From Halalkalicoccus sp. CGA53 (GTDB lineage: Archaea; Halobacteriota; Halobacteria; Halobacteriales; Halalkalicoccaceae): DNA of 64,000 bases. The first letter of the stretch is position 1. Each line of letters starts with the position of its first letter. The position numbers and the translations under genes were made by a program. The notes beneath the pieces were generated by a model. It had not been told where the DNA came from. It made no database searches and was given only the letters and a program-made list of their open reading frames with translations. The stretch covers positions 2,418,001-2,482,000 of the forward strand of contig NZ_CP144125.1 in NCBI RefSeq assembly GCF_036429475.1, written 5' to 3'. Below, in pieces: positions 1 through 64,000 of this stretch.

Positions 1-565
1 GACCGTTCGAGTCGACGAACGGCTCGGCCGCGTGGAGCTCTTCGACCCCCTCGATCGTTCTTCCCTCGACGTCGAGTTCACCGCGGCCGATCGCCGTCGT
101 CGACTCGCCGTCGTCGTTCGCCACCGAGTAGGTGAGGTAGACCCAGGACTCCTCGGGGAACGCCGGGTGGAGCGCCACGTCGAGCAGGCCACCCTGGCCC
201 TCGGCGTACACGTCGGGAGCGCCCTCGACCACTTCGGCCTCCCCCTCCTCCGTGTCGACCAGGAGGAGTGTCCCCTCCCGTTCCGTGACGAGCGCGAACG
301 GCTCGTCGGGGAGGAACTCGATCGCCCACGGGTGGGCGAGCCCCTCGACGACGGTCTCGACCGTGAACTCGACCGTCTCGTCCCCCTCCGATCCGTCGTC
401 CGAGGCACCCTCGTCGTCCTCCGGGACCGATCCGTCGTCCCCGTCTGGCTCGTCGCCGTTCGCGTCGTCGCCGTTCGGCTCGTCACCGTTCGCGTCGTCG
501 AGACAGCCGGCGGTTCCGAGCGCTCCGATCGCCGTGCCGGTCGCGAGGAAGGTTCGTCGGTTCAT
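1..565 (-). CDS. PQQ-dependent sugar (aldose) dehydrogenase-like lipoprotein, partial
   Basis: The open frame reads leftward from an ATG at 565 and runs off the window edge, so only the first ~188 residues are visible. The N-terminus (MNRRTFLATG) has a Tat-like twin arginine and a lipobox ending GTAGC-LDD, so the protein should be exported and lipid-anchored. An Asp/Asn-rich linker follows, containing two copies of a ten-residue DANGDEPxGD unit. The mature part begins with GLAHPWAIEFLPD and GQGGLLDVALHPAF, blocks typical of the six-bladed propeller of soluble PQQ glucose/aldose dehydrogenases (family knowledge). It probably oxidises sugars outside the cell. The substrate and C-terminal half cannot be judged. 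Confidence 0.85.
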   Translation of the reverse strand, partial: MNRRTFLATGTAIGALGTAGCLDDANGDEPNGDDANGDEPDGDDGSVPEDDEGASDDGSEGDETVEFTVETVVEGLAHPWAIEFLPDEPFALVTEREGTLLLVDTEEGEAEVVEGAPDVYAEGQGGLLDVALHPAFPEESWVYLTYSVANDDGESTTAIGRGELDVEGRTIEGVEELHAAEPFVDSNG

Positions 566-629
566 GGTGTGTAGGCGTCCGATCGCCCGCTGTACGATAC
601 TCGGGTCGAACCCGCAATACGGTTGCGGA

Positions 630-646
630 CTCCCGGTTCCCGGGAG
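630..646. repeat. Small perfect hairpin downstream of tctA
   Basis: CTCCCGG-TTC-CCGGGAG forms a perfect 7-bp stem with a 3-base loop, in the 125-bp gap after the tctA stop (691) and before the sugar dehydrogenase start. It has no T-run typical of archaeal terminators, so its role as a terminator is only a guess. Confidence 0.4.
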
Positions 647-690
647 ATCGTCTCGGGTACGGACTCGGAACCCGACCCGGTGCGGAGGCG

Positions 691-2190
691 TTACGACCGG
701 CGCGCCTCGAGCCAGGGCTGGAGGAACGGCGTGGCGAGGATCAGCACGATCACCACGACGATGGCGAGCGACAGCGGCTTCGTGAAGAAGATCGGGATCG
801 TCCCCTCGGTGAGGATCAGCGACCGGAAGAGGTTCTCCTCGGCGATCCCGCCCAGCACCACCCCGAGGACGAAGGCGATGATCGAGTAGTCGTACTTCTT
901 CATGTAGAAGCCGATCACACCGAGGCCGACGATGGTGATGACGTCGACCCAGCGGCCGTTGTTGAGCGCGAACGCCCCCAAAAAGGAGAGGACGATCACC
1001 ATCGGGATGATGTAGTCGGTGTCGATCTGGGTGAGTGCACCGCCGACCCGGGTGACGACGAGTAGCCCGATGGCGAGGATGAAGACGTTGCCGATCAACA
1101 GCGCGACGAACACCGCGAACGTCACGTCGAGGTTCGCGTCGACGTCGAACAGGGCGGGCCCGGGATTCAGCCCGTGCATGATCAGCCCGCCGATGAGTAC
1201 AGCAGTTGCGGCGCTTCCCGGGATGCCGAAGGCGATGGCGGGGATGACCGAGCCGCCGATCGTCCCGTTGTTCGACGCTTCGCTCGCGATCACGCCGACC
1301 TCGTTTCCCTTCCCGAAGGATTCGGGGTCGCTCGAGGCGCGGACCGCCTCGGTGTACGCGACGAAGTTAGACACCGTCGAACCCGCGCCGGGGATCGCGC
1401 CGATGCCCATCCCGATGAACGCGGATTTGACGACCGTGAGGGGGTGGCCGAGCACCGACCGGACGCCGGGTCCGATCTCGCCGGTGACCTCGAAGCCGCG
1501 CTTCGAGATGCCGCCGGTCTCGTTGGCGAGTTTGAGCATCTCCGCGACGGCGAAGAGCCCGATCAGCGCCGCGATGAACGAGATGCCGTCGTAGAGCGCG
1601 AACTGCCCGAACGTGTAGCGGACGTCGCCGGTCATCGGGGCGGAGCCGACCGTCGTGAGCGCGAGACCGAAAAAGCCCGCGAGCAACCCCTTCACCATCG
1701 AGCCGCGGGCGACGATCGTGATCATCGCCAGTCCGAGAATCGCGATCAGGAAGCGCTCGGGCGTGCCGAACGCGAGGACGAACTCGACGAGCACGGGCGA
1801 GAAGAGGATCAACGCCGCGACGGTGAGAAAGCCCGCGAGCGCCGACGCAGTGGCGGAGAGCGAGAGCGCCGTCACGGCCTTGCCCTGTCGACTCATCGGG
1901 TAGCCGTCGAACGTCGTCGCCGCCGCCGCGGAGGTCCCCGGCGCGTTGATCAGGATCGCGGCGATCGAGCCGCCGTACATCGCGCCGCTGTAGATCCCGA
2001 TCAGCAGGATGATCGCGTCGGTGCCGTCGAGCGGCAGGGTGAGGGGCAGCAGGATCGCCATCCCGAGCGACGCGCCCAGCCCGGGTAACGCTCCGACGAC
2101 GATCCCGATCAGGATGCCAGCGACGACCCAGCCGATCGTCGGCCAGCTGAGGACGACGCCGACCGCCTCGACGAAGACGCCGAACGTCAC
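691..2190 (-). CDS. tctA: Tripartite tricarboxylate transporter permease, TctA family
   Basis: The 499-residue polytopic membrane protein has the TctA signature near its N-terminus (GALPGLGASLGMAILLP, then YSGAMYGGSIAAILINAPG, residues ~35-85). It is the large membrane subunit that moves an organic acid captured by an extracytoplasmic binding protein, probably driven by an ion gradient. It starts with GTG at 2190 in a GTGA overlap with the tctB stop, so it is translationally coupled and last in tctC-tctB-tctA. The length is normal. The substrate (citrate, tartrate, or another carboxylate) cannot be inferred. Confidence 0.93.
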   Translation of the reverse strand: MTFGVFVEAVGVVLSWPTIGWVVAGILIGIVVGALPGLGASLGMAILLPLTLPLDGTDAIILLIGIYSGAMYGGSIAAILINAPGTSAAAATTFDGYPMSRQGKAVTALSLSATASALAGFLTVAALILFSPVLVEFVLAFGTPERFLIAILGLAMITIVARGSMVKGLLAGFFGLALTTVGSAPMTGDVRYTFGQFALYDGISFIAALIGLFAVAEMLKLANETGGISKRGFEVTGEIGPGVRSVLGHPLTVVKSAFIGMGIGAIPGAGSTVSNFVAYTEAVRASSDPESFGKGNEVGVIASEASNNGTIGGSVIPAIAFGIPGSAATAVLIGGLIMHGLNPGPALFDVDANLDVTFAVFVALLIGNVFILAIGLLVVTRVGGALTQIDTDYIIPMVIVLSFLGAFALNNGRWVDVITIVGLGVIGFYMKKYDYSIIAFVLGVVLGGIAEENLFRSLILTEGTIPIFFTKPLSLAIVVVIVLILATPFLQPWLEARRS

Positions 2191-2753
2191 AGCACCAGCT
2201 CCTGTATGAGCCCCTCCTCGACCGGGAGGTTGAGCACCGAGTAGAAGACGAACGCGATGAGAAACGAGAGCACGGTCAGCCCGACGATCGCGTACCGCGG
2301 CCGGTCGCGCCAGACGGTGTACGCGAGGACGAACAGCGGCGTCACCCAGAGCATCCCCACGAGGTACGAGCCGACGAGGTAGCCGAGACAGAGCCCGCCG
2401 GTGACCGACGCGCCGTTTCGCACCGACCCCTCACCGTCTCCGGTCTCCCCGTCGGCCGCCTCCCCGACCCCGTCCTCGTCGTCGGGTTCGTACTCCTCGG
2501 TGCCGGTCTCGAAGACGTCGACGTCGTCGGCGACGAACCGACGGAGCGGCTCGGGGAGCACGCTCCTGAGCAGCAACAGGACGCCGAAGACGATCACCAC
2601 GCCGGTGGTGAACCAGGGGAAGATCGCCGCGTCTTGCGAGAACTCGAACGCCCCGACGAACATGTAGATCGAGGTGCCGACGAAGACGACGAGCAGCGCG
2701 TGCTCCATCGTCAGCGACGCCCCGATCTCCCCGGCCCGTTCTTTCACACTCAT
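2187..2753 (-). CDS. tctB: Tripartite tricarboxylate transporter small permease, TctB family
   Basis: 188 residues with about four hydrophobic segments: one at ~17-37, one at ~48-66, and a pair in the last 60 residues. A very acidic loop (residues ~75-110, EDGVGEAADGETGDGEG region) separates the halves, a typical haloarchaeal insertion. TctB is the poorly conserved small membrane subunit of TTT transporters. The call rests mainly on size, topology and position between tctC and tctA. It overlaps tctA by four bases and starts 28 bases after tctC ends. Confidence 0.82.
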   Translation of the reverse strand: MSVKERAGEIGASLTMEHALLVVFVGTSIYMFVGAFEFSQDAAIFPWFTTGVVIVFGVLLLLRSVLPEPLRRFVADDVDVFETGTEEYEPDDEDGVGEAADGETGDGEGSVRNGASVTGGLCLGYLVGSYLVGMLWVTPLFVLAYTVWRDRPRYAIVGLTVLSFLIAFVFYSVLNLPVEEGLIQELVL

Positions 2754-2781
2754 TGTAAACTATCCGGGACGCTCGTGCGCT

Positions 2782-3771
2782 CTACTCGCGGATCTCTTCG
2801 AGGTCGACCGCCTCCTCGATCTCGTCGATCGTGTCGTCGAGCAGCGAGTCGGCCTCCTCCGGCCCGCCGTACTCGATGTTGTTCCCGGTCTCCTCGGCCC
2901 AGTCTAGAGCGTCCTCGTCCTCGGTCGCCTCCTCGAGCGCCTCGGTGAGCGTCTCGATGATCTCCCCGTCCGTCTCCGGCGGGGCGAACATCGTGAGTGT
3001 CGTCTCCGCGATGAAGTCGATCTCGGGGTAGCCCAGCTCGGTCACCGGTTCGAGGTCGGGGAAGACGTCGGTCGGGCTGCTCGCGAGGTTTGCGACGACG
3101 TTCACGTCGCCGCCCTCGACGGGTCCGAGCGCGGAGGTCGCCGTCGCGATCCCCACCGAGACCTCGTCGGAGATCACGGCCTCGCTCGTCGGCCCACCAC
3201 CGTCGTACGGGACGACCTCCTCCCACTCCATGCCGAACTCGTCGCGCAGGATGAACGCGATGACGTGTGTCGAGTGGCCGATCCCCTGCATCGCGAACTG
3301 GGTGAACTCGCCGTCCTGGTAGGCGTCGACGAGGTCGTCCATGTCCTCGATGTGGTCGTACTCGGGGTTGACGATCAGCGTGAACGGGTAGGTCCCGAAC
3401 GAGCCAAAGCCTTCGAGCTCCCTGATCTCCCAGCCGGGCTCGTCGACGAGCCACGCGGTCGCCACGGAGGGTAGGTTCACGTTGCCGATCGTGTAGCCGT
3501 CGGGATCCGCGCCGTGGAGCGCGCCCGTCCCCTCCAGCCCGCCCGCGCCGGGGCGGTTGTCGATCTCGACGGACTCGCCGAGCGCCTCGCCCATCGCGGT
3601 GTTGAGCTGGCGGGCGTACGTGTCGGTGCCGCCGCCCTCGCCGAACGGGACGATCCAGGAGATCGATTGACTCGGGTAGTCGCCGTCGTCGTCGTCCAGA
3701 CAGCCGGCCAGTCCGGCCGCCGATCCCGCGGTCAGTGCCCCCACTGCTTTGACGTAGTCACGGCGTCGCAT
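2782..3771 (-). CDS. tctC: TctC-type periplasmic solute-binding lipoprotein
   Basis: 329 residues. The N-terminus MRRRDYVKAVG... with lipobox GLAGC at ~21-25 indicates Tat export and lipid anchoring; the acidic DDDDGD follows. The fold blocks SISWIVPFGEGGGTDTYARQ, VEIDNRPGAGGLEGTGALHGADPDGYTIG are diagnostic of Bug/TctC binding proteins, which bind carboxylates. It is the first gene of tctCBA. A strong TATA box about 27 bases upstream of this ATG supports the start and a leaderless transcript. Confidence 0.93.
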   Translation of the reverse strand: MRRRDYVKAVGALTAGSAAGLAGCLDDDDGDYPSQSISWIVPFGEGGGTDTYARQLNTAMGEALGESVEIDNRPGAGGLEGTGALHGADPDGYTIGNVNLPSVATAWLVDEPGWEIRELEGFGSFGTYPFTLIVNPEYDHIEDMDDLVDAYQDGEFTQFAMQGIGHSTHVIAFILRDEFGMEWEEVVPYDGGGPTSEAVISDEVSVGIATATSALGPVEGGDVNVVANLASSPTDVFPDLEPVTELGYPEIDFIAETTLTMFAPPETDGEIIETLTEALEEATEDEDALDWAEETGNNIEYGGPEEADSLLDDTIDEIEEAVDLEEIRE

Positions 3772-3793
3772 ACCCGTACGCTTACCAATGTCA

Positions 3794-3803
3794 TTATATA
3801 AAA
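3794..3803 (-). promoter_or_regulatory. TATA box of the tctCBA operon
   Basis: On the minus strand TTTTATATAA lies ~27 bases upstream of the tctC ATG (3771). This is the spacing expected for an archaeal promoter with a leaderless transcript. Confidence 0.8.
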
Positions 3804-3886
3804 CTACTGCAATCCTCTACACGAAATTCTCCCGTCCGTCCCGCGAACCCACCCAGAAATGTGCATGTGTCTGAATTATCGGATCG

Positions 3887-4924
3887 TCAGGGGACGATGA
3901 CGGCCCGGCCCTCGATCTCCCCATGTTCGAGTCTCTCCGCGACCGTGTTGATCTCGTCGAGCGCGTACTGCTCGGCGTGGAGCTCCATGACGCCGTCCTC
4001 GACGAGCGCGACGAGCTCTTGGAGTTCGGTGTAGGTCCCGACGAGCGTTCCCCGGTAGGCGAGTTCGCCGAACACGAGCGTCTGGGCGGGCTGTTCGACG
4101 GTACCACCGTAACCGACGACGTGGACGTCGCCCCGACCGGCGACGATATCCGGTCCCATCGCGGTCGTCACGTCGGCGCCGACGAAGTCGATCGCCTGTG
4201 CCGCGAGTTCTCCGTCGGTGACCGACTCGACCTCGGCGACGGCGTCCTCGGTACTGGGGTTGATCGTGTAGTCCGCGCCCACGTCTTCGGCGAGCGAGAG
4301 CGCCTCGTCCTTGATATCGAGGGCGATGATCCGGGCCGCCGAGAGCGCGGAGAGCGCCTGGACCCCGATGTGGCCGAGCCCACCCACCCCGATCACGACG
4401 GCGTAGTCGCCGGGGACGAGCTTCGCGGCGGCTTTCTTCGCAGCGTGGTATGCGGTGATCCCGGCGTCCGCGTGCGGCGCGATGTCGATCGGATCGACGC
4501 CCGAGAGCGGGATCGTCGCCCGTTCGGAGGTGAGCAGGTACTCGGCGAACCCGCCGTCGGTGGTGAGGCCCGGGAACGATCCCTCCGGACAGTGCATGTC
4601 GTTGCCCAGTCGGCACTGTCGGCAGGTGCCGCAGGTCATCACCGGGTGACAGATCACCTTCTCACCGACCTCGACCGTCGAGACCTCCGGACCGATCTCT
4701 ACCACCTCTCCGGCGTTCTCGTGGCCGAGCGTCATCGGGAGGGGCTGGTCGACGTAGTCGGCCCACATCCCCTCGACGACGTGGTTGTCGGTCTGGCACC
4801 AGCCCGCACCCTCGACCTCGATCACGACGTGATCCGATCGGTCGGCCTCCGGTCTCGCTACCTCGTCGATCGAGAGCGCCTCGCCCATCTCCTCGGTGTA
4901 CTCGTGGAGTCGTGCTGCCTGCAT
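3887..4924 (-). CDS. Zinc-dependent alcohol dehydrogenase, MDR family
   Basis: 345 residues, full length for medium-chain dehydrogenases. Catalytic zinc ligands are visible at Cys43 (GAGWCQTD) and His68-Glu69 (TLGHENAGEVV). The structural-zinc lobe has Cys98, Cys101, Cys104 and Cys112. The nucleotide fold VIGVGGLGHIGVQAL starts at ~176 and is followed by an acidic residue in ALDIKDEAL, which favours NAD over NADP. It likely interconverts an alcohol and an aldehyde or ketone in the cytoplasm. It stands alone between tctC and a convergent-side protease gene, so context does not give the substrate. Confidence 0.9.
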   Translation of the reverse strand: MQAARLHEYTEEMGEALSIDEVARPEADRSDHVVIEVEGAGWCQTDNHVVEGMWADYVDQPLPMTLGHENAGEVVEIGPEVSTVEVGEKVICHPVMTCGTCRQCRLGNDMHCPEGSFPGLTTDGGFAEYLLTSERATIPLSGVDPIDIAPHADAGITAYHAAKKAAAKLVPGDYAVVIGVGGLGHIGVQALSALSAARIIALDIKDEALSLAEDVGADYTINPSTEDAVAEVESVTDGELAAQAIDFVGADVTTAMGPDIVAGRGDVHVVGYGGTVEQPAQTLVFGELAYRGTLVGTYTELQELVALVEDGVMELHAEQYALDEINTVAERLEHGEIEGRAVIVP

Positions 4925-5011
4925 ACTCGAACCCGGTTCGCAGGTCGAAGCGGGCGAGCAAAAGTGTTGATAGGGCTACCTGTTATGAACTGCACGATCG
5001 GAGTTAGCAAC

Positions 5012-5746
5012 TCACAGGGTGAGGTAGCCGGTCAGAAAGAGCACGGCGTTGTAGGCGGCGTGGACGGCGATCGGGACCGAGAGCGTGCCGGTGCGTTCGT
5101 AGAGGACGCCGAGGATCACGCCGACGCCGGTGATGAGCAGCGTCCAGGCTATCACGGTCGCGAACGAGCCGACGAAGTTCCCGAGGTGGAGCGAGCCGAA
5201 CAGCAGGCTCGCGAGGCCGATCGCCGCCGGCGCGCCGAAGGTCTGGCGCAGCCGGCCCTGGACCACGCCGCGAAAGAGGTACTCCTCTGCGGGGGCGACG
5301 ACGAGGATCGAGAGGACGGCGAGCCAGATCGCCAGCGTCGGCTCCTCGGTGACCAGCGCCTCGACCGGCGACTCGGGCACGAGACCCGCCGCCTCCAGCC
5401 CGACGGCCGCGACGGTCGCGAAGGCGAGCGCGGCGAGCGTGCCGCCGATCACGTACCGGGCGTCACGCCTGTCGGGGAGGCCGAGCGGAATCGCGAGCCC
5501 GTAGCGGCGGGCGTAGAGGTAGCCCGCGAGGAGGAACCCGAGTTGACCGGCGACGAAGAGGGCGAGCAACGGCGGGTCGGCCGGGTCGTAGCCGAGCGGG
5601 ATCGACACGCCGATCACCCCGACGACAGCGAGGACCGAGGCCACGAACGCCGCCACCGTGAGTCCGAGCGCGACGCCGAATGCCCGTAGCTTCGCCTTCG
5701 GTCCCGCCGCTTCCGGGGGTCCATCGAGCTGGTCCGAGTCGGACAT
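5012..5746 (-). CDS. CPBP-family intramembrane glutamic endopeptidase
   Basis: 244 residues from the ATG at 5746 (MSDSDQLDGPP). A longer reading from 5821 adds an Arg-rich stretch with no membrane character and reaches almost to the ptsI stop, so I prefer 5746. The three family motifs are present in order: EEYLFRGVV (EExxxR), FGSLHLGNF (FxxxH) and HAAYNAVLF (HxxxN). Six or more hydrophobic segments surround them. Members are CAAX-processing-like or immunity proteases in the membrane; the substrate is unknown. Confidence 0.88.
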   Translation of the reverse strand: MSDSDQLDGPPEAAGPKAKLRAFGVALGLTVAAFVASVLAVVGVIGVSIPLGYDPADPPLLALFVAGQLGFLLAGYLYARRYGLAIPLGLPDRRDARYVIGGTLAALAFATVAAVGLEAAGLVPESPVEALVTEEPTLAIWLAVLSILVVAPAEEYLFRGVVQGRLRQTFGAPAAIGLASLLFGSLHLGNFVGSFATVIAWTLLITGVGVILGVLYERTGTLSVPIAVHAAYNAVLFLTGYLTL

Positions 5747-5833
5747 ACCGGGTGATCGAAAGACCGCGAGAAGAAGCCTCCGTTTCCGACCGGTCGACCG
5801 GGTACCCAGGACCTCTCTCACCCGTTCGCGGGC

Positions 5834-7507
5834 TCAGTCGAGTCCAAGCACGTCCTCGACCTCGGAGACGCTTTCCGCGGCCACCGCCCGGTCGGAGAGC
5901 GCTCGCGCCCCCTCGTATTCGATCGTCCGCACCCGCGCCTTCACCGATGGGACCGAGATCGGGCTCATGCTCAGTTCGTCCACCCCCAGGCCGACGAGCA
6001 GTTCGGCCAGGTCGGGATCGCCCGCCATCTCGCCGCAGACGCCGATCCAGGCACCGGCGTCGTGGGCTGCCTCGACGCTCTCGGCGATCGCACGAAGCAC
6101 CGCCGGCTGGAGCGGGCTCCGTAGCTCCGCGAGGCGTTCGTTCTCGCGATCGGCGGCCATCACGTACGCCGAGAGGTCGTTCGTCCCGACGCTGAAGAAC
6201 GCCACGCGCTCGGCGAGCGCCGGTGCCGAGAGCACCGCCGCGGGCGTCTCGATCATCACCCCGAGTTCGGGCCGCGCGTACTCCACACCCTCGCCCTCGA
6301 GATCGGAGGCGACCTGATCCACGGCCGCGAGCGCCTCCTCCACCTCCTCGACCGTGGCGACCATCGGGACCATCACCGCGAGGTTCTCCCTCCCGGCTCC
6401 GGCGCGCAACAGCGCGCGCAGCTGCGTCTCGAAGAGCCTCCTGTCGTCCGCGAGCGACCGGCGGATCCCCCGAAGGCCGAGGAACGGGTTCACCTCCTCG
6501 AGCGCGTCGAGGTAGGGAACCGGCTTGTCGGCGCCCACGTCGAGCGTTCGGACGACGACACGCTCGTCGAACGCGGAGAGCGCCCCCTCGTAGGCCGCGA
6601 GCTGTTCCTCCTCGTCCGGCGGTGTCGCTCGATCGAGGAAGAGGAACTCGGTGCGGAGGAGCCCGACCCCGTCCGCGCCGCTCTCGGCCGCTCGGTCGAG
6701 ATCGACCGAGGTACCCACGTTCGCCGCGACCTCGATCTCCCTGTCGTCGGTCGTCGCGACCCGTCCCTCGATCGCCTCCTCGCTCGTCGTGGTCGAGAGG
6801 CGGTCGCTCGTCGCCTCGTTCGGATCGACCACCACCTCGCCGGCCCTACCGTCGATGCCGACCGTCTCACCCTCTTCCACGGTCGCGAGCGCCTCGCCGA
6901 CGCCGACGACCGCCGGGATCCCGAGCGACCGGGCGAAGATCGACGCGTGCGAGGTCCGACCACCCGTGGACGTGGCGAAGCCCACGACCCGCTCCGGGTC
7001 CAGCCGGGCGGTGTCGCTCGGGGTCAGCCGTTCCGCGAGCAGGACGGTCCCCTCGGGGAGCGTCGAGAGGTCGACCCGCTCCCCGCCGGAGAGCGCGTCG
7101 AGCAGCCGACCGCGGACGTCGCGCAGGTCGTCCGCCCGTTCCGCGACGCGACCCTCCATCGCCTCGAACCGCTCGATCGGTCCGGAGAAGGCCGTTTCGA
7201 CCGCCCGCTCGGCCGATCCTCCGGCCTCGATCGTCGCTTCGATCCCCTCGCGGATCGTCGGATCGGCGAGGAACTGCTCGTGGGCGTCGAAGACCGCCGC
7301 CTCCTCCTCGCCGATCCAGTCGGCGACGCGGGCGCGCGTCGACTCGATCCCCCTCTCGGCGCTCGCGAACGCCCGGTCGACCCGCTCGCACTCGACGTCC
7401 GGATCGCCGCCGTCCTCGCTCCTCGAGCGCTCTCCCGTCACGTGCCAGCGCGCCGTTCCGACGCCGGTGCGGGGCGTGACGCCGACGCCCGAGAGGGTAC
7501 GGCTCAT
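5834..7507 (-). CDS. ptsI: Phosphoenolpyruvate-protein phosphotransferase (PTS enzyme I)
   Basis: 557 residues, slightly shorter than bacterial EI (~575). The phosphohistidine segment is GGRTSHASIFARSLGIPAV (residues ~184-202). The PEP-binding barrel shows GLLRTEFLFLDR and, near the C-terminus, VCGEMAGDP with its conserved Cys. It moves phosphate from PEP to HPr. The ATG overlaps the upstream HPr stop (ATGA), so the two proteins are translationally coupled. No EIIA, EIIB, EIIC or DhaM gene is in the surrounding sequence, so the final acceptor must be encoded elsewhere. Confidence 0.95.
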   Translation of the reverse strand: MSRTLSGVGVTPRTGVGTARWHVTGERSRSEDGGDPDVECERVDRAFASAERGIESTRARVADWIGEEEAAVFDAHEQFLADPTIREGIEATIEAGGSAERAVETAFSGPIERFEAMEGRVAERADDLRDVRGRLLDALSGGERVDLSTLPEGTVLLAERLTPSDTARLDPERVVGFATSTGGRTSHASIFARSLGIPAVVGVGEALATVEEGETVGIDGRAGEVVVDPNEATSDRLSTTTSEEAIEGRVATTDDREIEVAANVGTSVDLDRAAESGADGVGLLRTEFLFLDRATPPDEEEQLAAYEGALSAFDERVVVRTLDVGADKPVPYLDALEEVNPFLGLRGIRRSLADDRRLFETQLRALLRAGAGRENLAVMVPMVATVEEVEEALAAVDQVASDLEGEGVEYARPELGVMIETPAAVLSAPALAERVAFFSVGTNDLSAYVMAADRENERLAELRSPLQPAVLRAIAESVEAAHDAGAWIGVCGEMAGDPDLAELLVGLGVDELSMSPISVPSVKARVRTIEYEGARALSDRAVAAESVSEVEDVLGLD

Positions 7508-7767
7508 TCGACCGGCTCGGCGAGCACGGCCAACAGGGCGTCGATCGCCGCCGCCTCGTCCTCGCCGTCGGCCGTGATCGTCACGCGCTCGCCGTGACCC
7601 ACGCCGAGGGCGGTGACCGCGATCATGCTCGTCGCGTCGACCGATTCGCCGCCGTCTGGCGCGACGGTCACGTCGGAGCTGAATTCGTTCGCGGTCCGGA
7701 CGAACGTCGCCGCCGGGCGGGCGTGCAGCCCGTTCTCCGGGACGACCTCGACCGACCGGGAGATCAC
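7504..7767 (-). CDS. ptsH: HPr phosphocarrier protein
   Basis: 87 residues, the normal HPr size. The active-site block NGLHARPAA has His15 at the standard position, and ATSMIAVTALGVG carries the second conserved region (the site equivalent to Ser46). It accepts phosphate from enzyme I and passes it to an EIIA or DhaM domain. First gene of the ptsH-ptsI pair with a 4-base overlap. It may serve sugar uptake or dihydroxyacetone phosphorylation; the sequence does not decide. Confidence 0.93.
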   Translation of the reverse strand: MISRSVEVVPENGLHARPAATFVRTANEFSSDVTVAPDGGESVDATSMIAVTALGVGHGERVTITADGEDEAAAIDALLAVLAEPVE

Positions 7768-7896
7768 GGTGACCCCCGGTCGGTCGGTGCGGATCGCTCG
7801 CGAGACGGCTCGATCCCGGGGCGCACGTGAGGAGTCATCGTTCTCCCGTCGGTAGGCGTCCCGCTCGTATGAAGGCTACCGATCCGCGTTGCTCGG

Positions 7897-8025
7897 CTAC
7901 TCGAGTTCCACCGTTGGCGGCTCGCCGTTCCACCCGTAGGAGAAGATCACGAACAGGACGGTCGCGAGGCCGACGATCGCGAGGCTGTACACGAACAGCG
8001 ACAGGGTCGATCTGAGGATGCCCAT
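7897..8025 (-). CDS. Small single-pass membrane protein (42 aa)
   Basis: ATG at 8025 to TAG at 7897. The peptide MGILRSTLSLFVYSLAIVGL continues hydrophobic to about residue 30 (ATVLFVIFSY) and ends with a short polar tail (GWNGEPPTVELE). This is one transmembrane helix with a basic N-side. It lies between the end of leuB (8076, same strand) and ptsH, so it may be the last gene of the ilv-leu transcript or independent. No family recognised; codon use is like that of real genes here. Confidence 0.6.
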   Translation of the reverse strand: MGILRSTLSLFVYSLAIVGLATVLFVIFSYGWNGEPPTVELE

Positions 8026-8075
8026 ACGGGAACGTTCGCCCCGGACGACTTAGAAATTGCTCTCGACCCCGGTAC

Positions 8076-9056
8076 CTAGAGCCGCGAGACGACGGCCTCG
8101 GTCACGTCCTCCGTACCGGCCTCGCCGCCCAGATCCGGGGTTCGCGGACCGTCCGAGAGCACGCCCGTCATCGCGGACTCGACCCGGTCTGCCCCGTCGT
8201 CGTAACCGAGATGCGAGAGCATCAGCGCCGCCGAGAGGATCGCCGCCGTCGGGTTCGCTCGCCCCTCGCCGGCGATGTCCGGCGCCGTGCCGTGGACGGG
8301 TTCGAAGAGGCCGTTCTCCTCGCCGACGTTCGCGCTCGGGAGCAGGCCGAGACCGCCGACCAGCCCGGCCGCCAGATCCGAGAGTACGTCACCCGCGAGG
8401 TTCGGACAGACGACGACCCCGAATGTTTCGGGGCTGAGACAGACGTGCGTCGCGAACGCGTCCATCAGCACCTCGTCGGCCTCGACGCCTCGCTCCTCGG
8501 CGACCGAGAGCACCGCCTCCCGGAACCGGCCGTCGGTCTCGCGCATCACGTTCGCCTTGTGTGCGACCGTGAAGCCGTCGTGCTCGCCGCGCTCGACGTA
8601 CTCGCAGGCGAACTCCGCCAGCCGTTCGGAGGCCGACGTCGTCACGACCCGGGTGAGCGTCGAGAGATCGGGCGAGAGCCGGTTCTCGTGGCCCGAGTAG
8701 ACCCCCTCGGTGTTCTCCCGGAGGAAGACGAGGTCCGTCTCGGGACGCAGCGCGTCCACACCCGGGTACGCCCGCGCTGGCCGGACGTTCACGAACGAGC
8801 CGACGGCCTCCCGCAGGGGTAAGATCACGTCGGCAGCCGTCTCGCCCGCCGCGCCGAACAGCGTCGCGTCCGCCTCGGCCGCGAGGTCGTACGTCCCCTC
8901 CGGGAGCGCCTCGCCGGTCTCGCTCCGTACCCCGTCGCCCGCCTCCCCCTCGACGTACTCGAAGTCGGTGTCCAGCGCGTCGAGCACCGAGATCGCCGCC
9001 GGGACGACTTCCTGTCCGATGCCGTCGCCGGGGATCACCGCGATCCGCTCAGTCAT
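8076..9056 (-). CDS. leuB: 3-isopropylmalate dehydrogenase
   Basis: 326 residues of the isocitrate/isopropylmalate dehydrogenase fold: [16 protein letters not shown] at the N-terminus, the substrate-binding Arg segment ([22 protein letters not shown]), and [20 protein letters not shown] then [20 protein letters not shown] for metal and NAD binding. It oxidatively decarboxylates 3-isopropylmalate in leucine synthesis. It overlaps leuD by 8 bases and ends the seven-gene BCAA operon. The leu context argues against isocitrate or homoisocitrate dehydrogenase. Confidence 0.95.
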
Positions 9057-9708
9057 CGGCCTGTCCGGGGATGTGGTCCTCCGGCACGTACGGCAGCGAT
9101 CGGGCGGTCCTCCTCACTTCCTCGGTGTTCGCCTTCATCAGCGCCGTGGTGTCCCAGACACCCTCGACGAGCGCCTTTCGCTGGGCGTCGTCGACGTCCA
9201 CCTCGACCGTCCGACCGCCGTAGCTGACGGTCTCGCTCTCGACGTCGATCTCGATCCCCCCGTCGGGGTGGTCGTCGATCCAGTCCTGGAGCTCGACGAT
9301 CGTCCCGTGGTCGGCCGTCACCGTGGGAATGCCGAGCGCGAGGCAGTTGCCCGCGAAGATCTCCGCGAAGCTCTCGCCGACCACCGCGTCGATCCCCCAG
9401 CGGGTGAGCGCCTGCGGGGCGTGTTCGCGCGAGGAGCCACAGCCGAAGTTCGCGTTCACGACGAGTACGTTCGCCTCCTGGAAGCGCTCCTCGTTGAACG
9501 GGTGGGCCTTCTCCTCGTCGTCGTCGGTAAAGCGCTGGTCGAAGAAGGCGAACTCTCCGAGGCCGTCGAACGTGACGACCTTCATGAAGCGCGCGGGGAT
9601 GATCTGATCCGTGTCGATGTCGTTTCCGCGAACCGGGATCCCGGTCCCGGAGACGAACTCGACGGTCTCTGCGGGGCCGTCTCCCGATCCGTCGCTCGCC
9701 CCGCTCAT
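9049..9708 (-). CDS. leuD: 3-isopropylmalate dehydratase small subunit
   Basis: 219 residues from ATG 9708, which sits in an ATGA overlap with the leuC stop (9705). The core has [15 protein letters not shown] and the swivel-domain loop [15 protein letters not shown] that contacts substrate. With LeuC it isomerises 2- to 3-isopropylmalate. The N-terminal ~20 residues ([14 protein letters not shown]) are an acidic haloarchaeal extension. A much longer frame reading through leuC in another phase exists but is only a shadow. Confidence 0.95.
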
Positions 9709-11126
9709 ACGCGTGCCACCTCCGGCAGTCTCCGCACGTCGGTCACTTCCCCTTCGATCGCCGCCGCGGCGACCATCTGCGGGTTCATCAGGATCGTCCG
9801 ACCGTCCTTCGAGCCCTGCCGACCGACGAAGTTCCGGTTGGAGGAACTCGCACACGCCTCGTCGCCCTCCAACTGATCTTCGTTCATCCCGAGACACATC
9901 GAACAGCCCGCGTTGCGCCAGTCGAAGCCCGCCTCGCGGAAGACGTCGGCGAGCCCCTCCTCCTCGGCGGTTCGCTGGACGCGCTGGCTGCCGGGGACGA
10001 CCATCGCGCGCACGTCCGGATGGACCTCCCGGCCCTCGACGATCCGCGCAGCTCTCCGGAGATCGGGCAGCCGTGCGTTCGTACACGACCCGAGGAAGAC
10101 GACGTCGACCTCGTAGCCCTCCATCGTCTCGCCCGGCGTCACCCGCATGTGCTCCTGGGCGCGGCGGGCGACCTCCGCCTTCTCCTCGGGCATCCCCTCG
10201 GGATCGGGGATCGGCTGGGTGATGCCGACGCCCTGTCCCGGCGTCGTCCCCCAGGTGACGACCGGCTCCAACGAGCTCCCGTCGATCGTCACCACGTCGT
10301 CGTACTCGGCGTTCTCGTCCGAGCGGATCGACTCCCAGTACGGCAGAAGCTCCGCGAACCGATCCTCCTTCTCCCGGAATGCGTCGGTCTCTCTGAGCCA
10401 CTCGTAGGTCGTCTCGTCGGGGTTGACGTAGCCCGCACGCGCCCCGCCCTCGATCGACATGTTGCAGATCGACATTCTGCCCTCCATGCCGAGGGACTCG
10501 ATCGCGGAGCCGGCGTACTCGTAGACGTAGCCGACGCCGCCCTCTGTGCCGAGCCGGCGGATGATCTCGAGGATGACGTCCTTCGCCTCGACGCCCTCAC
10601 CGAGCTCGCCCGTCACCTCGATCTTCCTGACCTTCTTCTTCTCCATCGCGACGGTGCCCGTCGCGAGCACGTCCCGGATCTGGGAGGTGCCGATCCCGAA
10701 CGCGAGCGCACCGAACGCACCGTGCGTCGAGGTGTGGCTGTCGCCACAGACGATCGTCATCCCCGGCTGGGTGAGCCCCTGCTCCGGGCCGATCACGTGG
10801 ACGATCCCCTGGTTCCCGGTCTCCGGGTGGTCGAACGCGATGCCCGCCTCGCGGACGTTCTCCTCGAGTTCGGCCATCATCTCCTCGGCGGCGTCGTCGC
10901 GGTAGGGCCGGCTCTGGTCGGCTGTCGGGAGGATGTGGTCGACCGTCGCGTGCGTTCTCCGGGGGTAAGCGACCTCCATGTCGCGCTCTTCGAGCATCCC
11001 GAACGCCTGCGGGCTCGTCACCTCGTGGATCAGGTGCAGGCCGACGAACAGCTGTGTCTGGCCGGTCGGCAGCGTCGTCACCGCGTGTCGGTCCCAGACC
11101 GTGTCGTAGAGCGTCCCTTCGCTCAT
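9705..11126 (-). CDS. leuC: 3-isopropylmalate dehydratase large subunit
   Basis: 473 residues, normal for LeuC. It has the aconitase-family blocks IVCGDSHTSTHGAFGALAFG, FLGSCTNARLPDLR (first [4Fe-4S] Cys) and GCSMCLGMNEDQL (the other two Cys), plus SNRNFVGRQG near the C-terminus. It forms the iron-sulfur half of isopropylmalate isomerase with LeuD. It overlaps its neighbours by four bases on each side, so it should be made in step with them. Confidence 0.96.
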   Translation of the reverse strand: MSEGTLYDTVWDRHAVTTLPTGQTQLFVGLHLIHEVTSPQAFGMLEERDMEVAYPRRTHATVDHILPTADQSRPYRDDAAEEMMAELEENVREAGIAFDHPETGNQGIVHVIGPEQGLTQPGMTIVCGDSHTSTHGAFGALAFGIGTSQIRDVLATGTVAMEKKKVRKIEVTGELGEGVEAKDVILEIIRRLGTEGGVGYVYEYAGSAIESLGMEGRMSICNMSIEGGARAGYVNPDETTYEWLRETDAFREKEDRFAELLPYWESIRSDENAEYDDVVTIDGSSLEPVVTWGTTPGQGVGITQPIPDPEGMPEEKAEVARRAQEHMRVTPGETMEGYEVDVVFLGSCTNARLPDLRRAARIVEGREVHPDVRAMVVPGSQRVQRTAEEEGLADVFREAGFDWRNAGCSMCLGMNEDQLEGDEACASSSNRNFVGRQGSKDGRTILMNPQMVAAAAIEGEVTDVRRLPEVARV

Positions 11127-11397
11127 CTCCCGACGGACCCCTCGTGCTCCTCGCCGCGCTCGAAGACGCGGTTCGCCCCGTCGCCCTCCGGCGGCGTGTG
11201 GCTCACCTCGGCCATCGTCTCCGGTCCCGAATCCGACTCGACGGCCGCCTCGGTCTCCGCCTCCCTGACGTCCTCCCGCTCGGGGTCGCGCCCGCCGTCC
11301 GCGACGATCACCGGGCCGCGCAGGAACAGTTCGCCCGCGCTCGTGTCGTCGTACGGGTGGGTGTGCGAGATATCGCCCATCCGCTCGCCCGTCCCGG

Positions 11398-11401
<4 letters not shown>
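11123..11401 (-). CDS. Conserved-position small protein between ilvC and leuC, internally duplicated (92 aa)
   Basis: ATG at 11401 overlaps the ilvC stop and the TGA at 11123 overlaps the leuC start, so the gene is locked into the BCAA operon. The protein contains two related segments: residues ~8-29 ([12 protein letters not shown]...ELFLRG) and ~63-83 ([12 protein letters not shown]...RVFERG), joined by an acidic linker (residues ~35-62). No Cys, no membrane helix. I do not recognise a domain; I recall a hypothetical gene at this place in other haloarchaeal ilv-leu operons. The overlapping start and stop codons make it a real gene; its role is unknown. Confidence 0.72.
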
Positions 11402-12421
<1,020 letters not shown>

Positions 12422-12429
<8 letters not shown>

Positions 12430-13090
12430 CGTACGTAACCCATTGGTCGTGCATTCGTTCGTAGCGATCCTCCTCGACGTCGGTCGTCCACTCGCTCCCG
12501 CGGGCCATCGCCGTCTGGCCGGTACGAGAGAGCTCGCGCACCCCGAAGCGCTGGAAGGCGTCGATCGCCTTGTCGATCTTCCCCTCCGAGCCGGTGATCT
12601 CGACGGTGATCGTCTCGCGCCCGGCGTCGAGCGTCTTCCCGTCGTACATCCCCGTCACCGCGTGGACCTTCTCCGGGTCCTCGGCGTGGACCTTGAGCAC
12701 CACGAGCTCGCGGCGGATCGCGTCGGAGCCGAGCTCCTTCACCGAGATGACGGGCAAGAGCTTCCCGAGCTGTTTCTTCACCTGTTCGATCCCCGGATCG
12801 GGCTCCTCGATCACGAGCGTGATCCGTGCCGTCTCGGGGTTCGTCGTCGGCCCGACGGTGAGCGACTCGATGTTGAACTGGCGGCGGCTCACGAGCCCGG
12901 AAACGTTCGCGAGCACGCCCGGCTCGTGTTCGACCAGCGCCGAGAGCACCGTCCGCCTCGATTTCGGCTCCGCCTCGACCTCTGGGTCGATCCGGATCCC
13001 CTGGATGTTCCGTCTGCCGACCGGTTTCGGTCGCTCCTCCGGGGCCGGTCCGGGCAACGCGTACGGGTCGTCGGTGTCGCTTCGGCTCAC
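12422..13090 (-). CDS. ilvN: Acetolactate synthase regulatory (small) subunit
   Basis: 222 residues from a GTG at 13090 that overlaps the ilvB stop (GTGA). After an ~45-residue polar extension an ACT domain begins ([28 protein letters not shown]), followed by the C-terminal activation domain. It activates IlvB and gives feedback inhibition by valine in the family. The frame can be read far further upstream inside ilvB, but that is a shadow. The GTG is chosen because of the exact 4-base coupling. Confidence 0.93.
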
Positions 13091-14841
13091 AGGTGGTCCT
13101 CCGTCAGCGCGAACTGCCCGTTGTCCCCGCCGCTCGGAACCATCGGGTAGACGTTCGTCCCGGGGTCGATGTGGACGTCGACGACCGACGGGCCCTCGTA
13201 GCCGAGTGCCGCCTCGATCGTCTCCTCGACCTCGTCGTACTCGGTCATGCGGAACCCGCGGGCGCCGAACGCCTCGGCGACCGTGTCGAACGCGGGCACC
13301 CACGGGTACTCCGATGCGGAGTGACGCTCCTCGAAGAAGGCGTCCTGCCACTGTCTGACCATCCCGACCGCCTCGTTGTTCAGGACGAAGACGGTGATAT
13401 CCAGGTCGTGTTCGACCGCCACCGCGAGCTCCTGTAACGTCATCAGGAACGAGCCGTCGCCGTCGAAACAGACGACCCCCTGGTCGTCGTCGGCGGCGTA
13501 GCGCGCGCCGATCGCCGCCGGCAGGCCGTAGCCCATCGTCCCGAGTCCGTGCGAGGAGACCCAGGTGCGCGGCTTGGTGTACGTCCAGTAGAGACAGGCC
13601 CACATCTGGTGCTGGCCGACGCCGGTCGTGACGACCGTATCCGACGGCGTCGCGGCGTCGACCGCCTCGACGACGAACTCCGGCCTGAGCGGGGCGTCCT
13701 CGTCGATCGCGTAGGAGAGGGGGTACTCCTCCTTCCAGGTGCGACACTGCTCGCGCCAGGTGTCGGCCTCCGGCGGCCGTGCCATCGCCTCGTCGAGCTG
13801 GGCGAACGCGGCCTTCGCGTCCGCGATCACGGGCACGTCCGCGTGGATGTTCTTCGAGACCTCCGCGGGGTCGATCTCGACGTGGATCACCTCCGCGTCC
13901 GGCGCGAACGTCTCGACACCCCCCGTGAGTCGGTCGTCGAAGCGCGTTCCGACCGCGAGCATCGTGTCGCAGTGGGTGATCGCCATGTTCGCGTAACCGG
14001 TGCCGTGCATCCCCGCCATCCCCATCGAGAGGTGGTGGTCCTCGGGGAACGACCCGATACCGGGCATCGTCGTCACCACGGGGATCTCGTACGTTCGCGC
14101 GAACGTCCGCAGCTCCTCGCACGCCTCGCCCTTGATCACGCCGCCGCCGGCGAGGATCACGGGTCGCTCGGCCCGCGAGAGCGTTCTCACTGCTGCGTCG
14201 ATCGCCTCCGGGTCCGCCTCGCTCGGCGGATCGTAGTTCTTCGGTCGCCTCGGCGCGCCGGGTCGTTTCGTCGTCTCGCCCAGCGTGACGTCCTTCGGGA
14301 GGTCGACCAGCGTCGGGCCCGGCCTACCGGTCCCGGCGAGTTCGAACGCCTCGCCGACGACGTCGCCGACCGTATCCGAATCCGTCGCGAAGTAGTTCGT
14401 CTTCGTGATCGGCGCGGTGATCCCCGTCGTATCCGTCTCCTGGAACGCGTCGTTACCGACGAACGCCCGCGGGACCTGGCCCGTGAGCGCGATCATCGGA
14501 TCCGAGTCCATCGATGCGTCGGCGATCCCGGTGACGAGGTTCGTCGCGCCCGGCCCGGAGGTCGCGAGACAGACGCCCGGTTCGCCGCTCACGATGCCGT
14601 AGGCGTCCGCCGCGTGCGAGGCGCCCTGTTCGTGAGCCATCGTGACGTGCTCGATCGTCGAGTCGTAGAGCGCGTCGTAGACGGGCATGATCGCCCCGCC
14701 CTGGACGCCGAAGGCGGTCGTCACTCCGGCGTTCTCGAGGGCGGCGATCACCGCCTCCGCGCCGCGTTCGATCGGTCGTTGTTCCGTGCTCTCCCCGTGT
14801 TCGTCGGTTCGTGGTGTGTGGTGTGTCGCTCGGTCGCTCAT
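13087..14841 (-). CDS. ilvB: Acetolactate synthase catalytic subunit
   Basis: 584 residues. It has the TPP-activating Glu in MAHEQGASHAADAYG, the FAD/quinone-type middle domain, and the TPP-Mg motif GDGSFLMTLQELAVAVEHDLDITVFVLNN near residue 470. It condenses pyruvate with pyruvate or 2-oxobutyrate, the first common BCAA step. First structural gene of the seven-gene operon. A GAGGGA Shine-Dalgarno-like sequence sits just before the ATG, unlike the leaderless genes around it, which agrees with a long 5' leader of about 150 bases (see the leader ORF). Confidence 0.95.
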   Translation of the reverse strand: MSDRATHHTPRTDEHGESTEQRPIERGAEAVIAALENAGVTTAFGVQGGAIMPVYDALYDSTIEHVTMAHEQGASHAADAYGIVSGEPGVCLATSGPGATNLVTGIADASMDSDPMIALTGQVPRAFVGNDAFQETDTTGITAPITKTNYFATDSDTVGDVVGEAFELAGTGRPGPTLVDLPKDVTLGETTKRPGAPRRPKNYDPPSEADPEAIDAAVRTLSRAERPVILAGGGVIKGEACEELRTFARTYEIPVVTTMPGIGSFPEDHHLSMGMAGMHGTGYANMAITHCDTMLAVGTRFDDRLTGGVETFAPDAEVIHVEIDPAEVSKNIHADVPVIADAKAAFAQLDEAMARPPEADTWREQCRTWKEEYPLSYAIDEDAPLRPEFVVEAVDAATPSDTVVTTGVGQHQMWACLYWTYTKPRTWVSSHGLGTMGYGLPAAIGARYAADDDQGVVCFDGDGSFLMTLQELAVAVEHDLDITVFVLNNEAVGMVRQWQDAFFEERHSASEYPWVPAFDTVAEAFGARGFRMTEYDEVEETIEAALGYEGPSVVDVHIDPGTNVYPMVPSGGDNGQFALTEDHL

Positions 14842-14910
14842 CGTCCCTCGTGTCGCTGGTCGCTGGTCGGTTCGGAGTCGGTACGGGTCGGGTCGGGGGA
14901 TGAGGGATGA

Positions 14911-14926
14911 GGGGCTAGGCTGCCCC
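14911..14926 (-). promoter_or_regulatory. Hairpin over the stop codon of the ilvB leader ORF
   Basis: On the minus strand GGGGC-AGCCTA-GCCCC gives a perfect 5-bp GC stem. It covers the last two sense codons and stop codon of the leader ORF, and is followed by a pyrimidine-rich stretch (CTCATCCCTCATCCCCC). A ribosome finishing or stalling in the leader would decide whether it forms. Regulatory use is inferred. Confidence 0.45.
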
Positions 14927-14995
14927 TACGATAATGAGCGAGGCGTCGACGCCGCTCTCGACCGGTCGGACCCGTGTCGGAGCGGTTCGTCGCAT
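14915..14995 (-). CDS. Candidate leader peptide of the ilvB operon (26 aa)
   Basis: ATG at 14995, TAG at 14917-14915. The ORF begins ~30 bases after a good TATA box, so the transcript would start at or within a few bases of this ATG (leaderless). The peptide is Arg-rich at its start (MRRTAPTRVR) and ends SLIIVGAA; the Leu-Ile-Ile-Val codons are CTC ATT ATC GTA, two of them (ATT, GTA) rare in this GC-rich DNA. This is the layout of a BCAA attenuation leader. Its translation and function are inferred, but promoter position, codon content and the hairpin at its stop agree. Confidence 0.55.
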   Translation of the reverse strand: MRRTAPTRVRPVESGVDASLIIVGAA

Positions 14996-15020
14996 CTACT
15001 CGGCTCTGAGTGAGCGATCC

Positions 15021-15030
15021 GATATAAACC
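15021..15030 (-). promoter_or_regulatory. TATA box of the ilvB leader transcript
   Basis: Minus-strand GGTTTATATC, centred ~30 bases before the leader-ORF ATG and ~180 bases before the ilvB ATG. It is the only strong TATA sequence between leuA and ilvB, so the operon likely starts here. Confidence 0.7.
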
Positions 15031-15134
15031 TTCCCGATCGGACCTCCGACGGTCGGCTCGGCGGGTGCGAACGCCTCCTCCCGGTCGGAGCTCCGGACGC
15101 GTCGCTCCGCGGGACGGACTCGCGGTGCGCGCAT

Positions 15135-16368
15135 CTACGCCCGCACCCCCGTCTCCTGGACGACGCCCTCCTCGCGGGCGAACCGTTTGACGTCCGCGAT
15201 CGTGACGCGGTTCTTCGCCGCGCCGTACTCCTTCACCCGGCGGGTGACCGTCCGGACCTCCTCGTCGGTCGGGTCGAAACCGGCGTCGGTCAGGAACTCC
15301 CGGACCGAGTGGGTGCCGGTATGTTTGCCGAGCACCAGCTCCCTGGTCGCACCGACCATCTCCGGGGTCATGATCCCCGGCTCGAACGTGTCGCTGTTCT
15401 CGATCACGCCCGCGGCGTGGATGCCGCTCTCATGGGCGAAGGCGTTCTTGCCGACGATCGGCTTGTTCGCCGGGGTCGGGACGTCCGAGCACTCCTCGAC
15501 CAGTCGAGAGAGCTCGGTGATTCGGGTCGTGTCGATGCCGGTGTCGACGCCGTAGACCGCCTCGACGGTCATCACGACCTCCTCGTAGGCGGCGTTTCCG
15601 GCGCGCTCGCCGATGCCGTTGACCGAGACCTGCGACTGGGAGGCCCCGGCCTCGTAGCCGGCGATGGCGTTCGCCGACGCCATCCCGAAGTCGTCGTGGG
15701 TGTGGACGTCGACGCGCGCGTCGGTGTGCGCACAGACCGTCTCGATCAGGGTTCCGAAGCGGCTCGGGACCGCGACCCCACAGGTGTCGGGGATGTTGAT
15801 CCAGTCGACGTCCTCGTCGCTGACCGCCTCGATCACGTCGATCAGGTACTCGCCGTCGGTACGGGTCGCGTCCATCGGCGAGAACATACACTCGACACCG
15901 GCCTCCTTCACCCTCCTCACCGACTCGACCGCACGCTCTCTGGCCTCCGCGCGGCTGGCGTGCATCGAGTCCTCTAACTGGACGTCGCTGGTCGAGACGA
16001 AGACGTGGACCATCTCCACACCGGAGTCGAGTGCGGCCTCGACGTCGCCGTCGACCACGCGGGCGAGCCCGCAGGTCGTCGCGGCGGTACCCTCCGCTAT
16101 GTCTCGCACGGCTTCGAACTCGGCCTCCGAGTTCACGGGAAAGCCCGCCTCGATGACGTGCGTCCCCATCTCGTCGAGCGTCGCCGCGATGCGTCGCTTG
16201 TCCTCGTAGGAAAACGACGTCCGTGGCGTCTGCTCGCCGTCGCGAAGCGTGGTGTCGAAAACCCTCGCCGAACGAATTTCGTTACCGGGAGCTAACGTGC
16301 CCTGGAAGAACTCGTTCCCCCCGGCTGGTGCCGGAGGCTACCTCCGTCGAACGCGATGGTTCGGACAT
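15135..16368 (-). CDS. leuA: 2-isopropylmalate synthase, interrupted by a single-base frameshift
   Basis: The frame ending at 15135 encodes a DRE-TIM enzyme: FDTTLRDGEQTPRTSFSYED, HTHDDFGMASANAIAGYEAGA and NGIGERAGNAAYEEV, condensing acetyl-CoA with 2-oxoisovalerate. Going upstream this frame has sense codons (NEFFQGTLAPGNEIRSARV) but reaches a TAG with no ATG, GTG or TTG. The ATG at 16368, placed ~27 bases after a TATA box, is in another frame. Removing one base from the C6 run at 16317-16322 (G6 on the coding strand) joins them into a 410-residue protein. The internal ATG at 16169 would lose the catalytic N-terminus. The C-terminal LeuA regulatory domain is absent, as in short archaeal enzymes. 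Confidence 0.85.
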
Positions 16369-16393
16369 GGTATCTGCTCCCACGACACAGCGA

Positions 16394-16401
16394 GTATATA
16401 A
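16394..16401 (-). promoter_or_regulatory. TATA box of leuA
   Basis: Minus-strand GTTATATAC lies ~27 bases upstream of the ATG at 16368. It supports that ATG, not an internal one, as the true leuA start. Confidence 0.72.
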
Positions 16402-16638
16402 CCCTGTCCTTCTCGTCGACACCTGTTATCCTCCCAGAGAGTTCATCGAATCGGAGACGACCGGAAAACCGACAGACTTCGCGTCTGTATAAGGACATTA
16501 TTACTGGTTAGTTCCATCCCCAGAGACCCGAGAGCTGGGTGGCGGTGGGTCCGGGGGCAGGTAAAATTTCAGGGGAAAAGTTGTGAGATGTAAGATCGAG
16601 TGGCTCCCGCGCGCCACGAGATCGTACGCTCGTCCAGT

Positions 16639-16656
16639 CGAGCGGCCGGCCGCTCG
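16639..16656. repeat. Perfect 18-bp palindrome upstream of the DUF5779-like gene
   Basis: CGAGCGGCCGGCCGCTCG reads the same on both strands. It lies ~64 bases before the ATG at 16720 in the divergent gap after leuA. It could be a dimer-binding operator, but haloarchaeal GC bias also makes such palindromes. Confidence 0.45.
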
Positions 16657-16719
16657 GGCGGTGGTCGCCGATCCCGAGCGAGCCGAACGGTTTTTCTCAC
16701 CGCACGACGACCGGCCGAT

Positions 16720-17013
16720 ATGGCCGACTTCAACCTCGATCTCCGGGCGGTCGAGGACCACCTGGAGGGCGACGACGAGGAGGGTGCGGGTCGGGTCACC
16801 CTCGCGGTCCTCGACGGGACGACGCCCGACGGGGAGTGGATCGACGCGGTCGAGGGCGGCGACGTGCTCGTACTCGCGATCGAGGGGGACCTGAACGTCC
16901 TCGCGGCGGGCTTCGCCCGCGAGATCAAGGAGATGGGGGGGGACCTCGTTCACTTCCGCGGGTTCCTCATCGTCACGCCGCCCGACACGTCCGTGAACAC
17001 GGACCGGCTCTAG
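16720..17013 (+). CDS. Haloarchaeal conserved protein, DUF5779-like (97 aa)
   Basis: Starts MADFNLDLRAVEDHLEGDDE at 16720. The same frame is open upstream, but the reading there is Arg-rich and unlike the acidic core, so this ATG is preferred. Compact alpha/beta-looking protein with a hydrophobic strand (GDVLVLAIEGDLNVLAAGFA) and a conserved-looking end (DLVHFRGFLIVTPPDTSVNTDRL). No catalytic motif is visible. I associate this pattern with the haloarchaeal family DUF5779 from memory. Function unknown; it stands alone, divergent from leuA. Confidence 0.78.
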   Translation: MADFNLDLRAVEDHLEGDDEEGAGRVTLAVLDGTTPDGEWIDAVEGGDVLVLAIEGDLNVLAAGFAREIKEMGGDLVHFRGFLIVTPPDTSVNTDRL

Positions 17014-17114
17014 GTGACCGGCCGACGGGCCTCCGACGTCCGCGACCGACGGCACGGGACGTTCCTCTCCTCCACGGGCTCCCGACGGGACGTCCCAAGT
17101 CGAACACGAACCGG

Positions 17115-17640
17115 TCACGACCTTTCTGCCCCCTTCACCAGATCGTGAGCGTCTTCCTGCCGTTGAAGGAGGTGTGAGGATCGCGAGCGGGCGAGCGCGA
17201 TCGAGGTCGCGAACGCGCCGACGACGACCGAACTCGTGTTCGCGTCGACCACGAGCCACCCCCAGAATCGGTGCGTCCACGCTCCCGAGCCGCCAGACGA
17301 GTTCGCGGACGCCGAAGCTGGAGGCGACGTCAAGCAGTCCGGAGAGGACCATCAGGGGGACGAACGCCGACGAGAATTCGGCCAATAGCAGGTAGCTCGC
17401 CGGGAACGAGAGCGCCGCACCGATCGTCGGGGAGAGGGGGGACACACGGTGCGATCAGCCCGTTCGTCCCGCCGCCGGCGAAGACGAACAGCAAGCGCCC
17501 GTGGAGGTCCGAGGGCCACCCGGTGAAGGGTGACAGTACACGTTCGTGGACTACTCTGCGGTGACGGTGAGCGCGACGACAAGGCCGCCGTAGGCGAGCC
17601 CGCCCCGTGCAGCGGCGACCCTGGCACTCTCCGGACCGCC
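17115..17640 (-). pseudogene. Broken membrane-protein gene
   Basis: Reading leftward, hydrophobic segments appear in successive frames: GLAYGGLVVALTVTAE then stop; RLLFVFAGGGTNGLIAP; SYLLLAEFSSAFVPLMVLSG...RELVWRLGSVDAPILG; and GWLVVDANTSSVVVGAFATS ending at 17115. Removing one G from the G6 run at 17436-17441 and one C from the C5 run at 17259-17263 (plus strand) joins the last three pieces. A TAG and a further shift near 17550 remain, and no clear start codon is seen. It would be a three- or four-helix membrane protein. I do not recognise the family. Confidence 0.55.
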
Positions 17641-17646
17641 CGGCGA

Positions 17647-18324
17647 TCAGCGGATCGTCAGGTAGTGGCCGTCGGGATCGAGGACTCTCGCACCGTTTTC
17701 GATTGACTCGACCGAACAGGCACGGTCGCTCACCGTCTCGGCTACCCCCACAGGGTCCTCCGAGGAGAACCCGACGTCGACGTGGACGCCCCCCCGTGCG
17801 TCGGCGAGCCCGAGGTGTGGCTCCCAGAGTTCGAGGTCGACGGGCCCGGTCAGCCGCACTCGTTCCCGGTTCGACCCGCGGTCGACCGGCTCGAAGCCGA
17901 GGTCGGTGTAGAACCGTTCGGCACGACCGAGGTCCGCCACCTCCAGGACGATCTCGAAGATCGCCGTGATTCCCTGACCCTCGCCGCGTTCGCCGAATTC
18001 GACGCAGTGGTCGTCCGGGTCGTCGAGGTAGAGCGAGCGGGCGGTCCCGAACCGGTACTCAGCGAGCTCGAAGCCTGCCTGCTCCAGGTCCGCCCACCGG
18101 TCGTCGTACTCCGCGCCCGGGATCGCGAACGCGTAGTGGGTGTGGAGCCCGCCGCGCGGTACGGAGGAGGACCGTCTGAGTATCAGCTCGTGTGCGCCGG
18201 CGTCGAGGCGGATCTCCTCGTCCGTCTCCTCGGTGATCGCGAGGCCGAGGTGGTCGGTGTAGAACGCACGCGCCCGATCGAGGTACTTCACTTCGAGCGC
18301 GAGCCAGCGGAGTCCCGAGAGCAT
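17647..18324 (-). CDS. VOC-family protein with two glyoxalase/dioxygenase-type domains
   Basis: 225 residues from ATG 18324 (MLSGLRWLALEVKYLDRARA). Two repeated betaalphabetabetabeta units are visible: residues ~5-115 (RARAFYTDHLGLAITEE ... DPDDHCVEFGE) and ~120-225 (GRAERFYTDLGFEPVDRG ... VLDPDGHYLTIR). Such bicupin-like VOC proteins are metal-dependent dioxygenases, lyases or resistance proteins; the reaction is not readable here. The longer frame upstream overlaps the divergent gene at 18424 and is rejected. It is separated from that gene by 99 bases. Confidence 0.88.
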   Translation of the reverse strand: MLSGLRWLALEVKYLDRARAFYTDHLGLAITEETDEEIRLDAGAHELILRRSSSVPRGGLHTHYAFAIPGAEYDDRWADLEQAGFELAEYRFGTARSLYLDDPDDHCVEFGERGEGQGITAIFEIVLEVADLGRAERFYTDLGFEPVDRGSNRERVRLTGPVDLELWEPHLGLADARGGVHVDVGFSSEDPVGVAETVSDRACSVESIENGARVLDPDGHYLTIR

Positions 18325-18423
18325 GAGGGGAGGACGGGACCGCTCGGAATAAAGCTCCGGTGCGCGGCGGACACCGCGAGCGTAGCACGGTTCGCTTAAC
18401 CGTCTCCCACCCCTACCGGGATC

Positions 18424-19107
18424 ATGACGCTGAAAGGGAACGGACGAGCGAGCGAGTCGCGAACGGTGAACCGGTTCGACGGCGGAGCGAGCTGGATCGC
18501 GTTTCCGGACGAGGAGATGCAGCGGGCGAGCCACGCGCTCGTGACCGAGACGGGCGTGTTCGTCGTCGACCCGGTCGACACGACCGAACTCGACGACCTC
18601 CTCGCGGAACTGGGCGAGGTCGCGGGCGTCGTCGTCCTGCTCGACCGGCACACGCGCGACGCGGCGGCGGTCGCCCGCCGTCACGACGTATCGGTCTACC
18701 TCCCCTCGGAGCTTCGGGGGGTCGCCGGGGAGCTCGACGCGCCGATCGAGACCTTTTCGGGGACGCTTCCGGGAACCGATTTCCAGACCGTTCCGGTCGT
18801 GGACACGCCGGTCTGGCACGAGGTCGCGCTCTGGAACGCGAGTGAGAAGACGCTGGTCGTCCCGGAGAGCGTGGGGACCTCGGAGTACTTCCTCGCGCCC
18901 GACGAGCGCCTCGGCGTCCACCCCGCCCGACGGGTGCTCCCGCCGAGGTCGGCCCTCGGAGACCTCGACCCCGAGCGCGTGCTCGTCGGGCACGGTGAGG
19001 GCGTGATGAGCGGGGGTGCCTCGGCGCTCGCCGACGCGCTCTCCGGCTCGCGACGCCGGGCACCCGCTCTCTACGCGCGGACCGCTCGGCTCTACCTGCC
19101 GATCTGA
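18424..19107 (+). CDS. Conserved haloarchaeal protein, MBL-fold-like (227 aa)
   Basis: The sequence resembles the start of metallo-beta-lactamase-like proteins: SHALVTETGVFVVDPVDTTELDDLLAEL, GVVVLLDRHTRDAAAVARRH (an HxRD in place of HxHxDH), VWHEVALWNASEKTLVVPESVGT, and RVLVGHGEGV near the end. The full metal-binding set is not present, so it may be a non-catalytic or altered member. It is divergent from the VOC gene and ends where the inverted-repeat element at 19107 begins. Function unknown. Confidence 0.78.
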   Translation: MTLKGNGRASESRTVNRFDGGASWIAFPDEEMQRASHALVTETGVFVVDPVDTTELDDLLAELGEVAGVVVLLDRHTRDAAAVARRHDVSVYLPSELRGVAGELDAPIETFSGTLPGTDFQTVPVVDTPVWHEVALWNASEKTLVVPESVGTSEYFLAPDERLGVHPARRVLPPRSALGDLDPERVLVGHGEGVMSGGASALADALSGSRRRAPALYARTARLYLPI

Positions 19108-19270
19108 TACGGACTGCTGTACCTGTGTAACCCTCGTGCGGACTGGTATCGGCAATTACCGGTGATCGGTCTGACCGGGTCGTCGATCACCGATGACCAG
19201 TGATACAAGTCCGTATCGGACCGAGAGACGGGTACCGGTCCGAGCGGTACGGACGTACAGCAGTCCGTAT
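19107..19270. repeat. 164-bp element with nested inverted repeats (MITE-like)
   Basis: The ends are perfect 16-bp inverted repeats: ATACGGACTGCTGTAC (19107-19122) and GTACAGCAGTCCGTAT (19255-19270). A second arm pair lies inside: CGGACTGGTATC (19139-19150) with GATACAAGTCCG (19202-19213), 11 of 12 pairing. An inner pair is GGTGATCG (19161-19168) with CGATCACC (19184-19191). The whole piece can fold into one long stem. It abuts the stop of the gene before it and reaches the ATG of the gene after it. No transposase is present. Confidence 0.65.
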
Positions 19271-19730
19271 GAGCCACCGAACTTATCACGACCCGGACGA
19301 ATTCCGCGACGTGGACGTCGTCTACCTCACCCGCGGGCTAGCCGAGTGGCTCCTCGAGATGGCCGCCGAGGAGGAGCCCGAGCAGTTCGCCGTCGCGCTC
19401 GAGGTGACGCCCGCGGGCGAGTTCGACGCCGATCTCGGGCTCGCGGAGGGGACGCCGGTCTTCACGCACTTCTATCACCCCGATGCAGGGAAGTCGGTGA
19501 CCGCGGTGTTCGGGATGGACTTCTCGACGCCGATGGGGATGACGAAAGGACGGTTCGTCTCCCATCCCCGGGGCAACCTCTCGGTCACGCTCAGAGACGA
19601 CCTGCACGCGGTCGTCCTGGTAGCGATCCCGCCGTGGGAGCTCGCCTCGCTCGCGGCGTTCGACCGCGCCGGCCGGAAGAAGACGATCGAACTCGTCGAC
19701 GCCGAACCCCCGGATGAGCCGCTACCCTGA
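19269..19730 (+). CDS. Conserved haloarchaeal hypothetical protein (153 aa)
   Basis: Starts MSHRTYHDPDEFRDVDVVYL at 19269; the ATG overlaps the right end of the inverted-repeat element. The protein is soluble and mixed alpha/beta, with GLAEWLLEMAAEEEPEQFAVAL, a TPVFTHFYHPDAGKSVTAVFGMD strand region and RGNLSVTLRDDLHAVVLVAIPPWE. I do not recognise a domain. Because the element ends exactly at its start codon, its promoter, if any, lies inside the repeat, or the true upstream region has been displaced. Confidence 0.75.
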   Translation: MSHRTYHDPDEFRDVDVVYLTRGLAEWLLEMAAEEEPEQFAVALEVTPAGEFDADLGLAEGTPVFTHFYHPDAGKSVTAVFGMDFSTPMGMTKGRFVSHPRGNLSVTLRDDLHAVVLVAIPPWELASLAAFDRAGRKKTIELVDAEPPDEPLP

Positions 19731-19754
19731 CGCGGTCTCCGATGGGAGGCGGAA

Positions 19755-19964
19755 CTACTCCAGGTAGCCCAGATCCCGGAGCTGGGCGGCGATCTCGTCG
19801 AACTCCGCCTCGGTGAGCTGTCCCCGACGCTGATGCTGGATGACGATGCTTCTCAGGAGAAAGCGGACGAGGTCGCTCGTGCTCGAGAAACTGGTCCCCT
19901 CGATCGTCTCCTCGACGCGTTCGGCGAGCTCCTTCGGGATCGAGACGGTCGTGTACTCGGTCAT
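19755..19964 (-). CDS. Ribbon-helix-helix (CopG-type) DNA-binding protein (69 aa)
   Basis: MTEYTTVSIPKELAERVEETI gives the beta-strand and first helix of an RHH fold; SSTSDLVRFLLRSIVIQHQ is the second helix with the usual turn residues. The acidic C-terminal helix (TEAEFDEIAAQLRDLGYLE) is typical of the haloarchaeal version. It would bind DNA as a dimer. Adjacent to aglJ on the same strand but 39 bases after its stop. Target unknown. Confidence 0.9.
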   Translation of the reverse strand: MTEYTTVSIPKELAERVEETIEGTSFSSTSDLVRFLLRSIVIQHQRRGQLTEAEFDEIAAQLRDLGYLE

Positions 19965-20003
19965 ACCGGGGAGGACGCGACGGTGAGGAAAAGGAGTTGT
20001 GAC

Positions 20004-20921
20004 CTACCGATCGCGGAGGTCGTCGATCCGTCGGAGCTGTTCGCGATGCAGCGTGACGATCAGGTCCGAGAGCACCCCGAACATGATCAGCTGGACGCCG
20101 ACGATGATCCCGAAGGCGGCGACGACCGCGAGCACCTCGTGGGAGATGCCGTAGGCGACCCACCGGTAGCCGACGTACGACGCCATCGCGCTCCCGCCGA
20201 AGATACTGGTGAGGCCGGCGCTCCCGAAATAAAAGAGGGGGTTGTGTGTGCGCGCGAGGCTGTAGAGCGTGTAGAGGATCAGCCCGCCGTCCCTGACGGG
20301 ATTGAGGTTCGTCTCCGACTCATCGGGCCGGGGGTCGTAGCTGATCGGGACGACTTCCGTGGGGATGTCCCGACGGACGCACTCGACTGCCATCTCCGTC
20401 TCGACCCCGAAGCCGTCGGCCGAGAGGCGCATCCGTTCGGCCGACTCCCGGGTGAACGCCCGATAGCCGCTCAGGATGTCGCCGAAGTGCCGGCCGTGGA
20501 CCACGCCGAACGTCCGGTTGATCAGCCGGTTCCCGGTCCTGTTCACCCGGGTCATCGCCCCGTCGGCCATGTTCGCGAACCGATCGCCGATGACGTGTTC
20601 GGCCTCGCCGGAGCGGATCGGCTCCAGCATCGCCTCGGCGTCCTCTGCCCTGTACGTCCCGTCGCCGTCGACCATCAAGATCACGTCGCTCTCGATCTCC
20701 GAGAGCGCCTCGCGCACCGCCTGGCCCTTCCCGTCGCCGGTCTGCGTGAACACGCGCGCGCCCCCGTCGGCCGCCGCTCTGGGCGTTCCGTCCTCGGAGT
20801 CGCCGTCGGCGACGAGCACGTTCGTCAGTCCCTGCTCGTTGAAGCCGTCGATCACCTCGCCGATCGTCTCGGCCTCGTTCAGCGTGGGGATGAGCACGCA
20901 GACGTCCTCGTGGCCGGTCAT
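20004..20921 (-). CDS. aglJ: Dolichyl-phosphate hexosyltransferase AglJ-like (GT2)
   Basis: 305 residues from ATG 20921 (MTGHEDVCVLIPTLNEAETIG). The GT2 core is DGDSEDGTPRAAADGGARV with the metal motif MVDGDGTYRAEDAEAM, then VIGDRFANM, SGYRAFTRESAERM and GFGVETEMAVE; two membrane helices follow at the C-terminus. In Haloferax AglJ attaches the first hexose to dolichol phosphate for N-glycosylation. A TATA box 27 bases before this ATG favours it over the open frame reaching 21095. It closes the glycosylation gene group that runs to aglB. Confidence 0.88.
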   Translation of the reverse strand: MTGHEDVCVLIPTLNEAETIGEVIDGFNEQGLTNVLVADGDSEDGTPRAAADGGARVFTQTGDGKGQAVREALSEIESDVILMVDGDGTYRAEDAEAMLEPIRSGEAEHVIGDRFANMADGAMTRVNRTGNRLINRTFGVVHGRHFGDILSGYRAFTRESAERMRLSADGFGVETEMAVECVRRDIPTEVVPISYDPRPDESETNLNPVRDGGLILYTLYSLARTHNPLFYFGSAGLTSIFGGSAMASYVGYRWVAYGISHEVLAVVAAFGIIVGVQLIMFGVLSDLIVTLHREQLRRIDDLRDR

Positions 20922-20943
20922 TGTGCTTCCCTGGTCCTTATCC

Positions 20944-20952
20944 GGTAAAAGC
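20944..20952 (-). promoter_or_regulatory. TATA box of aglJ
   Basis: Minus-strand GCTTTTACC ~27 bases before the aglJ ATG at 20921, giving a leaderless start. It means aglJ can be transcribed apart from the genes upstream. Confidence 0.55.
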
Positions 20953-21030
20953 GTCACTGTAAGGGAGGGGTAACCGGGGACGGTGACCGAGCGATCTCCT
21001 CGGTCGAACGGGAGTAGTCTGTCCGTCCCC

Positions 21031-21894
21031 TCACTCCGTCGAGAGAACCGCTCGCAGGTCCGGATGAACGGGCCGTCCGGGAGCCTCCTCTCCACGAAAA
21101 ACGGCCTCTCTAGTCTCCATCCACTCCTCGTGTCGTACGACGAACGCGACTGGGATCGATTCGAGGTCGAGGAGCTTCGCGATGGAGAGCCTGTGTCGTC
21201 CGTCGGCCAGCAACAACTCTCCGTCCCGTCCGATGTCGACGATCACCTCGTCACAGATCCGTCCCGGGAAGCCGAACGGTTCGTCGAAGCCAGGTCGACC
21301 TTTCGCCTGATCGACCTGACGCTCGTAACCCTCGGTGAAGATCGTTTCGTACAGTTCGTCGACCGCCGCACATCGCTCCAGCACGTCCTCTCGGGACGTA
21401 CAGCCGTGCCAGATCGGGGAATCCGCTTCGGCGGCCTCGATCGCTGCGCGGACGAACGGAGTATCTCGCCACGATATCCCATCGAGAAAGTGGTCTTTCA
21501 TCGATCGATGGAAGACCGATTCGTCGAACGTCGTCGTTTCGAAGAGATCCCTGTAGTCGTCGTTCTGTGTCGCAAGCTGTCTCCGATCCCAGTCACCGGC
21601 GAGTACGGACCCGAACAGGCGTTTTCTCGTCTGATACGGCTGGTGAATCCCGGAGTACCGTTGGATCGCACTCGGATCGACGCGCTCTATCTCGAACGGA
21701 TCGAGTGGTGCGTCGTACTCACGTGTGGCTCTGCTGTACCACCACCGGTAGAGGTCGGGTGCTGTTCGCCAGTAGCACCACGAGGTGAGTCGTGTCTGCA
21801 GCAGGAGGTACTCAAGAACTCGAACGGCGGTGTACTGGATCCCTGCCGAGCGGACCGTTTCGAGTGTTTTCGAGAGGGAACCCATGGTCCTCAT
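21031..21894 (-). CDS. ParB/sulfiredoxin-like domain protein in the glycosylation cluster
   Basis: 287 residues from ATG 21894, in an ATGA overlap with the flippase stop (21891); a second ATG at 21885 is possible. The C-terminal third has LLLADGRHRLSIAKLLDLESIPVAFVVRH, the conserved core of the ParB N-terminal/Srx fold, preceded by CDEVIVDIGRDGE. The N-terminal part is basic and Tyr/Trp-rich (WCYWRTAPDLYRWWYSRATREYD). Family members are DNA-binding or phosphate-transfer (CTPase, kinase-like) proteins. Coupling to a Wzx-like flippase suggests a surface-sugar role; this is inference. Confidence 0.78.
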   Translation of the reverse strand: MRTMGSLSKTLETVRSAGIQYTAVRVLEYLLLQTRLTSWCYWRTAPDLYRWWYSRATREYDAPLDPFEIERVDPSAIQRYSGIHQPYQTRKRLFGSVLAGDWDRRQLATQNDDYRDLFETTTFDESVFHRSMKDHFLDGISWRDTPFVRAAIEAAEADSPIWHGCTSREDVLERCAAVDELYETIFTEGYERQVDQAKGRPGFDEPFGFPGRICDEVIVDIGRDGELLLADGRHRLSIAKLLDLESIPVAFVVRHEEWMETREAVFRGEEAPGRPVHPDLRAVLSTE

Positions 21895-23354
21895 CTCTCG
21901 TCCACTCCCTCTCGCCCGTCGATGTAGGACAGCAGTCCGGTCGGGACGTTTCGACTGATCGTTGTTCGGAACCGTACCGAGAGTGCGAACAACGAGAGGA
22001 AGTACACTCCGGCGCCGGTAAACACGAGGAAAGTAATGAGAAAAACGTCGTTTCCGAACGGGCCGATCCCCTGGACGACGTGCCGCGTGAGGAGTACGAT
22101 CCCACCCATGATGCCTGCGGCGAACGCTTGCCTCCCGATCTCGCCGAGGGGTAGCGCGAATCCGACCAGTCGATAGAGCTCGAGATAGGCGTGACCGAGG
22201 CTGATCGCGGCTGATACGAGTGTTGCGAGCGCAGCACCCACCCACCCTATCCTCCAGACGAGTACGAGATTGAAAAGGAGGTTCGATCCGACGAAAACGG
22301 CGTTGATCCGGAACGCCCGATCGGGTCTGTCTATCGCGTTGAGCGTATTCACTAGTTGTTTCTGATACGCGTAGAGGAGACAGGCAGCGATCAGCAGCCA
22401 GAGCACCGTGGCACCGGCAGCGAACTCGGAGCCATAGATCGCGAGCAGTCGGTCACCGATCACTGCACCGCCGATCAGCCCCGGGAGGAGGATCAGACCT
22501 GCGTACGCAAGTGCGTCTTCGACGAGCTCCGAGACCGCCCGTGGGTCGTCGGCTGCCAGGCGACTCATCTCCGGGAACAGCGTCTCGCTGATCGAGTTAC
22601 TGAACGTCTTCAAGAAGGCAGCGACGTTCCAGGCGACACCGTAGACCCCGATCATCGAAGAAGGGACGAACAGCCCCAATATCACGACATCCATCCAGTT
22701 GAACGTTCGGCTCCGGAGCCCGCCGAGCCAGGCGTACCGAGCGTACGCGAGGAGGTCTCGTGTGGAGTGTTTCGTCGGTCTTCGGTAGCGTACCGAGAGA
22801 CCGAGAAGGCCGAACAGACAGAAGAGGACGTATCCGAACGCGTAGCCGGTGACGAGCCCGACGAGTCCGAACCCCGCGAAGACGGCAGCCACTTGGGCGA
22901 TCGTCCGTCCGAGGCTCTTCACGACGGAGAGACCGGCGTAGACGTGGACGAGGTGGTTCCCTTTCAGCAATCCAGCGACTAGCTTGTAGGCGAGCGTCGC
23001 CGCTAGAAGACCGACGACGACCGCCAGCGCCGGCCGACCGACGTACGCGTCGAGGTGTGACCGTCCGAGGACCAGGACACCGGAAACGATGAGAAACGAT
23101 GGGAGAAGCAACGAGAGACTACTGAGGGCGTATTCACCCGCGTGTCCACCCTCGCTGATCCGCTTGGTTACCGCTTCGGAGATCCCCGGATCGGCGACGA
23201 CCTCGAGCCAGGTAACCAACCCGAGAACCAGAAAGTAGATCCCGAGTACTCCGGCACCGAGTTCGCGGGCGAAATAGATGGTCGCCAGGAACCCGAGGGC
23301 GGACGTTATGACTTTGGAGTTGAAGAGAACGAACGAGGTCTGTCCTATACGCAT
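21891..23354 (-). CDS. Oligosaccharide flippase (MATE/Wzx-like), possible AglR
   Basis: 487 residues with about 12-14 hydrophobic helices. It begins MRIGQTSFVLFNSKVITSALGFLATIYFARELGAGVLGIYFL, the typical start of RfbX/polysaccharide-synthesis transporters. It should move dolichol-linked sugars across the membrane; AglR is the related Haloferax protein. First gene of a pair with the ParB-like protein. GC here looks lower than in the flanking housekeeping genes. The exact substrate cannot be read. Confidence 0.87.
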   Translation of the reverse strand: MRIGQTSFVLFNSKVITSALGFLATIYFARELGAGVLGIYFLVLGLVTWLEVVADPGISEAVTKRISEGGHAGEYALSSLSLLLPSFLIVSGVLVLGRSHLDAYVGRPALAVVVGLLAATLAYKLVAGLLKGNHLVHVYAGLSVVKSLGRTIAQVAAVFAGFGLVGLVTGYAFGYVLFCLFGLLGLSVRYRRPTKHSTRDLLAYARYAWLGGLRSRTFNWMDVVILGLFVPSSMIGVYGVAWNVAAFLKTFSNSISETLFPEMSRLAADDPRAVSELVEDALAYAGLILLPGLIGGAVIGDRLLAIYGSEFAAGATVLWLLIAACLLYAYQKQLVNTLNAIDRPDRAFRINAVFVGSNLLFNLVLVWRIGWVGAALATLVSAAISLGHAYLELYRLVGFALPLGEIGRQAFAAGIMGGIVLLTRHVVQGIGPFGNDVFLITFLVFTGAGVYFLSLFALSVRFRTTISRNVPTGLLSYIDGREGVDER

Positions 23355-23479
23355 GTTATGGACGACACGGATTCGACCGCCGGTGCGTCATTCGTCGGAA
23401 CTCCCCGTGCCAGAGACATAAGCTTTGAGTGGACGGTGGTTGGACCCCGAATGGTTCCGTGAAAGTCACCCGGTAGGAC

Positions 23480-24643
23480 TCACGGAACGGGGGGAAATCC
23501 AAACAGTGCTCGCTCATAACTTTCCATTATTTCGTCAGTCGAGAACTCGGCGGCTCTTTCCCGTAATCGATCGGGCTCGTCGGGCTCGTTGAGCGAATCG
23601 ACGATCGAGTCGGCAAGAGCTGTTGGGTCTCCTACCGGGGCCAACCTTCCGTAGCTTCCCTCATCGAGGATCTCCGCCGGCCCACTCTCACAGTCCGTAG
23701 CGACCACGGGCGTCCCACAGGCCATGGCCTCCACGATGACGTTGCCGAACCCCTCCCAGGCCGACGAGAGGACGAACAGATCCGACTTCGCCATGTACTT
23801 GTAGGGGTTTTCGACGTAACCGGGCAAATCGATCACGTCGGTCAGCCCCGTCCTCTCGGTCAATCGTTCGAGTTCCCCTCGCCTGTCTCCCTCACCGAGG
23901 ATGATCAGACGCGCATCTCTGTAACGCCGTACCCGGCTGAACGCCCTGATGAGTGTGGCGAAGTCTTTCTGCATCGTCAATCGGCCAACCCCGAGAAGAA
24001 CATCGTGATCGGCGTCGAACCACGGGTGATCGACCGGCTCATTCGCTCTCTTCGCTATTTCCGGAGTGTAGATCGGGTTGTAAATCGTTCGTACCTCGTC
24101 CGTTTGCACGCCAGTGTGACGCACCAGATCAGATTTCACTCCGTCCGAGATCGCGACGTACCGATCGGCGAACGGGTACGTGTATTTCACAACTGGTGAG
24201 ATCAATCGCTCTAACCCGTTTTCGAACTCGTTTCGCTGATTTGATATAGTCGTTGCCTCTCGTAGGACGACGTCGGTCGAGGTCCGTGCCAGTACTCCTG
24301 CCCAGGTAGCTACGACGTTCGTCGAGTGGATCGTAGAGAGAAGGACCTTCGGTTCCCTTCTGTGAAGATACTGTATAAGGTCCGTTACAGTTCTGCTCAC
24401 TCGCTTTTCGAAGCTTCGTACCTCGATACCCTGGGGAACGTGTGCCAGAAATTCCCCCTCCTTTCTCGCCAGCACGATCTCCACACGGTATCCCGATGTG
24501 TGGAGGTAATCTGCCACGTTCAGCATCACCCGCTTCGCACCTCCCTGATTCAAACTCGGTAGAAATAACGAGACGTCGACCTCGTCACGTGTACCCGTTC
24601 GACCCGTCGTTCTCCCACCCGCGTCGTTCGGTCGTAGCGTCAT
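23480..24643 (-). CDS. Glycosyltransferase family 4 (GT-B)
   Basis: 387 residues from ATG 24643; a GTG at 24661 would add six residues. The N-terminal acceptor domain starts VDVSLFLPSLNQGGAKRVMLNVADYL. The donor domain has LLGVGRLTMQKDFATLIRAFS, LIILGEGDRRGELERL, and the EX7E block SAWEGFGNVIVEAMACGTPVVATDC. It transfers a sugar from a nucleotide donor, here probably onto a surface glycan. Part of the agl-type cluster, cytoplasmic face. Confidence 0.9.
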   Translation of the reverse strand: MTLRPNDAGGRTTGRTGTRDEVDVSLFLPSLNQGGAKRVMLNVADYLHTSGYRVEIVLARKEGEFLAHVPQGIEVRSFEKRVSRTVTDLIQYLHRREPKVLLSTIHSTNVVATWAGVLARTSTDVVLREATTISNQRNEFENGLERLISPVVKYTYPFADRYVAISDGVKSDLVRHTGVQTDEVRTIYNPIYTPEIAKRANEPVDHPWFDADHDVLLGVGRLTMQKDFATLIRAFSRVRRYRDARLIILGEGDRRGELERLTERTGLTDVIDLPGYVENPYKYMAKSDLFVLSSAWEGFGNVIVEAMACGTPVVATDCESGPAEILDEGSYGRLAPVGDPTALADSIVDSLNEPDEPDRLRERAAEFSTDEIMESYERALFGFPPVP

Positions 24644-24702
24644 TCGATCGGAGTTGATCACGGGGGGTAATGTGTCTTCTACAGTACCAGGCTGTGCGAT
24701 TA

Positions 24703-24729
24703 GGCACCATCACAAGGGTGCCGCCCTTG
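24703..24729. repeat. Two mutually exclusive small hairpins between GT61 and GT4 genes
   Basis: GGCACC (24703-24708) pairs with GGTGCC (24717-24722), and CAAGGG (24713-24718) pairs with CCCTTG (24724-24729). The two stems share bases, so only one can form. They lie in the 200-bp, AT-richer gap before the GT4 start. No further gene was seen in this gap. Confidence 0.35.
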
Positions 24730-24862
24730 ATTTCGAGGCTCAAATGGGTGATACGTCTGAGAGAAGGCTGAAATCCTTCGACCTTCGCTCCCGAACAACC
24801 CACCTTATTTCGACATGTTAATACTAGACCCCTCCGGAGATGTCGACTACATGCTACTTCCC

Positions 24863-26092
24863 TCACACAAGCTCGTCGATGATCGAGGTGAGCCGAGTAA
24901 CGTCCACGGCGAGGTCTACGTGTGTCGACCGACAGAGCAGCCGTTCGTAGGGGAGATCGAGCGCGTCCGCGAGGCGAGCGAACGTCGTCGGTGTCTTCTT
25001 CCCGAACAGTTCGACGACCGCCGCGTCCCTCGCGTACAGCAGGTTCGCGAAACCGGCGCCGTGGGGGCCGACGATCAGCTCGGCGTCGGCGAACAGACGC
25101 GCCTGCTCTTCGACCGTACGTGTTTCGAGAGCGACCGGTTCGACACCGTACTCCGAGAGCGCGTCGATCACTTCTGACTCGTTTCGAACACGGCGGCGGG
25201 TCACGTCGTCGCGGGTGATGTAGATCCGCGGCCGATCGTCCGAGGGCTCGCTCTCATCCAGTATCCGCTCGCGGATCCACTCGATCTCGGCCGGTGTCGG
25301 GCCGGGGAACGTCGGCACGGCGAGTCGGTTCACCCGAATCCGATCGTGATCGAGCCCGAGCCATCGATCCCGAGGAAACCCGGCGAGAAGGAGCGACTCA
25401 CGGAGCCAGCGCGGTGGATCCGGTGGAATCACCAGCAGCGGCTTCCGACCGGTCCGGCGCTCGTACTCGGCGATCGCCCAGAGACGTGGCAGACACTCGA
25501 CGGTCCAGTGGTAGTAGTTCGGCCAGAGCGGACAGAGCGAGCAGGCTACATCGACCGTCGGTCCGTCGTTGGATACCGTGGGAAGGCCGCCTCGACACTC
25601 GAAGAGGCCCTGCCTAGCGACCGTCATGGAGAGCGCGTGGTCCAGATATCCGTTCTCGAACAGTGAGGAGGCGGAGACGTCCCTGACTCCCTCGCCCTCT
25701 CGTGTCGTTGCGAGTCCGATCGGTGCGAAGACGGTCGCGTCACGAAGTTCACAGACGAACGGACGGGGAAATCGGAGTCGGTCGATCTCCTCGAACTCCC
25801 TGTCGGTAGAGACGATTCCCTTCGGGAGCAAGGAGTCGGCCATGGGAGCGTCGGTCGTCTCCGGTGGGAACTCCCAGCAGCGATCGTCGGGCTCACAGCG
25901 GGCACGGAGCCGTTCCCTCGACAGGATCGGAACGCGACCGGAACCGACCAGCAGGGGCACAACCGCGGACATCACGAGCCAGCGGCGATAGCCGATATCC
26001 CACCCTTCCTTGACGATAGCGTCGAGACCGTCCCGGTCGTATCGCCGCTTGGAGCGAACGAGCAGGTCGACTGCGCCGTTCTCGGTCGCCAT
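24863..26092 (-). CDS. Glycosyltransferase family 61-like protein
   Basis: 409 residues. The C-terminal half has the GT61 (DUF563) pattern: LWPNYYHWTVECLPRLWAIAEY, PRIYITRDDVTRRRVRNESEVI, ARLFADAELIVGPHGAGFANLL and VVELFGKKTPTTFARLADAL. The GPHGAG loop and the Arg-rich ITRDD..RR block are the family's conserved residues. It likely adds a pentose or hexosamine to the surface glycan. It sits 1 base after the GT2 gene (26094), so they are co-transcribed. Its acceptor cannot be deduced. Confidence 0.85.
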   Translation of the reverse strand: MATENGAVDLLVRSKRRYDRDGLDAIVKEGWDIGYRRWLVMSAVVPLLVGSGRVPILSRERLRARCEPDDRCWEFPPETTDAPMADSLLPKGIVSTDREFEEIDRLRFPRPFVCELRDATVFAPIGLATTREGEGVRDVSASSLFENGYLDHALSMTVARQGLFECRGGLPTVSNDGPTVDVACSLCPLWPNYYHWTVECLPRLWAIAEYERRTGRKPLLVIPPDPPRWLRESLLLAGFPRDRWLGLDHDRIRVNRLAVPTFPGPTPAEIEWIRERILDESEPSDDRPRIYITRDDVTRRRVRNESEVIDALSEYGVEPVALETRTVEEQARLFADAELIVGPHGAGFANLLYARDAAVVELFGKKTPTTFARLADALDLPYERLLCRSTHVDLAVDVTRLTSIIDELV

Positions 26093-26093
26093 C

Positions 26094-27056
26094 TCAGCTC
26101 GTTGCAGCCCGTTTCGGGCGGTTCGAGAACTCCTCGTAGAGACCGAAGCGAACGAACCCGTACAGATACCCCAGTCCCACCGCCAGCGTGAACGCCACGA
26201 TCGCCACCAGCTGTTTCACTCCCGCCACCGACGGCGACCTGACGAGCCTTCGAACCCGCTCCGGGACGAACTCCGTCGCCAGTCGTTCGAGAAACTCCCC
26301 CTCCCCACCGGACGAACCGGGCAGCACGAGGTGCATGATCCGCTTCGAGTAGCCCTGCCAGAACGCGCGTCTCAAGAGCCAGATCGGGTCGGTTCTGTAC
26401 TCGAAGATCGAGTGGTGGACCACCGCGTCGGTCGTGTAGTGGACCCCGCGGCCGAAGCGCTCGTGCATGCGCGCACAGATCTCCGTCTCGTGGCCCTGGA
26501 GCTGTTTCTCGCCCACTCGCCCGACGCGCGTGCTGAACCCGCCCAGTTCGTCGAAGACCTCCGCACGGAACGAGAGGTTGCACCCGAAGGTGTTTCTCAC
26601 CTCCTCGCCGTGGTCGCCGAATCCCCGGTGATTACAGCCGATCAGCCAGTAGAACTCCTCGGGGAGGAACTCCGGTTTTCCGGCGACCCACTCGGGGACG
26701 ACGATCCCGCCGACGGCGATCGCGTCCGTCTCCTCGTACACCCGTACCAGCTCCTCGATCCAGTCGGGTTCGGCACGGGTGTCGTCGTCGGTGACGGCGA
26801 TCACGTCGCCGGAGGCGAGGGCGGCACCGACGGTCCGGGCACCCGAGTTCCCGAGGTTCTCCTCGGTGCAGTGGACGATCACGTCCTCGTGTCCTCCGAA
26901 GTCGGCCCGGGCACGGTCCGCGGCCGCCTCGTTCCCGTCGCTCACCAGCACCAGTTCGAGGTCGTCGTGGCTCTGGGCGAGCACCGACTCGACGGCCCGC
27001 GCGAACGCGTCGTAGCGCTCCTCGCTGTAGGTGTTGATTACGACGGAGACTCTCAT
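26094..27056 (-). CDS. Glycosyltransferase family 2, AglG/AglI-like
   Basis: 320 residues beginning MRVSVVINTYSEERYDAFARAVESVL. GT-A motifs: LVLVSDGNE, the DxD-like AVTDDDTRAEPDWIEEL, and NTFGCNLSFRAEVFDELGGF, a pattern I associate with haloarchaeal glucosyl-dolichyl phosphate glucuronosyltransferases (AglG). One or two C-terminal membrane helices (residues ~283-305, VAIVAFTLAVGLGYLYGF) anchor it. First gene of the leftward GT2-GT61 pair, divergent from aglB with 137 bases between them. Confidence 0.87.
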   Translation of the reverse strand: MRVSVVINTYSEERYDAFARAVESVLAQSHDDLELVLVSDGNEAAADRARADFGGHEDVIVHCTEENLGNSGARTVGAALASGDVIAVTDDDTRAEPDWIEELVRVYEETDAIAVGGIVVPEWVAGKPEFLPEEFYWLIGCNHRGFGDHGEEVRNTFGCNLSFRAEVFDELGGFSTRVGRVGEKQLQGHETEICARMHERFGRGVHYTTDAVVHHSIFEYRTDPIWLLRRAFWQGYSKRIMHLVLPGSSGGEGEFLERLATEFVPERVRRLVRSPSVAGVKQLVAIVAFTLAVGLGYLYGFVRFGLYEEFSNRPKRAATS

Positions 27057-27163
27057 GGTCGGGGCTACCCGAGACGCGGTAAAACTCTTGTGATGGGGTT
27101 GGACCTACCCGCCGGTAACCGCCGGCTGAGCCGGAGAATACGGCGATTGAGGCGATGAGAAGG

Positions 27164-27170
27164 CTTATTG
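27164..27170 (+). promoter_or_regulatory. TATA box of aglB
   Basis: CTTATTG at this place is ~27 bases upstream of the ATG at 27194. It supports that start rather than the in-frame ATG at 27155, which lies upstream of it. Confidence 0.5.
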
Positions 27171-27193
27171 CGTGGTTGGAACTGTCACGGGTC

Positions 27194-29983
27194 ATGAGCA
27201 GTGAACTGGAACGGGACCGGCGGTCGGTGAACGCCGACGGCCTCGTCGCCCTCCTCTGGCGCTGGTATCACGTCCCGGTGCTCGGCATCCTGATGGCGTT
27301 CATGTTCTGGACGCGCACCCAGGCGTACGAGGCGTACCTGGCACACGGCGAGCCGATCTTCGCGGCCGTCGACTCGTGGTACCACTGGCGAACCGTCCTC
27401 TTCAGCGTCGAGAACTTCCCCTCCCGGATACAGTTCGAGGTATTCACGGGCTATCCCTTCGGGAACTACGTCGGGCAGTTCGGCACCCTCTTCGACCTCC
27501 TCATCGCCGGCGTCGCCCTGCTCGTCGGCGGCGGCTCGCCGACCGAGGAGACGGTCTTTCAGGTCGCGCTCCTCTCGGTACCCGCGATGGCCGCGCTCTG
27601 TGCGATCCCCGTCTACCTTATCGGGAGACGTCTCGGCGGGCGGATCGGCGGTCTCTCGGGAGTGCTCCTCCTGGCCCTCTTCCCCCAGACGTTCTTCTTC
27701 CGAACGACGGTCGGCCAACTCCAGCACCACGTCGCGGAGGTGCTGTTCATGACGTGCGCGCTCCTCGCGATGATGGTCGCGGTCACGACCGCAGAACGCG
27801 AGAAGCCGGTCTACGAACAGCTCGTCGACCGCGATCTTTCGGGGCTGAGAACGCCCACCCTCGCCGCCGTCGCTGCGGGCGTCGCGCTCGCGCTCTACAT
27901 CTGGGTCTGGCCGTCCGGCGTCGTTCTGGTCGGGATCTTCGGCGCATACTTCCTCGTCCAGCTCGTCGCCGACTACCTGCGACGGGAGAGCCCGGACCAC
28001 GTCGCGTTCGTCGGGGCGGTTGCGCTCTCGGTCACGGGCGCGCTCACGGCGCTCACAGTCGAGACGACGAGCGTGAGCGCGACGAACTTCAGCTACATGC
28101 AGCCGGTGCTCGCGTTCGCCGTCGCCGGCGGCTGCGTGGTCATGGCCGGCCTCGCCAGGCTCTTCGACGACCGGGGGATCGACCGCCGGTACTACCCCGC
28201 GGCCATCGGGGCGGCCGCCGTCGCCGGACTCGGCCTGCTGGCGCTCGTCCTCCCGAGCCTCTTCGACACGCTGGTCTCGAACCTGTTCGGGCGCGTGCTC
28301 CCGATCGGCCACAGCGAGACGCAGGTGACCATCGCCGAGGCACAGCCGCCGTCGGACCCCGGCGAGCACTTCTTCGCCGAGTTCGGCCTCGCCTTCTTCG
28401 TCGCCCTCGGGGGCCTGTTCGCGCTGCTCGCCCGCCCCCTCGCCGGCTACCGGCCGAAGGCCGAACACCTCCTCGTCGGGATCTGGTCGCTGTTCGTGCT
28501 GAGCATGGCGCTCACCCAGCTCCGGTTCAGCTACTACCTCGCGGCGACCGTCGCCGTCCTCTGTGCGTACGTCGTCGGACTGGTGGTGAACTGGGCCGAC
28601 CTCTCGACACCCGCCACGCTGCGCGATCTCGAGGGCTACCAGGTGCTCGTGATCGTCACCGTCGTTCTCGTCCTCCTCGCCCCACTCTCGCCGATGATCG
28701 CCGGCGCGTCGGTGGTCGACCGCGGTGCGGCAGCCGGTCCGGCGGTACAGAGCGGCGACGCCCTGAAGTGGGAGGGGTCGACGACGTGGCTCCAGGGTAA
28801 CACCCCCGAACCGGGGACCTGGGCCGGCGCTGACGAGGAACTAGATTACTACGGCGACTACGAGATCCCCGAAGACGAGGACTTCGCCTACCCCGAGGGC
28901 ACCTACGGCGTCATGTCGTGGTGGGACTACGGTCACCTGATCACCACCCAGGGCGAGCGGATCCCCCACTCGAACCCATTCCAGCAGAACGCCCGAAGCG
29001 CCTCGGCGTTCCTGCTCGCCGACAGCGAGGAGCGCGCGGAGCTGATCCTTGAGGCAATCCCGACGGGTGAGGACGTCCACGACGTCGAGGACGCCGAACT
29101 CTCCCGGCTGGCCGACGAGCGCACCGACCAGCAGCGCACGGAGGAGATGCGCTACGTGATGATCGACGACGAGATGGTCAGCGGGAAGTTCTCGGCGATC
29201 ACCCGGTGGAGCGGCCCCGACTACGAGCAGTACCTCGAGCCGACCGACGTCGAGTTCGACGGCGAGAGCGTTCCGGTGCAGGCGCTCGGTGAACCCTACG
29301 ACGAGACGATGCTTTCGGGACTCTACTACGACGACGCGAGCGGGATGGAACACTATCGCCTCGTCCACGAGAGCCCCGAGCGGACCCAGTTCGTGAGCGT
29401 CGCGGCCCTCACCGGCGAGGGCCACTGGGAGACGCTCGCGGTGAACACCGAGCTCACCCCGCAGCTCCAGTTCGAGCTCCGGGCGCTCCTGGAGGACCCC
29501 ACACTCGACATCGAGGACGTGCGGTTCTTCGACGACCGCGAGGCGAGCGCTGTGAAGACCTACGAGCGCGTCGAGGGCGCCGAACTCGTCGGCACCGCCG
29601 ACGCGTCGGAGGGCGAGACCGTTCTCGCGGCGGTCGAACTCGAAGCGGAGAGCTCCGAGCGCACCTTCACCTACGTTCAGGAGGCCACGGTCGACGCCGG
29701 GGGCGAGTTCACCATGACCGTGCCGTACGCGACCGACAACGCGCTCGGCCCCGACGACGGCTACACCGACACCGACGTGGTCGCGACGGGCGAGTACACC
29801 CTCCTCGTCGGCGACCCGGCCGACCCCGTCGAGGTCGGCGAAACGGCGGTCCCCGAGGGGGCGATCTACGACGGCGAGCGCATCGAGGTCGACCTCGACG
29901 AACTGGAGGCGGGTGAGGAGGTAGACGCCGGCGAGGAAGGGAGCGAAGCGGGCGGGGAGAGCGACGACGAGGGCGGCGACTGA
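27194..29983 (+). CDS. aglB: Archaeal oligosaccharyltransferase, STT3/AglB
   Basis: 929 residues. About 12-13 membrane helices fill the first ~540 residues, with the first catalytic loop acidic residues in FAAVDSWYHWRT. The soluble C-terminal domain carries the hallmark WWDYGH in SWWDYGHLITTQGERIPHSN, then a long acidic beta-rich tail (GYTDTDVVATGEYTLLVGD ... GEEGSEAGGESDDEGGD). It transfers the dolichol-linked glycan to Asn in NxS/T outside the membrane, e.g. on the S-layer. It stands at the right end of the glycosylation cluster, divergent from the GT genes. Confidence 0.95.
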   Translation: MSSELERDRRSVNADGLVALLWRWYHVPVLGILMAFMFWTRTQAYEAYLAHGEPIFAAVDSWYHWRTVLFSVENFPSRIQFEVFTGYPFGNYVGQFGTLFDLLIAGVALLVGGGSPTEETVFQVALLSVPAMAALCAIPVYLIGRRLGGRIGGLSGVLLLALFPQTFFFRTTVGQLQHHVAEVLFMTCALLAMMVAVTTAEREKPVYEQLVDRDLSGLRTPTLAAVAAGVALALYIWVWPSGVVLVGIFGAYFLVQLVADYLRRESPDHVAFVGAVALSVTGALTALTVETTSVSATNFSYMQPVLAFAVAGGCVVMAGLARLFDDRGIDRRYYPAAIGAAAVAGLGLLALVLPSLFDTLVSNLFGRVLPIGHSETQVTIAEAQPPSDPGEHFFAEFGLAFFVALGGLFALLARPLAGYRPKAEHLLVGIWSLFVLSMALTQLRFSYYLAATVAVLCAYVVGLVVNWADLSTPATLRDLEGYQVLVIVTVVLVLLAPLSPMIAGASVVDRGAAAGPAVQSGDALKWEGSTTWLQGNTPEPGTWAGADEELDYYGDYEIPEDEDFAYPEGTYGVMSWWDYGHLITTQGERIPHSNPFQQNARSASAFLLADSEERAELILEAIPTGEDVHDVEDAELSRLADERTDQQRTEEMRYVMIDDEMVSGKFSAITRWSGPDYEQYLEPTDVEFDGESVPVQALGEPYDETMLSGLYYDDASGMEHYRLVHESPERTQFVSVAALTGEGHWETLAVNTELTPQLQFELRALLEDPTLDIEDVRFFDDREASAVKTYERVEGAELVGTADASEGETVLAAVELEAESSERTFTYVQEATVDAGGEFTMTVPYATDNALGPDDGYTDTDVVATGEYTLLVGDPADPVEVGETAVPEGAIYDGERIEVDLDELEAGEEVDAGEEGSEAGGESDDEGGD

Positions 29984-30028
29984 CCGCGAGACGGCACCGT
30001 TTTGTCCGTCGATATGAAACCCGGCACA

Positions 30029-30958
30029 ATGCGAGAGTGGGTCGTCGTCTACGTGAAGGGCTTCTGTATGGGGCTCGCGGACATCGTTCCTGGGGTCTCC
30101 GGTGGGACGATCGCGCTCATCACCGGCATCTACGAACGGTTCGTCACCGCCATCGCGGCGCTCGATCCACGACTGCTGGGGGCGTTCGTTGCCTCCTACC
30201 GCGAACGGGGGATCGCCGGCGCGACGGCCACGGCCCGCGAGGCCGACCTCCACTTCCTCGTGGTGCTCGGCCTCGGGGTCGTCACGGCCGTACTGCTCAT
30301 GTCCCGGGTGATCACCGGGCTGTTCGAGGCGTATCCCGGCCCGCTCAACGGCTTCTTCTTCGGGCTGATCGCCGCGAGCGCGGTCGTCATCTACCGCCAC
30401 ACCGACATCGACTCCGCAGGGAGGATCGCCGTCACGTTCCTCGGGGCGGCCATCGCGTTCGTCGCGAGTGCGAGCGCGACCGGCGACGACGGCGGCGGCC
30501 TCCTCGTGGTCTTCGTCGCGGGCGGTATCGCCATCTCCGCGATGGTGCTACCGGGCATCTCCGGGGCGGCGCTGCTCTACATCCTCGGCCAGTACCAGTA
30601 CATGCTCGCCCAGCTCCGGGATCTCACCGACGCCGTCGCGGCGCTCGCTGCAGACGGATCGGTCGACGCGCTCGTCGGACCCGGCCTGCCCGTCGCGGCA
30701 TTCATGACCGGCGCGGTGGTGGGACTGCTCACGATGGCCCGACTCGTCAAACGTGCGCTCGCGGCCTACCGGATGGCGACGCTCGGCTTCCTCGTCGGGC
30801 TGATGGTCGGCGCGCTCAGGCTCCCGATCGCCGAGGCCGATCGGGCGGTGGCGGTCTGGACGCCCGAACTGCTCGCGGCGAGCGTCCTCGCGGGGACACT
30901 CGGGGCGGCCGTGGTGGTCGCCCTCGACGCCACGACGGACACCCTAGAGTACGCATAG
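30029..30958 (+). CDS. DUF368 membrane protein, candidate polyprenyl/dolichyl-phosphate transporter
   Basis: 309 residues from ATG 30029 (MREWVVVYVKGFCMGLADIV); an ATG at 30014 is also in frame. The first is preferred because TTTTG-type TATA sequence lies ~28 bases before it. DUF368 signature: GLADIVPGVSGGTIALITGIYE at the N-terminus and a second, inverted-looking copy MVLPGISGAALLYILGQYQYM near residue 180. About eight helices. DUF368 (PopT) proteins return undecaprenyl phosphate to the cytoplasm in bacteria. Lying 45 bases after aglB, it probably recycles dolichyl phosphate released by N-glycosylation (inference). Confidence 0.88.
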   Translation: MREWVVVYVKGFCMGLADIVPGVSGGTIALITGIYERFVTAIAALDPRLLGAFVASYRERGIAGATATAREADLHFLVVLGLGVVTAVLLMSRVITGLFEAYPGPLNGFFFGLIAASAVVIYRHTDIDSAGRIAVTFLGAAIAFVASASATGDDGGGLLVVFVAGGIAISAMVLPGISGAALLYILGQYQYMLAQLRDLTDAVAALAADGSVDALVGPGLPVAAFMTGAVVGLLTMARLVKRALAAYRMATLGFLVGLMVGALRLPIAEADRAVAVWTPELLAASVLAGTLGAAVVVALDATTDTLEYA

Positions 30959-31001
30959 CGGGACACAACGGTTTTGACCACCCACCGTTTACGGCGATCC
31001 G

Positions 31002-32147
31002 ATGGACCTCGCAGAGCGGGTCGAACGACGCCGGAGCGCCGAAGACGAGACCGGCCCGGTCGCCTCCTGGCGCGCACTCGACCCGACCGCCCACCTCGAC
31101 GAGCCGATCGATCGGGGCGAGGTCGTCGAACGGGTGCTCGACACGCTCTCGCCCGTTTTCGACGGACGGCTCCCCGAGCCGTTCGCCCTCCACGGCCCGC
31201 CGGGATCGGGGAAGTCGGCGGTCGTCACCGCGGTGATGGCCGAACTCGACGCCCAGCTCGGCACCCCGGTCGGAACGGTCCACACGACGACCCGCGCCGC
31301 GAGCGCCGCGGGGTTCCGGTTCGTCTACGTCGACGCCCGCTACGCCCCGAGCCGGTTCCAGCTCTACCGGGCGCTGCTCTCGTCGCTCACCGACGAACAC
31401 GTCCCGGAGCGGGGTATCGGCACCGACGCGCTCGCCGACCGTCTCCAGTGCGAACTCGCCCCACCCGACAGGCGGGCGCTGCTCGCGCTCGATCACGTCG
31501 GCGAGCCGCGAACGCCCTCGCAGGAGGCGGTAGAGACGGCGCTCGACCCGCTGCCGGGGCTCTCGTGGTTCTCGGTCGGACGGGGCCGAACGGGGACCGA
31601 TCGACGGAGTCTCCCGGTGGCGAGCTACGACGAGCGCGCGCTAGCGGACGTCCTCGCCGGCCGAGCGGAACGGGGACTCGCGGGCGGGGCAGACCAGGAC
31701 GCGATCGATCGGCTCGCGGCCTGGGCCGACGGGAACGCACACGACGGGCTCTGTGCGCTCTACTGCGCGGCGATCGCCGCCGAGAACGAGGGGGCGAGAC
31801 GGGTGACCGAGCGTCACCTCACCGCCGGTCGCCGTGCGGTCCCCTCCGGGTGCATCGCCCTCGGCCAGGTCCGCTCGCTTCCGCGGAACCGACGGCGGGT
31901 CCTCGATGCGCTGCTCTCGGAGGGGGTCACGGAGCTGACGATCGAGGAAGCGGCGACCCGAATCGGCGAGCGGACCGACCTCTCGCCGGGCACCGTCAAG
32001 CGGTTTCTCTACGAACTCGCGGAGTACGGCGTGCTCGCGCGGGTACGGACGGTCGGCGGGAAGGAGACCGGCCGGACCCCGAGCCGGGTCGAACCGTGCT
32101 TTCCGATCCCGGCGTTCCACCGGCTCGTCACCGACTCGACTGGCTAA
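31002..32147 (+). CDS. Orc1/Cdc6-like AAA+ ATPase
   Basis: 381 residues. Walker A is ALHGPPGSGKSAVV (residues ~65), a Walker B-like LLALDHVGE near residue 160 with His where Glu is usual, and a C-terminal winged helix (RRRVLDALLSEGVTELTIEEAATRIG ... SPGTVKRFLYELAEYGVLAR). Family members bind replication origins and load MCM. Sensor motifs are weak and the ATPase core is short, so it may be one of the divergent Orc proteins. No origin-recognition-box repeats were seen nearby. Its stop shares bases with the convergent glpC stop. Confidence 0.8.
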   Translation: MDLAERVERRRSAEDETGPVASWRALDPTAHLDEPIDRGEVVERVLDTLSPVFDGRLPEPFALHGPPGSGKSAVVTAVMAELDAQLGTPVGTVHTTTRAASAAGFRFVYVDARYAPSRFQLYRALLSSLTDEHVPERGIGTDALADRLQCELAPPDRRALLALDHVGEPRTPSQEAVETALDPLPGLSWFSVGRGRTGTDRRSLPVASYDERALADVLAGRAERGLAGGADQDAIDRLAAWADGNAHDGLCALYCAAIAAENEGARRVTERHLTAGRRAVPSGCIALGQVRSLPRNRRRVLDALLSEGVTELTIEEAATRIGERTDLSPGTVKRFLYELAEYGVLARVRTVGGKETGRTPSRVEPCFPIPAFHRLVTDSTG

Positions 32148-33475
32148 CAGAGCGCCGCTTCGAGCACCTGTAACGGGTGTCTGATCTCGTAACCCGTCCC
32201 GTGGTTCATCTGCATCGCACAGGTCGGACACTCGGTCATCCCCACTTCCGCCTCGTCGTCGGCCATGTGCTCGAACATCTCCTCGCCGATCGCCATCGAG
32301 ACGTCGTAGTTCTCGGCCTTCCACCCGTAGGTCCCAGAGATACCCGAACAGGAGTCGCCGACGTCGGTCGCGGTGACGCCGTCGATGGAGTCGAACAGTT
32401 CGACCGCCTGCGTCGCGAGCCCCTGGTTCCGGGCGTGACAGGGTGCGTGGTACGCGAACGACTGTGGATCCACCTCGCTCTCTCGGAGAGCGCCCTCCAG
32501 GTCCTCGTGGATCCGCAGGTACTCGAGCGCCTCGTAGGTGTGGGCCGCGAGTTCCTCGATCCCGTGGAGGTCGAACAGTTCGGGGTACTCCTGACGCAGT
32601 GCCATCGAACAGGAGGTACAGGAGGCGATGACGTCCGCTCCGTCGCCGATGGCCTCGACGAGACCCTCGACGTTCGTCTCGGCGTGGCGTTTCGCGTCGG
32701 AGAGCATCCCGTTCGCGAACATCGGCGTGCCCGAACAGCCCTGTTCAGGTACCAAAACCTGATACCCGAAGTGTTCGAACACCCGGACCAGCGCCTTCCC
32801 CACCTCGGGCGTGTTGTAGTTCGAGTAGCAGCCGTGGAAGTACGCGACGCGTTTCTCGTGGTTCGGGACCCGCGCGCCGCCGCGCTCGGTCCACCACTCG
32901 CGGAACGTCTGGGTGGCGAACGCGGGGAACTCACGCTCGGCGGTGATCCCGAAGGTCCGCTCCATCAGCCACCGTGCGGGCCCGAAGTTCATCGCGACGT
33001 TCGCCGTTCGGGGAAGCTTCGAGGCGAGCCACGCGGAGGTCCGGTAGTTCGAGAGTATCCTGTTCCTGACGTACTCCACCGAGAGCGTGTCCATCCGCTC
33101 CTCGACGTAGAGCCCGCGAGCGGTGTTGTGCATCTGGCTGAGCGGCACGGAGGACGGACAGACGTTGTCACAGCGCATGCAGTTCGAACACTTCATGACC
33201 GAGTCGTCGATGTCCGTGTCCTCGTTGCGCTTCAGCCGCCACTGCTCGGGCCCCTGGAACTTCGGTCCGGGGAACTCGTCGTTCACTTCCGCGACCGGAC
33301 ACTCAGTGTCGCACGTCGAGCACTTGTAACAGCTATCCGCACCCGGCCTGAGGTCCATCCCCTCCGTCGGGAAGACCTCCACCGGGTCGTACTCGTCTGC
33401 GGAGACGTCCGGGTCGGTATTCGCGGTCGCTGGGTCGGTTCCGGTTCCGTCGTCGGGTTGGTACGCGTCACTCAT
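32144..33475 (-). CDS. glpC: Anaerobic glycerol-3-phosphate dehydrogenase subunit C
   Basis: 443 residues from ATG 33475, one base after the glpB stop; the frame is open further but not gene-like. Two [4Fe-4S] ferredoxin motifs are seen (CYKCSTCDTECPVAE, CSNCMRCDNVCPSSVP), then two CCG domains (HGCYSNYNTPEVGK...EQGCSGTPMF and YHAPCHARNQG...DSCSGISGTYG). GlpC links the GlpAB dehydrogenase to the membrane and the quinone pool. Third gene of glpA-glpB-glpC. It ends in a shared overlap with the Orc1 stop. Confidence 0.94.
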   Translation of the reverse strand: MSDAYQPDDGTGTDPATANTDPDVSADEYDPVEVFPTEGMDLRPGADSCYKCSTCDTECPVAEVNDEFPGPKFQGPEQWRLKRNEDTDIDDSVMKCSNCMRCDNVCPSSVPLSQMHNTARGLYVEERMDTLSVEYVRNRILSNYRTSAWLASKLPRTANVAMNFGPARWLMERTFGITAEREFPAFATQTFREWWTERGGARVPNHEKRVAYFHGCYSNYNTPEVGKALVRVFEHFGYQVLVPEQGCSGTPMFANGMLSDAKRHAETNVEGLVEAIGDGADVIASCTSCSMALRQEYPELFDLHGIEELAAHTYEALEYLRIHEDLEGALRESEVDPQSFAYHAPCHARNQGLATQAVELFDSIDGVTATDVGDSCSGISGTYGWKAENYDVSMAIGEEMFEHMADDEAEVGMTECPTCAMQMNHGTGYEIRHPLQVLEAALC

Positions 33476-33476
33476 A

Positions 33477-34748
33477 TCAGAGACACTCCGCCGCCCGTCT
33501 ACCCGCCGTCGCCGCCGTCGCGAGCGAGACGCCGCTCGCGGACTTCTCTCGCGCCGAGTCGTAGCCGCCACAGACCGCCCCGACCGCCCGCAGGTTCTCG
33601 AACTCCGTCTCCCCCCGCCCGTCGAGCGGTCGACACCCCTCGTCGATCCGGAGCCCGAAGCGGGCGAACGGCTGGTCGTCGAACACTCCCTCACTGAACC
33701 AGTCGTATCGGTCCTCGGGCTGTGGGACGTGGCAGCCGAAGATCGGCTCGCACACCCCCGATCGGGAGGATCGGATCCCCTTTCCGACCAGCCCGCCGGT
33801 CGCGAGGATCACCTGCTCCGCCTCGTAGGGGACCTCCCGGTGCACGCGCTCGACCGTCACCGTCTCCACCCGGTCGTCGCCCTCGTAGCCGACGACTGGG
33901 TTGCCGGACTCCACCCTGACCCCTTCCTCGTGGAGGGCGGCTTCGAGCGCGTCCTCCAGTCGGAGTCCGGGGAGGCTCGGCGGCCCCATCGGCACCTCGA
34001 ACACGTCGGTACCGAGTCGGGTCGAGAGCTGTTCGCGGACCTCCTCGCCCCGCTCGTCGCCGAGCAGTGCGGGGAGGCCGACGCGTTCCTCGCCGTCGAG
34101 GTGTTCGGAGACCCGCTCGGCCAGCGCCGCTCGCGTTCCGGGCCGCCCGTCGACGGGAGCCTCCCGGTCCTCGTCGAGCGCGTGGGCCATCCTCGTCACC
34201 CTGACGTCGGCGCGGAACTCACCGGGAAAGGGGAGGGTGACCCCTCGGACCTCGAAGGGGACGCCCGCGTTCTCCAGGTGAGCGGCCGCGAGCGGCGCGT
34301 CGAAGTCGGTGATCGTCTCGAAGCCGACCAGCAGCGTTCTTTCTCGGCTACTCGCGAGTCCCGAACCCGTACTCTCGGGGTACCGTGCCGTCGGTTTCAC
34401 CGTCCCGCCGTGGGTCGGGACGAGCGCGTTCCGATCGGTGTGACTCCCCAGGTACCGGTCGCCGAGGAGGTCGTCGAAGAGGTCGAGGCCTTCGCGGATC
34501 GCCGCCTCGCCGAGGATCCGATAGGGATGTTCGCCGGGGAGTGCATCGAGCCCGTCGAACGGGTCGGCGAGCGGCGCTCCGCTCTCGGGGTCGGTCCCGA
34601 GAACGTCGATCAGCCCCGAGGCGTTTCTGAGGGTGCTCGCCTTGTGCGAGAGCAGTCGCACCCGCGCGCCGCCGCGGGCGGCCGCGACCGCTGCTGTCAT
34701 CCCTGCGAGCCCCCCTCCAACGACGAGCACGTCGTCACTGATCGCCAC
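33477..34748 (-). CDS. glpB: Anaerobic glycerol-3-phosphate dehydrogenase subunit B
   Basis: 423 residues. FAD/NAD fold at the N-terminus ([46 protein letters not shown]), a further [12 protein letters not shown] region and [21 protein letters not shown] for FAD binding at the end. It is the middle flavoprotein of the membrane GlpABC complex that oxidises glycerol 3-phosphate to dihydroxyacetone phosphate. It overlaps glpA by 14 bases and is followed directly by glpC. Confidence 0.93.
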
Positions 34749-36468
34749 GGGTGCCTCCGTCGGCGGCGACGCCGGTCGCGCTTCCGGGCTCCGATCCCCT
34801 CTCCCCGGCGTCGAACGCGGAGAAGTCGACCTCGGCGCCCGTTCGAGCGGGATCGCCGTCTACGTTCATCGTCGTCGCCCAGAGCGCGTAGTTGAGCGCC
34901 GCCTGCGCGAGCTGCTCGCCCCAGAGCGCGTGACGCTCGCCCTTCCAGCGTTCTCGTACTAGCTCGTCCCACGCTGCCCTCACGACATCCTCGTCGTAGC
35001 GCGGCGAGAGTTCGTGTGCCATCCGGTGACAGCAGAAGCCGCCCTGGCAGTTGCCCATCGACGCCCGGGTGCGGATCCGTACGGCGTTCAGATCGGAGCC
35101 CGAAGCGTCGATCGCGTCCCGCACCTCCGCGCGGGTGACCGCCTCGCAGTCACAGACCACGGGGTTCGGATCCGTACCGGAGAGCACCGCCGGCGCACGC
35201 GAGCCGAGGCGCTGTCTGCTCCGCCGGGCGATCGGCGAGCGCAGCCCGAACGAGTCCATCCGCTCGTCGAGCGTCGCGAGGTCCTCGCTACCGGGCAGGG
35301 CGACCTCCGCCGTCCGGCACCGCTCGTTCACCCCCAGTTGCTCGCAGATGTGGTCGGTGATCCGTTCGGCCATCATGCGGTAGGTGGTGAACTTTCCGCC
35401 GACGATCGAGGTGAACCCCGAGAGCCCGTCACGCTCTTCGTGATCGAGCAGGAAGAAGTCCCGCGTGATGTCCGTCGGGTCTTTCGTACCCGTGCCGGGC
35501 GGCTCGTAGAGCGGTCGCACGCCCCAGAACGACCGGATCGTCCGCGCCTCCCGGAGGATCGGGACGAGTTCGGAGAGCGTGTCGATCATCATGTCGACCT
35601 CCCAGCGCTCCTCGGGGTAGTCGTCGGGGTCGGAGACCTCCTCGTCGGTGGTGCCGAGGATAGCAGTCGTCTCGTGGGGGACGATGATGTCGGCGTCGCC
35701 CTTCGGCCGACAGCGGTTGATCACGCTGTCGACCTGCCGGACGTTCATGATCGTCATCACGCCCTTCGAGGGCCGGACCTCGACGTCGACGCCGGCCAAC
35801 TCTCCCACCCGACCGGCCCACGCGCCCGTCGCGTTCACGACGTACTCCGCGCGGATCTCCTCGGTCGTTCCGGGGGATATGTGCACGCGCTTTCCCGGTC
35901 CCGACTCGTGGGTCACCTCGACCCCCACCACGGTATCGTCCTCGACGAGCACGTCGGTGACCGGGGCGTGTGTCTCGATGCGTGCGCCCGTGGTCTCGGC
36001 GTCGGCGGCGTTCGCCACGCAGAGCCTGAACGGGTCGATCGCGCCGTCAGGGACACGAATCGCCTTCTCGACGTCCCGGGCGAGGTTGGGTTCGTCCGCC
36101 CTGAGGTCACGCCCGGAGACGACCTCTGCGGGTATATCGCAGGCGAGACAGCCCTCGAGTTTCTCCTGGAAGTACTCCTCGTCGTCCTCCGGTCGTTTCA
36201 CGAAGTAGCCGCCGGTCATCTCGACACAGTGACCGGCGATCTCCCGTAGGACCCGGTTCTCCTCGATACACTCGCGCGCGCTCGCCCGATCGGAGACGGC
36301 GTAGCGGCCGCCGCTGTGGAGCAGTCCGTGCATCCGCCCGGTCGTCCCGTGGGTGAGGTTCCCCCGCTCGACGAGCGTGGCGTCTATCCCCCGCATCGCG
36401 AGGTCCCGGACGATCCCACAGCCCGTCGATCCCCCGCCGATCACGAGCGCCGTCGTCTCGTAGCCCAT
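34735..36468 (-). CDS. glpA: Anaerobic glycerol-3-phosphate dehydrogenase subunit A
   Basis: 577 residues from ATG 36468 ([20 protein letters not shown]). An in-frame ATG at 36495 would add nine residues but lies at the TATA box, and a GGTGAG sequence precedes 36468. DAO-type FAD domain ([43 protein letters not shown]), then a C-terminal Bfd-like [2Fe-2S] domain with [13 protein letters not shown] and [13 protein letters not shown]. Catalytic subunit of the complex. First gene of glpABC, divergent from glpK. Confidence 0.95.
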
Positions 36469-36481
36469 CCTCCTCACCTTG

Positions 36482-36504
36482 GTGTCGACACACATTATCT
36501 TACC
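36482..36504 (-). promoter_or_regulatory. glpA promoter: TATA-like box with adjacent palindrome
   Basis: Minus-strand GGTAAGATAAT (36494-36504) is a TATA-like box about 30 bases before the glpA ATG at 36468. Next to it is a perfect 10-bp palindrome, GTGTCGACAC (36482-36491), at the transcription-start position, a place where a repressor could act. The function of the palindrome is a guess. Confidence 0.5.
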
Positions 36505-36606
36505 GCCATCGGGGGGAGTACGGGTAAACGGGCGACGAGGGGGTAGCCGCCGGGTATGTCGGCGTCGGGAGGAGAAGGTTTAAGACGATCCTCAAAGATG
36601 TTTACT

Positions 36607-36624
36607 GGTAGCACGGCTACTACC
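36607..36624 (+). promoter_or_regulatory. Nested inverted repeat before the glpK promoter
   Basis: GTAGC-ACG-GCTAC (36608-36620) lies inside a second pair GGTAG (36607-36611) / CTACC (36620-36624). It directly abuts CGATAAAG (36624-36631), a TATA-like box ~45 bases before the glpK ATG. Possible operator for a glycerol-responsive regulator (inference). Confidence 0.45.
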
Positions 36625-36674
36625 GATAAAGATTCGTGGCCGTGGCCGGGCGGAGAGGAGAAATCACGAGAGAT

Positions 36675-38216
36675 ATGACAGGGGACACGTACGTCGGTGC
36701 GATCGATCAGGGGACCACCGGCACACGATTCATGGTGTTCGACCACGCGGGTGAGGTCGTCGCCAACGCGTACGAGAGGCACGAACAGATCTACCCACAG
36801 CCCGGCTGGGTCGAACACGACCCGGTCGAGATCTGGGAGAACACCCAGTCGGTGATGCAGAGCGCGCTCGCCGATGCGGGGATCGACGCCGACCAGCTGG
36901 CGGCGATCGGGGTCACCAACCAGCGCGAGACGACGGTGCTCTGGGACGAGGCGTCCGGACGACCCGTCCACAACGCGCTCGTCTGGCAGGATCGACGGAC
37001 GACCGACAGGGTAGAGGGGCTCCAGGAGGCGGGGATGGCGGGGCCGATCCGCGAGAAGACCGGGCTCGAGGTCGACGCCTACTTCTCCGCGACGAAAGCC
37101 GAGTGGCTGCTCGAGAACGCCGACCCGATGAAGCTCGAGAAGGCACAGCAACAGAACGTCCGAGATCGGGCCGGAGAGGGCGAGGTACTCTTCGGCACGA
37201 TCGACACCTGGCTGATCCACAAGCTCACGGGCAACCACATCACGGACGTGACCAACGCCTCGCGGACGATGCTCTACAACATCCACGAGGCCGACTGGGA
37301 CGACGAACTCGTAGCGGAGTTCGGCGTGCCGGAGGCCTGTCTCCCGGAGGTGCGGCCCTCTTCGGACGACGACTACTACGGCCACACCGACCCGGATGGG
37401 TTCCTCGGCGCCGAGGTACCCGTCGCGGGCGCGCTGGGCGACCAGCAGGCCGCGCTGTTCGGCCAGACGTGTTTCGACCCCGGCGACGCGAAGAACACCT
37501 ACGGTACGGGAAGCTTCTTCCTGATGAACACGGGCGAGGAGGCGGTAGAAAGCGACCACGGCCTGCTCACGACCATCGCGTTCCAGCGCTCGGGCGAGCC
37601 GATCAACTACGCGTTGGAGGGTGCGATCTTCATCACCGGCGCGGCCGTGGAGTTCCTCGAGGAGATCGGGCTGATCAAGTCCGCCGCCCAGACCGCCGAA
37701 CTCGCGAGCCGGGTCGACTCGACCGACGGGGTCTACTTCGTCCCGGCGCTCACCGGTCTGGGGGCACCACACTGGGACGGGCGCGCCCGGGGAACGATCG
37801 TCGGGATGACCCGAGGCACGAAAAAAGAACACCTGGTGCGGGCGACGCTCGAGGCGATCGCCTACCAGACCCGCGACGTCGCGGAGGCGATGGAGGCCGA
37901 CAGCGGCATCGAGATGGGGACGCTACGCGTCGACGGCGGCGCCGTGAAGAACGACTTCCTCTGTCAGCTCCAGGCGGACATCCTCGACACCGACATCGTC
38001 AGGCCTGTCGTCGACGAGACGACCGCGCTCGGCTCGGCGTACGCCGCCGGCCTCGCGGTCGGCTACTGGGACTCCGTCGACGGCCTGCGGGACAACTGGC
38101 AGATCGACCGGGAGTTCGCCGTCGAGGCGGACACCGAGACGGTCGACGCGAACTACGAGCGCTGGAGCGAGGCGGTGTCTCGCTCGCTCGACTGGGCGAG
38201 AGAAGGGAGTGAGTGA
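36675..38216 (+). CDS. glpK: Glycerol kinase
   Basis: 513 residues from ATG 36675 (MTGDTYVGAIDQGTTGTRFMVFDHAG). An upstream ATG at 36636 would lie inside the promoter region. FGGY family signs: the ATP/phosphate loop GAIDQGTTGTRFMVF, TNQRETTVLWD, GYDGxx-type DQQAALFGQTCFDPGDAKNTYGTGSFFLMNTG and GGAVKNDFLCQLQADIL. It phosphorylates glycerol to glycerol 3-phosphate for GlpABC. It overlaps the following membrane-protein gene by four bases. Confidence 0.96.
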   Translation: MTGDTYVGAIDQGTTGTRFMVFDHAGEVVANAYERHEQIYPQPGWVEHDPVEIWENTQSVMQSALADAGIDADQLAAIGVTNQRETTVLWDEASGRPVHNALVWQDRRTTDRVEGLQEAGMAGPIREKTGLEVDAYFSATKAEWLLENADPMKLEKAQQQNVRDRAGEGEVLFGTIDTWLIHKLTGNHITDVTNASRTMLYNIHEADWDDELVAEFGVPEACLPEVRPSSDDDYYGHTDPDGFLGAEVPVAGALGDQQAALFGQTCFDPGDAKNTYGTGSFFLMNTGEEAVESDHGLLTTIAFQRSGEPINYALEGAIFITGAAVEFLEEIGLIKSAAQTAELASRVDSTDGVYFVPALTGLGAPHWDGRARGTIVGMTRGTKKEHLVRATLEAIAYQTRDVAEAMEADSGIEMGTLRVDGGAVKNDFLCQLQADILDTDIVRPVVDETTALGSAYAAGLAVGYWDSVDGLRDNWQIDREFAVEADTETVDANYERWSEAVSRSLDWAREGSE

Positions 38217-39331
38217 GCGTGGCGGCCGACGTGACGGTCGAACTGGCCATCCGGGGGTTCGACGCAGCCGACGCGGTCGTCCTGCAGGGCTACGAACCGG
38301 GCTCGGTCGGGGCCGTCGTCGAGGTGCTGTCTGACCCGACGATCTGGCTCGGGGCGGCGGCGGGCGGTGCGTTCGGGGCCGCCCTCGGTGCGCTCCCGGC
38401 GTTCGCGTTCACGGGCTTCCTAGTCATCGCCGGCGTCTTCGGTGGCGACGCGGCCGGTGGCGTCGGCGTCGGCGTCGGGTTCGGCCCCGTGTTCGGCCCC
38501 CACATCTCCTTCGCGGCGGGTGCGGCGGCGGCCGCCTACGCCGCGAGTCGGGGAGACATCCAGTCCGGGTTCGACTATCACACCGGAAAGGACATCACCG
38601 TCGCGCTGGGCAGTCGTCCCGACATCCTCGCCGTCGGGGCGGCGTTCGGGATCCTCGGGATCCTGATCGAGCAGGTCTTTCGCAACCTGGCGGTCCCGAC
38701 CGACCCGATCGCGTTCACCGTCGTCGCGAGCGCGTTCGTGCACCGCGCGGTCTTTGGCTACAGCGTCATCGGCGTGGTCAGCGACAAGGCAGACGGCTAC
38801 TTCGACATGGGGCCGTTCGAACGGGGTGAGACGCGCGATCCGGGCGAGGTCCCCGGCGACGGCGACAAGGACGGCGGGGACCGCCTCGCCGTCGAGCCGT
38901 GGCTGCCGAACATGTACAAGTGGTCCCACGTCGCCGCGATCGGGATCGTCGCCGGGCTCGCGGGCGGCTACGCCGCGCTCCAGACCGGGAACGCGTTTCT
39001 CGGGTTCGGGATCAGCGCGGCCTCGTTACTGTTCCTGAACCTCGGCGTCGGGAAGATCCCCGTCACCCACCACATGACGCTGCCGGCGTCGACCGCCTAC
39101 CTCGCGGGGATCGCGACGGGCTTCAGTCCGACGGTCGCGCTGGTCGTCGCCGGCCTCTTCGGCCTCCTCGGCGCGCTCGTCGGGGAGGCGTTCCAGCGGG
39201 TGTTCTACGCACACGGCGACACCCACGTCGATCCGCCCGCGGCGTCGATCGCGATCGTCCACACGATCATCGCGCTGCTGGCGATCGTCGGCGTCTTCAC
39301 GACCTCCGTCTGGGTCCCCGGGGCGGTCTGA
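38213..39331 (+). CDS. Multi-pass membrane protein coupled to glpK, candidate glycerol facilitator
   Basis: 372 residues starting with GTG at 38213 in a GTGA overlap with the glpK stop. About eight to nine hydrophobic helices rich in Gly and Ala (GAAAGGAFGAALGALPAFAFTGFLVIAGVFGGDAAGGVGVGVGFGP; SHVAAIGIVAGLAGGYAAL), with a charged central loop (residues ~195-225). It is not an aquaporin: no NPA motif. I recall a similar glpK-linked gene in Haloferax proposed as a glycerol uptake protein. The translational coupling strongly suggests a role with GlpK; transport itself is inferred. Confidence 0.75.
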   Translation: MSVAADVTVELAIRGFDAADAVVLQGYEPGSVGAVVEVLSDPTIWLGAAAGGAFGAALGALPAFAFTGFLVIAGVFGGDAAGGVGVGVGFGPVFGPHISFAAGAAAAAYAASRGDIQSGFDYHTGKDITVALGSRPDILAVGAAFGILGILIEQVFRNLAVPTDPIAFTVVASAFVHRAVFGYSVIGVVSDKADGYFDMGPFERGETRDPGEVPGDGDKDGGDRLAVEPWLPNMYKWSHVAAIGIVAGLAGGYAALQTGNAFLGFGISAASLLFLNLGVGKIPVTHHMTLPASTAYLAGIATGFSPTVALVVAGLFGLLGALVGEAFQRVFYAHGDTHVDPPAASIAIVHTIIALLAIVGVFTTSVWVPGAV

Positions 39332-39536
39332 ACCCCGTTCTCGTTCGACTGGAGGTCGGACGCCCCTCGAGTCGGTCCGGACCCGCAGGCCGGACCGCTT
39401 CGTCCGGTCCGTCTCGTCCGGTCGATCGAACGCTCGACTCCGCCGTGATCCGCGAGTGACGGCGGTCGGTCACGGTCGGTGCCCCGGAGCGGCCGGTGCG
39501 ATCCTGGGCGGAGGTAGCGGGGGTCTCGATCCGTAG

Positions 39537-39544
39537 AGATATAC
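39537..39544 (+). promoter_or_regulatory. TATA box of the first universal stress protein gene
   Basis: AGATATAC ~30 bases before the ATG at 39571, in a 239-bp gap after the glpK operon; nothing else of note was seen in that gap. Confidence 0.6.
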
Positions 39545-39570
39545 GGCCCGACGGCTAGGTTACGACCTCT

Positions 39571-40095
39571 ATGTACGACGCGATCCTCTATCCGACGGAC
39601 GGGAGTAGCGGTTCGGAGGCCGCGCTGGAACACGTCAGCGAACTGGCGTCACGCTTCGATGCCACCGTACACGTGTTCTACGCCGTCGAGGACCGGGCCG
39701 CCGGCCTCGAAGGCCCGGTCGGCGGCGACCGGGACGACAGCAATCCCGGGCTGGGTGGGAACCAGCCGGAGGGCGAGAGTCCCGGACTGGAGGGCTCCCA
39801 GGGGTCGTCGGAGGACCGGGAGGAGTTCGAAGAGCGTGCGGAGGCGTTCGTCGTCGAGACGGCGGAGCGGCTCGCGGACGTCGAGACCGAGGCCGTGGTC
39901 CGCCACGGCTCTCCACACGAGGCGATCCTCGACTACGTGGGGAACCACGACATCGACATCGTCGTGATGGGCACTCACGGGAGGTCGGGCGTCGAGCGGC
40001 ACGTCGTCGGCAGCGTCGCGGAGAACGTCGTCCGCCTGTCGGACGTGCCCGTGGTGACGGTACGGGAGAGAGAGGAGAGAGAACGGAGTTCCTAA
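39571..40095 (+). CDS. Universal stress protein (UspA family)
   Basis: 174 residues. The Usp fold starts MYDAILYPTDGSSGSEAALEHVSELA, with an acidic Gly/Pro-rich insert at ~45-85 (GGDRDDSNPGLGGNQPEGES). The ATP-binding end is VVMGTHGRSGVERHVVGSVAENVVRLSDVPVVTVR (G-2x-G-9x-G(S/T) pattern). It is an ATP-binding stress-response protein acting as a dimer. The insert is longer than usual for the family. It stands alone. Confidence 0.92.
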   Translation: MYDAILYPTDGSSGSEAALEHVSELASRFDATVHVFYAVEDRAAGLEGPVGGDRDDSNPGLGGNQPEGESPGLEGSQGSSEDREEFEERAEAFVVETAERLADVETEAVVRHGSPHEAILDYVGNHDIDIVVMGTHGRSGVERHVVGSVAENVVRLSDVPVVTVREREERERSS

Positions 40096-40252
40096 CGACC
40101 TATCCGGGAACAGATACCGCGGGAGTCGCGTTCCTCGGAGGGCTCTCGGCCCGGTCCGGACGGTCGTGAGGGGACGAATCGGCAGACGGAGAACGCCATC
40201 GTTCTGGTTCCCACGGTCGTCGCCGCTCGTCCCGAGCGGTATCCGAGCCGTC

Positions 40253-40654
40253 TCACTCGGTCGGGAGCACGGCGTAGAGCACCCAGTAGACGACGACGCC
40301 GACGACGACGCCCGCACCGATCGCCGGGAGGAACGCCGGGTGAACGGTCATCACCGCCAGCGAGGCGAAGGGCGCGATCGCCAGCGCGCCCCCGACCGCA
40401 CCGTGGTGGTAGCTCCCCGTGTCGGGGTGGGCGTGGATCGGGATCCGGTCGGGTTCGGGCACCGACATGCTCGCGTGATAGGGGATGTAGAGCCGCGTGC
40501 CGATCGCGACCGTCGCCGCGACGATCGACCCGAACTGCTGGTCCGCGGTGAGACGCACCGAGAGGAGGAACACCCCGATGGCGACGACCAGCGCGACCGC
40601 CTTGCTCCACCGATCGGCCCTGACGACCGAGTCCTCGAACTGGCGTTCGGGCAT
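40253..40654 (-). CDS. Small membrane protein with three to four helices (133 aa)
   Basis: ATG at 40654 (MPERQFEDSVVRADRWSKAV). Hydrophobic segments: AVALVVAIGVFLLSV, GSIVAATVAIGTRLYI, GALAIAPFASLAVMTV and IGAGVVVGVVVYWVLYA. A His-rich loop (PIHAHPDTGSYHHG, residues ~82-95) could bind metal. The open frame extends further upstream as Arg-rich reading, which I reject. No family recognised. Confidence 0.7.
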   Translation of the reverse strand: MPERQFEDSVVRADRWSKAVALVVAIGVFLLSVRLTADQQFGSIVAATVAIGTRLYIPYHASMSVPEPDRIPIHAHPDTGSYHHGAVGGALAIAPFASLAVMTVHPAFLPAIGAGVVVGVVVYWVLYAVLPTE

Positions 40655-40836
40655 CGCTTGCGGCGTCTGCGGCGACCGGCTTAAGGGTTCGTAGTGCGCG
40701 GTCGCCCCGTTTCCGGGCGGTCGTCGGCCCACCGCGCCGACGCGTGTCCTGGTCCACGGACACCTCCAAGCGTACGTATCCGGACCGATCTGTGGGGACG
40801 GGTAGAGGCGTATGCCGGTGGTACGAGCTCTCATAG

Positions 40837-41015
40837 ATGCGGGTTGGTCCGTCCGGACTGTGGGCGCGAGATCGGGCCGATCGACGACCTCGCAATGGAG
40901 GAGATCGACGGGATCGAGGTCGGGTCCGACGGCTCGTTCGACCTCTTCGAGAGCAACGACCTCTTTCTCTGTACGGGCTGTCGGAAACCGATGGGGTGTC
41001 GGTCACAGGCGGTGA
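40837..41015 (+). pseudogene. Decayed small zinc-finger (CPxCG-type) gene
   Basis: The middle frame reads LVRPDCGREIGPIDDLAMEEIDG ... NDLFLCTGCRKPMG, like a haloarchaeal two-CxxC mini-protein. It has no start in that frame; the ATG at 40837 is one base out, correctable in the G3 run at 40841-40843. A second one-base change in the G4 run at 40993-40996 gives a natural end (GVGHRR, TGA 41013-41015) and a 58-residue protein. In addition the first Cys of the first knuckle reads Arg (CGT). The rest of the 40655-41078 gap holds nothing else I can support. Confidence 0.45.
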
Positions 41016-41078
41016 GTCGTTCCGGTCGCGGCCCGTGCCGGCCGTGGATTGATCGACCGTGGACGTATCTAGCTACCC

Positions 41079-41258
41079 ATGAGCACGCGCGAGGACGACC
41101 GGCTCGTCGGTGATCCCGACGGGATCGGGATCGAGAGCGCCGAGGACGATCCGTTCGACTACTATCTCGTCGGTCCGGACAGGGGCGAGTTCGGGTTCGA
41201 CGCCGCCGAGATCCAGGAGATCCGCGAGCTGCTCGATCGGACGCTCGGGGACGGCTAG
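41079..41258 (+). CDS. Small acidic haloarchaeal protein (59 aa)
   Basis: ATG at 41079, TAG at 41256-41258. MSTREDDRLVGDPDGIGIES leads to FDYYLVGPDRGEFGFDAAEI and an amphipathic helix QEIRELLDRTLGDG. Strong acidic bias and codon use are those of a real gene here. No domain recognised. It precedes the phosphatase gene by 91 bases on the same strand. Confidence 0.62.
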   Translation: MSTREDDRLVGDPDGIGIESAEDDPFDYYLVGPDRGEFGFDAAEIQEIRELLDRTLGDG

Positions 41259-41349
41259 GGAGTCCCCGGAGCGAATACCTCGAGACGAGAGCCGGGAGCC
41301 GACGAGCCGAGGCCGGACCGACTATTCGTCTGCGGTCCGAGCGACGACC

Positions 41350-42015
41350 ATGACACCGCCGCTCGTCCTCGACATCGACGGGACGCTCACCAGACCGGAC
41401 GGCTCGATCGACCCCCGGATCTTCGATCGCCTCCGGTCGTGGGACGCCCCTGTGGTGCTCGCCACGGGGAAGGCGTTCCCGTATCCCGTCGCACTCTGTC
41501 ACTTCGTCGGCATCGAGGAGCTCGTCATCGCGGAGAACGGCGGCGTGGTCGCCGCCCGGGAGGAGCTCTCGATCGAGGGCGACCGTCAGGCTGCGGACGC
41601 TGTCGCGGCGACGTTCCGGGAGGCGGGGTACGGTCACGGCTGGGGGCCGCTCGACACGGTGAACCGCTGGCGCGAGACCGAACTCGCGGTGAGCCGGGAG
41701 ATGCCGCTCGCGGTGTTGCGAGGCCTCGCCGCCGATCACGGTCTCGAGGTGGTCGACACCGGCTACGCCTACCACGTCAAGGACCCGGCGGTGACGAAGG
41801 GACGAGGTCTCCTCACTCTCGCCGACCTGCTCGGGAGAGAGACCACGGAGTTCGTCGCGGTCGGCGACTCCGCGAACGACGTCTCGACGTTCGAACTCGT
41901 CGATCGGTCCTACGCCGTCGCGAACGCTGACGAAGCGGCGCTCGCCGCGTCCGATCACGTGACCGACGCCCCGTTCTCAGAGGGCTTCTTCGAGGTGCTC
42001 GACGAACTGGAGTGA
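41350..42015 (+). CDS. Phosphoglycolate phosphatase, archaeal HAD type
   Basis: 221 residues. HAD motifs: I in VLDIDGTLTRPDGSI (nucleophile Asp7), II in VVLATGK, III Lys in DPAVTKGRGLLTL, and IV in FVAVGDSANDVSTFELV. The cap is type C2 (VIAENGGVVAA...). This matches archaeal phosphoglycolate phosphatases, which remove phosphate from 2-phosphoglycolate; other sugar-phosphate substrates cannot be excluded. Single gene; ATG at 41350. Confidence 0.88.
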   Translation: MTPPLVLDIDGTLTRPDGSIDPRIFDRLRSWDAPVVLATGKAFPYPVALCHFVGIEELVIAENGGVVAAREELSIEGDRQAADAVAATFREAGYGHGWGPLDTVNRWRETELAVSREMPLAVLRGLAADHGLEVVDTGYAYHVKDPAVTKGRGLLTLADLLGRETTEFVAVGDSANDVSTFELVDRSYAVANADEAALAASDHVTDAPFSEGFFEVLDELE

Positions 42016-42115
42016 ATCTCGAAGGGAATCGTAGTCGATCGTCCCTCTCGGGCACACATCTCCGATGTCGTTCGATTCGCGGTCGAAGAAGGATGCGTTT
42101 CTACGATGGTCCCTT

Positions 42116-42427
42116 TCAGCGCTCGCCCGTCGTCTCCGCGTCGATCCACTCGCCGAAGGCGGGGAGGACATCTCTTTCGTCGAAGCGTTCGATACACGGC
42201 ACGTCGTGTGGGTGGAGCTCCTCGACCCGATCGACCAGTTCGTCGTACCGCTCACCGGTCGTCTTCACCAGGAGGATCGACTCCTCGTCCTCGACCACCT
42301 CGCCCTCCCATCGGTAGACGGAGCGACAGGGAACCAGGTTCACGCAGGCGGCGAGGCGGTCGTCGACGAGCTGCCGTGCGAGCGCCGACGCATCGGCTCT
42401 CGGGGCGGTGACGTAGACGGTCGGCAT
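42116..42427 (-). CDS. cutA: Divalent-cation tolerance protein CutA
   Basis: 103 residues, the normal CutA size. Blocks MPTVYVTAPRADASALARQLVDDRLAACVNLVPCRSVYRWEGEVVEDEESILLVKTTGERYDEL cover the conserved trimer core, including AACVN and YRWxGxVxxxxE. CutA forms trimers and is linked to copper tolerance, but its molecular role is unsettled. It is 4 bases after the HEWD mini-protein gene on the same strand, so likely the same transcript. Confidence 0.94.
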   Translation of the reverse strand: MPTVYVTAPRADASALARQLVDDRLAACVNLVPCRSVYRWEGEVVEDEESILLVKTTGERYDELVDRVEELHPHDVPCIERFDERDVLPAFGEWIDAETTGER

Positions 42428-42431
42428 CGGT

Positions 42432-42605
42432 CTACTCGTAGGGTCGGAACGTGCCGTCGATGTCCCACTCGTGAATGCAGAAGGGGTCGCCCACGGTGTC
42501 GCTCGCTTCGATCCGCCAGCTTCCGGTCTCCTCGTCCCACGCCTCCGCGCGGGAACAGCGCTCGCAGTCCCGCTGAATCGGTCGTCGCAGCCGTACAGTA
42601 CTCAT
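42432..42605 (-). CDS. HEWD-family small protein (57 aa)
   Basis: ATG at 42605 (MSTVRLRRPIQRDCERCSRA). Two Cys in DCERCSRAE and one later in DPFCIHEWDIDGTFRPYE; the HEWD tetrapeptide names the family I recall from haloarchaea. The CxxC plus Cys/His near the end suggests zinc binding. An ATG four codons upstream (42617) is possible. It lies directly before cutA. Confidence 0.75.
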   Translation of the reverse strand: MSTVRLRRPIQRDCERCSRAEAWDEETGSWRIEASDTVGDPFCIHEWDIDGTFRPYE

Positions 42606-42686
42606 CCGTACTGTCACAAGGTGTCACACGCCATAAAGCCCTTCTGGTGTGGTCCCATATTGCACACGATCGTTCGGGGAGGACGA

Positions 42687-43505
42687 CTAGAACAGCGACC
42701 GCGGGGAGAACCGGCGGGTGAGACGCCTGAGCGCGTACTCGATCGCGCCGAGGGACGCGAGCGCGAGCGCGAGCGCCGGGAGGACGATCACGTAGAGCGC
42801 AGAGGGAACGTCCTCACGGGCGGGCAGCGTCCAGACGACCGTCGTGTCGAGGACGAGGACCGGGAGGACGAAGAGGAGTGGGAGGACGACCCGGTAGCGG
42901 ACGAGCAGCCCGACGGGGACGCCGACGAGGAGGAGATAGAGCCCGAAGAAGAAGACGAACGCGGCCAGCAGCGAGGCTGGCGTGGGTGTCCCGACGGGCG
43001 GGAGCGGCGCCGGGGTCGACCAGTCCGGGAGGAGAACGAAGGCGGTGAAGGCGGCGGTGTAGACGAACGCGACGGCGCTACCCGCGACGACCGCGGCAAG
43101 CGTCGGTTTCGACACCTCGATATGTGCGACGGGGCCGAGCGACCGGAGCAGGTACTCGAGCACGGTCAGCGTCGCGGCGAGCGTGAGTCCGGCGACGCTC
43201 GCGACGAACGCGAGTTCGCCGTCCGGCCTGAGGAGTACCAGTGCCGCCGGCGTCCCGACGAGGAGCGTGGCCACCGGAGCCAGGAGCCGTTCCCGGACGA
43301 GGAGGTAGGTCGCGATGCTGGCGAACGTCACCGGGAGGACGAACAGGAGGGTCGTGACGAGGCCGCCGAGCAGCGACACCGACCCAACGCCGGGAAGGAA
43401 GGGGGAGTCGACGGCGACCTGGTGTCCGAGAACGAGGAGGGCGAACACGACGCCGACGGCGATACTCGTGCGAACCGGTCCGTCCACACGAGTGGTGGCC
43501 GCCAT
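42687..43505 (-). CDS. Multi-pass membrane protein, unknown (272 aa)
   Basis: ATG at 43505 (MAATTRVDGPVRTSIAVGVVFA). About eight helices, e.g. VGVVFALLVLGHQVAV, GGLVTTLLFVLPVTFASIATYLLV, AFVFFFGLYLLLVGVPVGLLV and VIVLPALALALASLGAIEYAL. The upstream open frame to 43622 is not gene-like. No transport or catalytic motif recognised. The C-terminus is basic (RRLTRRFSPRSLF). Confidence 0.75.
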   Translation of the reverse strand: MAATTRVDGPVRTSIAVGVVFALLVLGHQVAVDSPFLPGVGSVSLLGGLVTTLLFVLPVTFASIATYLLVRERLLAPVATLLVGTPAALVLLRPDGELAFVASVAGLTLAATLTVLEYLLRSLGPVAHIEVSKPTLAAVVAGSAVAFVYTAAFTAFVLLPDWSTPAPLPPVGTPTPASLLAAFVFFFGLYLLLVGVPVGLLVRYRVVLPLLFVLPVLVLDTTVVWTLPAREDVPSALYVIVLPALALALASLGAIEYALRRLTRRFSPRSLF

Positions 43506-43629
43506 CGGATCGTGTACGGTTCGGAAGGGTATAGTCGTAGCGTCCGGCCACTCGATCGTGTCGGACGCACATGTCATCGATTCGTCGCAGGGGATAGTAT
43601 AACGTGGCTGTCGCCCCTCCATCTGGACG

Positions 43630-43842
43630 ATGAGTACCGAGGAGACCGACGTCGACGAGACACGAACCTGGCCGGAGCTCGCGATCGGGCTCTACGATCG
43701 ACTCACGGGACGGGGTGCCGAGATCACCTACGAGTTCGAGGAGATGGAAGTGGACGTCCCGAGCAAGGTCGGCGACGACGCGGACCACGCACACTGGCGG
43801 GTCGACGGCACCGTCCGCATCACGACCACCGAGCGCGAGTGA
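43630..43842 (+). CDS. Small haloarchaeal protein, first of a coupled pair (70 aa)
   Basis: MSTEETDVDETRTWPELAIG continues to a beta-rich acidic body (YEFEEMEVDVPSKVG ... HWRVDGTVRITTTERE). Its TGA is immediately followed by the ATG of the next gene (43843). No domain recognised. The two may form a complex, since they share beta-strand patterning and strict linkage. Confidence 0.62.
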   Translation: MSTEETDVDETRTWPELAIGLYDRLTGRGAEITYEFEEMEVDVPSKVGDDADHAHWRVDGTVRITTTERE

Positions 43843-44175
43843 ATGCGCGAGGGGAGACTCGCGGTCGAGGTGGATCTGACGCTCGAGACCGAGGGTGAGG
43901 AGCTTTCGATCTCGGGCGAGGGCCAGCACCTCACGGTCGACGTCCCCTCCATCGGTGCGGCGAAACGGACGCTCCGCGGGATCGGGACGCTCCCGGTCGA
44001 ACGCCTGGGGACGGGATTCGTCGAGGAACAGCTCTCGGCCGACGTCAGGATCCACGGGGTCGTCGTCGCCCGGATCGGACCGTACGTCGAGCCGACCCGC
44101 CTCTCGCGGGCGCTCGGTGTCGCGCCGGCTCGGGTGTACCCGGTGGCGGGGCTCAGGGCGGCGCTGAAGCGTTGA
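43843..44175 (+). CDS. Small haloarchaeal protein, second of the pair (110 aa)
   Basis: Starts MREGRLAVEVDLTLETEGEE directly after the preceding stop. Mixed beta strands (LSISGEGQHLTVDVPSIGAA) and a C-terminal helix (RLSRALGVAPARVYPVAGLRAALKR). No family recognised. Its TGA (44173-44175) is adjacent to the convergent YeeE/YedE stop. Confidence 0.6.
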   Translation: MREGRLAVEVDLTLETEGEELSISGEGQHLTVDVPSIGAAKRTLRGIGTLPVERLGTGFVEEQLSADVRIHGVVVARIGPYVEPTRLSRALGVAPARVYPVAGLRAALKR

Positions 44176-44631
44176 TCAGTCGGCGCCCATCGCTGCCCGC
44201 CCCCGCTCTGCGACGTACGACCGGGCGTAGCCCTGGACGTACGCACCGACGAACATCCCACCGATCGCGTAGAGGATGAGGTAGTTCCCGATACCGACGC
44301 TCGCGTACGCCGCGCCGGGACAGACCCCCGAGAGCCCCCAGCCGACGCCGAACAGGCCGCCGCCGAGTAGCACGTTCGAGTCGAAGCGTTTCTTCCGCGT
44401 CGCATAGATCGCACCGGTCAGGGGTGCGCGATCGAGGTACCGGGTCGCGACGACCATCGTCGTCGCGGTGACCGCGACCGCCCCGCCCATCACGAACAGC
44501 AGGCCGAGGTCGGTGAGCTGGAGAAACGAGAGGACGATCTCCGGTTCGGCCATCCGGCTGTGTGCGAGGCCGACGCCGAAGGTCATCCCACCGAGGAGAA
44601 CGAGCGCCATTCCCGCACGCGAGAGCTTCAC
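44176..44631 (-). CDS. YeeE/YedE-family sulfur-transport protein, C-terminal half-size unit
   Basis: 151 residues from GTG 44631, overlapping the stop of the partner gene (GTGA). Four to five helices with the family Cys in GVGWGLSGVCPGAAYASVGIGN. Such half-size proteins pair with the gene upstream to make the equivalent of full-length YeeE/TsuA thiosulfate transporters. The frame reads open far upstream, but that part overlaps the partner and is Arg-rich noise. Confidence 0.86.
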   Translation of the reverse strand: MKLSRAGMALVLLGGMTFGVGLAHSRMAEPEIVLSFLQLTDLGLLFVMGGAVAVTATTMVVATRYLDRAPLTGAIYATRKKRFDSNVLLGGGLFGVGWGLSGVCPGAAYASVGIGNYLILYAIGGMFVGAYVQGYARSYVAERGRAAMGAD

Positions 44632-45113
44632 GGGGTGACCCCCAGCGCGGCGACGACCATCGCGGTCCCGATCGCGACGACCATGAACGTCGCGACGTTC
44701 ACGAACGAGGTGCCCGAGAAGGAGCCGATACCGCAGATACCGTGGCCGGAGGTACAGCCCTTCCCGAGCCGGGTCCCCATCCCGATGAGGACCCCGCCGA
44801 GGGCGAGTCGCCACGGCTGGACCTCCGTGACGAACGCCTCGCCGGCGATCACCAGGGTGTAGAGCGCGGCGCCGGCGACGATCCCCACGGTGAAGACGAC
44901 GCGCCAGTCGCGCGAGGCCTCGTACTGGTCGAAGCGCTCCACGTCCGAGACGTACGAGAGTGTCGATTCGAGGAACGTGCTCGCCCCGGCGATGATGCCG
45001 GTGCCGAGGTAGATCAGCGAGACGCCGAGGCCGATCAGCAGCCCGCCGACGAGGTAGAATCCCACCCCACGGGGGAACGGATCGGCGAGGACGAGCGGTT
45101 CGAGGGCCATCAT
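44628..45113 (-). CDS. YeeE/YedE-family sulfur-transport protein, N-terminal half-size unit
   Basis: 161 residues, five helices. The conserved substrate-path Cys residues are in MGTRLGKGCTSGHGICGIGS. The pair probably moves thiosulfate or another reduced sulfur species. First gene of a two-gene operon with a 4-base overlap. No sulfurtransferase or MBL-persulfide gene lies beside it, though such genes often do in other archaea. Confidence 0.87.
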   Translation of the reverse strand: MMALEPLVLADPFPRGVGFYLVGGLLIGLGVSLIYLGTGIIAGASTFLESTLSYVSDVERFDQYEASRDWRVVFTVGIVAGAALYTLVIAGEAFVTEVQPWRLALGGVLIGMGTRLGKGCTSGHGICGIGSFSGTSFVNVATFMVVAIGTAMVVAALGVTP

Positions 45114-45211
45114 ACCGAGGTTCTAGTCACCCGAGCGTATATCAACCCCGGCATCGGCAGGAGCTGCGCCGATCCGGCAGGGGTTATGCCCTCCTGGCAC
45201 GAACCGGAGGT

Positions 45212-45766
45212 ATGGGTTTTCACACCTTCCCGGTCGAACGCGCGGACGCGCTCGAGGACGTCTCGCGGTACCGATTTCTCTCGCGGGAGGAGCTCGTGAG
45301 CGCGCTCTCGCCCGACGGGTCGGAGACGCTCTGTGACCTCGGCAGCGGCACCGGCTTCTACACCGACGACCTCGCGCCGTTCGTCGAAACGGTCTACGCA
45401 ATCGACCTTCAGGAGGAGATGCACGCCCTCTACGAGGAGAAGGGTCTCCCCGAGAACGTCGGGACGATCACGGCAGACGTCGCCGACCTCCCGCTCTCCG
45501 ACGGCGAGTGCGACCTCGCGGTGACGGTGATGACCTACCACGAGTTCGCCTCGCCGGCCTCGCTCTCGGAGGTTCACCGGGTCCTCGCTCCCGACGGGAC
45601 GTTCGTGATCGTCGACTGGTCGCGGGCCGGGTCGGGCGAGGACGGCCCGGCGATGGACGAGCGATACGACGCGACGACCGCGGGCGAACAGCTCGCCGAG
45701 GCGGGATTCGCCGTCGAACGGAGCGTCGAACGCGTCGAGACGTTCCTCGTCGTCGCACGGGCCTAG
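45212..45766 (+). CDS. Class I SAM-dependent methyltransferase
   Basis: 184 residues. SAM motif I TLCDLGSGTGFYTDDLA, acidic end of strand 2 in VYAIDLQEEM, motif II around ADVADLPLSDGECDLAVTVMTYHEFA, and LAPDGTFVIVDWS. UbiE/Methyltransf_11 type; the substrate is unknown. It follows the divergent YeeE/YedE gene by 98 bases. The gap after it (45767-46055) holds an isolated TATA-like GTATAAAC near 45860 but no gene. Confidence 0.9.
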   Translation: MGFHTFPVERADALEDVSRYRFLSREELVSALSPDGSETLCDLGSGTGFYTDDLAPFVETVYAIDLQEEMHALYEEKGLPENVGTITADVADLPLSDGECDLAVTVMTYHEFASPASLSEVHRVLAPDGTFVIVDWSRAGSGEDGPAMDERYDATTAGEQLAEAGFAVERSVERVETFLVVARA

Positions 45767-46055
45767 TGGCGCTTCGACCGTCACGTCGTGGGTTCTCTAC
45801 AGCACACTCCGCGAGAAAGAACTGTGGTCTGACAGAACCGGTCCGAGTGAAGCAGAGGGTATAAACGGCGCGGGAGTACCGACATCCACGCCGGACAATC
45901 GATAGGTTGGTTGCGGCTCGTTCTCGCCCGGCCCTCGAAATCGGCTGTTTCGGCGGGTCGGCCGAGAGATCTGTGGTACCGAGACGGTCGGTGTTCACAA
46001 CCGACTCTGCGAAACAGTCCGCTGAGAACCGTCCGTAGACGTACCGAACCTGTCC

Positions 46056-46509
46056 TCATCGCTCGCTCCGTTGGCCGGATACCGCCTCGATCTGGAACTC
46101 CCACGCTTGAATGTCTCGCATCGGTTCGGCCTCGGAGAACAGGCTCGGATACCATGCGTTATCGCCGATCGCCGCTTCGATATCGTCCCATTCGTCGTCA
46201 GCAACCCGACGGAGTCTCCCTGATGCAACGACGCTCCGCCAATCATGCTTCGAGACTACTTCGTAGGTGGTGAAGCTGGCTCTCTCGGTTCGCTCGGCGA
46301 ATCGCTCTTTTTTTACTCTGTTCACCCACACGCAGAAATACGAAGAACAGCCGAGATTCTCCATCGTAGCCGAACGAAACCGGAACGCCGTACGCTTCCG
46401 TTCCGTCTGTGAGGGAAAGCACTCCGAACCCTTGACTACGCAAGAACCGATCGATTCGCTGGTCACCCATCTCGATACCCTGCAGTTCAGCAAGAGTTTC
46501 TGGCGCCAT
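46056..46509 (-). pseudogene. Pyridoxamine 5'-phosphate oxidase-family (PPOX) gene with one frameshift
   Basis: From ATG 46509 the frame reads MAPETLAELQGIEMGDQRI ... FLRSQGFGVLSLTDGTEAYGVPVSFGYDGESRLFFVFL, then shifts out. Deleting one base from the T7 run at 46308-46314 (A7 on the coding strand) restores ERFAERTERASFTTYEVVSKHDWRSVVASGRLRRV through to the stop at 46056, a 150-residue split-barrel flavin-binding protein of normal length. Either a sequencing/assembly indel or a real mutation. Substrate unknown. Confidence 0.75.
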
Positions 46510-46827
46510 CTCTCCTTCAGCGGTACGATGTCAGTACATGAATCACTTTGGCTGCGCAACGCTGGCCACCAACGACCTATACGACCACTGTACCTGCCGA
46601 TTCGGTCAGGATCGTGCGAGGACGATTTCGATGCCACGTACGCACCCAGCATCGCGCACGGCTGCGAAGAGACGAGTTGGATTCGGTAGTCTCCTCACGG
46701 GGGAGAGACACGCACACCGTCAGGGTCGACGCACCACTAGTACGTCCGAGAGAGACACGGTGTGCTCCTAGGTCTGTGTATCACTCTCGGGACAAGCGTT
46801 ATTCGTGGGTCCTCGCGAGCGCGTAGT
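46510..46827. other. 318-bp intergenic gap, lower GC, no gene seen
   Basis: Between the PPOX start and the rubrerythrin-like mini-gene. Several short frames exist in it, but none has codon use or a domain like its neighbours. No clear repeat or RNA gene found. Confidence 0.45.
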
Positions 46828-46971
46828 ATGTTCGGAACCGACCCGTACAGCCCGACGGCCCCGTACTACGAGTGTCCCTCCTGTAGCGAACGAACGATCG
46901 GACGGGAGCACCTCGGTCGCTGTTCGTCCTGTGGGAGCCGCGTACGGAACCTCGCGGTCGCCCGGGAGTGA
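46828..46971 (+). CDS. Rubrerythrin-like zinc-ribbon mini-protein (47 aa)
   Basis: ATG at 46828 (MFGTDPYSPTAPYYECPSCS). Two knuckles, CPSC and CSSC, 18 residues apart, form a zinc ribbon like the rubredoxin-like end of rubrerythrins, and the end RVRNLAVARE matches the haloarchaeal mini-protein family I remember. Possibly a protein- or RNA-binding regulator. The longer upstream frame is not supported. Confidence 0.78.
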   Translation: MFGTDPYSPTAPYYECPSCSERTIGREHLGRCSSCGSRVRNLAVARE

Positions 46972-47052
46972 GACCGGTCGCTGTACGCGAAGCGGAGTCC
47001 ACCGACTACCCCGACCACCCCGTTTTATCGAGCGCCCGTCCGTAGTCGGGCT

Positions 47053-47511
47053 ATGAGCCTCGACGTCGAGACGCCACCGCCGCCGGTCCTCCAGGAGGTC
47101 GACCCCGCCAGCTACGACGACGTGGAGGTCGTCGCCGACACCGACTACCGACGCGAGGAGCTGAGCGAGTTCCTCCGCGAGGGCGCGTGGGACGATGCCT
47201 GGGACAGCTGGTCCGAGGACGCCCGGATGACCGAAGCGGAGTTCGAGATCGCCACCGACCTCGACCTCGTCGAACGATTCGACTTCTTCTGGGACTCGTT
47301 CGCTGACCGCGTCGGCTACCACGCCCCGGGCATCCCCGAGGACTGGAAGGAACGCGAACTCCACCCCGATCTCGAGAGTTGGGCGACGGTCTCGTCGATC
47401 AACGCCGGGCTCACCGAACTCGGCCAGGTCGTCTGCGACGTACTCAAAGACGAGTACATCGACTGGGAGTCGGAGTACGAGGCACCCGACGACCTGCCCG
47501 ACTTCTCGTAG
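47053..47511 (+). CDS. Conserved haloarchaeal hypothetical protein (152 aa)
   Basis: Strongly acidic, Trp-rich soluble protein: MSLDVETPPPPVLQEVDPAS, then FLREGAWDDAWDSWSEDARM, DLDLVERFDFFWDSFADRVGYHAPGIPEDW and a helical end SINAGLTELGQVVCDVLKDEYID. I recall close versions in other haloarchaea but no known domain. The start at 47053 is the first ATG after a possible TATA (TTTTATCG, near 47025). Confidence 0.75.
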   Translation: MSLDVETPPPPVLQEVDPASYDDVEVVADTDYRREELSEFLREGAWDDAWDSWSEDARMTEAEFEIATDLDLVERFDFFWDSFADRVGYHAPGIPEDWKERELHPDLESWATVSSINAGLTELGQVVCDVLKDEYIDWESEYEAPDDLPDFS

Positions 47512-47605
47512 CGGGGGAGGGCAGTGCCGGTCGGCTCGACGTCTCTGACACCGTCTCGACGCTCCAATCCAGCACGCTCTTTTCCGCCGGGAAGGTACTC
47601 CGGGT

Positions 47606-48052
47606 ATGACCGACCTCTCAGACACCTACATCCAGAACCGGGAGATGGTCCAGCCGAACCACGCGAATATGCTGGAGACCGCCCACGGGGGGAACGTGCT
47701 CAAGTGGATGGACGAGGTGGGCGCGATGAGCGCGATGCGCTTCGCCGAGAACGCGTGTGTCACCGCCCGGATAGAGGGCGTCGACTTCGAGCGGCCGATC
47801 CTCGTCGGCGACACGGCGTTGATCGAGGCGTACGTCTACGACGCCGGCGAGACGAGCGTCCGCGTCCGGCTCAGGGCGTACCGGGAGAACCCGATGACGG
47901 GCGAGCGCGAGAAGACGACGGAGTCGTACTTCGTCTACGTCTCGATCGACGAGGAGCGCCGACCCACGCCGGTGCCGGCACTCACGACCGCGAGCGACGA
48001 GGCGAGGGAACTCCGGGAGGAGGCGCTCTCCGGCGAGCGGGCGGTGGACTGA
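47606..48052 (+). CDS. Acyl-CoA thioesterase (hotdog fold)
   Basis: 148 residues. Hotdog family pattern: VQPNHANMLETAHGGNVLKWMDEVGAMSAMRFAENACVTARIEGVDFERPILVGDTALIEAYVYDAGETSVRVRLRAY. The NHANMLETAHGG...D segment with Asp at ~37 fits the YciA/BACH acyl-CoA hydrolase group. It would release CoA from acyl-CoA in the cytoplasm. Single gene, convergent with the TackOD1-like gene. Confidence 0.9.
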   Translation: MTDLSDTYIQNREMVQPNHANMLETAHGGNVLKWMDEVGAMSAMRFAENACVTARIEGVDFERPILVGDTALIEAYVYDAGETSVRVRLRAYRENPMTGEREKTTESYFVYVSIDEERRPTPVPALTTASDEARELREEALSGERAVD

Positions 48053-48063
48053 GTTCTAGGTAC

Positions 48064-49038
48064 TTACTTCCAGCCGGAGACGTCGAGCGAGGAGGCCAGC
48101 CGTTGCATGAACGACTCCGTCGACCGGGGCTCGTCGCTGACACGGTAGCTGTGTTCGAGGCCACCCTCGCCGTCGGCGGTCATGACCGTCACGTCGACCT
48201 CCGAGAGACGCTGGGAGACGGGTTCGCCGACGACGCCGCTGGTCGTCACGAGGATCGGGTGTGCCGAGAGCGCTCGCGCGGCCTCGATCAGGTACTCGAC
48301 GTCCTCTACGGTCGGCGTGTCGTGGACCTCCGCGACGATGCGGTTGTCGAGGAAGTTGTCGACCGCGTAGACGTGGACCGGGTAGTCGGTGCCGTCGTCG
48401 GCGGTGACGACCGCGTCGATCGTCGTCTCGAACCGCCGCTCGGTGAGCTCGGCCGCGATCGACTCTCGCGCACGGAGCTGGTCCGCCAGCCAGCGCTCGC
48501 CTCGCGCCCCGAGCGAGTAGATGTAGAGCACGCGCTCGTGCGAGTCGCTCGGCTGGCAGACGTGCAGGCAGTCGCGACAGCGGAGCCGGTTCGCGGGCGT
48601 GTCGAACCAGCTCTCACAGCCCTGACAGACGTATCGATCCTGGCTGGCGAGCGTCTCCTCCGAGACCCCCCGCTCGCAGCCGGGACAGACGCCGTTTCTG
48701 TACGACTCCTCGACGTCGACGGTGCCGCACTCGGTGTGCTCGACGAGCGTCGTCTCGAACGCCTCGATCGAACCACAGGAGGGACAGGCCGAGGAGTACT
48801 GCATCCCCTCGGTGAGACACTCGGGGCAGACGTAGACCTTCGACTGGAACTCCCTGTCGAGGACCCCCCGGTCCGCGAGCCCCTCGAGGACGATCACCGC
48901 GCCGTCGTCACGGTCGTCGAGTAACTCCTCGGCGTCCGGATACGACACCTCCCCCGCGTCGCTGATCGTCGGCTCGTACCTGCGTTCCCCACCCTCTCCG
49001 AGCGTGTCGACGAGTTGTAGTGTTCCCGGCGAGACCAT
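48064..49038 (-). CDS. Multi-zinc-ribbon protein, TackOD1-like
   Basis: 324 residues from ATG 49038; a TTG at 49053 is also in frame. A TATA-like CTTAACC ~30 bases upstream supports the ATG. Zinc knuckles in series: CPECLTEGMQYSSACPSC, CGTVDVEESYRNGVCPGC, CQGCESWFDTPANRLRC RDC (residues ~75-170). The C-terminal third is an alpha/beta domain (YLIEAARALSAHPILVTTSGVVGEP) that resembles restriction-endonuclease-like or receiver-like output domains. I associate the whole with TackOD1 (thaumarchaeal output domain) proteins. Function unknown. Confidence 0.7.
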   Translation of the reverse strand: MVSPGTLQLVDTLGEGGERRYEPTISDAGEVSYPDAEELLDDRDDGAVIVLEGLADRGVLDREFQSKVYVCPECLTEGMQYSSACPSCGSIEAFETTLVEHTECGTVDVEESYRNGVCPGCERGVSEETLASQDRYVCQGCESWFDTPANRLRCRDCLHVCQPSDSHERVLYIYSLGARGERWLADQLRARESIAAELTERRFETTIDAVVTADDGTDYPVHVYAVDNFLDNRIVAEVHDTPTVEDVEYLIEAARALSAHPILVTTSGVVGEPVSQRLSEVDVTVMTADGEGGLEHSYRVSDEPRSTESFMQRLASSLDVSGWK

Positions 49039-49226
49039 CCTTGCGAGAGTCAAAGCCCCCGGACGGTTAAGAAACTGCGTTCGTATAACTGAAAATAGTA
49101 GTTCTCACCGAACTGTTTTTCGGGACCCGAGTACCTCGATCCCCTACGATCCCATATTTCATCCGTCGTTTCCCATCGCGCGTCTCGTCCGACATGGCTA
49201 AAAGCGGCGCGCGACAACCACGGGTG

Positions 49227-50939
49227 ATGACAGGGCGACCCGAGACTGCGACGGCCGGCGGCGAGGGGTCGGTCCGGGTCGTGGGGACCGCACACGTCTC
49301 CGCCGCGAGCGTCGAGGAGGTCGAAGCGACGATCGAGGCGGAACGACCGGACGTGGTCGCGGTCGAGCTCGACGAGAACCGCTACCGGCAGCTGAAAGGC
49401 GACCTCCCCGAGGACATCGACGCGGCGGACTTACTCGAGGGAAACACGGTCTTCCAGTTCCTCGCCTACTGGATGCTTTCGTACGTCCAGACCCGTCTGG
49501 GCGAGCGCTTCGATATCGAACCCGGCGCTGACATGCGCGCGGCGGTCGAGACCGCAGAATCGCTCGGACTGGGCGTCGCGCTCGTCGACCGGGACATCCA
49601 GACGACGATCCAGCGCTTCTGGGCGCGGATGACGCTCCCGGAGCGACTGAAACTCGTCGGTGGCCTCGCCGCGGGCGTCGCCGATCCGCGGCTCGCGGCG
49701 ATCACCGCTGGAGCCGGCTTCGGCGCCTTCTTCGGCATCCTCGCGACCTTCGTCGCCGCGCTGTTCGGGATCGACCCGCTGGCGGGACTCGCGCTGGGTG
49801 AGGGCGTCCTCCGCGCCGGCGGCGGCCTGATCCTCGGCGCCGTTGCGGGCCTGCTGCTCGTGCTCCTGGTCCCGGCACTGAGCCGATCCCTCCCCCTACT
49901 GGCCGGGACGATAGCGCTCGCGGGGGTCGGAACCGCGGCGGTCGCCGTCTCCGGCGGCAGCCTCGGCCCGTTCGCCGACCCCGAGACGTTCGCCTCCACC
50001 GGCGCGTTCGCTCTCCGGGGGCTCCTCGGCGCGAGCGCGGGGCTCGCGGTCGGACTCGCGGGCGGGCTGCTGTTCGGCGTCGCGCTCGGAAGCGGTCCCC
50101 CCGAGGGGGACTTCGACGAGGAGTTCGACATCGACGAACTGACCGAGCGAGACGTGGTCAGCGCCATGATGGCCGAGTTCAGGCGCTTTAGCCCCGGCGG
50201 CGCCCACGCGCTGATCGACGAACGCGACGCCTACATCGCGCACAAACTCCACGCGCTGCGCGCCGATGGCTACGACGTGCTCGCGGTCGTCGGCGCGGGC
50301 CACCGCCAGGGGATCGAACGGTATCTGGAGAACCCCGAGACGCTCCCGGCGATGGAGACGCTCACGGGCACCGCGAAGAGCCGCCGGTTCTCCCCGTACA
50401 AGGCGATCGGCTACGCCATCGCCCTCGGATTCCTCGCCTTCTTCGTCCTGCTCGCGCTCGGCGGCGTCCAGGACGGCTTCCTGTTGAGGGTGTTCGCCGC
50501 CTGGTTCCTCTTCAACGGCATCTTCGCCTTCGGCATGGCGCGGCTCGTCGGGGCCCACTGGCAGAGCGCGGGCGTCGGCGGCGCGGTCGCCTGGCTCACC
50601 AGCATCAACCCGCTTCTGGCACCCGGCTGGTTCGCGGGCTACGTCGAACTCCGACACACCCCGGTCAACGTCGCCGACATCGGAACGCTCAACGACCTGC
50701 TCGCCGACGAGGCGAGCGAGATGAGCGAGGTGCTCTCGCAGATGCTCGAGGTCCCCCTCTTTCGGCTGATCGCTATCGTCGCGATGACGAACGTCGGGAG
50801 CATGATCGCTACGTTCCTCTTCCCGGTGGTGGTGCTGCCGTGGCTCGCCGCGGACATCGGGGGCGTCGGCGCCGTCGGTGACCTCCTCGTCCAGGGCGCG
50901 AGAAACGGCGCGGAGCTGCTCTGGGGGCTGGTCGCGTGA
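49227..50939 (+). CDS. TraB/PrgY family membrane protein
   Basis: 570 residues from ATG 49227; an ATG at 49194 adds eleven residues. A CTAAAAG box ~27 bases upstream favours 49227. The TraB domain starts GSVRVVGTAHVSAASVEEV and has VVAVELDENRYRQLKGD and ALVDRDIQTTIQRFWARM; GHRQGIERYL ends it. Then come about eight hydrophobic helices. TraB proteins, related to TIKI proteases, may be metal-dependent peptidases in pheromone or signal processing. It overlaps an M50 protease gene by four bases, which hints at joint proteolysis. Confidence 0.9.
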   Translation: MTGRPETATAGGEGSVRVVGTAHVSAASVEEVEATIEAERPDVVAVELDENRYRQLKGDLPEDIDAADLLEGNTVFQFLAYWMLSYVQTRLGERFDIEPGADMRAAVETAESLGLGVALVDRDIQTTIQRFWARMTLPERLKLVGGLAAGVADPRLAAITAGAGFGAFFGILATFVAALFGIDPLAGLALGEGVLRAGGGLILGAVAGLLLVLLVPALSRSLPLLAGTIALAGVGTAAVAVSGGSLGPFADPETFASTGAFALRGLLGASAGLAVGLAGGLLFGVALGSGPPEGDFDEEFDIDELTERDVVSAMMAEFRRFSPGGAHALIDERDAYIAHKLHALRADGYDVLAVVGAGHRQGIERYLENPETLPAMETLTGTAKSRRFSPYKAIGYAIALGFLAFFVLLALGGVQDGFLLRVFAAWFLFNGIFAFGMARLVGAHWQSAGVGGAVAWLTSINPLLAPGWFAGYVELRHTPVNVADIGTLNDLLADEASEMSEVLSQMLEVPLFRLIAIVAMTNVGSMIATFLFPVVVLPWLAADIGGVGAVGDLLVQGARNGAELLWGLVA

Positions 50940-51559
50940 GCGGAGGCGGGCTCTCGATCGCCGATATCCGGTTCAGCGGGCGCGAGGTCCGCGACCTGCT
51001 CGCCGCCTGGATCGCCCTCGGGGCTGCCTTCGCGCTCTTCTTCGGCGGCGGCGCGGGTATCCTCGCCTTCCCCGCCGCCTTCCTCGTGCTGTTCGTGATC
51101 AACTTCCTCACCGCGGGCGTCGGCTTCCTGCTGCACGAACTCGCACACAAGGTCGTGGCGATCCGCTACGGACAGGTCGCGGAGTTCCGCGCGGACTACT
51201 CGATGCTCGCCATCGCCATCGTCACCGCGCTCGCGGGCTTCATTTTCGCCGCCCCGGGTGCGGTCTACCACCGGGGACGGATCACGGCGCGAGAGAACGG
51301 GATCATCGCGGTCGCGGGTCCCGTAACGAACCTCCTCCTTGCGGTGGTCTTCGCGCCGCTCCTGTTCGGGTCGGGGGTCGTCTACGAGGTGGGCCGCTTC
51401 GGCGTCGGGATCAACCTCTTTCTCGCCGCGTTCAACATGATCCCGTTCGGCCCGCTCGACGGGAAGAAGGTGCTCGCCTGGAGCAAGGCGGTGTTCGCCG
51501 TCGTCTTCCTCGGGAGCGCCGCACTCGCGCTCGTGGCGTTGCTGGTGTTGCTGTTCTGA
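50936..51559 (+). CDS. Site-2-protease-like membrane metalloprotease (M50)
   Basis: 207 residues from GTG 50936 in a GTGA overlap with the TraB stop. Active-site HELAHK (HExxH) at ~65 in a membrane helix (NFLTAGVGFLLHELAHKVVAIRYGQVAEFRADYSML), and the third ligand region NMIPFGPLDGKKVLAW (NxxPxxxxDG). About six helices, no PDZ or CBS domain. It should cut membrane proteins within the bilayer. Coupled to TraB. Confidence 0.92.
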   Translation: MSGGGLSIADIRFSGREVRDLLAAWIALGAAFALFFGGGAGILAFPAAFLVLFVINFLTAGVGFLLHELAHKVVAIRYGQVAEFRADYSMLAIAIVTALAGFIFAAPGAVYHRGRITARENGIIAVAGPVTNLLLAVVFAPLLFGSGVVYEVGRFGVGINLFLAAFNMIPFGPLDGKKVLAWSKAVFAVVFLGSAALALVALLVLLF

Positions 51560-51568
51560 GCCCACTGG

Positions 51569-52393
51569 CTACCGACGCGCGGCGAGCACGTACGACTCCA
51601 TGGGGGAGACGACTCCATCGTCGTCGGTGTAGCCATCGAGTCCGTCTTTCACCTCACGAAGGAGGTCCGCTCGAACCCCGCGCCCTACCGCAGCGATCGG
51701 CTCGGCGAGCGGCGAGCTGGCCGCCTCCCGACGGACGAACTCCTCAATCGAGGGATAGCGGACGGAGCCGACCTCGACGGCGATCGAGACCTCACCGAAG
51801 CCCACGTCACGGGCGAGCCGACGAAGCTCGTCCCCGTCCCACGCGGGGAACGGCGAGCGCATCATCGCTTCGGCCTCCTCCCCGACGTATCGGCCCAGGG
51901 CCTCTGCCAGCACCACGTACCCGGGCTGGTACTCGAGCGGTCGCCAGACGCTAAGGGCCGCCCGTCCATCCGTCTCGAGGACGCGACGCATCTCGGCGAG
52001 CGCACCGGCGGGGTCGTCGAAGAACTGGAGCGCCTGTTGGCAACAGACGACGGTGAACCCCTCGTCGGAGAACGGGAAGTCCGTCGCGTCTCCCTGTCGC
52101 CACTCGATCGGAGGCTGTGCCTCGGCGGCCCTCTCTGCCACCGCGAGCATCCCCTCGTTGATGTCTATCCCCGTGACGGTTCCACTCTCGCCGACCCGCG
52201 AGGCGGCACGGCGCGCCACGATACCGGTCCCACAGGCGACGTCGAGGACCCGATCGCCCTCTCGGACCTCGGCGACGTCGAGGAGTCGCTCGGCCCACGG
52301 CGCGAAGATCGGTGGCACGAGATACCGTTCGTACGCCTCGGGGGCGCTTCGGTCGAGTTGCCAGCCAGCCGGTTCGCTCGTTCGGTCACTCAC
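51569..52393 (-). CDS. Class I SAM-dependent methyltransferase (UbiE-like)
   Basis: 274 residues. Motif I GDRVLDVACGTGIVARRAASRVG, GIDINEGML, DATDFPFSDEGFTVVCCQQALQFF, and RRVLETDGRAALSVW. The N-terminal SAPEAYERYLVPPIFAPWAERLL is typical of small-molecule methyltransferases. Substrate unknown; it is convergent with the M50 gene (stop 9 bases apart). Confidence 0.9.
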   Translation of the reverse strand: MSDRTSEPAGWQLDRSAPEAYERYLVPPIFAPWAERLLDVAEVREGDRVLDVACGTGIVARRAASRVGESGTVTGIDINEGMLAVAERAAEAQPPIEWRQGDATDFPFSDEGFTVVCCQQALQFFDDPAGALAEMRRVLETDGRAALSVWRPLEYQPGYVVLAEALGRYVGEEAEAMMRSPFPAWDGDELRRLARDVGFGEVSIAVEVGSVRYPSIEEFVRREAASSPLAEPIAAVGRGVRADLLREVKDGLDGYTDDDGVVSPMESYVLAARR

Positions 52394-52503
52394 GTTGTTT
52401 CACCCGGGCGGGAGTACGCTCGAGGGGGAAGTATAACTGTCCCGTGAAATATTTCAGGCCCTGAAAGCCGGCGCCCTCCCTGCCTCCGGTCGAGTCGATT
52501 CGG

Positions 52504-53322
52504 TCAGGGAACCGACTCGACCGAGAGGAGGTCCGCCGCCGTCTCGAGGGGTCTCGCTTCCGCGCGATACCGCCCGTACTGTGACTCGGCCCACCGGTAG
52601 AGTTCGGTCGACCCCGTATCGACGAGCGACCGTAACGCCCCCGACTCGTGATCGTAACAGCAGAGGCTCACCCTGTCGTCGAAGAGGCAGATCCCACAGC
52701 GGTCGTCCATCGGGAGATCGTCGTGGAGCAAGACGGTGTAGTTGTCTCGTGTCGCCGCTTCGACGACGGTCTCTTCGTCCCACGAGAGGAGCCCCTCGAA
52801 GACCGCGGGTGGGTAGACGTACTCGCACTCGAGGTCGTCGAGCGCGCGGTCGAAGAAGGACTCCAGGTTCCCCGACTTCAACATCGCCATGCCGAACCCG
52901 CGCATCGTCGTCGTCCCCTCGAGCAGCCCTGCGAGGCGTTCGACGGGCTCGTAGGGGTAGCCGGGACCGGGACGTGAGAGCACCACGTCGGTGAACATCT
53001 CGACGCCGAAGCCGTCGATCCCGTGTGGGAGCCAGGGCCAGACCTCGCGGATCCGTCGCTCGACCGTCATCGCTTCGGAGAACGCCGCGAACCGATCGGC
53101 GACGAACTCCCCCAGGGTCGTCAGCTCGTAGGTGGCGTCCTCCCGTTCGATCCAGTGGCGGTCCTCGAGGTCGGTGAGGACCCGGCCGATGGTCGGCGAG
53201 GAGGCCCCGGTCGCGGCACGAAGCTCCCGTCGGTCCCGAGAGTGCTCGTGCAGCGTCTCGAGCACCCGCACGCGATGCTTCGAGCGAACGAGAAACGCGA
53301 TGTCGTCGAGTGTCGCGTCCAT
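52504..53322 (-). CDS. Winged-helix regulator with FilR1-like sensor domain
   Basis: 272 residues from ATG 53322. N-terminal HTH (residues ~5-65): DDIAFLVRSKHRVRVLETLHEHSRDRRELRAATGASSPTIGRVLTDLEDRHWIERED. The C-terminal ~150 residues (VYPPAVFEGLLSWDEETVVEAATRDNYTVLLHDDLP, CGICLFDDRVSLCCYDHESGALRSLVD) match the FilR1 middle-domain type found in many haloarchaeal regulators. The ligand and target are unknown. It lies alone, 110 bases from the next gene. Confidence 0.83.
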   Translation of the reverse strand: MDATLDDIAFLVRSKHRVRVLETLHEHSRDRRELRAATGASSPTIGRVLTDLEDRHWIEREDATYELTTLGEFVADRFAAFSEAMTVERRIREVWPWLPHGIDGFGVEMFTDVVLSRPGPGYPYEPVERLAGLLEGTTTMRGFGMAMLKSGNLESFFDRALDDLECEYVYPPAVFEGLLSWDEETVVEAATRDNYTVLLHDDLPMDDRCGICLFDDRVSLCCYDHESGALRSLVDTGSTELYRWAESQYGRYRAEARPLETAADLLSVESVP

Positions 53323-53472
53323 GTGCGAGCTACACGGTACCACACGATAACTGTTCGAGGCGACCGCCGCGTGCCGACCGACAGGTCTCCGGCTCACGAA
53401 CTGCGGATACGGACTCGAAACCCGGGTCGGAGTCGTGGGGACTCCGGCGGTGTCGGTTCCCGCCGACGCGTG

Positions 53473-53901
53473 CTAGCGCCCGCCGATCATCAACACCGGC
53501 CGAGCGCTCTCCCTGAGGATCTTCTGGGCGACGCTCCCGAACACGACCTTCCCGGCGGGCGAGCGCCGGCGGTAGCCGGCGACGACGTACCGGGCGTCGT
53601 GTTCCTCGGCGTACTCCGCGACCGCCTCGCCCGGCTCGCCCATCAGTCCGACCGGCTCCGCGTTCTCTACACCTGCCCCGTCGATCGCCCGCTGTGCCTG
53701 CTCCTTCGCGAGCGCGCGCACTCGATCGATCTCGACCGGCTTTCCCGTGTCCTCTGTGCTCGCCCGCTGGATGTCGAGGAACTCCCCTCTCGTCAGGACG
53801 TGGACGACGTGGAGCGACTCGCCCGCCATCTCGCCCAGAGCGGCTGCCTCCTCGACGACCTCCCCGGCGTGGTCCGATCGGTCCGCGGCGACGACGATCA
53901 T
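53473..53901 (-). CDS. Universal stress protein (UspA family), second
   Basis: 142 residues from ATG 53901 (MIVVAADRSDHAGEVVEEAA). The end YVVAGYRRRSPAGKVVFGSVAQKILRESARPVLMIGG carries the Usp G-x2-G-x9-GS ATP pattern with Arg substitutions (GYRRRSPAGKVVFGS). It is unlike the first Usp at 39.6 kb in having no acidic insert. Reading further upstream on this strand is antisense to purM and rejected. Confidence 0.9.
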   Translation of the reverse strand: MIVVAADRSDHAGEVVEEAAALGEMAGESLHVVHVLTRGEFLDIQRASTEDTGKPVEIDRVRALAKEQAQRAIDGAGVENAEPVGLMGEPGEAVAEYAEEHDARYVVAGYRRRSPAGKVVFGSVAQKILRESARPVLMIGGR

Positions 53902-53982
53902 ACCGATCGTACATCTACTAGCTACTTCTAGCTTCCCGCCGGAGACGGTGTGCTTTTGCCCCCCGCTCGCGGGGGTTGAGCC

Positions 53983-54969
53983 ATGACCGAGCGACGCGAG
54001 GACGAAGAGGAAGGGCTCACCTACGCCGACGCCGGCGTGGACATCGGCGAGAGCGAGGCGGCGACCGCAGCGCTGGTCTCCGCCGTCGACGAGGGTTCCG
54101 AGACCGACGGGGAGTACGCCGGCCTGCTCGACATCGGCGATCGCTACCTGGGACTGGCGACCGACGGCGTGGGGACGAAACTGCTCGTCGCCGAGGCGCT
54201 GTCGGACTACTCGACGGTCGGCATCGACTGCATCGCGATGAACGTCAACGACCTCGTCGCCGCGGGGGTCGAACCCGTCGCGTTCGTCGATTATCTGGCA
54301 GTGGACGAACCCGACGAGGCGGTCGCGACACAGGTCGGCGAGGGGCTCGCCGCCGGCGCGGAGTCGGCCGGGATCGCGCTCGTCGGCGGCGAGACCGCCG
54401 TCCTCCCCGAGGTCGTCACCGGCCTCGACCTCGCTGGAACCGCCGCGGGCCTCGCCCCGAAGGACGCGCTGTTCGAGGGGCGGGCCGAACCCGGGGATGC
54501 GCTCGTCGGCTGGGCCTCCAGCGGGATCCACTCGAACGGGCTCACGCTCGCCCGCGAGGCCGCGACCCGGACCCACGCGTACACCGACCCGTTCCCGGGC
54601 TCGGAGCGAACCGTCGGCGAGGTCCTGCTGGAGCCGACGCGGATCTACACCGACCTCCTCGAGCCGATGCGCGCACACGGCGTGCGGGGTGCGGCACACG
54701 TCACCGGCGGGGGGTGGACGAACCTCTCCCGCCTCGGGGAGTGTCGGTACGTCGTGGACGATCCGTTCCCCGTCCACGACGTCTTCGGGTTCGTTCAGGA
54801 GGAGGGCGACGTCACCGACGAGGAGATGCACCGGACGTTCAACATGGGGACGGGCTTCGTCGCGGCGCTCCCCGAGGGGGCCGAGCGACTGGCGGACGTG
54901 ACCGACGGGCGCGTGATCGGGCGGGTGAACGGGGGCGAGGGCGTCGAGATCCGTGGGCTCTCGCTCTAG
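53983..54969 (+). CDS. purM: Phosphoribosylformylglycinamidine cyclo-ligase (AIR synthetase)
   Basis: 328 residues. PurM core: GLTYADAGVDIGES, KLLVAEAL, GIDCIAMNVNDLVAAGVEPVAFVDYLA, ALVGGETAVLPEVV, GWASSGIHSNGLTLAREAA and HVTGGGWTNLSRL. It closes the imidazole ring of aminoimidazole ribotide in purine synthesis, using ATP. Its TAG shares bases with the TAG of the convergent 58-aa gene. A GCTTTTGC box ~28 bases before the ATG is a possible promoter. Confidence 0.95.
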   Translation: MTERREDEEEGLTYADAGVDIGESEAATAALVSAVDEGSETDGEYAGLLDIGDRYLGLATDGVGTKLLVAEALSDYSTVGIDCIAMNVNDLVAAGVEPVAFVDYLAVDEPDEAVATQVGEGLAAGAESAGIALVGGETAVLPEVVTGLDLAGTAAGLAPKDALFEGRAEPGDALVGWASSGIHSNGLTLAREAATRTHAYTDPFPGSERTVGEVLLEPTRIYTDLLEPMRAHGVRGAAHVTGGGWTNLSRLGECRYVVDDPFPVHDVFGFVQEEGDVTDEEMHRTFNMGTGFVAALPEGAERLADVTDGRVIGRVNGGEGVEIRGLSL

Positions 54970-55142
54970 AAGATCGCCCGATCCTCGTTCGATTCGAGCT
55001 CCTCGTTCACCAGCGCGACGAGGTTCGCGTACGGGACGAACGCGATCAGTTCGTCCTCCTCCGTCCGGAGTTCGACCCCCTGATCGCCGAGGTCGTACGC
55101 TGCGCACTCGATCGCTCCGTCCGGGAGGATAGCCCTGAACAT
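54966..55142 (-). CDS. Small conserved-looking protein convergent with purM (58 aa)
   Basis: ATG at 55142, stop overlapping the purM stop (CTAG shared at 54966-54969). MFRAILPDGAIECAAYDLGD, then RTEEDELIAFVPYANLVALVNEE and an acidic end. Beta strands followed by a helix. No domain recognised; codon use and acidity are normal for this genome. It lies 31 bases downstream of the NADH dehydrogenase-like gene on the same strand. Confidence 0.68.
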   Translation of the reverse strand: MFRAILPDGAIECAAYDLGDQGVELRTEEDELIAFVPYANLVALVNEELESNEDRAIF

Positions 55143-55173
55143 GGAGAGGGGTTCGCGGCCGAACGGCTTATCC

Positions 55174-56331
55174 CTAGAGGTAGGCCCAGGCCTTGCGCGC
55201 CTCCGACCAGGAGGACATGTCCGCGATCCAGCGGGCCGCGACGAACTTCTTGAGCGTCTTCGCCGGCACCGAACCGAACGTTCCGATGGGAGAGCCCACG
55301 ACGCCGTTCGCGACCGCGTCGTCGCCGACCGAGATGAGCGTCCCCTTGTCGGCGTAGGTCCACGTCTTCAGCGGGCGACCCTCGATCGCCCGGGCCACGT
55401 TCGACCCGACCAGTTCGGCGGCCTGCCAGGCGGCCTGTGCGGTCGGCGGCGCGGGGTTCTCGCTGTCGGGCAGGTCGATGATCGCCGAGTCGCCGATCGA
55501 GAACACGCGCTCGTCGGTCGTCTGGAACGTCGCGTCGGTGACGACGCGGTTGTGCTGTTTCTCGACGTTCGCGCCCTCGAGACAGTCCCGTCCCGTTATC
55601 CCGCCCGTCCAGACGAAGACGTCGTACCCGAGGGACTCCCCCTCGTCGAACTCGATCCTCTCTCCGGTGGCCTCGGTGATCGGGTCGTCCGTGAGGATCT
55701 CGACGTCGCGCGCTTCGAGACGCTCTCTGACCGCACTCTGGAGCGCCGGGTCCTGACCGGGCATGATCTCCGGCAGCGCCTCGATCAGCGTGATCTCGAT
55801 CGGGGCGTTGTGTTTGTCGCGGAACTCCGCGACCTCGCCCGCCGACTGGATACCCGAGAGACCGGCGCCGCCGATGGCGATTCTCGCGGGGTCGCTCGTG
55901 CTCGCCTCGCTCGCGGCCGCCTTCACCGCGTCGTGGATCGCGAGGGCGTCGTCGAGGTTCTTCAGCGTCAGCGAGTGCTCTTCGAGGCCGGGGATGCCGT
56001 AGTACGCCGTCCCGGAGCCGAGGGCGACGAGCACGTAGTCGTAGTCGACGCTCTCGCCCGAAGCCAGTTCGATCTCCCGGTCGTCGGTGTCGATTCCGAC
56101 GACCTCGGCCCGGAGGAACGAGGTGCTCGGGGATTTGATCCGATCGACTGGGATGGTGATCCGCTCGGCGACCGACGGGTCGCGGATGACCCGGTGGGAC
56201 TCGTGGAGGACGAGGTGGTAGTCGGTGTCGGAGATCCAGACCAGGGTGGCGTCGTCGAGCTCGGCTTCGAGTCGCTGTATCGCGCCCGCGCCGGCGTATC
56301 CGGCGCCGAGGACGACGACCTGTTCGCTCAT
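55174..56331 (-). CDS. NAD(P)/FAD-dependent oxidoreductase, type II NADH dehydrogenase-like
   Basis: 385 residues from ATG 56331. First dinucleotide fold VVVLGAGYAGAGAIQRLEAEL, second ARIAIGGAGLSGIQSAGEVAEF, and FAD end RVFSIGDSAIIDLPDSENPAPPTAQAAWQAAELVGSNVARAI. The pattern fits NDH-2/sulfide:quinone reductase relatives; the CxxxxC Cys of SQR is not seen, so NADH:quinone oxidoreduction is more likely. C-terminal amphipathic region could sit on the membrane. Upstream 126 bases lead to the regulator gene. Confidence 0.87.
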   Translation of the reverse strand: MSEQVVVLGAGYAGAGAIQRLEAELDDATLVWISDTDYHLVLHESHRVIRDPSVAERITIPVDRIKSPSTSFLRAEVVGIDTDDREIELASGESVDYDYVLVALGSGTAYYGIPGLEEHSLTLKNLDDALAIHDAVKAAASEASTSDPARIAIGGAGLSGIQSAGEVAEFRDKHNAPIEITLIEALPEIMPGQDPALQSAVRERLEARDVEILTDDPITEATGERIEFDEGESLGYDVFVWTGGITGRDCLEGANVEKQHNRVVTDATFQTTDERVFSIGDSAIIDLPDSENPAPPTAQAAWQAAELVGSNVARAIEGRPLKTWTYADKGTLISVGDDAVANGVVGSPIGTFGSVPAKTLKKFVAARWIADMSSWSEARKAWAYL

Positions 56332-56458
56332 GTCCCTCCGTCGGGATGCCACCGATACAAAGCTGTTGAAACGCCGTCGCCGAACTCACACCGACGATCG
56401 TGAGCGGCCGGGAGGCCCGCGTTCGGCGTCGTGAGATCCCCTCACACGACCGGGTGTG

Positions 56459-56992
56459 TCAGTGTGCGGACTCGCCGACCGGCGCTTCCATCCGGTCGAT
56501 CTGGAGTATGAGGATGTTGTTCGTGTCGTCGGTTCCGTCGACGGTCCCCTCGATCACGAGCTTCGACAGCGGCGTCGGGCCGACGGTGACGGTGTCGCCC
56601 TCGGTGAACCCGCGGATCGAACCCTGGATGTGGATCTCCGCCCGGCAGAGCTCGGGATGGTGGACGCTCGAGAGGTCGATCTCCTCGATGTTCGCGCCCT
56701 CGACCGTTTCGCCGTTGTGGCTGAGCGGCACCGACGCGGGCTCGTCCATCTGATCGACGTCGAGCGCCTCGAACGCGGTCGCCGTCGGCTTGTAGCCGCC
56801 CTTCGGTCCCGGGACGCCCTCGACCAGCTGGAGCGCCTTGAGACTCTGCATCTGGTTCCGGATCGTCCCGGGGTTCCTGTCGACCTCCTCCGCGATCTCC
56901 TCGCCCTTCACGGCGTCCTCCGATCCGCGGTGGAGGTTTATCAGCGCCGTGAGGATGCTCTTCTGACTCGGCGTGAGTTCGATAGATGACAT
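56459..56992 (-). CDS. HTH transcriptional regulator, haloarchaeal Rrf2-like
   Basis: 177 residues from ATG 56992. Winged helix: LTPSQKSILTALINLHRGSEDAVKGEEIAEEVDRNPGTIRNQMQSLKALQLVEGVPGPKGGYKPT, with the GGY wing typical of Rrf2-type regulators. The C-terminal domain (SSVHHPELCRAEIHIQGSIRG, TVTVGPTPLSKLVIEGTVDGTDDTNNILIL) looks like a ligand-binding beta domain. It is strongly kept in haloarchaea as I recall. Target unknown; gene stands before the NADH dehydrogenase-like gene. Confidence 0.83.
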   Translation of the reverse strand: MSSIELTPSQKSILTALINLHRGSEDAVKGEEIAEEVDRNPGTIRNQMQSLKALQLVEGVPGPKGGYKPTATAFEALDVDQMDEPASVPLSHNGETVEGANIEEIDLSSVHHPELCRAEIHIQGSIRGFTEGDTVTVGPTPLSKLVIEGTVDGTDDTNNILILQIDRMEAPVGESAH

Positions 56993-57083
56993 GGCACACT
57001 GTTGGAGAGGGACTCGCTTAAAACCGACGGAAGGCGGTGTCAGACCGGCTCGCATCGCTCGTGACGCCGTGAGAATCCCGTAC

Positions 57084-57092
57084 GGTTAATTA
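57084..57092 (+). promoter_or_regulatory. TATA box of the arginase gene
   Basis: GGTTAATTA ~27 bases before the ATG at 57115, giving a leaderless transcript. Confidence 0.6.
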
Positions 57093-57114
57093 CGAGGGTC
57101 GAGAAGCGTCCCCC

Positions 57115-58029
57115 ATGAGCCGCGACGTGAAACTCATCGGCGCGCCGACCGACTACGGCGCGAACAGACGAGGGGTGGACATGGGGCCGTCCGCGATCCG
57201 GTACGCGGGGCTGGCCGACGCCGTCGCCGCCGCCGGTCGCGACTGTCTCGACGGGGGGGATCTCTTCGTCCCGCGCGCCGAGGAGCGCGATCCGGACGCG
57301 GACGCACCCGAGGTCGGCGAGGCGAAGTTCGTCCGCGAGGTGGCCGACGTCTCCGACCGCCTCGCAGACGAGGTCGCCGACGCACACGACGCGGGTCAGG
57401 TCCCGATCGTCCTCGGGGGAGACCACTCCGTCGCGATCGGTACCCTCAGAGGGAGCGCCCGCGACGCCGACATCGGGGCGATCTGGTTCGACGCACACGG
57501 CGACTTCAACACGCCCGAGACCTCTCCCAGCGGGAACCTCCACGGGATGCCGCTCGCGGCGGCGCTCGGCGTCGGCTCGTTCTCCGACCTCGAGTGGGCG
57601 AGCTCCCCCCGACTCCGAGAGGAGAACGTCGTCCTCGTCGGGATCCGAGACCTCGACGACACGGAGCGAGAGGCGATCCGGGAGAGCGAGGCGACCGTGC
57701 TCACGATGTCCGATATCGACCAGCGGGGGATCTCGGCCGTGACCGAGGAGGCGCTCTCGATCGCGACCGACGGAGTGAGCGAGGTCCACGTCAGCCTCGA
57801 CCTCGACTGGCTCGACCCGAAGGAGGCACCCGGCGTCGGTACGCCCGTCCGCGGCGGCGTCACGTATCGAGAGGCGCACACGGCTCTCGAGACCGTTGCG
57901 GAGGAACTCGGCGACGGGCTCCGCTCGATCGAACTCGTCGAGGTGAACCCGGTGCTCGACCGCAGCAACGAGACCGCACGCCTCGCGACCGAACTCGCCG
58001 CGAGCGCGCTCGGCAAACGGATCTTCTGA
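57115..58029 (+). CDS. rocF: Arginase (ureohydrolase family)
   Basis: 304 residues. Mn-binding motifs in order: GGDHSVAIGTL, WFDAHGDFNTPETSPSGNLHGMPLA and SLDLDWLDPKEAPGVGTPVRGG. The N-terminal APTDYGANRRGVDMGPSAIRYAGL and the end LVEVNPVLDRSNETARLATELA point to arginase rather than agmatinase. It hydrolyses arginine to ornithine and urea in the cytoplasm. Its stop abuts the gyrA stop in TGATCA. Confidence 0.9.
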   Translation: MSRDVKLIGAPTDYGANRRGVDMGPSAIRYAGLADAVAAAGRDCLDGGDLFVPRAEERDPDADAPEVGEAKFVREVADVSDRLADEVADAHDAGQVPIVLGGDHSVAIGTLRGSARDADIGAIWFDAHGDFNTPETSPSGNLHGMPLAAALGVGSFSDLEWASSPRLREENVVLVGIRDLDDTEREAIRESEATVLTMSDIDQRGISAVTEEALSIATDGVSEVHVSLDLDWLDPKEAPGVGTPVRGGVTYREAHTALETVAEELGDGLRSIELVEVNPVLDRSNETARLATELAASALGKRIF

Positions 58030-60471
58030 TCAGCTCTCCGAACCCGGAACCACGTCGACGCTCGCGACGCGGTCCTCGTCGTCGAGCGCCATCACGCGCA
58101 CGCCCATCGTGTTCCGCCCGACAGAAGAGACGTCCGCGACGTGGATTCGCATGATCTGGGCTGCCCGACTCATCACCAGCAGGTCGTCGCCTTCCTCGAC
58201 GGACTTCACCGCCGTCACGGGACCGTTTCGCTCGTTCGTCTTGATGTCGATCAACCCCTTGCCGTAGCGGCTCTGCACCCGGTAGTTCGCGAGCGGCGTC
58301 CGCTTGCCGTAGCCGTTCTCCGTGACGGTGAGCAGGTCCCGGCCGTTGCGCGTCGCGACCATCCCCGCCACCCTGTCCTCGCCCTGGAGCTTGATCCCGT
58401 TCACCCCACGGGCGGTCCGGCCCATCGGACGTACCTCGGTCTCGTCGAACCGGATCGCCATCCCCTCTCGGGTGGCGATCACGAGGTCGCGTTCCCCGTC
58501 GGTGACCGCGACGTCGACGAGACGGTCACCCTCCTCCAGCGAGGCGGCGATCAGCCCCGAGGAGTAGACCCGCTCGAACGCGCTCGCGTCGGTCCGCTTG
58601 ACGTAGCCGTCCCTCGTGACCATCGTGAGGTACTCCTCCTCGTCGAAGTCGTCGGTGTTCACCACCGCGGTGATCTCCTCGCCCTCGTCGAAGTCGATCA
58701 GGTTCACCGCCGACTTCCCCCTCGCCGTGCGGCCCATCTCCGGGATGTCGAACGCCCGCAGCTGGTATGCCTTCCCGTGGTTGGTGAAACAGAGCAGGTA
58801 GTCGTGGGTGTTCGCCCGGAACACCGCCGAGACGCGGTCGCCCTCCTTCAGCCGGGCACCGATGATCCCCTTCCCGCCGCGGCCCTGCGGATCGAACCGC
58901 GAGAGCGGCATCCGCTTCACGTAGTCGTCCTCGGTGACGACGACCACGACCTCCTCCTCCGCGATGAGGTCCTCGTGGGTGACGGTGCCGTCGTCCTCGG
59001 CGATCCGGGTCCGTCGGTCGTCGGCGTACTCCTCTCCGATCTCGCGCAGTTCGTCTTTGATCACCGAGAGCAGTTCGGACTCGCTCGCGAGGATCGTCTC
59101 CAGGCGCTCGATCTCCTCGAGGATCGCCTCGTACTCGTCTTCGATCTCCTCGCGTTCGAGCGAGGTGAGACTCCCCAGCTGCATCCGGACGATGTGTTCG
59201 GCCTGCGTCGCGGAGAAGTCGAACGCGGCCGAGAGGGCCTCCTTCGCCCCGTCCCTGTCGTCGGCGTTCCGGATCAGTTCGACGACCTCGTCGACGTTCT
59301 CGAGCGCGAGCAGCCTCCCGGAGAGGATGTGTTCGCGCTCTTCTGCCTCCGCGAGGTCGTACTCGCTTCGCCTGCGGACGACCTCCTTTCTGTGCTCGAC
59401 GTAGTGGCCGAGCGTCTCCTTGAGGTCGAGTACCTTCGGCTGGCCGTCGACCAGCGCGAGGTTGATCACGCCGAAGGTGGACTCGAGGTGATGTTCTAGG
59501 AGCTGGTTCTCGACGACGTCGGCGTTCGCCCCGCGTTTGAGGTCGATCGCGATCCGGATCCCGTCGCGGTCGGACTCGTCGCGGAGATCGGCGATCCCCT
59601 CGACGCGACCCTCGTTGACGCTGTTCGCGATCCGCTCGACCAGCCGCGCCTTGTTCGTCTGGAACGGCAGTTCGGTGACGACGATCCGTTCCCGATCGCC
59701 GTCCTCCTCGCGTTCGTACTCCGCCCGGACCCGGATCCGCCCGCGACCGGTGGCGTACGCCGAGTGGATCCCCCCTCTCCCGACGATCGTCGCGCCTGTC
59801 GGGAAGTCGGGCCCCTTCACGTGTTCGAGTAGGTCGACGATCTCGCAGCCGGGGTTCTCGATCAGGTGGATCGTCGCGTCGATTACCTCGCCTAAGTTGT
59901 GCGGCGGGACGTTCGTGCTCATCCCGACCGCGATCCCAGACGAGCCGTTGACGAGCAGGTTCGGCACCGCCGCGGGCAGCACCTCGGGCTCTTCGAGCCG
60001 GTCGTCGTAGTTCGGGACGAAGTCGACGGTGTCCTTCCCGATGTCCGAGAGGAGTTCTTCCGCGATCGGTGCCATCCGTGCCTCCGTGTAGCGCATCGCG
60101 GCCGGCGGGTCGCCGTCGACCGAACCGAAGTTCCCCTGGCCGTCCACCAGCGGGTAGCGCATCGAGAACTCCTGGGCCATCCGGACCAGCGTGTCGTAGA
60201 TCGCGCTGTCGCCGTGGGGGTGGTAGTTCCCCATCGTCTCGCCGACCACCGACGAGGACTTGCGGTGGCTCGCCCGGGAGGTGATCCCCATCCCGTGCAT
60301 CGCGTAGAGGATCCGCCGGTGGACGGGTTTGAGCCCGTCGCGCACGTCCGGGAGCGCCCGGCCCGCGATGACGCTCATTGCGTAATCGATGTAGGACTGT
60401 TCCATCTCGTCCTCGATGCGGACCGGCTGGATCCGCGAGTTCTCCGGCGGGTCCGGCACCTCGGAGCTCAT
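58030..60471 (-). CDS. gyrA: DNA gyrase subunit A
   Basis: 813 residues. The quinolone-region helix is [19 protein letters not shown] with the Ser/Asp positions kept; the catalytic Tyr is in [10 protein letters not shown]. The C-terminal pinwheel has the GyrA box PQGRGGKGI, so it should wrap DNA and supercoil, unlike ParC. It forms A2B2 with GyrB and introduces negative supercoils. It follows gyrB with a 40-base gap (the two are one operon). Confidence 0.97.
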
Positions 60472-60511
60472 CTGGTCCCTCCGCCCGTCAGTCGCGCACG
60501 GTCGCCCGTCA

Positions 60512-62560
<2,049 letters not shown>

Positions 62561-62579
62561 TCACGAGAGAGCCTACGTC

Positions 62580-63353
62580 ATGGACGCGCTTCCCACCGTC
62601 GTTCTGATCTCGCTCGCGGCCGGCTGTGCGACCGGCATCGGGGCGCTTCCGGTCTACGCGAGGACGACGGTGAGCCACCGGGTCTACGACGGCGCGCTCG
62701 GCCTCGCCGGGGGGATCATGGTCGGCGCGGCGGTCTTCGCGCTCCTCCTGCCGGGTCTCGAACTCGGCTCGCTCACCGAGGTCGTCGCCGGCTTCGTCGT
62801 CGGCGGGGCCGGCCTGCTCGTCGCCAACGCGCTGCTTCCCCACGTCCACCTCCGGTTCCGGCGGGATCGATCCCACGGACCGGTCGACCCCGACGTCGAC
62901 GAGTCCTCGCGACGGGCGCTGCTCGTCGGCGGCGCCGTGACGCTCCACAACGTACCCGAGGGGCTCGCGATCGGCATCGCCTTCGGCTCCGGGCTCGATT
63001 CCGTAGGCGTGGCCCTCGCCATCGCCATCGCCTTCCAGAACGTCCCTGACGGCTTCGCCATCGCCGTCCCGGCGAGCCAGACGGGGCTCTCGAACGCGAA
63101 GACCGTCCTCTACACGACGCTCTCCGGCGGCGTTCCGGAGCCGATCGCCGCCGTCGTCGGCTTCCTGCTCGTCGCGACCGTCTCGGGGATCTTCCCGGCC
63201 GCCGCGGGCTTCGCCGCCGGAACGATGATCGCGGTCGTCTTCCGCGAACTCGTCCCCTCCAGCCACGGCCACGGCTACGCCGACACCGCCACCGCGACCT
63301 TCCTCGCGGGCTTCGCGCTGATGCTGGTGGTCGATACGGTGCTCGTGGTGTGA
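62580..63353 (+). CDS. ZIP-family metal transporter
   Basis: 257 residues, eight helices. Metal-binding helices: ALLVGGAVTLHNVPEGLAIGIAFGSG (HNVPEG) and IAFQNVPDGFAIAVPA, with GGVPEPIAAVVGF following. The central loop is basic and acidic, with His (HVHLRFRRDRSHGPVDPDVDESS). It probably brings zinc, iron or another divalent metal into the cytoplasm. Divergent from gyrB with 160 bases between. A typical GufA-like ZIP. Confidence 0.92.
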   Translation: MDALPTVVLISLAAGCATGIGALPVYARTTVSHRVYDGALGLAGGIMVGAAVFALLLPGLELGSLTEVVAGFVVGGAGLLVANALLPHVHLRFRRDRSHGPVDPDVDESSRRALLVGGAVTLHNVPEGLAIGIAFGSGLDSVGVALAIAIAFQNVPDGFAIAVPASQTGLSNAKTVLYTTLSGGVPEPIAAVVGFLLVATVSGIFPAAAGFAAGTMIAVVFRELVPSSHGHGYADTATATFLAGFALMLVVDTVLVV

Positions 63354-63456
63354 CCTGGGCCCGCGGCACTCCGGCGCCGGGTCAGGAGCCGCACGTCGCG
63401 TCCGGTTCGTTCAGGGTCGGTAACCGTTTTGCGATCGGAGCGAGTAGCGCGACCGT

Positions 63457-64000
63457 ATGAGCTCCGACACCCGGGTGCGAGGACCGGAGCGAGACGGGGG
63501 GCTTCCACCGAGGGGCGAGGCTCCCGGCCGGAAGACACGGCCCGCCTACACCGACCGACGACAGATCTGGTACGGGATGGGGAAACGAGGCTCGGACGAG
63601 AAGGGGACCGTCGCCCAGCTCCTCCACGACGTCCCCACCCTGTTCGCGGAGGTGTTCGTCCTCGGCTTTCCGGCGATCGCCTACGTCTACGTCGCCGACT
63701 TCGACGGCGGGGCGGGGCTGTCGGGGCCGACGTTCGTCCTCTGGATAACGATGACGGCGGTCGGGACGGCGATCCACGCCGGGCTGGTCCGCCCGCCGTT
63801 CACCGAGTTCCTCGGGTGGGTGACGCTCTCGCCCTCGCTCGTCGTGCTTCGGGTCGTCTACTACAACCTCGTCCTGATTGGCGGGGTCCACGCGAGCGCC
63901 GCGATCGGCTCCCTGGCGGGTGACGGAACGTCCGGGCTGGTCGCGGCCGTAGCGATCGGGACCTTCGCAATGCTCGTGTTCCCCGCGCTCGCCGACGCCG
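63457..64000 (+). CDS. Membrane protein, unknown, cut at the window edge
   Basis: Open from ATG 63457 to the end of the window with no stop (181 residues seen). The first ~60 residues are basic and polar (MSSDTRVRGPERDGGLPP ... KTRPAYTDRRQIWYGMGKRG). Then hydrophobic helices: LFAEVFVLGFPAIAYVYVADF, TFVLWITMTAVGTAIHAGLV, SPSLVVLRVVYYNLVLIGGV and GLVAAVAIGTFAMLVFPALA. No family recognised. Confidence 0.72.
   Translation, partial: MSSDTRVRGPERDGGLPPRGEAPGRKTRPAYTDRRQIWYGMGKRGSDEKGTVAQLLHDVPTLFAEVFVLGFPAIAYVYVADFDGGAGLSGPTFVLWITMTAVGTAIHAGLVRPPFTEFLGWVTLSPSLVVLRVVYYNLVLIGGVHASAAIGSLAGDGTSGLVAAVAIGTFAMLVFPALADA

Follow-up and report, generated by a model that had tools for sequence, protein, structure and literature searches.

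The window analysed here is a 64,000-nucleotide stretch of the Halalkalicoccus sp. CGA53 genome. On its minus strand, seven genes in the order ilvB, ilvN, ilvC, X, leuC, leuD and leuB overlap end to start, as the initial annotation had reported and as the ORFs of the window bear out. Between a leuA-like gene (stop near 15135) and the ilvB ATG lies a short leader ORF, annotated here as uORF1, which is preceded by a BRE/TATA-like promoter and ends in a small hairpin with a pyrimidine-rich tract immediately behind it (Table 1). Read from the sequence, the start of the TTAT core stands 32 nt before the leader ATG. From this ATG to that of ilvB the distance is 154 nt, and from the uORF1 stop it is 73 nt. 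The final codons of the leader, CTC ATT ATC GTA GGG GCA GCC TAG, merge into the hairpin, such that the TAG (14917-14915) falls within the hairpin loop and the 3' arm. When the transcript was folded, the stem had a local pairing probability of 0.9998. The TATA box, the 26-codon ORF, its Leu-Ile-Ile-Val codons and the stem over the stop had all been described in the initial annotation and were found where it had placed them; its estimate that ilvB begins about 155 bases further on, with a GAGGGA site of its own, agrees with the measured distance and with GAGGGA at 14849-14844.

Table 1. Features of the ilvB leader region and of the downstream operon (window coordinates)
Feature	Position	Strand	Basis and remarks
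BRE/TATA-like promoter GGGAAGGTTTATATC	15021..15040 (ends at 15021)	minus	sequence; BRE-like part CGATCGGGAA, TATA-like part TTTATAT
uORF1, leader peptide MRRTAPTRVRPVESGVDASLIIVGAA followed by stop	14915..14995	minus	ORF reading; ATG at 14995, 26 codons; predicted leaderless
Control codons CTC 14938, ATT 14935, ATC 14932, GTA 14929	14927..14938	minus	conserved pair is ATC-GTA (14932-14927)
Hairpin GGGGC-AGCCTA-GCCCC	14911..14926	minus	arms GGGGC 14926-14922 and GCCCC 14915-14911; encloses uORF1 stop
G-free pyrimidine-rich tract TCATCCCTCATCCCCC	14895..14910	minus	immediately 3' of hairpin
Shine-Dalgarno-like GAGGGA of ilvB	14844..14849	minus	sequence
ilvB, acetolactate synthase large subunit, putative regulated gene	13087..14841	minus	Pfam TPP_enzyme_N/M/C
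ilvN	12422..13090	minus	named from position and sequence; GTG start, overlaps ilvB
ilvC	11398..12429	minus	named from sequence; overlaps ilvN
Uncharacterized small ORF, 92 aa	11123..11401	minus	ORF reading; between ilvC and leuC inside overlapping operon
leuC	9705..11126	minus	named from sequence
leuD	9049..9708	minus	named from sequence
leuB-type dehydrogenase	8076..9056	minus	named from sequence; final gene in overlapping run

A Pfam search of the window gave no match to the LeuA_dimer domain in the adjoining leuA ORF, which is in line with the earlier statement that LeuA lacks its C-terminal feedback domain; the argument for leader control that had been drawn from this absence is weak, and the 5' end of the gene appears frameshifted in the assembly. 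The apparent frameshift of this leuA-type gene (window 16170-16368, minus strand) lies near a six-G run (about 16317-16322), and the conserved N-terminus (EFFQGT...RVFDTTLRDGEQTP) is out of frame with the ATG at 16368. This could reflect either a sequencing error or a broken gene.

A total of 80 ilvB loci were fetched from named haloarchaea, 79 of which had enough upstream sequence, and a leader ORF with a hairpin is present upstream of ilvB in all 79. In 70 of these loci the short ORF ends (I/L/V/M/F)-V-G-x0-4-stop, and the remaining nine share this core but terminate four codons later. At the DNA level, the core of the named loci reads AT(T/C)GTAGGGG(C/T)...CCCC. The strict search pattern ATTGTAGGGGYN{2,9}CCCC matched 108 of the 146 class genomes, nearly always at a single site, and the reversed pattern, which served as the control, gave a handful of matches in total. 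Nearly all of the genomes with no strict match have the element upstream of ilvB with ATC, GTA or CTC as the first codon, and the element is present in all but three of the 146 sampled Halobacteria genomes. These three, in which the core is missing, are L146, which has a degenerate version (IRVRAAMAH followed by a stop, with GTA and then a GGGCC/GGCCC hairpin), and L181 and L185, in which nothing resembling the leader was found upstream of ilvB. Outside the class, 53 genomes from a 60-genome sample of the phylum yielded two chance-like matches with no in-frame stop. Among the class genomes, where the pattern occurs about once per genome, no further ilv or leu genes sharing the motif were seen. 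Across the 121 relatives compared in detail, the N-termini of the leaders vary, and uORF1 runs into (I/V/L)VG(A/V)x and a stop, with all C-termini being (I/V/L)-V-G-(A/V). Because virtually all of the sampled haloarchaea have this layout ahead of ilvB, the arrangement in the window is, by this comparison, far beyond chance. Comparison with related genomes had been proposed in the initial annotation as a check on the locus; run here, it shows the ORF, the Ile/Val codons and the hairpin to be retained throughout the class, and the observation, as read from these sequences, is larger than first thought, namely a class-wide ilvB element.

The invariant part of the leader is (Ile/Val/Leu)-GUA-GGG. 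The second control codon is GUA and the next codon is GGG in 121/121 leaders, and at these loci GUA makes up 0.3% of the Val codons in ilvB (13/3891). The first control codon is AUU in 79 leaders, AUC in 39, GUA in two and CUC in one; AUU thus accounts for 65% at this position as compared to about 6% of the Ile codons in ilvB. Where the first codon does not encode Ile, it is another branched-chain amino acid (BCAA) codon, giving GTA GTA GGG in L151 and L164 and CTC GTA GGG in L182. Exchange at the first position is thus confined to branched-chain codons, a pattern that favors a ribosome as the reader over a motif of nucleotides alone. With (I/V/L)-GUA invariant before the hairpin, the leaders hold only two to four BCAA codons, fewer than classical leaders. 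The original reading of four control codons, LIIV, holds for the Ile and Val codons and is too broad for Leu, since conservation covers the pair of Ile (or Val/Leu) and the following invariant GUA but does not extend to the Leu codon. In the genome of the window, tRNA-Val(UAC), of which there is one, tRNA-Val(GAC) and tRNA-Val(CAC) are encoded by separate genes, so GUA has a dedicated tRNA. Among the Val codons of the neighboring genes, GUA accounts for 13/3891 in ilvB, 19/1457 in ilvN, 182/3683 in leuA (intermediate) and 143/2364 (6%) in ilvC. Avoidance of GUA across the whole operon was considered and is true of ilvB and ilvN; since ilvC does not avoid the codon, operon-wide avoidance was not relied on, and the pattern in ilvB and ilvN is suggestive only.

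The promoter profile common to 76 leaders is C.CG.AA...TTAT, which fits the haloarchaeal promoter consensus TTWT / CGAAA (PMC4983044). In 87 of the 101 loci with a recognized promoter, the TATA-to-ATG distance is 32 nt, and in 96 of the 101 the first ATG past the TATA element is in frame with the core. With this spacing, the transcript is predicted to be leaderless, as are 72% of the coding transcripts in H. volcanii (PMC4983044). The leaders of the 121 loci differ in length by whole codons and end in stop codons of all three kinds (TAG 100, TAA 14, TGA 7). From these features, we infer that the leader ORF is translated and under selection. Searches of the leader gave no Pfam match and no Rfam family above the gathering score, with three chance-level Rfam matches and no T-box.

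The hairpin directly abuts the control codons, and its stem is at least 4 bp in 121/121 leaders and at least 5 bp in 120/121. In the relatives, the stop codon is usually in the hairpin loop or the 3' arm. It ends at or before the 3' arm in 112/121, leaving the arm outside the ORF yet complementary, and the conservation of CCCC is therefore not explained by coding. The inner stem pair is C-G in 95 leaders, U-G in 9, U-A in 3, G-C in 1 and unpaired in 13 (n = 121); a co-variation comparison revealed that the arms pair better within a species than when swapped (p = 0.003), and the local pairing of GGGG in folds of the leaders has a mean probability of 0.97. In leaders of the Natronorubrum type (L033, L034, L042, L043, L051, L056, L090, L094 and L103), a longer stem, GGGGCG/CGCCCC, lies wholly within the ORF and the stop comes four codons later (IVGA.xPxx and stop). 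The G-free run 3' of the hairpin has a median length of 12 nt, as compared to 1 nt inside ilvB, and T4 runs follow the hairpin in 27/78 loci, where 6.7 were expected from shuffles. No canonical terminator with a strong U-run was seen; the T-runs are short and occur in about a third of the 78 loci. Likewise, RNAalifold and the native-versus-swapped tests on the haloarchaeal leaders supported no mutually exclusive antiterminator helix. Three other pairings were considered and rejected. A second helix between the leader body and a downstream CGCACCG block, proposed by RNAalifold, was not better in native than in swapped sequences (p = 0.34) and its pairs are broken by common changes; a long-range pairing between the leader and the ilvB start, suggested by the fold of the window, was likewise no better in native sequences (p = 0.23); and sequestration of the ilvB Shine-Dalgarno by the C/U tract, visible in the window, has no common match in the relatives as judged by eye only.

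A second ORF, uORF2, starts after uORF1 in 102/121 loci, in most of them 58-77 nt past the uORF1 stop, and the distance from the uORF1 stop to the next start has a mode of 65-74 nt. In nearly all of the 102 loci, uORF2 overlaps the ilvB start by ATGA, and the ilvB Shine-Dalgarno GGAGG is often contained in its final codons. The encoded peptides are basic and about 10-40 aa long (loci L031-L109 and L141-L170). I, L and V constitute 2.2% of their residues as compared to 17.6% in ilvB, an 8-fold depletion, and 13% and 8% in the other two frames of the same region. Ahead of uORF2, the sequence contains few T and is relatively open. The window has no uORF2, and the ilvB ATG takes its usual position.

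Because the ORF, the Ile/Val codons and the hairpin are conserved class-wide, a translated leader peptide that senses Ile and Val is well supported by the comparative data, and we consider it likely that the leader is a ribosome-read amino-acid sensor, i.e., a leader-peptide attenuator, for ilvBNC-leuCDB. In the mechanism proposed here, the transcript would begin at the leader ATG or only a few bases away from it, and a ribosome would read the short ORF as a leaderless message. With Ile-tRNA and Val-tRNA charged, the ribosome would pass AUY-GUA, reach the stop inside the hairpin, and leave; the GGGGC/GCCCC hairpin would then form and expression of the operon would be lowered. With Ile or Val in short supply, the ribosome would stall on AUY-GUA, its footprint would cover the 5' arm, the hairpin would be held open, and the operon would be expressed. 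Of the attenuator claimed in the initial annotation, the leader peptide, the Ile/Val codons and the hairpin now stand for the class; that the leader responds to BCAA-tRNA and affects ilvB, that the ribosome stalls, and in which direction and through which output control works are what we infer from this arrangement.

For the output of the sensor, premature termination or pausing of transcription in the tract behind the hairpin has, in our estimate, close to an even chance. The output may instead lie in translation from the downstream start, a possibility raised by the fixed distance to the next start and by the ATGA overlap; we lean towards the transcriptional output because the tract is G-free and T-enriched. 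The translational alternative, which we regard as tentative, would use the same sensor, with the leader and hairpin controlling initiation or re-initiation at the start ∼70 nt downstream and uORF2 passing ribosomes to ilvB via ATGA. The regular placement of that start, which the window keeps with ilvB itself at 73 nt, the near-universal overlap of uORF2 and ilvB, and the T-poor, relatively open region before uORF2 are consistent with such a design; however, conserved pairing of the leader was found neither with the ilvB start nor with the intergenic block, and the small hairpin would have to act 70 nt away.

The remaining explanations dispense with a codon-reading sensor. The nucleotide core might be a protein-binding RNA hairpin or a riboswitch-like element in which the ORF is incidental, and AUYGUAGGGGY...CCCC is indeed constrained beyond the needs of the peptide. 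We consider this unlikely given the in-frame first ATG after the TATA element, the indels of whole codons, the three kinds of stop codon just past the core, the exchange of the first codon among Ile, Val and Leu only, and the absence of a matching Rfam family. Nascent-peptide arrest, in which the IVGA C-terminus would stall the ribosome alone or together with a free amino acid, would account for the conservation of I-V-G-A/V beside the stop, but GUA and GGG are invariant as codons, which an arrest peptide would not require; moreover, the final residue is free to vary, and the stretch from Ile onward is 4, 5 or 9 residues long. We regard this explanation as improbable. Finally, short ORFs are common in GC-rich DNA, but class-wide conservation and the presence of GUA in 121/121 leaders contradict a chance ORF with no function, to which we assign practically no weight.

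A second candidate leader-peptide attenuator, again proposed from sequence features, is associated with pheS. A 26-aa uORF before pheS (HVO_2948) of H. volcanii is listed by Babski et al. (PMC4983044, Table 2). In 22/30 haloarchaeal loci, pheS is preceded by a short ORF whose last ten residues include three or more Phe; it typically ends ...GFGFFFA and a stop, and the window's own genome has such a leader (L199, MVSEPETGVRTAREQAASVDGFGFFT and a stop, near 2217400-2217500). The same test gave 0/29 before tyrS and 0/29 before trpC. Tyr- or Trp-rich leaders were also looked for at these genes, and none were found. In the pheS leaders (L186-L215), a conserved downstream block, CGGTGGA...GCGAAACCG, looks able to pair. 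Taken together, the ilvB and pheS leaders suggest that haloarchaea have two or more leader systems in which the control codons correspond to the gene under control. It is somewhat probable, in our view, that translation-dependent attenuation is a general haloarchaeal control of amino-acid genes, one that would comprise at least two unrelated leaders (Ile-Val/ilvB and Phe/pheS) and combine leaderless translation and a single hairpin with the archaeal transcription machinery.

In the enterobacterial ilvGMEDA/ilvBN and leu attenuators, the position of the ribosome at the control codons decides the state of the RNA, and rare codons are used. Those leaders have runs of many BCAA codons and paired antiterminator and terminator helices, whereas the haloarchaeal leader has a single hairpin and just two or three control codons. 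The nearest described system, and a close analogue, is the ilvBNC attenuator of Corynebacterium glutamicum (ilvL, MTIIRLVVVTARRLP), which has the same operon head and a leader peptide with BCAA codons (PMC11857589). The leader peptide there is leaderless, with the transcription start 1 nt away from its ATG, and GUA is named as a conserved control codon (PMC11857589). The C. glutamicum leader forms three alternative hairpins with a proven terminator; in the haloarchaeal leader, by contrast, a single hairpin holds the stop and no antiterminator was detected, the machinery of transcription and translation is archaeal, and in most cases a second ORF overlaps ilvB. The ilvB leaders of Streptomyces and the actinobacterial LEU element of leuA also have a short BCAA ORF overlapping a hairpin, although the mode of regulation is unclear there (PMC1262725), and they have poly-U terminators, unlike the haloarchaeal leader. 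Mutating the ilvB leader codons of S. coelicolor had no effect (PMC1262725), which is a warning for the haloarchaeal leader too.

Small leader ORFs have been described in mapped 5' UTRs of H. volcanii, with no description there of control codons, hairpin or mechanism (PMC4983044). The ilvB leader is absent from the uORFs that this 2016 start-site study lists in 5' UTRs of 150-250 nt, and control by structured leaders was judged not to be typical of haloarchaea (PMC4983044). A 2021 paper stated that a transcription attenuation/antitermination mechanism is not known in archaea (PMC8448881). No later report of archaeal attenuation was found in the open-access literature, outside of which many journals lie, and no papers on HVO_1509 or comparable haloarchaeal leader peptides were found in the same literature, outside of which most subscription papers lie. 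Leader-peptide attenuation is a known bacterial kind of control and, as far as could be checked, had not been described in archaea.

If the proposed mechanism is true, the ilvB leader would be an instance of a kind of attenuation for which, according to the 2021 paper, no archaeal example was known. With its invariant control codons, a leader present throughout the class would show that in archaea, too, amino-acid genes are controlled by the position of the ribosome, in a setting of eukaryote-like transcription and leaderless translation. The leader also offers a direct genetic test in Haloferax volcanii and may provide a small BCAA-responsive switch for haloarchaeal genetics. Moreover, it would make it possible to examine, at a defined site, whether transcription and translation are coupled in archaea.
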